DNA of 38,916 nt from Faecalibacterium sp. (GTDB taxonomy: Bacteria; Bacillota; Clostridia; Oscillospirales; Ruminococcaceae): positions 1 to 38,916 of the forward strand of contig JARHYC010000023.1 in NCBI GenBank assembly GCA_029264955.1, given 5' to 3'. Each line of letters starts with the position of its first letter. Positions within the stretch are counted from its first letter, which is position 1. Made by a program: the position numbers and the translations under genes. Shown piece by piece: positions 1 through 38,916 of the stretch. The notes beneath the pieces are model-generated. The model was given only the letters and a program-made list of their open reading frames with translations, was not told the DNA's origin and did not search any database.

Positions 1-11
1 AAAACGGTACA

Positions 12-2024
12 TCAATACATCTTTGCACCAGCAGGGATATGCTCGTCCAGCTGAATCAGATTCAGGCCTTCCTGACCGTCCACTTCGTGGATAGCAGAAA
101 TCAACATACCACAGCTATCAATGCCCATCATCTTGCGAGGAGGCAGGTTAGTGATAGCAAGCAGAGTCTTGCCAACCAGATCTTCCGGCTCATAATAATC
201 ATGAATACCGCTTAAAATAACACGATCTACACCACTTCCATCGTCCAAAACGAACTTTAAGAGCTTCTTGGACTTCTTCACAGCCACGCATTCCTTGCAC
301 TTTACGGCACGGAAATCGGACTTCTGGAAGGTTTCAAAATCCACCATTTCTTCAAACAAAGGCTCAACCTTTACCTTGGAGAGATCAAAGGAAGCCTCTG
401 CATTTTTCGGAGCAACAATGGAAGAAGCAACGGCTGCCGATGTGCAATCTTCATTTTCGCAAACGGCTTCAGGAGCAGAATCGCTTACACCATTTTTCTT
501 TTTTACATCATCCAAGGGTTTCATTGTGGGGAACAGCAGGACATCGCGGATGGATGCACTGTCGGTCAGCAGCATAACCAGACGATCAACGCCAAAGCCC
601 AGACCACCGGTGGGCGCCATACCGTACTCCAGAGCGTTAATGTAATCGTAATCGACCTGTGCTTTGCAGCCCGGTTCCTGTGCCTTACGCTCAGCAACCT
701 GACGCTCAAAGCGCTCACGCTGGTCGATAGGATCGTTCAGCTCACTGAAGGCGTTGCCGAACTCAGTAGCGTTGATGAAGTACTCAAAACGCTCGGTAAA
801 TTCAGGCTCGTCCGGCTTACGCTTTGCCAGGGGGCTAATTTCGACGGGATAATCATAAATAAAGGTGGGCTGAATCAGATTTTCTTCAACGAAAGCGTCG
901 AAGAACTCTGCCAGAATAGCACCCTTGGTAGCAACCTCAGGCAGATCCACATTATGTGCCTTTGCGCTGGCGATTGCATCAGCGTTGGTCTTCCAATCAT
1001 AGTAGTCAACGCCGGCATACTTCTTGACAGCTTCTACCATGGTCAGGCGCTCCCAGTGACCCAGATCGATTTCCTTGCCCTGGTAAGGAATCACCAAGCT
1101 GCCGCAGACCTTCTGAGCGACGCGCTTCATCATCTCTTCGACCAGATCCATCATGCCGTGGAAATCGGTAAATGCCTGGTACAGCTCGATGCTGGTAAAC
1201 TCCGGGTTATGCTTGGGGTCCATACCTTCGTTACGGAAAATACGGCCAACCTCGTACACACGATCCATGCCGCCAACGATCAGACGCTTCAGATACAGCT
1301 CGGTCTCGATACGCAGGACCATATCCATATCCAGCGTGTTGTGATGGGTCAGGAAGGGGCGTGCACTTGCGCCGATTTCAAAGGGGGTCAGGATGGGAGT
1401 ATCCACTTCCAAAAAGCCCTTCTCATCCAAATATGCACGAATCTCCTTCATGATCTGGCTGCGCTTGACGAAGGTATTCTTGACCTCCGGGTTTGCAATC
1501 AGGTCAACATAGCGCTGACGATAACGCATCTCGGTATCGGTCAAGCCATGGAACTTTTCGGGCAGAGGACGCAGGCTCTTAGCCAGCAGGGTGACAGAAG
1601 TTGCACGCACGCTCAGCTCACCAGCCTTGGTACGGTAAACTTCGCCTTCCACGCCGATCACGTCGCCCATATCCAGCTTCTTGAAAGCTGCATACGGCTC
1701 ATCGCCCAGCAGATCCCGGCGAACAAACAGCTGTAAATCGCCCTGTGCATCGCGCAGGTGTGCAAAGCTTGCCTTGCCCATTACGCGTTTGGACATCATG
1801 CGGCCAGCAACACGGACGATCTTTCCGCTTTCGCCTTCTGCCTCCAGATCTGCAAATTCTTTTTTCAGATCTTCAGAGAATGCGTTCTGATCAAACTTAG
1901 TAATGGTGTAGGGGTCATTGCCTGCGTCACGCAAATCGGCCAGCTTCTGACGGCGAACCTTCACCTGTTCGCTCTCGCTCAAGCTGTTCTGTGCAGGCTT
2001 TGCCTTGTTCTGGTTCTGCTCCAT
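12..2024 (-). CDS. lysS: Lysyl-tRNA synthetase, class II, with C-terminal tRNA-binding domain
   Basis: Charges tRNA-Lys with lysine in the cytosol. The 670-residue product has an N-terminal anticodon-binding OB fold (about residues 55-160), then the class II core: motif 2 region RIFRNEGMDPKHNPEF and motif 3 GLGFGVDRL, followed by the LLFPTMKP segment usual for LysRS. After a low-complexity linker comes an extra domain of about 105 residues (KLLKFVLDDG, VILSGI, MMGIDSCGM) of the EMAPII/Trbp111 tRNA-binding type. Ordinary bacterial LysRS is about 490-500 residues and lacks it. The start at 2024 is chosen because AAGGAGG lies just upstream; an in-frame ATG at 2096 would lie inside the greA terminator. 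It follows greA on the same strand. Identity is secure. Confidence 0.96.
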   Translation of the reverse strand: MEQNQNKAKPAQNSLSESEQVKVRRQKLADLRDAGNDPYTITKFDQNAFSEDLKKEFADLEAEGESGKIVRVAGRMMSKRVMGKASFAHLRDAQGDLQLFVRRDLLGDEPYAAFKKLDMGDVIGVEGEVYRTKAGELSVRATSVTLLAKSLRPLPEKFHGLTDTEMRYRQRYVDLIANPEVKNTFVKRSQIMKEIRAYLDEKGFLEVDTPILTPFEIGASARPFLTHHNTLDMDMVLRIETELYLKRLIVGGMDRVYEVGRIFRNEGMDPKHNPEFTSIELYQAFTDFHGMMDLVEEMMKRVAQKVCGSLVIPYQGKEIDLGHWERLTMVEAVKKYAGVDYYDWKTNADAIASAKAHNVDLPEVATKGAILAEFFDAFVEENLIQPTFIYDYPVEISPLAKRKPDEPEFTERFEYFINATEFGNAFSELNDPIDQRERFERQVAERKAQEPGCKAQVDYDYINALEYGMAPTGGLGFGVDRLVMLLTDSASIRDVLLFPTMKPLDDVKKKNGVSDSAPEAVCENEDCTSAAVASSIVAPKNAEASFDLSKVKVEPLFEEMVDFETFQKSDFRAVKCKECVAVKKSKKLLKFVLDDGSGVDRVILSGIHDYYEPEDLVGKTLLAITNLPPRKMMGIDSCGMLISAIHEVDGQEGLNLIQLDEHIPAGAKMY

Positions 2025-2062
2025 GTTTTGTACCTCCTTGGTTTGCCCTGCATGGGGGCTAT

Positions 2063-2099
2063 AAAAAAACAGGTGCCGCGATTTTGGTTCGGGCACCTG
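2063..2099 (-). terminator. Intrinsic terminator between greA and lysS
   Basis: On the minus strand CAGGTGCC (2092-2099) pairs with GGCACCTG (2070-2077) and is followed by seven T. It ends greA, but only about 38 nt separate it from the lysS start, too little for an obvious promoter. lysS may therefore depend on readthrough. Confidence 0.85.
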
Positions 2100-2107
2100 C
2101 TGCGCAC

Positions 2108-2587
2108 TTACTTGCTGTGCTCGATCTTCAGCACTTTGTAAACAACGACGGCACCATTGGGCAGGGTTGCCTCGGCTGCATCGCCAACAGCCTTACCCAT
2201 CAGAGCTGCGCCCACGGGGCTTTCGTCACTGATCTTGTTTTCGAAGGGATCAGCTTCGGTTCGGCCAACGATATCATAGGTTTCCATATCGCCATCCTCA
2301 TCCTGGATGGTCACACGGGTGCCTACAGCCACATTATCCATGCTCAGCTCAGTTTCATCGATCACACGCACATTTTTCAGCATGGTCTCCAGCTCGCTGA
2401 TGCGGTTTTCCACCAAGCCCTGGGTGTTCTTTGCTTCATCATATTCGCTGTTCTCAGACAGGTCGCCATGACTGCGTGCTTCCTTAATTTCTTCTGCCAG
2501 CTCTTTACGACGGACAGTTTTCAGATACTCCAGTTCTTCCTGTACAGCCTTCAGGCCTGCAGCGGACATCACGATCTCTTTCGCCAT
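2108..2587 (-). CDS. greA: Transcription elongation factor GreA
   Basis: Binds the RNA polymerase secondary channel and stimulates cleavage of backtracked transcripts. The 159-residue product is full length for GreA: an N-terminal coiled coil (about residues 1-75) carrying the family segment ARSHGDLSENSEYDEAK, which includes the acidic tip residues, then the C-terminal FKBP-like domain with GTRVTI and ISDESPVGAALMGK. The ribosome binding site AAAGGAG lies at about 2600-2606. A consensus promoter lies upstream and an intrinsic terminator directly downstream, ahead of lysS. Identity is secure. Confidence 0.96.
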   Translation of the reverse strand: MAKEIVMSAAGLKAVQEELEYLKTVRRKELAEEIKEARSHGDLSENSEYDEAKNTQGLVENRISELETMLKNVRVIDETELSMDNVAVGTRVTIQDEDGDMETYDIVGRTEADPFENKISDESPVGAALMGKAVGDAAEATLPNGAVVVYKVLKIEHSK

Positions 2588-2643
2588 TATGCAAAAATCT
2601 CCTTTTTGAAAAGATTCTATTACGTCTTATAGCAGACTTATAC

Positions 2644-2672
2644 ATTATAGTCATGAAAAGTCATTCTGTCAA
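2644..2672 (-). promoter_or_regulatory. Consensus housekeeping promoter of greA(-lysS)
   Basis: Minus strand: TTGACA (2667-2672), a 17-nt spacer, TATAAT (2644-2649). Both hexamers match the sigma-A consensus exactly, and the start of transcription would fall about 45 nt before greA. Confidence 0.9.
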
Positions 2673-2722
2673 TGAAAAAACCGGTGCTGCGCCAAATCTT
2701 TTTCCTTTCGCCCTCACTTCCA

Positions 2723-2760
2723 CAAAAATGCCCCGCCGGCAGAGGGAATGCCGACAGGGC
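2723..2760 (-). terminator. Intrinsic terminator after the EF-G-like gene
   Basis: Minus strand: GCCCTGTCGGC (2750-2760) pairs with GCCGGCGGGGC (2730-2740), an 11-bp stem with two G-U pairs, followed by ATTTTT. Confidence 0.8.
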
Positions 2761-2790
2761 CGAAAATATACCTATTTATAATAGAGAAAA

Positions 2791-4872
2791 TCAGTCTTCG
2801 CTTTCCTCATTCAAATTGCCATGACGTTTTGCCTCATCCACAATGGTAGGAACCAGATTCGAGGGTACAATTTCATAGCGAGTAAACTCGGTTTCAAACC
2901 AGCCGCGCCCCTGCGTCATCTGGCGAACAAAGGTCGTAAAGTCCTGCAACTCTGCCAGAGGCACTTCCGCAATGACAGTCTGCAAGCCATCCTCATCCGA
3001 CTCAATGCCCAAAACACGACCACGACGCTTGGTCACATCGCCCATAATATCGCCCGTATTCTCATTCGGCACATGAGCCTTCAGCGTGTGGATCGGCTCC
3101 AGCAGTACCGGACCAGCCTCCGGTAGAGCTGCCTTATATGCTAGCTTTGCTGCCATGATAAATGCCATTTCCGAGCTATCTACCGGGTGGTAGCTGCCAT
3201 CCAGCAGCGTAGCCTTCATGCCAACGACCGGATAGCCTGCCAGCACGCCCTTTTCGGCTGCCATACGGATACCCTTTTCGACTGCCGGGAAGAAATTTTT
3301 AGGCACACTGCCGCCGAACACCTTTTCCTCAAAGAGGATATCATCGCCCTCGCAAGGCTCAAAGTTCATGATGACATCGCCGAACTGACCATGACCGCCA
3401 GTCTGTTTCTTATGACGTCCCTGCTTCTGGCAAGGCTTACGGATGGACTCACGATAGGCGATACGCGGCACTTCCAGACTGATTTCCACGCCAAACTTAT
3501 TCTTCAGCTTGGACAATACCACATCCAGATGCTGCTCACCCAAACCGCCGATAATCTGCTGTTTGGTTTCTTTATCCGTTGCATAAGACAAAGTTGGGTC
3601 TTCTTCCATCAGGCGAGCCAATGCACCGCCAACCTTGCCTTCGTCGCCCTTCTTGTTCACCACGATGGCGCGGAACATACTGGGCTTGGGGAAATCTGCC
3701 TTAGGCAGGCAAACCACACGGGAAGCACTGCACAAAGTATCGCCGGTACGGGCAGTACTCAACTTTGCCACTGCGCCGATATCACCCGCGCCGATTTCGT
3801 CCACTTCGGTCTGCTTCTTGCCACAGATCGACAGGGTCTTGCCGATTTTTTCGCTTTCGCCAGTGCGTGCATTGACCAGTGTCTGACCGGGTACCAGTTT
3901 GCCGCTCAAAACACGGAAGTAGCTTAGTTTACCCACAAACGGATCTGCGACGGTCTTGAATACATAAGCTGCGGTGGGGTCGCTTTCCTCACACTTGACT
4001 TCCACCAAATCGCCTTCGGGTGTTTCAGCCGTCACCACATCAAAGCTGGGGCTGGGCAGCAGCTTGCGCATATTGAACAGAAGCATATCCAATGCCTGCA
4101 TATTCACAGCGCTGCCGCACAGAATCGGAGTAATCTGACCGGTTTTAACGCCGTTGCGCATACCGGTTACAATCTCTTCGGTTGTGAAGGCTTCGCCGCC
4201 AAAGAATTTTTCCATCAGAGTATCATCGGTCTCTGCGATTGCTTCGCTCATAGCTTCGATCAAGCCCTGGAAGCGGTGACCGATATCAGGCAAATCCACC
4301 TGAATCTGCTCGCCGTTTTCATACTTGAATGCCTTCTGGCTAAACAGGTTAATGTAACATACGGTGCCGTCATCCAGTTTTGTGGGTACAACACAGGGAC
4401 ACACACTGGAGCCGAACTTGATCTTCATATCCTCCAGGATCTTGAAGTAGTCGGCATTTTCCAAGTCGGTCTTGGTGACAAACACCATCGTCGACTTTTG
4501 ATTCTTCCGTGCCAGATGGAATGCCTTTTCTGCCCCCACCGTAACGCCGCTGCGACCAGACACGCAAATCAGCACGCTGTCAGCCGCCATGATGCCCTCG
4601 TAATTACCGGCTTCGAAATCGAACAGGCCCGGCGCATCAATCAGATTGAACTTAATACCATCATATTCCACGGGGACTACGGAAGTGGACAGGCTTGCAC
4701 GCCGCTTTTCTTCCTCAGGGTCAAAATCTGAAACAGTGGTGCCGTCCTCAACACGGCCCATACGCTCCAAACTGCCTGCCTTGTACAGCAATGCCTCTGT
4801 CAGGGTTGTCTTACCACAACCCGCGTGGCCCGCAACCAAAATGTTACGGATCGTATTACTTGCGTATTTCAT
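2791..4872 (-). CDS. EF-G-like translational GTPase (paralogue type)
   Basis: A 693-residue translational GTPase of the elongation factor G family. G1 is GHAGCGKT (residues 15-22), G3 is DAPG (about 79-82), and G4 is TKTD (about 133-136) instead of the canonical NKMD. The switch I region reads RRASLS rather than the RGITI of housekeeping EF-G. Domains II-V follow over the usual length. These changes, and the absence of rpsL/rpsG neighbours, place it with the EF-G-like paralogues found beside a true fusA, not with the main translocase. Its ribosome site is weak (GAGGGA). Upstream is a 250-nt divergent region shared with the dCMP deaminase. Possible roles are ribosome recycling or a specialised translation state; the sequence does not say which. 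Confidence 0.85.
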   Translation of the reverse strand: MKYASNTIRNILVAGHAGCGKTTLTEALLYKAGSLERMGRVEDGTTVSDFDPEEEKRRASLSTSVVPVEYDGIKFNLIDAPGLFDFEAGNYEGIMAADSVLICVSGRSGVTVGAEKAFHLARKNQKSTMVFVTKTDLENADYFKILEDMKIKFGSSVCPCVVPTKLDDGTVCYINLFSQKAFKYENGEQIQVDLPDIGHRFQGLIEAMSEAIAETDDTLMEKFFGGEAFTTEEIVTGMRNGVKTGQITPILCGSAVNMQALDMLLFNMRKLLPSPSFDVVTAETPEGDLVEVKCEESDPTAAYVFKTVADPFVGKLSYFRVLSGKLVPGQTLVNARTGESEKIGKTLSICGKKQTEVDEIGAGDIGAVAKLSTARTGDTLCSASRVVCLPKADFPKPSMFRAIVVNKKGDEGKVGGALARLMEEDPTLSYATDKETKQQIIGGLGEQHLDVVLSKLKNKFGVEISLEVPRIAYRESIRKPCQKQGRHKKQTGGHGQFGDVIMNFEPCEGDDILFEEKVFGGSVPKNFFPAVEKGIRMAAEKGVLAGYPVVGMKATLLDGSYHPVDSSEMAFIMAAKLAYKAALPEAGPVLLEPIHTLKAHVPNENTGDIMGDVTKRRGRVLGIESDEDGLQTVIAEVPLAELQDFTTFVRQMTQGRGWFETEFTRYEIVPSNLVPTIVDEAKRHGNLNEESED

Positions 4873-4933
4873 CGGTAATTTCCCTCTTTCCGCCCGAACG
4901 GCTCTCCTCCGTTTTGTGGCATTTCATACAAAG

Positions 4934-4962
4934 ATAATACCACAATTAAACACAAAACTAAA
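4934..4962 (-). promoter_or_regulatory. Possible promoter of the EF-G-like gene
   Basis: Minus strand TATTAT (4934-4939) with a poor -35 (TTTAGT, 4957-4962) at 17 nt. The surrounding 4873-5121 is AT-rich and holds no other clear feature apart from the ribosome site of the divergent gene. Confidence 0.35.
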
Positions 4963-5121
4963 TACAATGTTCATTTTCCTTTTCACAAACTTTGTAATCC
5001 TGTTTTGTGCAGTTTGCGTTGTTCGAATTTTTTCACAGCATCCCCCTACCCTTTTTCACTCAATTCCATTATAATAAACCTTAATTATCCACATTTCCTT
5101 TACAGAGAAGGAGGAATTCTC

Positions 5122-5601
5122 TTGAAACGTCAGGACTATATCAACTGGGACGAATATTTTATGGGCATTGCACGCCTGACCGCCATGCGTTCCAAAGATC
5201 CCAACAGTCAGGTAGGCGCCTGCATCGTCAGCCCCGAAAATAAAATTCTTTCTTTGGGTTACAATGGTATGCCTATCGGTTGTAACGATGATGAAATGCC
5301 TTGGGGCCGTGAGGGTGCACCGCTGAAAACCAAGTATATGTACGTTTGCCATGCCGAGCTGAATGCGATTTTGAACAGCCCTCACAACAGCCTGCGCGGT
5401 TCCCGCATTTATGTCACGATGGCTCCCTGTAACGAATGCGCAAAGGCAATTATCCAGAGCGGTATTCGTGAGGTCGTGTATCTGGAAGACAAATACCCCA
5501 ACAGTGATGCCAGCCAGGCTACCCGCCTTCTGTTCAAAGCTTGCGGCATTAAGTGCACTCAGTATCAGCCCACTGGTCGGGATATTCATTTCACCCTTTG
5601 A
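5122..5601 (+). CDS. Deoxycytidylate (dCMP) deaminase family protein
   Basis: Zinc-dependent deaminase of the dCMP/ComEB type, converting dCMP to dUMP for dTTP synthesis. The 159-residue product carries H77-A-E79 (zinc ligand and catalytic Glu) and P102-C103-x-x-C106 (the other two zinc ligands). The start is the TTG at 5122, because GAAGGAGG ends 8 nt before it; no ATG in the frame is better placed. It is transcribed divergently from the EF-G-like gene and convergently with the beta-CASP gene, with a shared bidirectional terminator. A riboflavin-type or cytidine deaminase is less likely, given the length and the GYNGMP segment typical of dCMP deaminases. Confidence 0.88.
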   Translation: MKRQDYINWDEYFMGIARLTAMRSKDPNSQVGACIVSPENKILSLGYNGMPIGCNDDEMPWGREGAPLKTKYMYVCHAELNAILNSPHNSLRGSRIYVTMAPCNECAKAIIQSGIREVVYLEDKYPNSDASQATRLLFKACGIKCTQYQPTGRDIHFTL

Positions 5602-5610
5602 TTTTGCAGC

Positions 5611-5649
5611 AAAAAAAGCGCCAGCTTACGAAAAGCCGGCGCTTTTTTA
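5611..5649. terminator. Bidirectional terminator, dCMP deaminase / beta-CASP gene
   Basis: A 12-bp stem AAGCGCCAGCTT (5616-5627) with AAGCCGGCGCTT (5633-5644), one mismatch, flanked by an A run on one side and a T run on the other. It serves both converging genes. Confidence 0.85.
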
Positions 5650-5681
5650 TTTTGTTCGAAAGTGTGCTGCTTTCTATTGCA

Positions 5682-7283
5682 TCAACGGTCCCACTTATCG
5701 CACAAGGACTGAATCTGATCGGCAAAACGCGCTAGATCCTTATTGGTACCGCCCTGATTTCGATGGATGACCTCCATCAGGCGACGGCCTGCCTGTACCA
5801 GACGATGGTACACCGCCTGTGCACGGGTTGCATTGGAGTTCTCCTTCTTTCGAACAGGAATCTGGCTTCCTTTCTCCAGACATTCATTTACAGCAATATC
5901 CCAAACCGCCCCATTATAGGGTGCTGTCGCAGTGTATCCCTTTTCTGCCAAGAGATTGGCAAAGAAGTCCGTCACTTCATCCTCACCGTGAATCACAAAA
6001 ATTTGTTTGGGTTGTGCTTCCAACTCATCCACCCAACGCACCAAGCCCGCCTGATCTGCGTGGCCGGACATACCGCTCATTTGGGTAATGTGCGCGCACA
6101 CATCTATTTCTTCCCCAAAGAGCTTTACTGCCGGCACACCGTCCAACAGACGGCGACCCAACGAACCCGCAGCCTGATAGCCCACAAACAAAATTGTACA
6201 TTCCGGACGCCACAGATTATGCTTCAAATGGTGTCGAATACGACCGGCTTCGCACATACCGCTGGCCGAAATAATTACCTTGGGGGTGATATCTGTATTG
6301 ATCAAACGGGATTCTTCCACCGTAACGGCAAGGCGCAAGCCCGGCACTGCAACGGGGTTGATTCCCTGCTGCACCAGTTCCATGGCTTCTTCATCAAAGC
6401 ATTCGTACATATTCTCGGTGAACACCTTTGTTGCTTCGATTGCCATAGGGCTGTCCACATAAACGGGGAAGTTCCCGTGCCCATGCACCAGATTTTTCTC
6501 TTTGATTTCCCGCAGGAAATACAAGATTTCCTGGGTACGGCCCACAGCAAAGCTGGGAATTACCAGATTGCCGCCCCGATCAAAGGTGGTTTGCAGAATC
6601 TCTACCAGCTCCGCCACATAGTCGGGTCTTGCGTCATGCAAGCGATCCCCATAGGTGGATTCCATCACCACATAGTCGGCACCTTTTACATAATTGGGAT
6701 CTTTCAGGATCGGCTGATCCATGTTGCCAATATCTCCGGAAAAGACAATTTTCTCAGTTTGACCGTCCTCTGTGACCCAAATTTCAATGCTTGCTGAACC
6801 AAGCAGATGTCCCACATCGGTAAAGCGCACCTGAATATCCGGTGCCAACTCAATTTTCTTGTTATACGGCTGCGGCACAAACAGCTTCAACGCTTCTTCT
6901 GCGTCGTTCAGACCATAAATGGGTTCGATCTCTGGGCGACCGGCACGCTTGTTTTTGCGGTTCTGCCATTCCGCTTCGGATTCTTGAATGTGCGCAGAAT
7001 CCCGCAGCATGATTTCGCACAAATCCGTAGTTGCTGCCGTTGCATAAATAGGACCAGAGAAACCGTTTTTCACCAGCATTGGTACACAGCCGGTATGGTC
7101 AATGTGTGCGTGTGTCAGCAATACCATATCTACACTGCCTGCAGCAATGGGCAGCGGTGCGTTTTCGTAAACGTCCTTGCCTTGTTCCATACCACAATCA
7201 ATCAAAATACATTTGCCTGCTGCTGTAAGCAGGGTACAGCTTCCGGTTACTTCATGGGTGGCTCCCAAAAATGTCAGCTTCAT
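5682..7283 (-). CDS. Beta-CASP metallo-beta-lactamase fold hydrolase (RNase-like)
   Basis: A 533-residue metallo-beta-lactamase fold protein with the HxHxDH zinc motif HAHIDH at residues 58-63. It continues with the beta-CASP insert (GHLLGSA, FSGDIG, ESTYGDR, PSFAVGRTQE) and the C-terminal RMMBL segment (SGMSGHADQ, VIHGE), followed by a Lys/Arg-rich tail of about 70 residues. This architecture belongs to nucleases acting on RNA (RNase J/CPSF relatives, YmdB-unrelated), so RNA processing is the likely role, inferred from family alone. The start at 7283 has GAGGAGG upstream. It is transcribed divergently from typA. Confidence 0.88.
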   Translation of the reverse strand: MKLTFLGATHEVTGSCTLLTAAGKCILIDCGMEQGKDVYENAPLPIAAGSVDMVLLTHAHIDHTGCVPMLVKNGFSGPIYATAATTDLCEIMLRDSAHIQESEAEWQNRKNKRAGRPEIEPIYGLNDAEEALKLFVPQPYNKKIELAPDIQVRFTDVGHLLGSASIEIWVTEDGQTEKIVFSGDIGNMDQPILKDPNYVKGADYVVMESTYGDRLHDARPDYVAELVEILQTTFDRGGNLVIPSFAVGRTQEILYFLREIKEKNLVHGHGNFPVYVDSPMAIEATKVFTENMYECFDEEAMELVQQGINPVAVPGLRLAVTVEESRLINTDITPKVIISASGMCEAGRIRHHLKHNLWRPECTILFVGYQAAGSLGRRLLDGVPAVKLFGEEIDVCAHITQMSGMSGHADQAGLVRWVDELEAQPKQIFVIHGEDEVTDFFANLLAEKGYTATAPYNGAVWDIAVNECLEKGSQIPVRKKENSNATRAQAVYHRLVQAGRRLMEVIHRNQGGTNKDLARFADQIQSLCDKWDR

Positions 7284-7439
7284 GGACTTTGCCTCCTCAA
7301 AACGTATTCTTTTATGTGCAGATGTTTTATTCTTATGGATAGTATAATAATAGCACAATTCTGCCCTTGCAGAACATCACAATTTCACCCATTTCCTCCA
7401 TGCAAAACGCCGAAAGAACAGTTTTTCTTTTGGTCATTC

Positions 7440-7468
7440 TTGACAAGCCCCTTTTGTCGTCTTATACT
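7440..7468 (+). promoter_or_regulatory. Promoter of typA
   Basis: TTGACA (7440-7445), a 17-nt spacer, TATACT (7463-7468). The leader to typA is about 80 nt. Confidence 0.9.
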
Positions 7469-7555
7469 ATATAGGTTACCGAAGCATCGTTAAAAGTTGC
7501 TTCGGACCCCTGAAAGACGACAACCGAAACCAAGTAAGTGAAAGAGGTTTTTTCT

Positions 7556-9382
7556 ATGGTTCGTAACGATTTGCGCAATATCGCCATTATCGCCCACGTT
7601 GACCACGGCAAAACCACCCTGGTAGATGCCCTGCTGCGTCAGAGCGGTGCATTCCGCGATAACCAGGCTGTGGCAGACCGTGTGATGGACAGCGGCGACA
7701 TCGAACGGGAACGCGGCATTACCATTCTTGCCAAGAACTGTTCCTGCAACTACAAAGGTGTCAAAATCAACATTGTTGATACCCCGGGCCACGCCGACTT
7801 TGGCGGTGAGGTCGAACGCGTTTTGAAGATGGTCAACGGCGTTCTGCTGCTGGTTGACGCTGCAGAAGGCTGCATGCCCCAGACCCGTTTTGTCCTGCAG
7901 AAGGCTCTGCAGCAGAACCTGGGCCTGATTGTGGCAATCAACAAAATCGACCGTCCCGATGCACGCATCAAGGAAGTTATCGACGAGGTCCTGTACCTGC
8001 TGATGGACTTGGGCGCTACCGACGAGCAGCTGGATTGCCCTATGCTGTTCTGCTGCGGCCGTGAAGGCACCGCAAGCCTGGACCCCGATGTGCCCGGCAC
8101 CGACCTGACCCCCATGTACGAGACCATTCTGAACACCATTCAGCCGCCCGAAGGTGACCCGGAAGCTCCGTTCCAGATGCTGTGCTCCAGCGTGGACTAC
8201 AACGATTTCGTTGGTCGTATCGGCATTGGCCGTATCACCAACGGTGTTGCTAAGGTCGGCGACGAAGTTGTCGTTTGCGACTGGCATGACAACGATCTGA
8301 AAATGCGCGGCCGCCTGACCAAGCTGTATGACTTCCAGGCAAACGGCCGTGTTCCCTGCGATAGCATTTCCGCAGGTGACATTGTTGCATTCTCCGGTCT
8401 GCCCGATATCAACATTGGCAACACCCTGTGCAGCCCCTCCAACGTAGAAGCTCTGCCTTTTGTCAAAATCAACGAGCCTACCGTTGAAATGACTTTCGCT
8501 GTTAATGACAGCCCTCTGGCCGGCCGCGAAGGCAAGTATGTCACCAGCCGCCAGATTCGTGACCGCCTGCACAAGGAACTGCTGAAGGACGTCGCACTGC
8601 GCGTTGAGGACTCTGCAACCACCGATAGCTTCCGTGTCATGGGCCGTGGTGAAATGCACCTGTCCATTCTGATTGAAACTATGCGCCGTGAAGGTTACGA
8701 GCTGCAGGTTTCTCCCCCGCACGTTCTGACCAAGGTTATCGACGGCAAGACCTACGAGCCTATGGAGCGTGTTGTGATCGACGTTCCTACCCAGTATCAG
8801 GGTGCTGTTATGACCGAGCTGGGTCAGCGCAAGGCTCTGCTGCAGCAGATGGAGCCTCTGGGTGCTACCCGTACCCGTCTGGAGTTCCGTATGCCCAGCC
8901 GCGGTCTGTTTGGCTACCGCAACACCTTCATGACCGATACCCACGGCGAAGGCATCATCAACACCATTTTTGATGGTTACGAAGTCTGGGCCGGCATGAT
9001 CCCCACCCGCAGCACTGGTTCTCTGATTAGCTTCGAGACCGGCGAGAGCGTCACCTACGGTCTGTTCAATGCACAGGCTCGTGGTACTCTGCTGATTGGT
9101 GCAGGTGAAAAGGTTTACGAAGGCATGGTCATCGGCTACACCGCAAGCGGCGAGGATATCGACGTGAACGTCTGCAAAACCAAGCACCTGAGCAACACCC
9201 GTGCTTCCGGTTCCGACGACGCTCTGCGTTTGGTTCCCATCAGCCCCTTCAGCCTGGAAGGCTGCCTGGAATTCCTGGCTCCTGACGAGCTTCTGGAGGT
9301 TACCCCCAAGAGCCTGCGTATCCGTAAGCAGATTCTGCCCCACGACCTGCGCATGAAGGCAAACTCCAAGAAGAACAAGTAA
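7556..9382 (+). CDS. typA: Ribosome-associated GTPase TypA/BipA
   Basis: Translational GTPase that binds the 70S ribosome and helps 50S assembly and stress adaptation. The 608-residue product has G1 AHVDHGKT, the switch I motif RERGITI, G3 DTPGHADFGGEV, G4 NKID, EF-G-like domains II and III/V, and the TypA-specific C-terminal domain (GLFGYRNTFMTDT, GTLLIGAGEKVYEGM, KTKHLSNTRASGSD). Length is normal. The start at 7556 is preferred because AAAGAGG lies 8-10 nt upstream; a GTG at 7538 is in frame but would have its start in that same ribosome site. It is monocistronic, with a strong promoter and terminator. A 617-residue open frame on the opposite strand is a codon-bias artefact. Confidence 0.96.
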   Translation: MVRNDLRNIAIIAHVDHGKTTLVDALLRQSGAFRDNQAVADRVMDSGDIERERGITILAKNCSCNYKGVKINIVDTPGHADFGGEVERVLKMVNGVLLLVDAAEGCMPQTRFVLQKALQQNLGLIVAINKIDRPDARIKEVIDEVLYLLMDLGATDEQLDCPMLFCCGREGTASLDPDVPGTDLTPMYETILNTIQPPEGDPEAPFQMLCSSVDYNDFVGRIGIGRITNGVAKVGDEVVVCDWHDNDLKMRGRLTKLYDFQANGRVPCDSISAGDIVAFSGLPDINIGNTLCSPSNVEALPFVKINEPTVEMTFAVNDSPLAGREGKYVTSRQIRDRLHKELLKDVALRVEDSATTDSFRVMGRGEMHLSILIETMRREGYELQVSPPHVLTKVIDGKTYEPMERVVIDVPTQYQGAVMTELGQRKALLQQMEPLGATRTRLEFRMPSRGLFGYRNTFMTDTHGEGIINTIFDGYEVWAGMIPTRSTGSLISFETGESVTYGLFNAQARGTLLIGAGEKVYEGMVIGYTASGEDIDVNVCKTKHLSNTRASGSDDALRLVPISPFSLEGCLEFLAPDELLEVTPKSLRIRKQILPHDLRMKANSKKNK

Positions 9383-9400
9383 GAATCGTCTTGCTTTGCA

Positions 9401-9433
9401 AGCGGCTCCCGGTAATGCGGGAGCCGCTTTTTT
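9401..9433 (+). terminator. Intrinsic terminator of typA
   Basis: AGCGGCTCCCG (9401-9411), a 6-nt loop, CGGGAGCCGCT (9418-9428), then a run of T. Confidence 0.92.
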
Positions 9434-9456
9434 GTTATGGAAACATTACCGAACAG

Positions 9457-9478
9457 TATTTAGATTTTTCTCTAAATA
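9457..9478. promoter_or_regulatory. Putative SdpR operator 1
   Basis: Inverted repeat TATTTAGA-N6-TCTAAATA ending 4 nt upstream of the -35 of the sdpRI promoter. Operator 2 shares the TTTAGA-N6-TCTAAA core with the same 6-nt centre. Confidence 0.72.
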
Positions 9479-9482
9479 GTTC

Positions 9483-9511
9483 TTGACTTTGGCTCCCTGC
9501 CGTACTATACT
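9483..9511 (+). promoter_or_regulatory. Promoter of sdpR-sdpI
   Basis: TTGACT (9483-9488), a 17-nt spacer, TATACT (9506-9511), framed by the two operator-like repeats. Confidence 0.88.
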
Positions 9512-9520
9512 AATGCCAGA

Positions 9521-9544
9521 CAATTTAGAAAACTATCTAAATTG
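9521..9544. promoter_or_regulatory. Putative SdpR operator 2
   Basis: Perfect 9-bp inverted repeat CAATTTAGA-N6-TCTAAATTG, 10-33 nt downstream of the -10, where a bound repressor would block transcription. Confidence 0.75.
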
Positions 9545-9574
9545 ATTCCGTATCTTGCAAAAGGAGGTAACCAG

Positions 9575-9859
9575 TTGGGTTTTGCAGAGACTTTTAAGGC
9601 GCTTTCCGATCCCGTTCGGCGCCAAATTCTGATGCTGCTGCGTGACGGAACCATGACCGCCGGCGAAATTGGCAGTCACTTTGATATGACCGGCGCAACG
9701 ATTTCCTATCATTTGAGCATTTTGAAAAAGGCGGATTTGGTGACGGAAACCAAGTACAAGAATTTCATCAACTATGAGCTGAATACATCTGTGATTGAAG
9801 AAGTCATGATGTGGCTATCTGATCTGAAGGGAGATTCCGAGAACCATGGAGAAATATAA
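9575..9859 (+). CDS. sdpR: ArsR/SdpR-family autorepressor
   Basis: A 94-residue winged-helix repressor of the ArsR superfamily, SdpR branch: FKALSDPVRRQILMLL, MTAGEIGSHFDMTGATISYHLSILKKADLV. It has no CxC-type metal-binding motif, so it is not a metal sensor. In Bacillus subtilis SdpR represses its own operon with the membrane protein SdpI. The TTG at 9575 is taken as the start because AAAGGAGG ends 8 nt before it; an upstream in-frame ATT at 9542 lies within operator 2. The next gene overlaps by 14 nt and encodes an SdpI homologue, which fits the known pair. The function as autorepressor is inferred from family and from the paired inverted repeats at the promoter. Confidence 0.88.
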   Translation: MGFAETFKALSDPVRRQILMLLRDGTMTAGEIGSHFDMTGATISYHLSILKKADLVTETKYKNFINYELNTSVIEEVMMWLSDLKGDSENHGEI

Positions 9860-10475
9860 AAAAACAATTTTGGTGACCTTTTTCGTCACCCTGCTGCCGA
9901 TTGCGGTTGGCCTACTGCTGTGGAATCAGTTGCCGGAACAGCTTGCAACACACTTTTCCATGAATGGCACCCCTGACGGCTGGTCCAGTAAAGCCTTTGC
10001 GGTGTTTGGTTTGCCGCTGTTGCTTGCAGGTGTCCACTTGATTTGCATTGTTGCTACTCTAAACGACCCGAAAAAACAGAATATTGGCAAAAAAATGCTG
10101 ACACTGGTGTTCTGGATCATCCCAGTTTTGTCCTGTGTGGTCAATGGTAGCGTCTATGCGCTGGCGCTGGGTGTTCCCGTGAATATTGCCAGCCTGACTT
10201 ATGTGCTGATTGGCTTTTCTTTTCTGTTTTTGGGCAACTACATGCCCAAGAATCACCAGAACTACACCGTTGGCATTCGCCTGCCTTGGACGCTGAACAG
10301 CAAAGAGAACTGGAACCGCACCCACCGTTTCGCATCTCGTCTGTGGATGCTGGCAGGTGCTGTTATGATTTTGAACGGTTTGTTCCAGTTTACATGGCTG
10401 CTTTTGCCTGTAATTCTTGTCATGGTAGCACTGCCAATGATTTATTCCTTTATACTGCACAAAAAAGGCATTTAA
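9846..10475 (+). CDS. sdpI: SdpI-family membrane protein (immunity/signalling)
   Basis: A 209-residue polytopic membrane protein with six hydrophobic segments (about residues 8-27, 50-70, 87-105, 115-133, 166-186, 186-203). The first part matches the DUF1648 pattern (LPEQLATHFSMNGTPDGWSSK) and the second the SdpI signature (GNYMPKNHQNYTVGIRLPWTL, NWNRTHRFASRLW). In B. subtilis SdpI gives immunity to the SdpC toxin and sequesters SdpR at the membrane. No sdpA, sdpB or sdpC homologue is in the window. Translation probably couples to sdpR through the overlap, since its own ribosome site is poor. The substrate or signal cannot be read from sequence. Confidence 0.87.
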   Translation: MEKYKKTILVTFFVTLLPIAVGLLLWNQLPEQLATHFSMNGTPDGWSSKAFAVFGLPLLLAGVHLICIVATLNDPKKQNIGKKMLTLVFWIIPVLSCVVNGSVYALALGVPVNIASLTYVLIGFSFLFLGNYMPKNHQNYTVGIRLPWTLNSKENWNRTHRFASRLWMLAGAVMILNGLFQFTWLLLPVILVMVALPMIYSFILHKKGI

Positions 10476-10481
10476 TCCCAC

Positions 10482-10515
10482 AAAAACCACTCCTGACACG
10501 CAGGAGTGGTTTTTC
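10482..10515 (+). terminator. Intrinsic terminator of sdpRI
   Basis: AAAACCACTCCTG, a short loop ACACG, CAGGAGTGGTTTTT. Confidence 0.9.
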
Positions 10516-10548
10516 TTTTCACCGATTTCATGAAGCCTGTGGAAAATC

Positions 10549-10591
10549 ACAAAAAACGGCACAAGACCCATAGCAGATCCTGTGCCGTTTT
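10549..10591 (-). terminator. Terminator of the SGNH hydrolase gene
   Basis: Minus strand: AAAACGGCACA pairs with TGTGCCGTTTT around an 18-nt loop, followed by a T run. Confidence 0.8.
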
Positions 10592-10600
10592 GCTTTATTC

Positions 10601-11644
10601 TTATTCTGCGGGTTTACCCTCAGGTGCTGCATCTGCTGCAGGTTCGGATTCCGGGGCAGTTTTTTCCTCGGGTTTTTCTTCCACATAGAAAGCTGTACCC
10701 GGTGTCCAAGGGTTGCTTGCATTATAGCGGGTGTGCTTACGCAGATAATCTGCCCAAGCACCATAGCCATTGCCTGCGGTCAAATGGATGCCGTCCGGTG
10801 CTGCACATTCTGCACGCAAATCACCATTTTCGTCGGCAAGCACTTCCCACAAATCAATATAAACGCAGCCCTTTTCTTCGGCCAAAGCGGCCAGACGTTC
10901 GTTGACGGCCTGAATGCGTCCCTTTTCCAGACCTGGCTTAATTTCTGTTACGCCAGGGCGTACTGGCGGAATGCTCTGTACATAAATGGTTCCGCCGGGC
11001 TGCATCGTCTTTTTCAGTTCATCCAGCATCTGGCCGTAATAAGCCAGGAAGCTGTCTTCATTGCCTTGGATCGTCAAGCTGTTGGAGCCCAGCAGCACAT
11101 AAATCTTACCCGGCTTTTTTGCAGCCAGTACCGTCAGCGGCACTTCTGCGCCGCGCTCCGAATGGTTCAGCGCACTGCGCTTTACGATGGAATCCGGACC
11201 GATACCGCGGTAAGCGCAAATGATTGCACCGCCCAAGTTGGTCTTGTAATCAATAAAGCCGGTGGTCAAGCTATCGCCCACGAATGCTGCATCCGAGAAA
11301 TATTCCAGATTTACCTGACCACGCTGGGGCAGACGCATCGTCTTGGCATCCCAAGCTGTCAGCGTAAAGGAGCCTTCCTGCTTGACGGGACCGAACTCCG
11401 CCTGTACCAAACCATCATCGCCATTCTCCTGCATAGGCAGCGGTGCCAAAATCTCAGTCACCACACCAGTTTCCTGCTGCGGCAGCTCCACCGGGTCCGG
11501 TTTTTTATTATAATCAATGACTTTTGTGATGACCCACGACACCAACAGAATCGCTACTACACAGCCTGCAAAGCTAAGATATCCTTTCAGCTTGCGCTCG
11601 AGTCGTTTCTGTCGCCGCACATCTGCACTATAGTCTCTGGCCAT
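10601..11644 (-). CDS. Membrane-anchored SGNH/GDSL hydrolase
   Basis: A 347-residue protein with a basic N-terminus, one transmembrane helix (about residues 22-41) and an extracytoplasmic SGNH hydrolase domain. Block I is FVGDSLTTG with the nucleophile Ser125; GSNS gives the block III Asn, and APDGIHLT near the C-terminus gives the catalytic Asp-His pair. The tail is a Pro/Glu/Ala-rich segment. SGNH enzymes of this layout act as esterases or O-acetyl transferases/esterases on cell-wall or surface polymers; the substrate is unknown here. The start at 11644 is supported by GAGAGGTGG; an in-frame ATG at 11668 is possible but less well placed. It has its own promoter and terminator. Confidence 0.85.
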   Translation of the reverse strand: MARDYSADVRRQKRLERKLKGYLSFAGCVVAILLVSWVITKVIDYNKKPDPVELPQQETGVVTEILAPLPMQENGDDGLVQAEFGPVKQEGSFTLTAWDAKTMRLPQRGQVNLEYFSDAAFVGDSLTTGFIDYKTNLGGAIICAYRGIGPDSIVKRSALNHSERGAEVPLTVLAAKKPGKIYVLLGSNSLTIQGNEDSFLAYYGQMLDELKKTMQPGGTIYVQSIPPVRPGVTEIKPGLEKGRIQAVNERLAALAEEKGCVYIDLWEVLADENGDLRAECAAPDGIHLTAGNGYGAWADYLRKHTRYNASNPWTPGTAFYVEEKPEEKTAPESEPAADAAPEGKPAE

Positions 11645-11684
11645 ACTGCCACCTCTCTCTATTTGCAAAAATTCTGTATTCTAA

Positions 11685-11713
11685 ATTTTATCATATTTCC
11701 CGCACGGGGGCAA
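11685..11713 (-). promoter_or_regulatory. Promoter of the SGNH hydrolase gene
   Basis: Minus strand: TTGCCC (11708-11713), a 17-nt spacer, TAAAAT (11685-11690). Confidence 0.75.
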
Positions 11714-11793
11714 CTATTTTCCATGCAATGTCATAAGGGACTCACTGGCAGTTTGTGCCGCAAATTTCGTTTTATGCGGCACTTCCCGATTAG

Positions 11794-11832
11794 CAAAAAA
11801 CGGCGGTGGAGCTGTTCTCCGCCGCCGTTTTT
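11794..11832. terminator. Terminator downstream of the CYTH gene
   Basis: A 13-bp stem AACGGCGGTGGAG with CTCCGCCGCCGTT (one G-U pair), a 5-nt loop, A run on one side and T run on the other. It stops the minus-strand CYTH gene 6 nt after its end. Confidence 0.85.
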
Positions 11833-11837
11833 GCGTA

Positions 11838-12332
11838 TCAATCTTTCAGCCGTGTCTGTTTCCAATAGGCGCCCATACTTTGACCAGGCTGCTCTGTCAC
11901 ATCATTCACCAGATATTCCCCCAGATTGTATTTCACTGGGTCCCAGGCGCGCGCCTGTGCTTCATTGTCAAATTCAACCTCCGCATACCAGAACTCCGTT
12001 GGCTGGCCTTCGTCCACATGGTTCACTTCCAGTATCAAGCCGCCGGGCAGCGGATAATCCCGACGTTCCTTGGGAATCAGCGGTTTGCGGATGATGCGCT
12101 GTTCAATATCACGGAACAATGCTGCGTCAATATCGGTTTCCAACTCCTCGCGGGAAAGCCCCGACCCACTTTTGAAGCAGAGAACATAATGCGTCTCCCC
12201 ACTGCACAAAGCCTCCTCACGAATGCGCACCGTGGGCCGCAGGCTCACATAGCCCTGCCGCATCGAAAAGCGTTTTGCTTCTGTCCAGCCTTCCGGCCAG
12301 CCGGATACCATCCATTTGCGTTCGATTTCCAT
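11838..12332 (-). CDS. CYTH domain protein (triphosphate tunnel enzyme family)
   Basis: A 164-residue CYTH-domain protein beginning MEIERKWMV, the ExExK signature of the triphosphate tunnel metalloenzymes. Alternating charged strands follow: RQGYVS, TVRIREE, THYVLCFKSGSG, REELETDI, LEVNHVDEG, WYAEVEFD. Bacterial members hydrolyse inorganic triphosphate or thiamine triphosphate; which one applies here cannot be told. The start at 12332 has AAGGAGG upstream. It sits alone between the SGNH gene and glnA and ends in its own terminator. Confidence 0.9.
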   Translation of the reverse strand: MEIERKWMVSGWPEGWTEAKRFSMRQGYVSLRPTVRIREEALCSGETHYVLCFKSGSGLSREELETDIDAALFRDIEQRIIRKPLIPKERRDYPLPGGLILEVNHVDEGQPTEFWYAEVEFDNEAQARAWDPVKYNLGEYLVNDVTEQPGQSMGAYWKQTRLKD

Positions 12333-12539
12333 GTTTTCTGCCTCCTTTTTCAGCAGATACAGTATAGCACAGATTCCGCCCGCAAGCATCCCTTTTTCGA
12401 CCCTTTCCGCCAGAAAAGTATTACTTTTTATCGCGAATTATCGACAAAAATAGTTTCTTCCCTCTTTCTTCTAAAAAGGCAGCAGAGAACCTGATTACTT
12501 TCATAGGAAACGTCAATTTCTTTTTCGACGGCTTTCCCC

Positions 12540-12545
12540 TATAAT
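12540..12545 (+). promoter_or_regulatory. -10 element of glnA promoter
   Basis: TATAAT about 50 nt before glnA, without a good -35 at 17 nt (TTTCTT). An activator or other control is possible, but no operator is recognised. Confidence 0.5.
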
Positions 12546-12595
12546 GGATACCAGAGCATATATCATGGCTTGCGGCGATTGGATAGGAGAAGAAT

Positions 12596-14686
12596 ATGGC
12601 AGCAAACATCATGGAAATCTACGGCAGCAAAGTCTTTAACGAGCACGTTATGAAAGAGCGTCTGCCCAGCGCAACTTACGAAAGCCTGAAGGCAACCTTG
12701 CACAATGGCAAACCGTTGGACATCGAAGTGGCAAATGTTGTAGCTAGCGTGATGAAACGCTGGGCTATGGAGCTGGGTGCAACTCACTATACTCACTGGT
12801 TCCAGCCTTTGACCGGCATTACCAGCGAAAAGCACGACGGCTTCGTTTCCCCGCAGAAAGATGGCACCGCTATCATGGAATTCTCCGGCAAAGAACTAAT
12901 CAAGGGCGAGCCGGATGCATCCAGCTTTCCCTCCGGTGGTTTGCGCGCTACCTGCGAAGCACGCGGTTATACCGCATGGGACCCCACCAGCTACGCTTTC
13001 GTGAAGGATGATGTGCTGTGCATCCCTACAGCGTTTTGTAGCTTCACTGGCGAAGCACTGGATAAAAAGACCCCTCTGCTGCGCAGTATGACGGCACTTT
13101 CTTATCAGGCTTGCCGCATTTTGAAACTGTTCGGTAAGGATGTGGATTACGTTACCGTTACAGTCGGTCCTGAACAGGAATACTTCCTCATTCGTCAGGA
13201 AGATTATCTTGCTCGTAAAGACCTGATTCTGACCGGACGTACGCTGTTCGGTGCTGAACCTTCTAAGGGTCAGGAGCTGGAAGAACATTATTTTGGCGTC
13301 ATCCGTCCCGTTGTGGCGGAATTTATGAAAGACTTGGATCAGGAGCTGTGGCGTCTGGGTGTTCCCGCAAAGACCGAGCATAACGAGGGCGCACCCTGCC
13401 AGCACGAGCTTGCTCCTATTTTTGATACCGCTAACGTCGCCATCGACCACAACTTGCTGACCATGGAGCTGATGAAAAAGGTTGCGCAGCGTCACGGTCT
13501 GGTCTGCTTGCAGCACGAAAAGCCGTTCCGTGGCGTAAACGGCAGCGGCAAGCACAACAACTGGTCCTTGAGTATCAAGGGCGAAAATCTGCTGGACCCC
13601 GGCAAGACACCTACCGAAAATCTGCAGTTCCTGGTATTTTTGTCTGCTGTGGTTCAGGCCGTGGACGAATATGCAGACCTGCTGCGTACTGCTGTCGCCA
13701 CCCCCGGCAACGACCATCGTCTGGGCGCTGCGGAAGCACCCCCAGCCATTATCAGCCTGTTTGTCGGCGAAGAGCTGGAAGCTGTTATTGATGCGATTGC
13801 ATCCAACTCCCCTTATGCAGGTCCCGTAAAGATGAAGATGGACTTGGGCGTTGATGTTCTGCCAAAAATCAGCAAGGATACCACCGACCGCAACCGTACT
13901 TCTCCTTTTGCCTTTACCGGTAACAAGTTCGAGTTCCGTATGCCCGGCTCTGCCCAGAACTTGAGTGACGCCAACACCATTTTGAACACCGCTGTGGCTA
14001 AGGAGCTGAAAGGCTTTGCCGACGAACTGGAAAACGCAAAGGATTTCCACGCTGCCGTTATTGCACTGGTGCAGCGTACGATCCATGACCACCGCCGTAT
14101 TATCTTCAACGGCAATGGCTATTCCCACGAATGGGAAGTAGAAGCAGCACGCCGTGGCCTGCCCAATAACAAGACCACACCTATGGCATTGCCTGCTTTG
14201 ATTGCGCCCAAGAATGTGGCTTTGATGGAAGAATTTGGCGTCCTGACTCTGACGGAAATGAAGAGCCGTTATGACGTAGAAATGGAACACTATGTCAAGG
14301 TGTTGAACATTGAAGCACGCACCATGCTGGAAATGGCACGTAAGCAGCTATTGCCTGCCGTTGTACGTTATACCACGGCACTGGCTGAAAGCATCCACTC
14401 CAAGAAAAGTGTTTGCAGCGCCCTGCCTTGCCGTGCAGAAAGCAAGGTTCTGACCCAGTTGTCCGAGCATGCCGACGGCATGAGCGATGCCATTGACGCG
14501 TTGCAGAATGCGCTGGATGACGAAGTCCACTACGAGACCTGTGGCGAAAAGGCAAATTATGTTTGCGAGAACGTGATTCCCGCTATGGAAACGCTGCGTA
14601 CTGAGGCAGATGCAGCCGAAGTACTGTGCGATGCGGATTACTGGCCTTTGCCCAGTTACAGTGATATGCTGTTCTACGAAAAATAA
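12596..14686 (+). CDS. glnA: Glutamine synthetase type III
   Basis: Makes glutamine from glutamate, ammonia and ATP. The 696-residue length and the sequence mark it as type III (GSIII, GlnN), found in Bacteroidetes, cyanobacteria and many gut Clostridia, not type I (about 445-470 residues). Visible family features are the N-terminal GSIII region (KLATLHN-like, [22 protein letters not shown]), the metal-site segment GPEQEYFL (about residue 191), [12 protein letters not shown] (about 262), [12 protein letters not shown] (about 311), and [15 protein letters not shown] (about 437). The ribosome site is ATAGGAG. It is monocistronic, with its own terminator. No glnR, amtB or PII gene adjoins it. 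Confidence 0.96.
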
Positions 14687-14697
14687 GTTTTGCAGCA

Positions 14698-14740
14698 AAA
14701 AGCCGCAGCCTGTTCATCCGGCTGCGGCTTTCTCTTTTTT
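14698..14740. terminator. Bidirectional terminator, glnA / 37-residue gene
   Basis: AAAGCCGCAGCC pairs with GGCTGCGGCTTT around a 9-nt loop, followed by a T-rich run on the plus strand and by TTTTT on the minus strand. Confidence 0.9.
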
Positions 14741-14757
14741 ATAAATTCCCGTTCGGG

Positions 14758-14871
14758 TTATGCGCCAAGCTCTGCCATGGCTTCTCGTGTGGAGTCCGCG
14801 GAAAACAAAAATTTACCGCCAGTGTAAACCTCCACATGACCATTCACATTGCGAAAATCATACTCCATCAT
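14758..14871 (-). CDS. 37-residue protein of unknown function
   Basis: A short frame below usual gene-calling limits: starts MMEYDFRNVNGHVEVY, continues with GGKFLFSADSTREAMAEL and ends in GA. TAAGGAGG lies 8-9 nt before the start and a terminator hairpin lies just downstream, so it looks like a complete gene. The predicted fold is a short beta hairpin (residues 2-24) followed by a helix (27-36). I know similar short proteins (NGHxEVY...GxFxxSADxxxEA) only as hypothetical proteins of Clostridia and their phages. Function unknown. Confidence 0.75.
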   Translation of the reverse strand: MMEYDFRNVNGHVEVYTGGKFLFSADSTREAMAELGA

Positions 14872-14944
14872 CGTAAAAGCCTCCTTACCTACCATGTTTT
14901 ACAATTCATAGTATACAGAAGACTTAGTACTATAATCAGGACTA

Positions 14945-15412
14945 TTAGCTTGCGCTGTTCTCTTTCACAGGCTCTGTTTTCTTTTTCGGCACGGGCGGCT
15001 TTGTATCGCCAGTGCAAACATGTTTCATTAAGTATTCAATGATTGCCTGACGGCGTACGATACCAATAAAAATATTTCTGTCATCCACAACGGGTACAAA
15101 GTTCTGGCTGCTGGCCGCTTCCAAAAGCTGCTCCATTGTAGTCGTTACGCGAACCGCTTTATAATCCCGCTTATGCGGGAAATGGGAAATCGGCACGGTT
15201 TCTGCCTGATCCATATCCAGATCATGCATATTTTTGATCCCCCACAGAATATCACCTTCCGTCAGGGTACCCTTGTACTCACCATTACGGCTCAATACCG
15301 GAATTGATGCATAGCGATTGTTCTCCCATTTCTCCAATGTTTGGCGCAGGGTAAAATCATCGTATACATACATGAGATCCTGCTTAGGCGAGAGAAAGAA
15401 CAGTATGTTCAT
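14945..15412 (-). CDS. CBS-pair domain protein
   Basis: A 155-residue protein made of two CBS motifs (about residues 8-70 and 75-135; SIPVLSRNGEYKGTLTEGDILW and FVPVVDDRNIFIGIVRRQAIIEYL) with a basic C-terminal tail. CBS pairs bind adenine nucleotides or other regulatory ligands. There is no enzymatic domain, so it probably regulates a partner that is not adjacent. The start at 15412 follows GGAGGAG; an upstream in-frame ATG at 15457 has no ribosome site. Confidence 0.87.
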   Translation of the reverse strand: MNILFFLSPKQDLMYVYDDFTLRQTLEKWENNRYASIPVLSRNGEYKGTLTEGDILWGIKNMHDLDMDQAETVPISHFPHKRDYKAVRVTTTMEQLLEAASSQNFVPVVDDRNIFIGIVRRQAIIEYLMKHVCTGDTKPPVPKKKTEPVKENSAS

Positions 15413-15523
15413 GTTGCTCCTCCATCCATATACAGCGTACCTTTCGCACAAGTACACTTTTTAATCTGTTACATTGTAAGGGTGGGCACTGCAAAATATT
15501 CTCAATGCCCTCTCATTGTTTCT

Positions 15524-15532
15524 ATTATATCA
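15524..15532 (-). promoter_or_regulatory. Extended -10 promoter of the CBS gene
   Basis: Minus strand TGATATAAT (TGN-TATAAT) about 110 nt upstream of the CBS gene. No good -35. Confidence 0.55.
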
Positions 15533-15635
15533 TTTCTCTATGAAACATTCATGACGTTTTTGCAAAAAGAGCAGAAATTCACCTTCCCTTTTCCTATACA
15601 CTTCGCCAATGTAACGTGCGCCTGTTTCAAAATGC

Positions 15636-15657
15636 AACGGTTTTAAAACCGTTTTTT
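15636..15657 (+). terminator. Terminator-like hairpin without an upstream gene
   Basis: Perfect palindrome AACGGTTTTAAAACCGTT (15636-15653) continuing into TTTTTT. No plus-strand gene precedes it in 15413-15635, so it may end an unannotated small transcript. Together with the promoter and leader hairpins listed here, it is all I can identify in the 15413-15921 gap. Confidence 0.5.
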
Positions 15658-15722
15658 ATTCTGATATACTGGATTTCACTGAATAAAGTGAATTTGAACT
15701 ATACATCGGCAAAAGAAAAGTG

Positions 15723-15728
15723 TATAAT
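15723..15728 (+). promoter_or_regulatory. -10 element of the asp23-like operon
   Basis: TATAAT with TATACA 17 nt upstream as a weak -35. It would give a leader of about 190 nt. Confidence 0.5.
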
Positions 15729-15752
15729 AATATGGACCATATATAATCTTTT

Positions 15753-15826
15753 GCATAAATGCAGGATTTTGGCCGTCCCAATCGTTGGGAACCGCCTTTG
15801 CAGGTATTCTGCCACCGCAGAATACC
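15753..15826 (+). promoter_or_regulatory. Structured 5-prime leader of the asp23-like operon
   Basis: Three successive hairpins: TGCA-TAAA-TGCA, TCCCAA-TCG-TTGGGA (15776-15790), and the perfect GGTATTCTGC-CACC-GCAGAATACC (15803-15826). No T run follows, so it is not a terminator. I do not recognise a riboswitch class. Confidence 0.5.
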
Positions 15827-15921
15827 CACATCTTCCCTATTGGCGAAGGTATCGCTTTTCAGACTGCCGCATCTGCCCTCTGATCAGCGAGTGAGAAAAC
15901 CGTAAAGGAGCGAGACGAACT

Positions 15922-16272
15922 ATGATTACAACGTATTTCCCTCTGGGCAAAGTAAGCTTCTCCAGCGAGTATTTTTCTGCGTTGGTTGGCGAAGCCGCAA
16001 AGAACTGCTTTGGTGTTGCAGGTATGTCCACCGGCAGTGTGAAAGATTCTGTTATGACGCTTGTTCTGGGCGATGATTTTCCGGAAAAAGGCGTTCAGGT
16101 TACTGCACATGACAATATGCTGTACATTACTTTGCATATTGCTGTCAGCTACGGTGTAAACGTATCCAGCGCTGCACAAAGTATCAGCCACCGTGTACGC
16201 GATGAGGTTGAGCAGGCTACCGGCCTGAAAGTTGCGCGTGTAGAAGTCTGCGTGGACGACATCATCGAATAA
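15922..16272 (+). CDS. Asp23/Gls24 family protein (YloU-like)
   Basis: A 116-residue Asp23/Gls24 envelope-stress family protein (ISSEYFSALVGEAAKNCFGVAGM-like start, VTLHIAVSYGVNV, ISHRVRDEVEQATGL, VEVCVDDI). The family is cytosolic, sometimes membrane-recruited. In Firmicutes it commonly sits directly before the yloV/fakA-like gene and recG, as here. The ribosome site AAAGGAG lies 14 nt before ATG. A 51-nt gap with a small GCCC-TAGC-GGGC hairpin separates it from the next gene. Confidence 0.9.
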   Translation: MITTYFPLGKVSFSSEYFSALVGEAAKNCFGVAGMSTGSVKDSVMTLVLGDDFPEKGVQVTAHDNMLYITLHIAVSYGVNVSSAAQSISHRVRDEVEQATGLKVARVEVCVDDIIE

Positions 16273-16323
16273 ACGAACTATTCAAAGATAACTGCCCTAG
16301 CGGGCCCGAGGTGTAAACAAACT

Positions 16324-18024
16324 ATGATTACTGGCAAAATCCTGCGCGACGCCATTATCTCCGGCGCCAACAACATCAATAACCAGCGCTCTCGTGTTGA
16401 CGAGCTGAACGTTTTCCCTGTGCCGGACGGCGACACCGGTACGAACATGGGCATGACCGTCGGTGCAGCCAGCCGAGAGTTGGCTGCTTTGGACGACGAC
16501 TGCACCGTAGGTGAAGCTGCTAAGACTGCTGCAAGTGCAATGCTGCGCGGCGCGCGCGGCAACTCTGGTGTTATCACCAGCCTGCTGTTCCGCGGCTTCT
16601 CCAAGGCACTGAAGGACAAGACCGAGGCTTCTGCCGATGACCTGCGTGATGCTCTGGCAAAGGGTGTCGAGGGCGCATACAAGGCTGTTATGAAGCCCAC
16701 CGAAGGTACCATCCTGACCGTTGCACGTCTGGCAAGCGAAGCTGCCAGCGCAAGCGAGCTGACCGACGAGGTCGAGTTGTGGGATTTGGTCATCACCGAA
16801 GGTCAGAAAGCTCTGGAAGCCACCCCTGAACTACTGCCCGTCCTGAAAAAGGCCGGCGTTGTAGACGCTGGTGGTCAGGGGCTGATGGTCATTTTTGAAG
16901 GTATGCAGCAGGTCTTCCACGGTGAAGCTGTGATCGAGAGCCTGGAGAACACCGGTTCCAAGGCAAAGCTGTCCACTGAAAATGCAGGCAAGGGTGTTTA
17001 CACCGATGACCTGATGAAGGTTGAGGACATCCAGAACGGTTACTGCACCCAGTTCCTGGTCAACAAAAACGAGAATGCTAGTGCTGCTAAGCTGCGTGCT
17101 TTCGCGGAGTCTAACGGTGACAGCGTTGTTTGCATTGAGGACGACGATGTCATTAACCTGCACGTTCACACCGCTGACCCTGGCATGATTGTCTCCGAGG
17201 CTCTGAAGCACGGTTACCTGACCAACTTCAAGATCGAGAATATGCATGAACAGTTCTTAGCTCGCCAGAAGCAGGGCAAGGGTCTGGAAAAGCAGGCTGA
17301 GGCCGAGCAGCAGCGCAAGGATGAAGTCGCAAGCGAGTTCATCTATGCAGCGGTCGATCCCACCCGTGACTATGGCTTTGTTGCTGTTGCTGCTGGTGAA
17401 GGTTTGAAAGCTGTCTTCACAGATCTGGCTGTTGACGCTGTGGTTTCCGGCGGTCAAACTATGAACCCCGCTACCGAGGACATTCTGGCTGCTGTCCAGA
17501 GCGTACCCGCTAAGACTGTTTTCGTTCTGCCCAACAACAAGAACATCATCATGGCTGCTGAGCAAGCTGTGAAGCTGGCTGACCGCAAGGTCATCGTCCT
17601 GCCAACCCGTACTGTACCCATGGGCATCAGCGCAATGTTGAGCTTCGATCCTTCCGCAAGTGTGAACGACAACGCAGTTGCTATGATGCAGGCTGCTGAC
17701 GGCGTTTCCACCGGTCTGATCACCTATGCTGCCCGCGACAGTGAGTTCGATGGCAAGCGCATCCGCAAGGGTGAGATCATGGCTCTGGAAAATGGCAAGA
17801 TTGTGAACGTTGGTTCTGACATTGCCAAGACCACTTATCGTCTGGCTCGCAATATGTGCAAGAAGGACTCCAGCTTTGTGACTGTGATTTCCGGCTGCGA
17901 CGTAAGCGATGAAGAGGCAGAGCGCACCACCAACCTGGTTCGTTCCAAGTGCCCCGGCAACGTGGAAGTCAGCCACATCCGTGGTGGTCAGCCCGTTTAC
18001 TACTATATGATCAGCGTCGAGTAA
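16324..18024 (+). CDS. DAK2-domain fatty acid kinase-like protein (YloV/FakA family)
   Basis: A 566-residue protein with an N-terminal DAK2 nucleotide-binding domain (about residues 10-200; NVFPVPDGDTGTNMG with the Asp residues that bind Mg-ATP, and RGARGNSGVI), a middle domain, and a C-terminal DegV-like half ending in RGGQPVYYYMISVE. FakA phosphorylates fatty acids presented by a DegV-family FakB partner, feeding exogenous fatty acids into phospholipid. No fakB/degV gene is in the window. The Asp23-like gene precedes it and recG follows, an arrangement common in Firmicutes. Confidence 0.9.
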   Translation: MITGKILRDAIISGANNINNQRSRVDELNVFPVPDGDTGTNMGMTVGAASRELAALDDDCTVGEAAKTAASAMLRGARGNSGVITSLLFRGFSKALKDKTEASADDLRDALAKGVEGAYKAVMKPTEGTILTVARLASEAASASELTDEVELWDLVITEGQKALEATPELLPVLKKAGVVDAGGQGLMVIFEGMQQVFHGEAVIESLENTGSKAKLSTENAGKGVYTDDLMKVEDIQNGYCTQFLVNKNENASAAKLRAFAESNGDSVVCIEDDDVINLHVHTADPGMIVSEALKHGYLTNFKIENMHEQFLARQKQGKGLEKQAEAEQQRKDEVASEFIYAAVDPTRDYGFVAVAAGEGLKAVFTDLAVDAVVSGGQTMNPATEDILAAVQSVPAKTVFVLPNNKNIIMAAEQAVKLADRKVIVLPTRTVPMGISAMLSFDPSASVNDNAVAMMQAADGVSTGLITYAARDSEFDGKRIRKGEIMALENGKIVNVGSDIAKTTYRLARNMCKKDSSFVTVISGCDVSDEEAERTTNLVRSKCPGNVEVSHIRGGQPVYYYMISVE

Positions 18025-18042
18025 TTTCGGAAAAAGACAAAT

Positions 18043-18079
18043 CCAGCCGCCCAAAGCAATTGCTTGGGCGGCTGTTTTG
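18043..18079 (+). terminator. Terminator after the yloV-like gene
   Basis: CAGCCGCCCAA pairs with TTGGGCGGCTG, followed by TTTTG. The short T run suggests partial readthrough into recG. Confidence 0.7.
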
Positions 18080-18148
18080 TCAAAAAGAATTCGTTTTATT
18101 TACGTTTTGTATTTTATCATTAAAATATTGCAAAAGGAGGCTGTTTCC

Positions 18149-20206
18149 ATGTCGGAAAGCCATTTGATCCTGCGGGACGACACCCCCGTGCGCTATCTAA
18201 AGGGGGTCGGCCCCAAAATTTCAGAGCGCTTTGCAAAACTGGATATTTACACGCTGGCAGATCTTTTGTGTCACTATCCTCGTCGCTATCGGGACTTTAC
18301 TCAGCCTTACGCCATCGCACAAGCCCCCTTTAACACCGAGTGTGTCATTCGTGCTACCATTGTAGCAAAGCAAGGTGCAAGGCGCATCACTGGTGGTCGC
18401 AGTTTGGTACGCGCTACGGCAACCGATGACAATGCAGTTCTGGAAATTAGCTGGTTCAACAACCCTTATGTCATCGACAAGCTGGAAATCGGCGAGGAAT
18501 ATTATTTTGAAGGTGTCTCATCTGGTAATCTGCTGCGGCGGCAGATGGTGAATCCGGTTGTACGCACCGCGTTGCAGGTACAATGTGCACCTCTTTTGCC
18601 GGTTTATCCGCAGACAGAGGGGCTTTCCAGTTTACAGATTTCCAAATGTATTGCACAACTGCTGGATCACGCCGAACTTTTGCCGGAACCGTTACCTGCA
18701 GAGATGCTAAAAAAATACCGTCTGCCCCGGAAAGCAGAAGCTGTGCGTGCCATTCATCAGCCACACAGTGCAGAGGAAGCATATGCCGCACGCCGCCGAC
18801 TGATTTATGAGGAACTGCTTATTTTACAGCTTGGCATTGCCCGCATGAAGGAACGCAACGTGGCTGCTGCCGGTGCGCCAATGTGTTTGATTGATCCAGA
18901 ACCTTTCCTGCGCAGCTTGCCCTTTGCGCCTACTGGGGCACAGCGCCGGGCTTCCGAAGAAATTCTGAAAGATCTGTCTGGCCCGCACCCAATGAATCGT
19001 CTGTTGCAAGGCGATGTAGGCAGTGGTAAAACGCTGGTAGCGGCCATTTCGATCTGGGCTGCCATCCAGAACGGCTATCAGGCAGCTCTAATGGCTCCTA
19101 CCGAGATTCTCGCCATCCAGCACGCTAACGGTCTCGCAAAGATGCTGGAGCCCTTTGGCATTCGTGTAGCGCTTTTAACAGGCGGCTTGCGCGCTGCGGA
19201 AAAGCGCACAACTCTTGCTGCCATTGCATCCGGAGAGGCAGATTTGGTCGTCGGTACCCATGCTTTACTCAGCCAAGGTGTTATGTTCCATCGACTGGGT
19301 CTGGCTGTCATTGACGAACAGCACCGTTTCGGTGTACGTCAGCGTGCTGTGCTGAATGAAAAAGCGCAGCAGCCTCATGTATTGGTAATGAGTGCAACGC
19401 CCATTCCACGCACACTGGGTTTATTGCTGTATGGTGATTTGGATATTTCTGTTTTGGACGAACTGCCGCCCGGACGCACCCCGGTAAAAACACGCTTTCT
19501 GAAGGGCGAACGTCGTGCTGATTTATATGGTTTTCTAGACAAAGAAATCGATGCGGGACATCAAATCTATATTGTCTGCCCTGCGATTGAAGACAATCCT
19601 ACACAGGATCTGAATGCTGTCAAATCCTATTACGAGGACACTGCAAAAGCACTACTACCCCACCGCCGTTTGGGTTTGATGCACGGCAAACTAAAGCCCA
19701 AAGAAAAAACGGCTGTGATGGATGACTTCAAAGAAGGCAATCTGGACGTATTGGTATCCACCACCGTCATTGAAGTCGGTGTGGACGTACCGAATGCCAC
19801 TGTCATGGTGATTGAAAACGCTGAGCGATACGGTCTTTCCGCATTGCACCAGCTGCGCGGGCGTGTGGGGCGTGGTGCAGCGGAAAGCTGGTGTTTTCTG
19901 GTCAGTGACCACAACAGCGAACAAGTACAGGAGCGTCTGCATTTTCTATGTAACACGCCCAATGGTTTCGATGTAGCAGAATACGACCTAAAAAACCGTG
20001 GTCCCGGCGATTTCTTCGGCAGCCGACAGCACGGGTTACCCGATCTGAAAATCGCTGATTTGATGACGGATAGTCGCACGCTAAAAGCTGCACAAAAGGA
20101 GGCTTCTGCAATTCTTGCAACCGACCCTGCTTTGCAGCGTCCGGAACATCAAATTCTGGCAGCTTTGGTAGAACAAATGTTCCGCCGCGCCGGCGCATTG
20201 AATTAA
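18149..20206 (+). CDS. recG: ATP-dependent DNA helicase RecG
   Basis: Branch-migration helicase that remodels stalled replication forks and Holliday junctions. The 685-residue product has the N-terminal wedge/OB domain ([29 protein letters not shown]), Walker A GDVGSGKT at about 288-295, DEQHRFG at about 389, SATPIPRT, and motif [11 protein letters not shown] at about 568, followed by the TRG-type C-terminus ([23 protein letters not shown]). The start at 18149 follows AAAGGAGG; the in-frame ATG at 18077 overlaps the preceding terminator. Length and motifs are normal. Confidence 0.96.
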
Positions 20207-20262
20207 ATACGCCGATCTGTTTTCCACACGAAAAGAATATTTGGTGGAATCTCGAAGCATCC

Positions 20263-20310
20263 AAAAGAAACGAGCCGATGTGTCAACACAACACATCAGC
20301 TCGTTTCTAT
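20263..20310. terminator. Bidirectional terminator, recG / phosphoesterase
   Basis: An 18-bp stem with one mismatch (20266-20283 with 20291-20308; outer part AGAAACGAGC/GCTCGTTTCT). The flanks are only moderately T-rich on the plus side; TTTCTTTT follows on the minus side. Confidence 0.8.
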
Positions 20311-20328
20311 CTATTTAACGATTTGTGA

Positions 20329-20997
20329 TTAGTCCTTTAGAGGAACTACATCCAAAAAGACACATCGCGCTTTGGGGGAAACCGTAATATCCCGGTGGTA
20401 CCGTCCAAACAACCACTGCTGATAGGTCACCGTCTTCAACAGATAATCAAAATAGTCGTTCAGCTGACTCAAATCCTCCTCATGAACATGGGCAAAATCC
20501 ATCAGGCGTGCCGGAGCATCATGTGTCAGAATGTAATCCACCCGGTTTTCTTCAGCCTCCAACAGTTGGGTGCAGGTGTCCATCTCTTCCTGTGTGGGCA
20601 TCTCCTGCGGCCACCAATTTTCCCCTTCTACACGATCATAACGGTCATGACTCTGACCACCACCGAAGCACAGCAGTTTTTTGCCTTCGATTGTTAAAAT
20701 CTGCCCACGCTGCACATAATATAAATTGCCCCCTAAATGTCTTGCCTTGCCGCCGAAAAGCTCTGTTTCGGGGAAATGTGCCAACTTTTCAAAATTTTCA
20801 TGGCAGCCATCCAGAAACAAAATTTTATAACGGCGTTTGCTCAGCCAGCGAATCTGCGCCATTTCCTGCGGGGTACACTCCCACAAAAAGCCAAAATCGC
20901 CCAACACAATAACCGTATCTTTTTTACCCAACCAAAACAGTTTACCCTTTTTGAAGCGGCACAAATCACCGTGGGTATCACCGGTGACATAAATCAT
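20329..20997 (-). CDS. Calcineurin-like metallophosphoesterase
   Basis: A 222-residue metallophosphoesterase with the family blocks GDTHGD (residues 6-11), VLGDFG, DGCHENFE in place of GNHE/D, and THDAP. The missing fourth block residue order (GCHEN) is seen in a small subset that acts on varied phosphodiesters. The start at 20997 is chosen because GGGGAGG lies upstream and the protein then begins directly with the first beta strand (MIYVTGDTHG); 21 further in-frame residues up to 21060 have no ribosome site. The substrate is unknown. It is a single gene between recG and the carboxypeptidase homologue, convergent with recG. Confidence 0.87.
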   Translation of the reverse strand: MIYVTGDTHGDLCRFKKGKLFWLGKKDTVIVLGDFGFLWECTPQEMAQIRWLSKRRYKILFLDGCHENFEKLAHFPETELFGGKARHLGGNLYYVQRGQILTIEGKKLLCFGGGQSHDRYDRVEGENWWPQEMPTQEEMDTCTQLLEAEENRVDYILTHDAPARLMDFAHVHEEDLSQLNDYFDYLLKTVTYQQWLFGRYHRDITVSPKARCVFLDVVPLKD

Positions 20998-21072
20998 AGA
21001 CGTATCCTCCCCGGACCATAATATTTCCCAAATATAAAATTGTCCGGGCGGCTTTTCCAAAGAGTTCAGCTA

Positions 21073-21081
21073 TGCTATAAT
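21073..21081 (+). promoter_or_regulatory. Extended -10 promoter of the carboxypeptidase homologue
   Basis: TGCTATAAT. It yields a leader of about 90 nt holding GGGG-TTTCGG-CCCC. Confidence 0.65.
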
Positions 21082-21178
21082 AAATATATTATCGGGAATT
21101 GCTTTCCGGAATTGAACGAGTAAACGGGGTTTCGGCCCCCTGATGCATATTCTATCTTGTTTTGAGGGAAATGTCCAC

Positions 21179-22525
21179 ATGAAACGATTTTTTTCGATTG
21201 TTCTTGCGGTTTTACTGACCGCAGTTTGCGCTGTTCCTGCTTTTGCAGTCGGCTATGACCCCAGCACCACATATAACGTACAGGCAGAATCTGCCTATGT
21301 GGTGAATACCGACACCAATGTGATCATCTATGAAAAGAATAGTGAGGCTCAAGTCAAAGCGGGCGGTTTGACTAAGCTGATGACTGCTGCGTTGATTTTA
21401 ACCCATTATGAAGATGCACTGGATACAACGCCGATTCTAATGACGAGCGCTGTATCAGATTATGTTTACAAAACTACTTCTGCGGACGTACGCGCCGGCG
21501 AAACTTACACATTGCGAGAAATGCTGTATGCAATGCTCTTGCCCAATGGCAATGATGCTGCACAGGGTACCGCCTATGTACTATCCGGTAATGACTTGAG
21601 CGGCTGGTACAGCCAGATGAACGCATTGTCCCGCAAAATCGGTGCCCGTGACAGTGTCTGGACCGATGCGTGCGGCATTGATGACGGCAACCTGACCACT
21701 GCAAAGGATATGTATTTGATTCTGCGCTACCTGATGGATTTCGACGCATTTGTGGAAATTGCAGGTTCCTACCAGTTCCAAATGCCTGCCAATACGAAAC
21801 ATGCCAACCCTTTCTATATCACGAACACCAATAAAATGCTGACTAAGGGGCAATCTCCTCAGTACTATCGCAAGGCTATGATGGGCGGTAAAACCGATGT
21901 TTCGGGTGCTTATCCTGACAAAGGCGTCACTACCCAAAGCATGGTTTCCTGGGCAAATCAGGATGGCTCTACCTATATTTTCAGCGTGATGAACAGCCCT
22001 TACACCTGTGATGATTATGGGTACAGCACCCTGCGCCCTGCTTTGTATGAAACCGGTAAGCTGATGGACTGGGTCTTTGACAACTTTGCCATTCAGGCTG
22101 CACTGGACCCGGCACTGCCGATCTGTGAGGTCAAGGTTGGCTATTCCAGCGAAACCGACAGCTTGAAACTGTACCCTGCGGATGATTTGAAAACCATCTT
22201 GCCTTCCGACAGCGATTCCACGGTAACGCAAAAAGTATTCCACTTACCGGAATCCGCCTATGCACCCATTCAACAGGGCGATGTAGTCGGCACGGTCACT
22301 TTGATGCTGGCAGGTGAACCCATTGGTACTGTTGAGCTTTTGGCTGGTCAGGATGTACACCGCAATGCAATTCTGTACACCATTGCCAAGCTGGAAGAAT
22401 TTCTCACTGGCACCTATTTCAAAGTTGTGCTGGTGCTCAGCCTGATTTGCCTTGTCGTGTATCTGATCTTCTTTATGAAGAATGCCTACGAGAAAAAGAA
22501 ATCCAATCGTGTCTACCGCCATTGA
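21179..22525 (+). CDS. D-alanyl-D-alanine carboxypeptidase homologue lacking catalytic motifs (S11 pseudoenzyme)
   Basis: A 448-residue exported protein with the length and layout of DacA-type penicillin-binding proteins: signal peptide (1-23, ends AFA), S11 domain, a C-terminal beta domain, and a membrane helix near residues 413-433 with a basic tail. Overall S11 landmarks are clear (SAYVVNTDTNVIIYEKN, LREMLYAMLLPNGNDAA, KDMYLILRYL). All three active-site motifs are altered: SxxK reads G63-L-T-K66, SxN reads N123-G-N125, and KTG reads K238-T-D240. It should not hydrolyse peptides by the usual serine mechanism or bind penicillin covalently. A structural or regulatory wall role is inferred. 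Start at 21179 follows GAGGG and gives a clean signal peptide. Confidence 0.88.
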   Translation: MKRFFSIVLAVLLTAVCAVPAFAVGYDPSTTYNVQAESAYVVNTDTNVIIYEKNSEAQVKAGGLTKLMTAALILTHYEDALDTTPILMTSAVSDYVYKTTSADVRAGETYTLREMLYAMLLPNGNDAAQGTAYVLSGNDLSGWYSQMNALSRKIGARDSVWTDACGIDDGNLTTAKDMYLILRYLMDFDAFVEIAGSYQFQMPANTKHANPFYITNTNKMLTKGQSPQYYRKAMMGGKTDVSGAYPDKGVTTQSMVSWANQDGSTYIFSVMNSPYTCDDYGYSTLRPALYETGKLMDWVFDNFAIQAALDPALPICEVKVGYSSETDSLKLYPADDLKTILPSDSDSTVTQKVFHLPESAYAPIQQGDVVGTVTLMLAGEPIGTVELLAGQDVHRNAILYTIAKLEEFLTGTYFKVVLVLSLICLVVYLIFFMKNAYEKKKSNRVYRH

Positions 22526-22560
22526 TTGTAACCTACACGATAGGATCCATCTAAGATACT

Positions 22561-22604
22561 AAAAGCAGCCACAGAGCCATTGGGCTTTGTGGCTGCTTTT
22601 ATTT
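22561..22604 (+). terminator. Terminator of the carboxypeptidase homologue
   Basis: AAAAGCAGCCACA (22561-22573) pairs with TGTGGCTGCTTTT (22588-22600). Confidence 0.88.
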
Positions 22605-22630
22605 GCCCGGATGGATTTTTTCACGATTGA

Positions 22631-22659
22631 TAGACATTTTCGTTTGTCCATGCTATACT
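22631..22659 (+). promoter_or_regulatory. Promoter of the lipoprotein gene
   Basis: TAGACA (22631-22636), a 17-nt spacer, TATACT (22654-22659), with TGC directly before the -10 (extended -10). Confidence 0.8.
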
Positions 22660-22698
22660 CAGCTCATCCAATAAGGACTTAAAAGGGCGTGTGCTCTT

Positions 22699-23103
22699 AT
22701 GAAAAAATTGTTCTCATTCGTAGTCGCATTCGTTCTGGTATTTGCATTGGTTGGCTGTGGCAGTTCTGCGGTTCTGGACGCAGACCATGCGATAGCAAAA
22801 TTGGAAGATCATCTGGTCGCCTCAAATTCGATTCAGGATGGGCTGCAGCTGGAAGACGGGCAGCAGATGGAATGGGATAAAGAATCCATCATGGAAACGG
22901 AAATCGAGGAAAACGACTGCTATGTGGTAACGTTATGCTTTGCCAGTGTCTCCGAATTCGCAGAGAATGGTGATATAGTGGACGGCAGACGATTTGCCTC
23001 CTTTGCTGTATCAAAAAGGATGGCCAGTATTTTTATAAGGATAATCCTGCCGCAAATGTTGCTGCGTATGTGTGGGAAGCTATATAAATCTACTTTTCTC
23101 TGA
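22699..23103 (+). CDS. Small lipoprotein, probable frameshift near its 3-prime end
   Basis: A 134-residue protein with a lipoprotein signal peptide (MKKLFSFVVAFVLVFALVGC, lipobox LVGC, Cys20) and a short acidic extracytoplasmic part. The frame as read ends in an unusually basic, hydrophobic tail (RMASIFIRIILPQMLL, then RMCGKLYKSTFL). If one A is added to the A5 run at 23013-23017 the tail becomes SKKDGQYFYKDNPAANVAAY, VWEAI, then a stop at 23087, which looks like a natural C-terminus. So either a base is missing, in the genome or in the read, or a -1 slip occurs. Function unknown. Confidence 0.75.
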   Translation: MKKLFSFVVAFVLVFALVGCGSSAVLDADHAIAKLEDHLVASNSIQDGLQLEDGQQMEWDKESIMETEIEENDCYVVTLCFASVSEFAENGDIVDGRRFASFAVSKRMASIFIRIILPQMLLRMCGKLYKSTFL

Positions 23104-23137
23104 TGCAATTTGTAATCGCACTGTACAAAGCATATAT

Positions 23138-23174
23138 AAAAAAAGACGTATCGGAAACCGATACGTCTTTTTTT
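23138..23174 (+). terminator. Terminator of the lipoprotein gene
   Basis: A 17-bp perfect stem: seven A, GACGTATCGG, loop AAA, CCGATACGTC, then a run of T. 23175-23312 shows nothing recognisable. Confidence 0.93.
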
Positions 23175-23312
23175 ATTAGTAACTTCTCGTCTGTAAAAGC
23201 ACTTTGTATTCAGCGATTATTTCCTTATACCTGCGGTAAAATGCCATACAGTACTTTCTTTCAGTGGCTGGCGGCATCTACCGATCCGTTCATACGAATG
23301 CAAACGATTTCA

Positions 23313-23351
23313 ACAAAACAAAAAGCCCGCCATGCTTTCGCACAGCGGGCT
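23313..23351 (-). terminator. Terminator of rplJ-rplL
   Basis: Minus strand: AGCCCGC (23345-23351) pairs with GCGGGCT (23324-23330), followed by TTTTGTTTTG. Confidence 0.85.
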
Positions 23352-23385
23352 GAGAATCTTAGATTCCGTTAGCAGGGAAACTGAA

Positions 23386-23757
23386 TTACTTCAGCTCAAC
23401 CTTAGCGCCAACCTCTTCCAGCTTCTTCTTCATTTCCTCAGCGTCAGCCTTGGAAGCGCCTTCCTTGACAGCCTTGGGAGCGTTGTCAACGATCTCCTTG
23501 GACTCCTTCAGGCCCAGGCCGGTGATCTCCTTCAGGACCTTGATGACCTGCATCTTGCTTGCGCCAACGTCAGCCAGGATGACGTCGAACTCGGTCTTCT
23601 CTTCCTCAGCGGGAGCAGCTGCAGCAGCAGCAGCGGGAGCAGCAGCAACAGCGGAAACGCCGAACTCTTCGCAGTAGGTGTCGATCAGTTCCTTCAGTTC
23701 CAGAACGGACAGTTCCTTGACAGCATCAATGATGCCAGTGATCTTCTCAGAAGCCAT
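23386..23757 (-). CDS. rplL: 50S ribosomal protein L7/L12
   Basis: Forms the ribosome stalk that recruits translation GTPases. The 123-residue product has the N-terminal dimerisation helix region ([29 protein letters not shown]), an Ala-rich hinge (residues about 38-52), and the globular C-terminal domain ([42 protein letters not shown]). Start at 23757 follows GGAGG. It is the last gene of its unit; a terminator follows, and rpoB, its usual next gene, is absent. Confidence 0.97.
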
Positions 23758-23839
23758 GGTAGTTACCTCCATTTAATCAATATTATTGGTTGTGAGTAGA
23801 AATTTTGTTTGTGTAGTTTACGCAGCTTTTAACAAGCGA

Positions 23840-24352
23840 TTAGGCAGCAGCCTCGTCCTGCTTGTCTGCGTAAGCCTGCATAGCAACTGCCAGGCCGGAC
23901 AGAGTGCTGGTAAGAGCACCTGCGAACATGGACAGCATGCCTTCGCGGTTGGGCAGCTTTGCGATTGCATTGATCTCTGCTGCGTTCATGACCTGACCCT
24001 CAACGAAGCCACCCTTCAGGGTAAACTTCTTGGACTTGTCAGCCTCAGCAAACTTGTTCAGGATGTTAGCTGCGATGGTAGCGTCCTCCTTGGAGAAAGC
24101 CACAGCAGTGTCACCCTTGAAAGTTTCAGCCAGAGATTCAAAAGCAGTATCCTTAACAGCCAGACGCAGCATGGTGTTCTTGATAACCATGTACTCAACG
24201 CCTGCCTCACGCAGCTCCTTACGCAGCTTGGTGTCAGCTGCAACGTCGATGCCGCCGTAAGCAACGACAACACCTGCGACGGAACCTTCGAACTTCTCCT
24301 TCAGGCTTGCAACGTAAGCCTGCTTTTCAGAAAGGATCTTTGCACTGGGCAT
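23840..24352 (-). CDS. rplJ: 50S ribosomal protein L10
   Basis: Anchors L7/L12 dimers to 23S rRNA at the stalk base. The 170-residue product has the L10 N-terminal rRNA-binding domain (LRKELREAGVEYMVIKNTMLRLA, TFKGDTAVAFSKED) and the C-terminal helix that binds L7/L12. The ribosome site is CGAGGTGA. It is preceded by its own promoter and an L10 leader with an intrinsic terminator, and followed by rplL after 82 nt. Confidence 0.97.
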   Translation of the reverse strand: MPSAKILSEKQAYVASLKEKFEGSVAGVVVAYGGIDVAADTKLRKELREAGVEYMVIKNTMLRLAVKDTAFESLAETFKGDTAVAFSKEDATIAANILNKFAEADKSKKFTLKGGFVEGQVMNAAEINAIAKLPNREGMLSMFAGALTSTLSGLAVAMQAYADKQDEAAA

Positions 24353-24396
24353 TTGGTTTCACCTCGTTTCCTCATTATCTCTATAATCCTGTAAAC

Positions 24397-24518
24397 AAAA
24401 AACCTCTTTCCCGCACTGAGACGAGAAAGAGGCGCAATACAATCATCGTATCGTGCGTTTCTCGGCAGGCGGCGATTGGCCTTATGCTATTACAGCACCT
24501 GCTGTCTTAAAAACAGCA
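24397..24518 (-). ncRNA. L10 leader with intrinsic terminator/attenuator
   Basis: Minus strand leader between the rplJ promoter and rplJ. It contains the L10-leader-like segments AGCAGGTGCTG and GCCTGCCGAG, and ends in a hairpin CCTCTTTCTCG/CGGGAAAGAGG (24422-24432 with 24403-24413) plus TTTTTT. The L10(L12)4 complex is known to bind such leaders and repress its own unit; here the hairpin implies control by termination. Confidence 0.75.
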
Positions 24519-24523
24519 TAACT

Positions 24524-24552
24524 ATTTTATCGCACGAACGCGATTTTGTCAA
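24524..24552 (-). promoter_or_regulatory. Promoter of rplJ-rplL
   Basis: Minus strand: TTGACA (24547-24552), a 17-nt spacer, TAAAAT (24524-24529). It lies just after rplA and makes rplJL a separate unit. Confidence 0.9.
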
Positions 24553-24584
24553 TAGTTTTTTATCAAATAATCGATAAAAAGAGA

Positions 24585-25277
24585 TTAGACACCGTACTTC
24601 AGGGTATTGACGCGAACGCCAGGGCCCATGGTGCTTGCCAGGGTAGCGCTCTTGAAGTACTGGCCCTTAGCAGCGGCGGGCTTTGCCTTGCCGATTGCTT
24701 CCAGAACAGTGTTCACGTTGTCGAACAGCTTCTCAGCACCGAAAGATGCCTTGCCGACGGGAACGTGGATGATGTTCTGCTTATCCAGGCGGTACTCGAT
24801 CTTACCAGCCTTAGCTTCGGTAACTGCCTTGCCCAGGTCGGGGGTAACAGTACCAGCCTTGGGGTTGGGCATCATGCCGCGGGGGCCCAGGACCTTACCC
24901 AGACGGCCAGCCTTCCCCATCATGTCGGGGGTAGTGACGACAACGTCGAAGTCCATAAAGCCGCCAGCGATCTTTGCAATCAGCTCTTCGTCGCCAACGA
25001 TCTCAGCGCCTGCAGCGGTAGCAGCCTCAGCAGCTGCGCCCTTTGCGATAGCGCAAACGCGGACGTTCTTACCAGTGCCGTTGGGCAGAACAACTGCACC
25101 ACGGACCTGCTGGTCAGCGTGACGGCCGTCAACGCCCAGACGAACGTGCAGCTCGATGGTCTCATCGAACTTAGCGCTTGCGGACTTGCAGCACAGATCC
25201 AGAGCCTCGTTCAGCTCGTAGCTCTTAGTAAAGTCGATCAGCTTTGCAGCCTCAACGTATTTCTTACCGTGTTTCAT
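24585..25277 (-). CDS. rplA: 50S ribosomal protein L1
   Basis: Binds the L1 stalk of 23S rRNA (helices 76-78) and often represses its own operon. The 230-residue product shows the usual L1 pattern ([79 protein letters not shown]). Start at 25277 follows AGGAGG. It follows rplK, whose leader carries a likely L1-binding site. Confidence 0.97.
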
Positions 25278-25334
25278 TCTTAATCCTCCTAGGTGGTCTT
25301 GCGGGCTATCAAACAGCCCTCCCACATTCATTCA

Positions 25335-25760
25335 TCAGTCGACGACGGTGACGCCCATGCTGCGGCAGGTGCCTGCAACCATGCTGCAAGCAGCTTCCAG
25401 AGAAGCAGCGTTCAGGTCGGGCATCTTGGTCTTAGCGATCTCCTCAACCTGAGCCTTGGTCAGAGAAGCGACCTTGTCCTTGTTGGGGACACCGGAACCA
25501 CTCTTCAGGCCTGCTGCCTTCTTGATCAGGACAGCTGCGGGGGGAGTCTTGGTGATGAAGCTGAAGGAGCGGTCAGCGTAAACGGTAATCACGACGGGGA
25601 TAACGTAGCCCATCTGATTCTTGGTACGCTCGTTGAACTCCTTGGTGAAGGACATAATGTTAACGCCGTGCTGGCCCAGAGCGGGACCAACCGGGGGTGC
25701 CGGAGTTGCCTTGCCGGCTTCGATCTGCAGCTTAATATAGCCAGTTACTTTTTGTGCCAT
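25335..25760 (-). CDS. rplK: 50S ribosomal protein L11
   Basis: Binds the GTPase-associated centre of 23S rRNA. The 141-residue product has the L11 N-terminal domain ([35 protein letters not shown]) and the rRNA-binding C-terminal domain ([36 protein letters not shown]). Start at 25760 follows GGAGG. It lies between nusG and rplA in the standard order. Confidence 0.97.
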
Positions 25761-25782
25761 TTTGCACACCTCCAAAAAATCT

Positions 25783-25819
25783 GTGGTTAGTAGCAGCCTG
25801 CCGTTTGCAGGCCTCCCAC
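25783..25819 (-). promoter_or_regulatory. Putative L1 autoregulatory site in the rplK leader
   Basis: Minus strand: GTGGGAGG (25812-25819), an inner hairpin GCCTGC-N5-GCAGGC (25796-25812), then ACTAACCAC with GTGG/CCAC closing the element. The 5-prime strand closely resembles the L1-binding helix 76 of 23S rRNA (GGUGGGAGGC) and the 3-prime strand its AUACCACC partner. It lies just upstream of the rplK ribosome site, so L1 binding could repress rplK-rplA. Confidence 0.6.
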
Positions 25820-25885
25820 GAGCGCACGACCACCGCGCACTCTATAAGAACGGCAAATGCCGTCTTACCGGAATAAAATGCCGCT

Positions 25886-26416
25886 TTACAGCAGCTCGAC
25901 CTGTCCGAGTTCGACTTCGGCAGGGGTCTCGCGGCCAAACATATTGACAGTGAGGCGCACCTTGAAAGCAGTGGTGTCGATTTCCTCCACCTTGCCCATG
26001 AAGCCTTCCATCGGGCCGGACGTGATCTGTACGCTGTCGCCAACCTGGAAATCCACAGCCAGCGGGGTCTGCGTGCTCACGCCCAGTTTTTCTACTTCCT
26101 CATTGCTCAGGGGAACCGGTTTGGAAGCAGGGCCCACGAAGCCAGTACAGCCACGCGTGTTGCGGACAATGTACCAAGTCTCGTCGGTCATGACCATCTT
26201 GATCAGGACGTAACCGGGGAACAGCTTGTGCTCAACCAGCTTTTCCTGACCATCCTTGATCTCGGGGACCATTTCGGTCGGTACCTTAATGTCGCAGATC
26301 ATGTCCTGCAGGCGGCGGTTCTCCACCATGGTCTGCAAGTCCTGTGCGACTTTGTTCTCATAACCGGAATAGGTATGAACAACGTACCACAAGGCTTCCA
26401 TAGTTTGATCTTCCAT
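25886..26416 (-). CDS. nusG: Transcription termination/antitermination protein NusG
   Basis: Elongation factor that binds RNA polymerase through its NGN domain. The 176-residue product has NGN (WYVVHTYSGYENKVAQDLQ, FPGYVLIKMVMTDETWYIVRN, FVGPASKPVPL) and a C-terminal KOW domain (GDSVQITSGPMEGFMGKVEEI). The start at 26416 follows CGGAGG; an in-frame start further up at 26452 would overlap secE. It follows secE by 25 nt, the standard pair. Confidence 0.96.
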   Translation of the reverse strand: MEDQTMEALWYVVHTYSGYENKVAQDLQTMVENRRLQDMICDIKVPTEMVPEIKDGQEKLVEHKLFPGYVLIKMVMTDETWYIVRNTRGCTGFVGPASKPVPLSNEEVEKLGVSTQTPLAVDFQVGDSVQITSGPMEGFMGKVEEIDTTAFKVRLTVNMFGRETPAEVELGQVELL

Positions 26417-26441
26417 AGTAAAACCTCCGTTTACAGGGCGA

Positions 26442-26681
26442 TCAGACACCAATGATCAAGCCCATAATGCCGCCAAAGATGGCATCCAGGGCGATCATGA
26501 CGACTGCCGCAATCGCAACGACTGCCAATACAACGATCGTATTGGTCTTCGTTTCCTTCTTGCTGGGCCATGAGACCTTCTTCAGCTCGCTCTTCGTATC
26601 ACGGAAGAACTTGCCGATGCGGGCAAAGAAGCCCTTTACCTTAGACATGAAGCCAGGCTTTTTTTCGGTTTTGTCTGCCAT
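26442..26681 (-). CDS. secE: Preprotein translocase subunit SecE
   Basis: Single-span membrane subunit of the SecYEG channel. The 79-residue product has a basic N-terminus, the conserved amphipathic segment ELKKVSWPSKKET, and one transmembrane helix (about residues 48-77). Ribosome site is AAAGGCGG. It sits between rpmG and nusG, as in most bacteria. Confidence 0.95.
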   Translation of the reverse strand: MADKTEKKPGFMSKVKGFFARIGKFFRDTKSELKKVSWPSKKETKTNTIVVLAVVAIAAVVMIALDAIFGGIMGLIIGV

Positions 26682-26711
26682 GTTATACGGCCGCCTTTCT
26701 TCTCTTCTTAA

Positions 26712-26861
26712 TTACTTAGTTTCGCGGTGCAGCGTGTGCTTGCGGCAGAAACGGCAGTACTTGTTCATTTCCAGACGATCAGGGCAGTTCTTCTTGTTCT
26801 TGGTCGTGTTGTAGTTGCGCTGCTTGCACTCAGTGCATGCCAGAGTGATCTTAACGGTCAT
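26712..26861 (-). CDS. rpmG: 50S ribosomal protein L33, zinc-ribbon form
   Basis: A 49-residue L33 with two CxxC pairs (CTEC and CRFC), so it should bind zinc. It shows the L33 pattern [20 protein letters not shown]. The start at 26861 follows GGAGGTG; a longer frame to 26945 has no family support. It heads the rpmG-secE-nusG-rplK-rplA unit. Confidence 0.96.
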
Positions 26862-26974
26862 AGTGTGACACCTCCATTTTAACGGTTGTAATTGAACCTC
26901 CCTCGGCGTTGCGGGCAAACCCACTTCCTCAAAAAATGGGCACAAAAAAAGAACCCCGCAAAAGAGGTGTTACC

Positions 26975-27003
26975 ATAATACCATTCTACAGCCCACTAGT
27001 CAA
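26975..27003 (-). promoter_or_regulatory. Promoter of rpmG-secE-nusG-rplK-rplA
   Basis: Minus strand: TTGACT (26998-27003), a 17-nt spacer, TATTAT (26975-26980). The leader is about 107 nt and includes a T-rich run and a GCCCATTTTTT segment. The rest of the 26862-27228 gap holds a widely spaced AGACGGC/GCCGTCT inverted repeat (27038-27094) and the ddl start region. Confidence 0.88.
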
Positions 27004-27168
27004 GCATAAACGCGCAAGTTCTTTGAAATTTTTATCAAGACGGCGCACTTTATTTTCTTTTTTGCCGCAATATGCAATTTCTGAAATGCCGTCTGCGCTT
27101 GCTCACTACGGGAAACTGGCGGCGAAACATACGATACAGTAGAAACCCGCACATTTTTGTGGTATGCT

Positions 27169-27174
27169 TATAAT
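27169..27174 (+). promoter_or_regulatory. -10 element of ddl
   Basis: TATAAT about 55 nt before ddl with no recognisable -35. A hairpin AACCGG/CCGGTT lies in the leader. Confidence 0.45.
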
Positions 27175-27228
27175 AATTATGGAGTAAAACCGGTAGACTT
27201 TCTGCCGGTTGCAGATAGGAGTCTGATG

Positions 27229-28335
27229 ATGATGGCACAAAAAACACTTGCCGCTGCGCTTCTGTTCGGCGGTCTTTCCAGTGAGCACGAGGTCAGCCGT
27301 GTATCCGCCGGCACTTTTGCAGACAATATGTCCGCGGAACGCTATACCCTTTATAAAGTAGGCATCACGAAGGAGGGTCGCTGGCTGCTCACCAACGCCG
27401 ATGCGAAGCAAATGGCAGACGGCAGCTGGGAATCCTTGCCTGACAACCGCCCTTGCTTGATCAGCCCGGATCGCCAGACACACGGTCTTTTGGTGTTCCA
27501 GCCAAACGGCACTGCCGAAGCCTATCGTCTGGATGTAGTTATTCCTGCGCTGCACGGTTTGTGGGGCGAAGATGGTACGGTCCAGGGGCTTTTGGAGCTG
27601 GCTGGTATTCCCTATGTAGGCTGCGGCGTTCTGGCTAGTGCAGCCTGCATGGACAAGGCTGTTGCCAACACGCTGTTTGAGGCTGCGGGCATCCCCCACT
27701 GTCCTTGGATGAGCTTCACCCGCTACGAGCTGGAAACCGATTTGGACCAGTGCTGCGAAAAGCTGGAATTCAAGCTGAACTACCCTATGTTTGTCAAACC
27801 TGCGAATGCAGGCTCCAGTGTCGGCATCAGCAAGGCTATGGACCGCTATGGTCTACGCACCGCCATTGAGCTGGCGCTGCGTGAAGACGACAAGCTTGTC
27901 TTTGAGGCTTTTGTGGATGGTCAGGAAGTGGAATGTGCTGCTTTGGGCAGCAATCCTGCTCTGGCAACTCGTCCCGGCGAGATTCTGGCAGGTGCAGAAT
28001 TTTACACCTATGATGACAAATACAAGAACGGCGTGAGCCAGACTGTGATCCCCGCAAATCTGAGCGAAGAAAAGCTGGACGAAGTCCGTACACTGGCACA
28101 GAAAGCTTACACTGCTGTAGGTGGCGAGGGTTTGTCCCGCTGCGATTTCTTTGTGGAAAAGGGTACCGGTCGTGTTCTGATCAATGAGATCAATACCTTC
28201 CCCGGCTTTACTTCCATTAGTATGTATCCCAAGCTGATGGAAAGCGTGGGGCTGACCGTTCCTGAGCTGATTGATGAATTGATTCTGCTGGCTTTGGAGC
28301 GTGGTACACGCAGCGAGGCAAAGCATCATGGATAA
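27229..28335 (+). CDS. ddl: D-alanine--D-alanine ligase
   Basis: ATP-grasp enzyme making D-Ala-D-Ala for peptidoglycan. The 368-residue product has the Ddl N-terminus (LLFGGLSSEHEVSRVSA), HGLWGEDGTVQGLLE, the nucleotide-binding part YPMFVKPANAGSSVGISKA, and the metal/substrate segment RVLINEINTFPGFTSISMYP. Three ATG codons in a row (27226, 27229, 27232) compete; 27229 has the best 7-nt spacing from TAGGAG, but the choice is uncertain by one residue. murI overlaps its end by 8 nt, so the two cell-wall genes are likely coupled. Confidence 0.94.
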   Translation: MMAQKTLAAALLFGGLSSEHEVSRVSAGTFADNMSAERYTLYKVGITKEGRWLLTNADAKQMADGSWESLPDNRPCLISPDRQTHGLLVFQPNGTAEAYRLDVVIPALHGLWGEDGTVQGLLELAGIPYVGCGVLASAACMDKAVANTLFEAAGIPHCPWMSFTRYELETDLDQCCEKLEFKLNYPMFVKPANAGSSVGISKAMDRYGLRTAIELALREDDKLVFEAFVDGQEVECAALGSNPALATRPGEILAGAEFYTYDDKYKNGVSQTVIPANLSEEKLDEVRTLAQKAYTAVGGEGLSRCDFFVEKGTGRVLINEINTFPGFTSISMYPKLMESVGLTVPELIDELILLALERGTRSEAKHHG

Positions 28336-29140
28336 TCGTCCCATTGGCGTATTTGACAGCGGTCTGGGCGGTTTGACCGGTGTGCGAGAGCTGCGGCATT
28401 TACTGCCCGGTGAGAACATCGTGTATTTTGGTGACACAGGTCGTGTGCCTTACGGCCCCCGTGGTAAAGATACCATTGTTCAATACACCCGACAGGATGT
28501 TGCTTTTCTGCTCTCGAAAAATGTAAAGTATATTATGGCTGCCTGCGGTACTGTTTCCAGCACCTATCCACCGGAGGAAGCTGCACAACTGCCTGTGCCA
28601 TTCTGTGGTGTGGTCGGTGCAACCGCACGCACTGCGGCATGGGCTACCAAAAACCGCCGGGTTGGCGTGATGGGAACCCCCGCCACCATCCGTTCCGGCA
28701 GTTACGAGATTTTGCTCAAGCAGCTGATTCCGGGCGTAGAAATCACCAAACAAGCTTGTCCCATGCTGGTACCGTTGGTGGAAAACGGTTATATTCAGGA
28801 TGGAAACCCCGTTGCGATGCTGCTGTTGCAGGAATATCTGGAACCCATGCAAAAAGCCGGTGTGGACACACTGATTCTGGGCTGTACCCACTACCCTCTG
28901 CTGAAAGGCATGATTGCACAAATCATGGGCAGCGATGTAACTCTCATTGATCCCGGTAAAGTCACCGCAGAAGCCCTAAAGCGAGATCTTTCTGAAAAAG
29001 GACTTTTGGCGGACCGTGCAAACGGCGAAGCCCATTACTTTGTCAGCGATGACCCGGACGGTTTTATTTCGGTCGCAGATCTATTTTTAGGGGAATACCG
29101 CGGCGGTACCGTGGAACAGATTTCTATTGAAAAATACTAA
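28328..29140 (+). CDS. murI: Glutamate racemase
   Basis: Converts L- to D-glutamate for peptidoglycan. The 270-residue product has IGVFDSGLGGLT with Asp10-Ser11, the first catalytic cysteine in AACGTVSS (Cys73), and the second in LGCTHYPLL. The residue after Cys73 is Gly where most racemases have Asn (ACNT). Also visible is YFGDTGRVPYG. The start at 28328 overlaps the ddl stop. The DUF1934 gene follows after 14 nt. Confidence 0.92.
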   Translation: MDNRPIGVFDSGLGGLTGVRELRHLLPGENIVYFGDTGRVPYGPRGKDTIVQYTRQDVAFLLSKNVKYIMAACGTVSSTYPPEEAAQLPVPFCGVVGATARTAAWATKNRRVGVMGTPATIRSGSYEILLKQLIPGVEITKQACPMLVPLVENGYIQDGNPVAMLLLQEYLEPMQKAGVDTLILGCTHYPLLKGMIAQIMGSDVTLIDPGKVTAEALKRDLSEKGLLADRANGEAHYFVSDDPDGFISVADLFLGEYRGGTVEQISIEKY

Positions 29141-29154
29141 AGGGAATAACAAAA

Positions 29155-29598
29155 GTGAGCGAACAAAAAAAAGAAAACTATATCATTCGAATCAAGAGCT
29201 GCATTGAGCAGGACGATGAGCCGCAGGTCGTGGAGCTGACCACAAAGGGACAATACCATGACCGCAATGGCAGCTACTATATTACCTATAAAGAAAACTC
29301 CGGTATCGGCTACGAAGGTTGTTCCGTTACCATCAAAATTGCACAGGATGGCAGCAAAGTGACGCTGATGCGATTCGGCAAAATCAATACCCAGATGCTG
29401 ATTGAGCGCGGACGCCGCAACGTGTGCCACTACGAAACCGGTTTTGGTTCCATCACGATGGGCGTATCTGCTGATGAAATCATCAGCGAACTGGACAGCA
29501 AAGGCGGTCGTGTACAATTCAGCTATATCCTGGACGCTGACAGTTCCGGTCTGGTCAGTAAGAGCAAGCTGGATATTTCTGTTGCCCATATCAACTGA
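29155..29598 (+). CDS. DUF1934 (YwiB-like) beta-barrel protein
   Basis: A 147-residue protein of the DUF1934/YwiB family, a lipocalin-like calycin barrel. GTG start, with AAAGGGA about 11 nt upstream. The segments YYITYKEN, VTIKIAQDGSKVTLMRFGK and FGSITMGVSADEI fit the family. In Bacillus ywiB lies directly before argS, as here. Function unknown. Confidence 0.86.
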   Translation: MSEQKKENYIIRIKSCIEQDDEPQVVELTTKGQYHDRNGSYYITYKENSGIGYEGCSVTIKIAQDGSKVTLMRFGKINTQMLIERGRRNVCHYETGFGSITMGVSADEIISELDSKGGRVQFSYILDADSSGLVSKSKLDISVAHIN

Positions 29599-29618
29599 GA
29601 TTTCTGCTTGAAAAGCCC

Positions 29619-29647
29619 TTGCGCAAATCACGGATTACCGTTATTAT
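29619..29647 (+). promoter_or_regulatory. Promoter of argS
   Basis: TTGCGC (29619-29624), a 17-nt spacer, TATTAT (29642-29647). The leader carries a small hairpin GTCTGC/GCAGGC. Confidence 0.72.
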
Positions 29648-29740
29648 AAAGAATAGTCTGCTACGGCAGGCTGTATCATTTTTCGTTAAACCTCGGCAGC
29701 GCGCCACCTGACGCGTTTTTGCCGGATAAGGAGTGTAAAT

Positions 29741-31543
29741 ATGAGCAATTACAACCCCCGTCAGTCCGCTATGGACCAGGCACGCGATCTACTGACCCGT
29801 GCTGCCAGTACTGCTATGGAAGCAGGCGATCTGCCTGCTGCCGAGCTGCCCGCATTTATCGTGGAGATTCCTTCCGACACCAAGAATGGCGACATTGCTT
29901 CTAACATCGCAATGGCTGGCGCTCGTACTTGGCACAAGGCTCCTCGCGTGATTGCTGACGCAATCGTGCAGCACCTTCCCACTCTCGAAGGATCTTGCTT
30001 CTCGAAAGTCGAAGTTGCAGGTCCCGGCTTCATTAACCTGTTCCTGGCACCCAGCTTTTTTGCCGGTGTTGTGGTAAATGCCTGCTCTGATGCGGACTAC
30101 GGCCGTACCGATTTCGGTAAAGGTCAGAAGGTAAACGTGGAATTTGTTTCCGCAAACCCCACCGGCCCCATGCACATGGGCAACGCACGCGGCGGCGCTC
30201 TGGGCGACTGCCTGGCTGCTGTTCTGGACTGGGCTGGTTATGATGTGACTCGTGAGTTCTATGTCAACGATGCAGGCAACCAGATTCAAAAGTTTGGTAA
30301 GAGCTTGGCTGTGCGTTATCTGCAACACTTCACCAGCGAAGAAACTTATCCCCTGCCCGCTGAGTGCTATCAGGGCGGCGACATCAAGGTTCTGGCAGAC
30401 GAATTCATTAAACTGGAAGGCGACAAGTATCTGGCATCCTGCCAGGCTGTTTCTGCAACTCTGACCGACGAGCTGCTGGAAAGCGACGCTTTCTCTGCAC
30501 TGAAGGACGCACTGGTTGCTTACGCTCTGCCCAAGAATATTGCTGCACTGAAGCGTGATCTGGGCAAGTACCGCATCGACTATGATGTGTGGTTCCACGA
30601 GAGCGAGTTGCATAACAGCGGCATGGTTCAGGAGGCTATCGACAAGCTGCTGGCTACCGGTGCTTGCTACAAGGCTGAGGACGGTGCCGTCATGTACCGC
30701 AGCGCACAGTACAGCTCCAAGTACGGTGTCGCCAACAAGCGTAAGACCGACGATGGCAGCGAAGAAGAAGCCAAGGATGAAGTTCTGGTTCGTGCAAACG
30801 GTATCCCCACTTACTTCGCCGCTGATATCGCTTACCACTACAACAAGTTGGCTACCCGCGGCTTTGACAAGTGCATCGACGTTTGGGGTGCAGACCACCA
30901 CGGTCACGTTGCCCGTATGAAGGGCGCTATGGACGCAATCGGTCTGGACGGCAGCAAGCTGGATGTTGTTCTGATGCAGCTGGTCAACCTGATGCGTGAC
31001 GGTCAGCCTGTCCGTATGAGCAAGCGCACCGGCAACGCAATCACTCTGACCGATCTGCTGGAGGAAGTGCCTATCGACAGCGCACGTTTCCTGTTCAATA
31101 TGCATGATGCTGGCAGCGGTATTGACTTTGATCTGGGGCAGGCTGTTCGCGAGGACAACGAAAACCCGGTCTACTACGTCCAGTATGCACACGCTCGTAT
31201 CTGCTCCATCCTGCGCAAGCTGGAGAGCGAGGGCGTAACCTTCATCGGTGCAGACAAAGTCGACGCTACCCTGCTGACTGATCCTGCTGAAATGGATCTG
31301 ATCCGTATGCTGATGAACTTCCCCACCGAAATCATCATGGCTGCTGAGAAGTATGATCCCAGCCGCATCAATCGTTTCGTCATTGATTTGGCTAGTGCAT
31401 TCCACCGCTTCTACAACAACTGCCGCATTCAGGGGGCTGACCCTGCTCTGCAGCAGGCACGTCTGGCTCTGTGCTTGGCTGTGCGTGCGGTTATTCGCAA
31501 TGTGCTGACTATGTTCAAGATCAACGTCCCCGAAACGATGTAA
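29741..31543 (+). CDS. argS: Arginyl-tRNA synthetase
   Basis: Class I synthetase charging tRNA-Arg. The 600-residue product has the N-terminal Add-1 domain, NPTGPMHMGNARGG (the HIGH-type motif reads HMGN), FYVNDAGNQI, WGADHHGHVARMKGA, the MSKR form of KMSKS at about 425-428, and the DALR anticodon-binding domain (RICSILRKLE, RINRFVIDLASAFHRFYNNC). The ribosome site is AAGGAG. Length is slightly above the usual 550-590. It has a promoter and a strong terminator, so it stands alone. Confidence 0.96.
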   Translation: MSNYNPRQSAMDQARDLLTRAASTAMEAGDLPAAELPAFIVEIPSDTKNGDIASNIAMAGARTWHKAPRVIADAIVQHLPTLEGSCFSKVEVAGPGFINLFLAPSFFAGVVVNACSDADYGRTDFGKGQKVNVEFVSANPTGPMHMGNARGGALGDCLAAVLDWAGYDVTREFYVNDAGNQIQKFGKSLAVRYLQHFTSEETYPLPAECYQGGDIKVLADEFIKLEGDKYLASCQAVSATLTDELLESDAFSALKDALVAYALPKNIAALKRDLGKYRIDYDVWFHESELHNSGMVQEAIDKLLATGACYKAEDGAVMYRSAQYSSKYGVANKRKTDDGSEEEAKDEVLVRANGIPTYFAADIAYHYNKLATRGFDKCIDVWGADHHGHVARMKGAMDAIGLDGSKLDVVLMQLVNLMRDGQPVRMSKRTGNAITLTDLLEEVPIDSARFLFNMHDAGSGIDFDLGQAVREDNENPVYYVQYAHARICSILRKLESEGVTFIGADKVDATLLTDPAEMDLIRMLMNFPTEIIMAAEKYDPSRINRFVIDLASAFHRFYNNCRIQGADPALQQARLALCLAVRAVIRNVLTMFKINVPETM

Positions 31544-31562
31544 TTTCTTTTTCAGATAAAAC

Positions 31563-31617
31563 AACCAAAAGCGCTCTGCCTTTTTTACTTAGGCAGAGCG
31601 CTTTTGGTTTCTTATCT
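31563..31617 (+). terminator. Terminator of argS
   Basis: 18-bp perfect stem AACCAAAAGCGCTCTGCC (31563-31580) with its complement at 31592-31609. Of the gap 31618-31858, only an inverted repeat CTATACGGTAT/ATACCATATAG (31631-31641 and 31660-31670, one mismatch) stands out. Confidence 0.92.
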
Positions 31618-31858
31618 TTCTCTATCTTCACTATACGGTATAGCCGCCCTTTCAGCCGCATACCATATAGTAACTACAGCATTTTTTGCCCAAAAAACGA
31701 CAAAAAAGAGGTGAACCGCTTTCTTTTTCCGCAGCCCACTTTTATTATTATACTGCGCTTACCATTCAGTTTCAATAGTCCATGAAAGAAACAGCAAAAG
31801 TGCATAATTCTCAAAGAGAACTCCGTACATTCTGCGAATAGAAAACGACCTGTCTATG

Positions 31859-31867
31859 TGGTATTAT
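31859..31867 (+). promoter_or_regulatory. Extended -10 promoter of the large RNA
   Basis: TGGTATTAT (TGN-TATTAT), overlapping a second TATAAT register at 31865-31870. No -35 match. Start of transcription is expected near 31874. Confidence 0.6.
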
Positions 31868-32164
31868 AATGCCAACAAAAGAGAACATCTTAAAGAGATG
31901 GGAAGGCTGAATAAGCCAGAAAGACCAATACAAGGTCGAATGAAAGGAGCGTAGATCCGATGGCAATTGAACCCGCACAGTTTGGACAGGCTGTCGGGAC
32001 TCGCTGATCGATTACAAACGACACTTATTTTGAAAGGGTATGAACCCCGACTGGAATAGATAGCAAGTGCATTTCGGTTGTAACGCAGTGAGGGACGGAA
32101 TGAAGCCCGACAGGCCTGTCACGTAAGTTCGCAAGAGCTGAAAAGCAGATGATGATAGATTTGG

Positions 32165-32400
32165 AAGGAGTCGATGTCTTTATGAAAAGATTTTTCGCTC
32201 GTCCGATATCCATCTACTGAAAAAGGAGAACTCCAATGTACTAGTTTAGTATCGCGAAAGCGAAAGCCTGATATTACATCGGCTAGTATGCATATAAGAT
32301 AAGGACGTGAGGGACCATGAAAATGGTAGATTGTCCGCCTAACACGTTAGTGTAGCGAGGTAATTCCCATGTTCTAGTTGATTTGAGCAACCCCGATCCC
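32165..32400 (+). repeat. Tandem unit A of the large RNA
   Basis: First copy of a roughly 235-nt unit. From 32188 to 32246, 51 of 59 bases match unit B at an exact 260-nt offset. A helix CTC-GTCC (32198-32204) with GGAC-GT-GAG (32303-32311) closes most of the unit; TACTAG/CTAGTA (32239-32244 with 32283-32288) lies inside. Confidence 0.85.
32182..32377 (+). other. Micro-ORFs in unit A (hypothetical)
   Basis: Four very short frames, most with a Shine-Dalgarno-like sequence: MKRFFARPISIY (32182-32220, after GGAAGGAG), MY (32236-32244, AAGGAG 7 nt before ATG), MKMVDCPPNTLV (32317-32355), MF (32369-32377, GAGGT 7 nt before ATG). Their starts and stops recur in unit B. With two copies, substitutions do not show a clear codon pattern, so coding is unproven. 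Confidence 0.3.
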
Positions 32401-32424
32401 CTAAGGAGAATATTGTGGTTAGAT

Positions 32425-32655
32425 AAGGAGTGGTTATCTTGATTCAAAGATTTTTCGCTCGTCCGATCTCCACTAATTAAAAAAGGAGCAGTCCAATGTA
32501 CTAGTTAGAATTTGTCGGAACCTGAATCACATCGGTTAACATGTTTACAAAAGAAGGACACGAAAAGCCCATGCATATGGAAAACAGTCCGCATGACACC
32601 GTAATGTAGAGAGGTTAAGTCCCATGTTCTAGCATCATTGAGCACCCCGAATCTC
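32425..32655 (+). repeat. Tandem unit B of the large RNA
   Basis: Second copy. The closing helix is kept as TC-GTCC (32459-32464) with GGAC-AC-GA (32556-32563), with the same 2-nt bulge at the same place but a different sequence. The CCAT-N4-ATGG hairpin is kept (32569-32580). A hairpin AGATAA/TTATCT (32421-32439) joins the two units. Confidence 0.85.
32439..32632 (+). other. Micro-ORFs in unit B (hypothetical)
   Basis: Counterparts of those in unit A: TTG-started frame encoding IQRFFARPISTN after the start (32439-32480, AAGGAG 8 nt upstream), MY (32496-32504), MHMENSPHDTVM (32571-32609), MF (32624-32632). The stop of the first is TAA where unit A has TGA at the aligned position. Confidence 0.3.
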
Positions 32656-32749
32656 CGAACCAAAGGTTGTTGAGTCTATGAAAGATACGAAACAGTCCGA
32701 AAAATAGGTTATAAAGGGTATGAGGCTATGACTCCAAAGAAGTAATTAG

Positions 32750-32787
32750 GGCAACTCCCGGGTGACGATCCGGGGGTTGCCTTTTTA
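32750..32787 (+). terminator. Terminator of the large RNA
   Basis: GGCAACTCCCGG (32750-32761), an 8-nt loop, CCGGGGGTTGCC (32770-32781), then TTTTT. Confidence 0.93.
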
Positions 32788-32975
32788 TTGCAATATTCTC
32801 TACCCCTTCCGGTATGTGATTCTTCCGGGAGGATTTTTCTTTTTATACGAGTTCATGCAACACAGCATATAACAAAATCGAATCCTCTTTTCATACGTTC
32901 ACGCAAGCTATCGTCTTTTTCTCTTAGAAACGCTGCTTTCAAAGGCATTGGACCATATCTTTTTGCTGTACATTA

Positions 32976-32984
32976 TGGTATAAT
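32976..32984 (+). promoter_or_regulatory. Extended -10 promoter of metG
   Basis: TGGTATAAT. The leader of about 85 nt can form either GCCC-TTGC-GGGC (33003-33014) or TTTGCC/GGCAAA (33000-33005 with 33020-33025), and GGCTG/CAGCC (33016-33037). Confidence 0.65.
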
Positions 32985-33075
32985 ATTTACTTGTATTGGT
33001 TTGCCCTTGCGGGCAGGCTGGCAAATTTCAGGCAGCCGTTCCATTCGCGGCGCCGCTTTGAAAGGAAAGATATCC

Positions 33076-35055
33076 ATGGAAAAGAAAAAATTCTACATCA
33101 CGACCCCGATTTATTATCCCAGTGATAAACTGCACATCGGCCACAGCTACACCACTGTCGCTTGTGATGCTCTGGCACGCTACAAGCGTATGCAGGGCTA
33201 CGATGTTATGTTCCTGACCGGTACCGACGAGCACGGCCAGAAAATTCAGGACAAGGCTGCTGATAAGGGCGTGACTCCCAAGGAGTATGTGGACGAGATC
33301 GTTGCCGGCGTAAAAGAATTATGGAAGAAGATGGACGTCAGCTATGACCGCTTCATCCGTACCACCGACGAATACCATGTCCAGGCTGTACAGAACATCT
33401 TCACCCAGCTGTATGAGCAGGGCGATATCTACAAGAGCACCTACAAGGGTATGTACTGCAAGCCTTGTGAAAGCTTCTGGACCGAAGCTCAGCTGGTTGA
33501 TGGCAAGTGCCCCGACTGTGGCGGCCCCGTTTACGAGGCAGAGGAAGAAGCATATTTCTTCCGTACCAGCAAGTATGCTGACCGTATCCTGCAGTGGTAC
33601 GAGGAGCACCCGGATTTCATCCAGCCCGCTACTCGCCGCAATGAGATGATTGCCTTCATCAAGCAGGGTCTGCAGGATACCTGTGTTTCCCGTACTTCTG
33701 TGTCCTGGGGCATTCAGGTTCCCTTTGATCCTAAACACACCATCTATGTCTGGATTGACGCACTAAGCAACTATATCACCGCTCTGGGCTACGGCAATGA
33801 CGCTCACGACGATTTCCAGAAGTACTGGCCTGCTAACATCCACATGGTCGGTAAAGAAATCCTGCGTTTCCACACCATCATCTGGCCTGCTATGCTGATG
33901 GCTCTGGACCTGCCCCTGCCCCAGAAAGTATTCGGTCACGGCTGGCTTCTGCTCAGCGGCGGTAAGATGTCCAAGTCCAAGGGCAACGTCATCGATCCCG
34001 TCAAGCTGTGCGACCGCTATGGCGTCGACGCTGTGCGTTACTTCCTGTTGCGTGAGGTCCCCTTCGGCAACGATGGCACCTTCACCAACGAAGCACTGAT
34101 CAACCGCATCAACACTGACCTAGCCAACGACATGGGTAACCTGCTGAGCCGTACCGTCGCTATGTGCGAGAAGTACTTTGGCGGCACTGTCACCGCTAAC
34201 GGTCAGGCTGACACTCTGGACGACAACCTGAATGAGATGCTGGCTGCTATGCCCGGTAAGGTTGACGCTGCTATGGAAGCTTTGGACGTACCCCAGGCTC
34301 TGATTGCTATTTTTGAGGTCATCCAGCGCGCTAATAAGTACATTGACGAAACCGCCCCCTGGGTTCTGGCTAAGAGCGAAGAAAACAAGGCTCGTCTGGA
34401 AATGGTTATGTACAACCTGTGTCATGTGCTGCACACTGTCACCGTACTGATGCAGGCTTACCTGCCCAACACCGCACCCAAGATGGCCGAGCAGCTGGGT
34501 CTGTCTGCTGAGGAGCTGGATTACAACAACCTGTCTGCTGCTCCGGCACAGTACACCGTCCACAAGGGCGAAGCACTGTTCCCCCGTATCGACGTAGCAA
34601 AGGAAATCGCTTACCTGGAAGCTGAAGATGCACGCCGCAAGGCAGAAGCTGAAGCTGCCGCTGCTGCAAAAAAGGCTGCTGAGGATGCTAAGAATGCACC
34701 TGCTGAGCCTATCGAGCACGAGCCCGAAATCAGCTTTGATGATTTCTGTAAGGTTGAGCTGCTGGTTGGCGAGATCCGCAAGTGCGAAACCATGCAGGAG
34801 AGCAAGAAACTGCTGCACCTGACCGTATTCGACGGCGAGCGTGAGCGCTGCATCCTGTCCGGTATTGCAAAGTGGTACAAGCCGGAAGACCTGATTGGCA
34901 AGAAGATCGGTATTGTAGCTAACCTGGCTCCCCGCCCCATGATGAAGGGCAAGTATGTGAGCGAAGGCATGATTTTCGCTGCTGACACCGCTGATGGCGG
35001 CTGTGCAATCCCCTTCTATCCGGACAGCGTCGCAGCTGGCAGCCGTATTCACTAA
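33076..35055 (+). CDS. metG: Methionyl-tRNA synthetase with C-terminal tRNA-binding domain
   Basis: Class I synthetase charging initiator and elongator tRNA-Met. The 659-residue product has HIGH at 20-23 (KLHIGHSYTT), a zinc knuckle with two CxxC pairs (about 128-147), KMSKS at about 297-301, the anticodon-binding helices, an Ala/Lys-rich linker (about 515-545), and a C-terminal EMAPII/Trbp111 domain (KLLHLTVFDG, CILSGI, APRPMMKGKYVSEGMIF). This domain resembles the one fused to LysRS at the start of the window. The start at 33076 follows AAAGGAA. tatD follows after 3 nt. Confidence 0.96.
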   Translation: MEKKKFYITTPIYYPSDKLHIGHSYTTVACDALARYKRMQGYDVMFLTGTDEHGQKIQDKAADKGVTPKEYVDEIVAGVKELWKKMDVSYDRFIRTTDEYHVQAVQNIFTQLYEQGDIYKSTYKGMYCKPCESFWTEAQLVDGKCPDCGGPVYEAEEEAYFFRTSKYADRILQWYEEHPDFIQPATRRNEMIAFIKQGLQDTCVSRTSVSWGIQVPFDPKHTIYVWIDALSNYITALGYGNDAHDDFQKYWPANIHMVGKEILRFHTIIWPAMLMALDLPLPQKVFGHGWLLLSGGKMSKSKGNVIDPVKLCDRYGVDAVRYFLLREVPFGNDGTFTNEALINRINTDLANDMGNLLSRTVAMCEKYFGGTVTANGQADTLDDNLNEMLAAMPGKVDAAMEALDVPQALIAIFEVIQRANKYIDETAPWVLAKSEENKARLEMVMYNLCHVLHTVTVLMQAYLPNTAPKMAEQLGLSAEELDYNNLSAAPAQYTVHKGEALFPRIDVAKEIAYLEAEDARRKAEAEAAAAAKKAAEDAKNAPAEPIEHEPEISFDDFCKVELLVGEIRKCETMQESKKLLHLTVFDGERERCILSGIAKWYKPEDLIGKKIGIVANLAPRPMMKGKYVSEGMIFAADTADGGCAIPFYPDSVAAGSRIH

Positions 35056-35058
35056 GCT

Positions 35059-35874
35059 ATGGGGCCGATTTTTGATACCCACGCTCATTACACTTCGGAC
35101 GCTTTTGATGCCGATCGAGACGTGGTTTTATCTGGGCTGCCCGACAAGGGTATCTCCGGCATTTGCGAACAATCGACCAGCAGCGCTGACGCTGCCTTTT
35201 GTGTCGAGCTTGCTAACAAATATCCTTATATTTGGGCAGCTGTAGGTATCCACCCGGAAAGCCTTCTGCCCAAAGGCAGCTGTGATGATGCAATGCTTGC
35301 ACCTACTATTACCGTCTATGGCGGCGATTGGGAGGCAGAATTGCGTGACCTGATGCCGCTGTTTGAAAATAAGCGTGTGGTTGCTGTGGGCGAATGTGGT
35401 CTGGACTATCATTGGCCTGTACCCAAAGATGCACAGCTCGCCCTGTTTGAAGCACAACTCCGGCTTGCACGAGAGCTAGATAAACCCATCATCGTGCATG
35501 ACCGCGAGGCGCACGCCGAAGTCTATGCCCTCCTGCGCAAGTACAAACCGAAAGGTATCATTCACTGCTATTCCGGCAGCGCTGACGATGCTGTCTGGCT
35601 GACCCAGCAGGGTATGTATCTGGGCTTTGGTGGCGCCTGCACCTGGAAAGGTGCAAAACGCGCGCTGAAATCCATTGACGCCGTCCCTGTGGAGCAGATT
35701 TTACTGGAAACCGACTGTCCCTATATGGCGCCGGATGGTTTCCGCGGTCAGCGCTGTGATTCGTCCATGCTCACACGGGTGAGCGAAGTTATTGCCGAGC
35801 GAAAGGGTTACACACCCGACGCAATATATAAAATCACCGACGAGAATGCCCGCCGGGTGTTCCAAATTCCGTGA
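35059..35874 (+). CDS. tatD: TatD-family metal-dependent hydrolase
   Basis: A 271-residue TIM-barrel amidohydrolase-like DNase/phosphoesterase. Metal ligands H8-x-H10 (FDTHAHY), GECGLDYH, PIIVHDREA, HCYSGS and ETDCPYMAP are all present. It starts 3 nt after the metG stop, so it is coupled to metG, an arrangement seen in many Firmicutes. The precise substrate is not established by sequence; TatD proteins are Mg-dependent 3-prime exonucleases. Confidence 0.93.
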   Translation: MGPIFDTHAHYTSDAFDADRDVVLSGLPDKGISGICEQSTSSADAAFCVELANKYPYIWAAVGIHPESLLPKGSCDDAMLAPTITVYGGDWEAELRDLMPLFENKRVVAVGECGLDYHWPVPKDAQLALFEAQLRLARELDKPIIVHDREAHAEVYALLRKYKPKGIIHCYSGSADDAVWLTQQGMYLGFGGACTWKGAKRALKSIDAVPVEQILLETDCPYMAPDGFRGQRCDSSMLTRVSEVIAERKGYTPDAIYKITDENARRVFQIP

Positions 35875-35888
35875 GGAGGAACTTATTT

Positions 35889-36122
35889 ATGAAAGCACGT
35901 ATTCCTATGCACCGCGAGTTCATCATTTCTTTCCCCGAAGGCGTAAGCCAGGAGCAGGAGGCTGAAGGCTGGGAAAAGCTGCAGGCTATTGTTGAGGACT
36001 ACAAGAAGAGCCACAACGGCGGTTCGATCTATGAGCCCACTTTTATCGAGGATTGTGAGCCTGCTGTTAAGGCTCTACAGGAGACCTACAAGTTCGAGTA
36101 CACCATCGAGCTGGTAAAGTAA
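35889..36122 (+). CDS. 77-residue protein of unknown function
   Basis: Small acidic soluble protein starting MKARIPMHREFIISFPEGV, with no signal peptide or membrane segment. A helix-rich middle (EQEAEGWEKLQAIVEDYKKS) and an EYTIELVK end suggest a compact alpha/beta fold. GTGAGGAGGA lies 8-10 nt before ATG and overlaps the tatD stop, so it is part of the metG-tatD unit. I do not recognise a family. Confidence 0.82.
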   Translation: MKARIPMHREFIISFPEGVSQEQEAEGWEKLQAIVEDYKKSHNGGSIYEPTFIEDCEPAVKALQETYKFEYTIELVK

Positions 36123-36148
36123 TCTGCGGATTCTGAAAAAGAACCGTA

Positions 36149-36190
36149 AAAAAGAGGTTCGGAACTTTTGCAAGTTCCGAACCTCTTTTT
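36149..36190. terminator. Bidirectional terminator after the metG-tatD unit
   Basis: 19-bp perfect stem AAAAAGAGGTTCGGAACTT (36149-36167) and its complement (36172-36190) around TTGC. It also serves the converging minus-strand gene. Confidence 0.93.
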
Positions 36191-36200
36191 CATACATTCC

Positions 36201-37025
36201 TTATTTTGCAGGCTCTGTGCTGGGCTGTACACTGCTTGCAGTATCTTCACCGTTTACGCCGGCAATGATAGCATCTTCGGTGCTCTGCTCTTCCACAGGC
36301 TTCGCACTGGGCGTAGCCGTAGGTTTAACATCAGCCTTCTTGTCGCTGTTCTGCAGGCTGGTTAAATACCAGTTACCATTCGTGCTGGAGAAGATATAGT
36401 CCATATACTTCACCGGCTCATCGCTGGGGGTCGTGGTCAAATCGGTTTCGTCTGCATTGGGGATATAGCCTACTGTGACATACAGCTGACCGGAACGCTT
36501 AAACATATCCACTACACGCGGTGTGTAAGAGCTTACCATACTGGTGACAGGAATCAAATAGCACTGACGCGCATCATCAAAGATAATCGTCATGTCATCT
36601 TCACCATCAAAGCTGCGGTGCTCCATCTTAAAACTAGGGCCCAGCAGACGGGTCAAATAAGCATCTACTTCCACAGCGGGCAGCAATGCCATGTCGGTTT
36701 CCTCATCACGCGTATAAGTAGACAAGCCGTACTCCGTATCCAGAATATCATATACGGTACCCCACACAGCAGCACTGCGCAGTGTAGCATCATTCATATT
36801 TGCAATACTGTCAAAGGGCAGCGGATCAAACATGACCATGCCTTCCAAACGGTTTTCGTACAAAGTATACTCTTCGCTCTGATCAAACAGAGACACGATG
36901 CCGTCCTTCATCGTCTTGATTACGGTCCAGAGGCCGATCATAACAAAAACGCAGATCAGGACGCCCCACATCTGCCGACGACGCCGACGATGGTTGCGAG
37001 CCTGTTCTTCTTTTGAAATCGTCAT
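36201..37025 (-). CDS. Membrane-anchored protein of unknown function
   Basis: A 274-residue protein with a very basic N-terminus (RNHRRRRRQMW), one transmembrane helix (about residues 19-38), an extracytoplasmic domain, and a Thr/Pro/Ser-rich tail (about 225-274) like a wall-spanning linker. The domain has alternating strands (YVTVGYIPNADETD, MDYIFSSTNGNWYLTSLQN) reminiscent of NTF2-like accessory domains, but I do not recognise it. Start at 37025 follows AAGGAG. Single gene with its own promoter. Confidence 0.82.
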   Translation of the reverse strand: MTISKEEQARNHRRRRRQMWGVLICVFVMIGLWTVIKTMKDGIVSLFDQSEEYTLYENRLEGMVMFDPLPFDSIANMNDATLRSAAVWGTVYDILDTEYGLSTYTRDEETDMALLPAVEVDAYLTRLLGPSFKMEHRSFDGEDDMTIIFDDARQCYLIPVTSMVSSYTPRVVDMFKRSGQLYVTVGYIPNADETDLTTTPSDEPVKYMDYIFSSTNGNWYLTSLQNSDKKADVKPTATPSAKPVEEQSTEDAIIAGVNGEDTASSVQPSTEPAK

Positions 37026-37078
37026 TTTTTGTTCTCCTTACGCGGTATTGGGCACAATGCCCTAACTTACATACTGAC

Positions 37079-37107
37079 AGTATATCACAGCAAATCATCC
37101 TGCGCAA
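37079..37107 (-). promoter_or_regulatory. Promoter of the membrane-anchored protein gene
   Basis: Minus strand: TTGCGC (37102-37107), a 17-nt spacer, TATACT (37079-37084), extended -10 (TGA before it). Confidence 0.82.
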
Positions 37108-37137
37108 ACAAGTTGTTGTGGTAATTTTATGAAAACG

Positions 37138-37146
37138 TGATACAAT
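37138..37146 (+). promoter_or_regulatory. Extended -10 promoter of the threonine aldolase gene
   Basis: TGATACAAT, about 42 nt before the start. No clear -35. Confidence 0.6.
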
Positions 37147-37188
37147 AATACTTGTTTCTGTCATTTTAAATTATCGGAGGTTCCTGAT

Positions 37189-38235
37189 ATGATCCGTTTC
37201 TGCAACGACTACAGCGAAGGATGCCATCCCTCGATTTTTGAGGCTATGGCACATGCTAATATGGAAGGCAATCCTGGCTATTCGACCGACTCGCACACCG
37301 CTCACGCAAAAGAACTGATTTGCGCCGCCGCACAGTGCCCCGACGCCGACGTGCATATTATGGTAGGCGGAACCCAAACCAATACCGTAGCTCTTTCCGC
37401 TTTTCTGCGCCCTTGGGAGGCAGCGATTGCTGCTGACACCGGCCATATCTGTGTTCATGAAACCGGCGCTATTGAGGCAAGCGGTCACAAATGTATCGCC
37501 TGCCCCAATGTGGACGGCAAACTGACCCCCGATGCCATCCGCAAAGCTTATGCAGAACACAACTGTGTACATATGCCTCTGCCTGCTTTGGTCTATATCA
37601 GCCAGACCACTGAACTGGGTACCCTGTATACTTTCGATGAACTGAAGGCCCTGCGTGCGGTTTGCGATGAACTGGGTCTGATTTTCTACATTGACGGTGC
37701 ACGTCTGGGCAGCGCACTGGCTACCGAGCAGATTACGCTGCCCCAGCTGGCCCAGGTTGCTGACGCTTTCTACATCGGCGGCACCAAGAACGGCGCTCTG
37801 TTTGGTGAAGCATTGGTCATCTGCAATAACCGTCTGAAAGAAGGCTTCCGTTACAATATCAAGCAGCGCGGTGCATTGCTGGCTAAAGGCTGGATGCTGG
37901 CTGTTCAGTTTGAAGTGCTGATGCAGAACGATATGCAGCTGTTTTTGGAGTTGGGCCGTCATGCCAACGAGCAGTCGGTCCGCCTGCGTGATGGCATTGC
38001 TGCACTGGGTTACACTTTCACCAACCACAGCGATTCCAACCAGCAGTTTGTGATTTTTCCGGATGCTGTCGTAGCTGCACTGGAAAATGACTTTGGCTTT
38101 GAAGCACAGTACAAGCCTGATGATACCCACACCGTTGAGCGTTTGGTCACCAGCTGGGGTACTCGTCCCGAAGATGTAGACGCATTTTTGTCTGCACTGG
38201 CTGATGTCACGGCAAGGCTGAATCAGAACGGCTAA
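37189..38235 (+). CDS. Threonine aldolase family PLP enzyme
   Basis: A 348-residue fold-type I PLP enzyme of the low-specificity L-threonine aldolase (beta-eliminating lyase) family: cleaves threonine or allo-threonine to glycine and acetaldehyde. It has FCNDYSEGCHPSIFEAM, GGTQTNTVALSA (PLP phosphate region), HETGAIEASGHK, YIDGARLGSAL with the PLP-pairing Asp, and the Schiff-base lysine in GGTKNGAL (about residue 200). The ribosome site is CGGAGG. Stereospecificity cannot be read from sequence. Confidence 0.9.
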   Translation: MIRFCNDYSEGCHPSIFEAMAHANMEGNPGYSTDSHTAHAKELICAAAQCPDADVHIMVGGTQTNTVALSAFLRPWEAAIAADTGHICVHETGAIEASGHKCIACPNVDGKLTPDAIRKAYAEHNCVHMPLPALVYISQTTELGTLYTFDELKALRAVCDELGLIFYIDGARLGSALATEQITLPQLAQVADAFYIGGTKNGALFGEALVICNNRLKEGFRYNIKQRGALLAKGWMLAVQFEVLMQNDMQLFLELGRHANEQSVRLRDGIAALGYTFTNHSDSNQQFVIFPDAVVAALENDFGFEAQYKPDDTHTVERLVTSWGTRPEDVDAFLSALADVTARLNQNG

Positions 38236-38253
38236 TCTTATAGGCTGTAATAG

Positions 38254-38289
38254 AAAACGGCGTACCTCACACGAGGTACGCCGTTTTTT
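38254..38289. terminator. Bidirectional terminator, threonine aldolase / ArsC-like gene
   Basis: AAAACGGCGTACCTC (38254-38268), loop ACAC, and its complement (38273-38287), followed by T. Confidence 0.93.
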
Positions 38290-38292
38290 AGC

Positions 38293-38634
38293 TTATTCCC
38301 ACTTTTCCCATACTTCGGGAGCATAGCCAATGGTAGCCTGTTTTCCGTTGCGCACAATGGGCAAACGCAGAAGCTGCTGGTTTTCAAACAGTTTATCTTC
38401 TTTCTGATACTCGATCAGACACTGATACAGCGCCAACGTCTGTTTATCCTTTGCCGCCGGGTCTACCATGTTATCATAGCCGCCCACAGCACGCTTTACG
38501 TTATCAAACTCACCCCGGCTCATGGGCTTTTCCTTGATATCTACAAAGTGGAATTTTACGCCCCGCTCCTTAAACCAGCGCTGGGCTTTTTTCGTATCGA
38601 AACTTTTATTGGTACCGAAGATTTGAATATTCAT
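38293..38634 (-). CDS. ArsC/Spx-family thioredoxin-fold protein lacking the catalytic cysteine
   Basis: A 113-residue member of the ArsC/YffB/Spx family, thioredoxin-like fold (MNIQIFGTNKSFDTKKAQRW and LLRLPIVRNGKQATIGY with the cis-Pro loop). The position of the family cysteine reads Ser11 (TNKSFDTKKA), and the only Cys is mid-protein, so an ordinary arsenate reductase mechanism is excluded. Start at 38634 follows AAAGGAG. A transcriptional Spx role is not supported, since the CxxC and the Spx polymerase-binding features are not evident. Function open. Confidence 0.84.
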   Translation of the reverse strand: MNIQIFGTNKSFDTKKAQRWFKERGVKFHFVDIKEKPMSRGEFDNVKRAVGGYDNMVDPAAKDKQTLALYQCLIEYQKEDKLFENQQLLRLPIVRNGKQATIGYAPEVWEKWE

Positions 38635-38737
38635 ACTCGGGCTCCTTTTCCTTTGATGGTTTTATCATACCACAAAATCCCAGCAGTATAAACCCTTGTG
38701 GGCTGGGCACACTATCTCCAGCAAAGGAGTGATTCAA

Positions 38738-38916
38738 ATGCAGGCTTTTGTTGATCCGACTTTATGTATTGGCTGTACCCAATGCGCCAGTACCTGTCCG
38801 GAGGTTTTCCACATGGAGGAAAATCTCGCTTATCCGATGGAGGGTCAAATTCCGGATGCGTACAATGCACAGACTGTCCAGGCCGAGCAGGGCTGTCCTG
38901 TAGGCGCCATCTCACT
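38738..38916 (+). CDS. 4Fe-4S ferredoxin, truncated by window end
   Basis: The first 59 residues of a small ferredoxin: MQAFVDPTLCIGCTQCASTC, PEVFHMEE, with CxxCxxC, a fourth Cys followed by Pro, and a later Cys-Pro-Val (GCPVGAI) of the usual second segment. It has AAAGGAG 8 nt before ATG. The 3-prime end lies beyond the window. Low-potential electron carrier; partner unknown. Confidence 0.9.
   Translation, partial: MQAFVDPTLCIGCTQCASTCPEVFHMEENLAYPMEGQIPDAYNAQTVQAEQGCPVGAIS

Follow-up and report, generated by a model that had tools for sequence, protein, structure and literature searches.

Faecalibacterium carries a free-standing, structured RNA gene of about 0.9 kb that is real and unclassified, without a family in Rfam 15, and that very probably holds a chain of translated minigenes. 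In the window, meaning the whole 38,916-nt stretch of DNA analysed here, the gene lies between argS (ending at 31543) and metG. Comparison of homologues shows that the Shine-Dalgarno sequences (SDs), start codons, reading frames and stops of its mini-ORFs are kept, while most of their peptides are not, a pattern suggesting that what counts is translation itself and not what it makes. Given such a chain, translation rather than the peptide is fairly likely to be what is selected. For the full reading, a structured RNA gene whose conserved function would be repeated translation for almost no product, along a chain of ribosome stops, the chances are about evenly balanced. Faecalibacterium is a major commensal of the human gut, and the RNA is kept in this dominant genus and in ten sister genera.

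Boundaries, neighbours and distribution

The gene is laid out in the window as follows.

31839..31870, + strand: promoter TAGAAA-17-TATTAT with extended -10, aligned and conserved in 15 homologues
31875..32787, + strand: RNA, the predicted transcript from promoter to terminator end, placed by the positions of both and by homologues with the same two ends
31960..32007, + strand: ORF1, 15 codons (MAIEPAQFGQAVGTR, then stop), SD AAAGGAG; E-P-x-Q motif kept in most genera
31985..31998, + strand: left arm of long-range helix P1, in ORF1; 32000-32006 extends the arm
32106..32120, + strand: right arm of P1, with a bulge at 32114; 32086-32092 pairs with 32000-32006
32182..32220, + strand: unit 1 ORF, 12 codons (MKRFFARPISIY, then stop)
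32236..32244, + strand: two-codon minigene ATG TAC TAG (M-Y), SD GGAG
32317..32355, + strand: unit 1 second ORF, 12 codons (MKMVDCPPNTLV, then stop)
32369..32377, + strand: two-codon minigene ATG TTC TAG (M-F)
32439..32480, + strand: unit 2 ORF, TTG start, 13 codons (IQRFFARPISTN after the start); tandem copy of 32182-32220
32496..32504, + strand: two-codon minigene ATG TAC TAG (M-Y)
32571..32609, + strand: unit 2 second ORF, 12 codons (MHMENSPHDTVM, then stop)
32624..32632, + strand: two-codon minigene ATG TTC TAG (M-F)
32678..32707, + strand: ORF6, 9 codons (MKDTKQSEK, then stop); frame and A run compensated between species
32728..32745, + strand: ORF7, 5 codons, ATG ACT CCA AAG AAG TAA (MTPKK, then stop); in 28 of 28 genus homologues
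32748..32787, + strand: intrinsic terminator, 16-pair stem (32748-32783) and T run, from the terminator scan

Comparison with homologues shows a predicted single transcription unit with its own promoter and terminator. The window promoter has an upstream TG and 9 of 12 consensus matches; in relatives, it reads TAGACA-17-TATAAT (TGGACA in one), and in 15 homologues both the promoter and a terminator hairpin are aligned. The extended -10 promoter and strong terminator of the first-pass annotation thus stand as aligned sites but not as patterns, where neither exceeds chance on its own (4 promoter-like sites against 3.2 expected, 1 terminator against 1.3). That annotation was also right about two tandem units (an 82-nt repeat with 83% identity, 260 nt apart), about the lack of a protein-length plus-strand frame in the unit, and in seeing a discrete, structured and possibly new RNA gene, which has its own promoter and terminator and no Rfam family. 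Its label 'non-coding' is probably wrong. The label arose because 'no protein-length frame' was counted as non-coding, and it passed over 13 SD-preceded mini-ORF starts, although few features of the gene are conserved as well as its SD, start and stop signals.

The gene is flanked by argS and/or metG in the window, and likewise in the chicken clade and some others, but it is not tied to this site: in the human F. prausnitzii clade, it has different neighbours. A leader of argS or metG was rejected because the neighbours change between clades. Upstream argS is also found at all 4 g33 loci, at all 3 g37 loci and at one locus each of g50 and g83 (our handles for other genera of the family), suggesting that the site after argS is old. 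By eye, a long inverted repeat with T-rich and A-rich flanks at 31563-31609, after argS, resembles a bidirectional terminator separating argS from the RNA gene. Faecalibacterium also conserves a block upstream of the RNA (TCTGCGAATAGACA, window 31825-31845), often with TTGTAC or TTGTGC in front of it, and g37 has a shorter form; since the block exceeds the needs of a -35 box, it is possibly an operator.

The annotation could not place the RNA in ROOL, GOLLD, OLE or raiA, and covariance-model scans with Rfam 15 (cmscan) bear this out, with none of the four found in the window at gathering scores or in 31600-33080 to E = 10. Twelve homologue loci gave no family match across the RNA, the sole matches being three tRNAs upstream of it in L113, and 6 loci scanned at E <= 1 gave only sub-threshold matches to other families. 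A known large RNA is ruled out in that no Rfam 15 family matches. The tRNA genes of L113 lie upstream of the RNA at 906-1139 on the minus strand, in one g50 genome. The sole gathering-score match in the window is an ordinary ribosomal protein L10 leader (RF00557, 54.9 bits) at 24388-24529 on the minus strand. A mobile or phage RNA was rejected on its absence from viral contigs (one strict exact pattern) and from plasmids and phages (blastn with one 718-nt query). A published collection of microbiome RNA candidates, given as 27-219 bp in the part of the source cited, may include a fragment of the RNA gene (PMC8040213).

BLAST with the window copy found the RNA gene in 28 of 31 Faecalibacterium genomes, the three misses being genomes that are 77-83% complete, while a second query found it in 27 of 31 overall and in all 22 with a completeness of 90% or more. 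The genome of the window has a single copy. All 21 named pattern matches to the locus type were Faecalibacterium, and none of 30 genomes of other genera from the family and order matched at the DNA level. Covariance model R1, of the 5' block, matched 16 of 396 family genomes and reached other genera; model R2 matched 43 (7 Faecalibacterium and 36 of other genera), and with 353 of 396 unmatched by R2, the gene is patchy in the family. Among the 36, of which 35 were examined (G281 left out), 28 were taken as true members from script-made ORF lists, the DNA itself being viewed for part of the loci. They fall into ten genera: g33 (4), g37 (2), g43 (2), g45 (1), g50 (6), g56 (2), g72 (1), g73 (2), g83 (5) and g134 (3). 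Seven R2-matched genomes without the chain (G091, G185, G243, G245, G299, G412 and G431) are not members, and a family match in G182 (L097) was a false positive within a long ORF. The full chain occurs in g33, g37, g45, g50, g83 and g134; in g43, g56 and g73, ORF1 was accompanied by no more than one to three very short frames, and the g72 copy is cut by a contig end. Both g37 genomes hold two tandem copies. In G066 and G183 (L095, L096 and L098), two tandem copies each have their own promoter and terminator by eye, and one G183 copy has a decayed ORF6, as in a duplication in progress.

Outside the family, nothing convincing appeared among the sampled order and class genomes. At order level, R2 matched 16 genomes, 7 of them outside the family with E values of 0.002-0.02; the two of these seven that were read (L128 and L131) are ordinary coding loci. 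A strict E-P-V-Q pattern, which misses Faecalibacterium itself and covers only part of the family, had matches in 5 of 351 genomes at class level and 4 of 335 at order level, one being the known member G079. Six of the eight others were read (L153 and L155 left out), and these comprise three longer coding frames (92-347 codons) and three matches without an in-frame motif.

Conservation of the mini-ORF chain

In the window, 13 SD-preceded ATGs open frames of 2-15 codons, four of them two codons long, a count that includes the probably incidental frames MKGA, MSL, MKPDRPVT and MVDCPPNTLV (each up to its stop, the last nested in another frame). These 13 starts in 879 nt stand against an average of 0.45, and never more than 4, in 744 other, overlapping segments of the 38.9 kb on both strands, and against a mean of 1.99 in dinucleotide shuffles, 0 of 300 of which reached 13. 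Across 28 homologues, 5-13 SD-ATG frames of at most 25 codons were found in each, against 0.5-2.9 in dinucleotide shuffles, and 0-4 of 300 shuffles reached the observed number.

The order of ORF1, unit ORF, first two-codon frame, ORF6 and ORF7 is the same in all 28 Faecalibacterium copies, with SDs ahead of the frames. Two-codon frames, 2-4 in number, alternate there with frames of 7-17 codons, and the length classes of the copies differ between ORF1 and ORF6. ORF1 is 15-22 codons long in Faecalibacterium and 14-28 overall, intermediate ORFs are 7-17 codons overall, and ORF6 has 7-9 in Faecalibacterium; ORF7 reads ATG ACT CCR AAG AAG TAA in 28 of 28 and in the window leaves 2 nt between its stop and the terminator stem. 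The unit consists of a 10-17-codon frame followed, 15-19 nt past its stop, by ATG-NNN-stop (28/28), and in the last unit 26 of 28 copies have a frame 5-18 nt ahead of the two-codon ATG, none being found in L006 and L007. Other genera follow the same style, with ORF1 variants such as MSNTEPVQQWQARGR, MFSDTTPAQNGRLGSC, MVIEEPVQFWQDGTCR, MKIEEPVQFWQVCAD, MYHTEEPVQLVQGV and MNLIEPVQFFGRG, after which come M-Y, M-C, M-W and similar minigenes, often one beside the terminator; the most distant genera have only ORF1 and one or two minigenes.

SD-preceded two-codon frames, each AUG, one sense codon and a stop, number 125 in 57 loci of 11 genera, including a few probably incidental ones (e.g. L003 position 268). 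Their second codons are TAC (85), ATT (20), TGC (6), TGG (5), TTC (3), ATC (3), AAC (1), GAA (1) and AAA (1), never TAT, and their stops TAA (50), TAG (44) and TGA (31). A GGAG..CTCC hairpin often precedes the two-codon ATG and would hide its SD. As many as 99 of the 125 second codons start with U (TAC, TGC, TGG, TTC), which we take to be the codon class read by i6A37-type tRNAs; codon choice, an RNA motif or sensing are possible. In addition, NYA/NYAA recurs after two-codon stops (TAGTTAA, TAAGTAA, TAGCTAA; e.g. window 32245-32250), which may point to an RNA motif overlapping with the minigene.

The stops are exchanged for one another. When slots are identified from the second codon and the upstream sequence, without reference to the stop, the first two-codon slot has a stop in 28 of 28 (TAA 19, TAG 7, TGA 2), and its six changes on the tree are all from stop to stop. 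The last slot has one in 22 of 28; it changed five times, and two or more of these changes led to a sense codon (L008 and L012; L017, L018, L020 and L021); the six genomes without this stop read MYS-stop, MHTSS-stop or MYTSN and onwards. The first unit ORF, identified as the frame with a stop close to the first two-codon slot, ends in TAG (16), TAA (8) or TGA (4), with four changes. Alternative starts also occur, namely TTG (window 32439) and GTG (L140) in place of ATG.

In ORF6, the frame is rescued through an A run after CCG: A5 always goes with an ATG in phase 1 and A4 with one in phase 2, and a stop always follows. This match holds in 18 + 17 instances (35/35, of which 34 are distinct, one copy being counted via two overlapping loci), leaving out nested ATGs and one chance match (L090), and the number of independent phase switches is small because close relatives share one state. 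ORF6 is lost in one of the two G183 copies. Gap runs are also rarer within ORFs, with 6 in 181 ORF columns against 44 in 446 outside among 16 genomes, and 1 in 219 against 55 in 897 among 8 chicken-clade genomes. Pooled, this gives 7 per 400 columns inside and 99 per 1343 outside (p = 7e-6, taking columns and gap runs as independent); a third, overlapping 8-genome alignment, left unpooled, has 3 runs in 179 columns inside and 28 in 436 outside. Runs inside ORFs of 3, 6 and 9 are multiples of three, and those of 1, 2 and 5 keep the stop by compensation or extension, the chicken-clade run of 2 sitting at the ORF1 boundary.

For the peptides, 20 of 66 single-base codon changes in 12 close pairs are synonymous against 25.3% expected (p = 0.40), and changes by codon position number 49/38/54. 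Within the genus, this synonymous test gives no sign of purifying selection on amino acids in the mini-ORFs, at limited power (the test leaves out frames that differ in length and 34 codons that differ at two or three positions, and the pairs partly share branches). ORF1 keeps E-P-x-Q in most genera, with T-P-x-Q in g37 and part of the genus and H or C for the Q in a few, and its proline codon differs synonymously only in g73. The third positions of its CCC, CAG, GTC and GGG codons never vary within the genus, and many third positions are invariant at bases that also pair; together with TAC never being TAT, this indicates that RNA-level constraint is mixed in. As peptides, E-P-x-Q (ORF1, most genera) and MTPKK (whole genus) may matter. 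The remains of one broken long protein were rejected, as the peptides vary freely and the frames restart with SDs.

Predicted competing helices at ORF1

The long-range helix P1 joins GACAGRCTGTCGGG at the end of ORF1 to a segment about 50-130 nt downstream, and in the window copy (L001) 0 of 200 shuffles are as stable. Across 15 species, 2 of 12 pairs have changed on both sides (GC/CG, AU/GC). The covariation score, and the number of such cells, are reached by 1 of 500 shuffles, while two of five measures are not above shuffles (pairs changed on both sides, 104/500; pair types, 500/500). Slid partners pair at 22-45%, against 88.9% for P1. In a duplex test that left out g43, g45 and g73, and for which ORF1 of L002 was manually truncated at codon 17, P1 ranks among the top 5% of shuffles at 31 of 52 loci, with at least one locus in 7 of 8 genera, and below that mark at 21 of 52, including most of the human clade, most of g50, and g56. 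At the corresponding place, other genera form the pairing from quite different sequences: in g33, GGCAGGCACGGGG pairs with CCCCGTGTTCCTGCC (0-3 of 200 shuffles as stable in four loci), and in g56, TGCAGGGCGTATAA, including the stop codon, pairs with TTATGCGCTCTGCA (a 14-bp match, with 14 and 29 of 200 shuffles as stable).

The ORF1 arm of P1 can also fold into a hairpin inside ORF1 itself. Covariation in homologues was found for 5 of 21 predicted pairs, and the top pair of the hairpin covaries as UA (16), CG (8) or UG (4). Because P1 and this hairpin share one arm, they cannot form together. ORF1 with its mutually exclusive helices therefore has the build of a leader-peptide attenuator, with putative switching in the cell. 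With covarying helices in its homologues, the gene constitutes a structured RNA family, and comparison shows predicted helices alongside the frames and stops.

Folding overall is moderately better than in shuffles, with a z of -2.75 for the window copy (0 of 20 shuffles fold as well) and of -2.10 for L008 (20 shuffles). The first-pass annotation had judged the RNA unusually structured, and the effect is indeed clear but not extreme. Its 8-bp helix (31991-31998 with 32106-32113) is exact and forms the core of the longer pairing of 31985-31998 with 32106-32120; the left arm falls inside ORF1, and the covariation on which the annotation made the helix depend is found in P1 (15 species, score reached by 1/500 shuffles). 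Its three 5' hairpins open the minimum-energy fold, and the centroid holds the long-range helix. As for its three GNRA hairpins, two were recognised by eye (CGC-GAAA-GCG at about 32252 and GUUC-GCAA-GAGC at about 32128), and the third was not identified.

Translation as a possible function and known systems

A chain of this kind could work through the ribosomes it engages. Each mini-ORF would hold a ribosome briefly at a fixed place, and at two-codon frames with good SDs a ribosome would initiate, stop and restart on the spot. A ribosome on ORF1 would have to open both P1 and the ORF1 hairpin, and on its leaving the RNA could choose again; translation of ORF1 would decide between P1 and the hairpin inside ORF1. 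Ribosomes at later frames would keep downstream hairpins open and shield the RNA. Upon a drop in initiation (starvation, cold, antibiotic), the RNA would refold or be cut, and it could report or buffer ribosome activity in trans. A chain in an RNA without a main ORF would then be a device for holding or counting ribosomes, in which the frames are presumed to be translated, a switch to respond to translation and something to read the result. A ribosome-gated switch in particular is possible but doubtful. We propose only tentatively, at somewhat less than an even chance, a new class of bacterial gene in which a folded RNA uses ribosomes as moving parts, as a sensor or buffer of ribosome activity. 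If right, a gene selected for translation without a meaningful product would exist in Faecalibacterium and relatives, making the distinction between coding and non-coding RNA less sharp. Such loci could escape both gene finders, for which the frames are far too short, and RNA finders, to which frame selection is invisible. The locus would also serve as a natural model of two-codon translation, of re-initiation and of the refolding of RNA driven by ribosomes.

The conserved SDs, starts, stops and frames would also be expected of a polycistronic micropeptide gene, in which the short peptides themselves (E-P-x-Q ORF1, K/R-rich 7-14-mers, formyl-Met-Tyr) are the product, e.g. as signals. E-P-x-Q across most genera, with synonymous CCC/CCG and GTG/GTT/GTA differences, and MTPKK in 28 of 28 speak for it. 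Yet residues differ freely between close species, the 20 of 66 amount to no synonymous excess within the genus, the dipeptide varies (M-Y, M-I, M-C, M-W, M-F, M-N), and ORF7 is MTPII or MTPIG in g37, so that we consider this gene type unlikely. Extending the view of the first-pass annotation, the SD-like and AUG-like segments could be untranslated structural or protein-binding motifs of an ornate non-coding RNA. Covarying helices, third codon positions frozen where paired, conserved bases past stop codons and the lack of a known protein product agree with this, but it leaves unexplained the exchange among exactly three stop codons, the compensated frameshifts with the stop kept, the fewer indels in frames and the GTG/TTG starts (L140; window 32439), and we rate it as quite unlikely.

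The 125 AUG-NNN-stop frames with SDs in 57 loci also recall a translation-control RNA of the lambda bar type. On induction, such an RNA would slow growth, its many two-codon minigenes causing peptidyl-tRNAs to drop off and sequestering ribosomes or Tyr/Ile/Cys/Trp tRNAs. Two-codon minigenes are described as the most toxic, and strong SDs as promoting on-spot re-initiation, in the cited part of PMC8708949. This type of control seems improbable, however, for a gene that looks housekeeping (22 of 22 near-complete Faecalibacterium genomes) and whose neighbours differ between clades, leaving it no fixed partner gene. In addition, TAC is presumably a common rather than a rare codon in Faecalibacterium. 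A leader-peptide attenuator, with ORF1 and alternative helices controlling read-through into a downstream gene, would make use of the two mutually exclusive pairings of one segment and of the last minigene ending 2 nt before the terminator stem in the window. It is highly improbable, as the RNA is closed by its own strong terminator and stays while the downstream gene differs between clades (metG or others); on these grounds, control of a downstream gene was not found among the predicted features.

The preferred reading, a free-standing RNA selected for being translated, shares features with several known systems. The insect tal/pri is a polycistronic micropeptide gene that was first taken for non-coding, and the transcript predicted here likewise consists of very short ORFs easily taken for non-coding; unlike tal/pri, no amino-acid conservation was found in the mini-ORFs except for E-P-x-Q (ORF1) and MTPKK (within the genus). 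The leaders tnaC and ermC are leader-peptide attenuators, or ribosome-arrest leaders, in which translation of a short ORF opens a helix competing with another pairing, as putatively here, but the present RNA has many frames, no fixed downstream gene and its own terminator. To our knowledge, ROOL, GOLLD, OLE and raiA lack conserved mini-ORFs. The RNA gene resembles them in being long, structured and free-standing, with a function that is mostly unknown for that group in the cited part of PMC12286853, and differs in that no covariance model of any of them matches it. No free-standing RNA of such build was found in Rfam 15 or in the open-access literature searched by title and abstract.

In the frames themselves, the gene resembles two-codon minigenes, of which lambda bar is a bacterial system. 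Minigenes with an SD and AUG-NNN-stop have been reported in the bacterial leaders axe-txe and ycbK, where, in the part of the source cited, ribosomes re-initiate on two-codon frames with good SDs without leaving and shield the RNA from nucleases, and overexpressed frames are toxic via peptidyl-tRNA (PMC8708949). There, translation of the frame and not the peptide has the effect, and the minigenes act in cis, e.g. by shielding the mRNA (PMC8708949, same part). The likeness of the present frames to those of axe-txe, ycbK and lambda bar lies in the SD and AUG-NNN-stop. While those systems, as far as the cited text describes them, place one or two frames ahead of a real gene, the present gene is a free-standing, terminated RNA without a main ORF that in Faecalibacterium carries 2-4 two-codon frames among longer ones of 7-17 codons, and it spans 11 genera.
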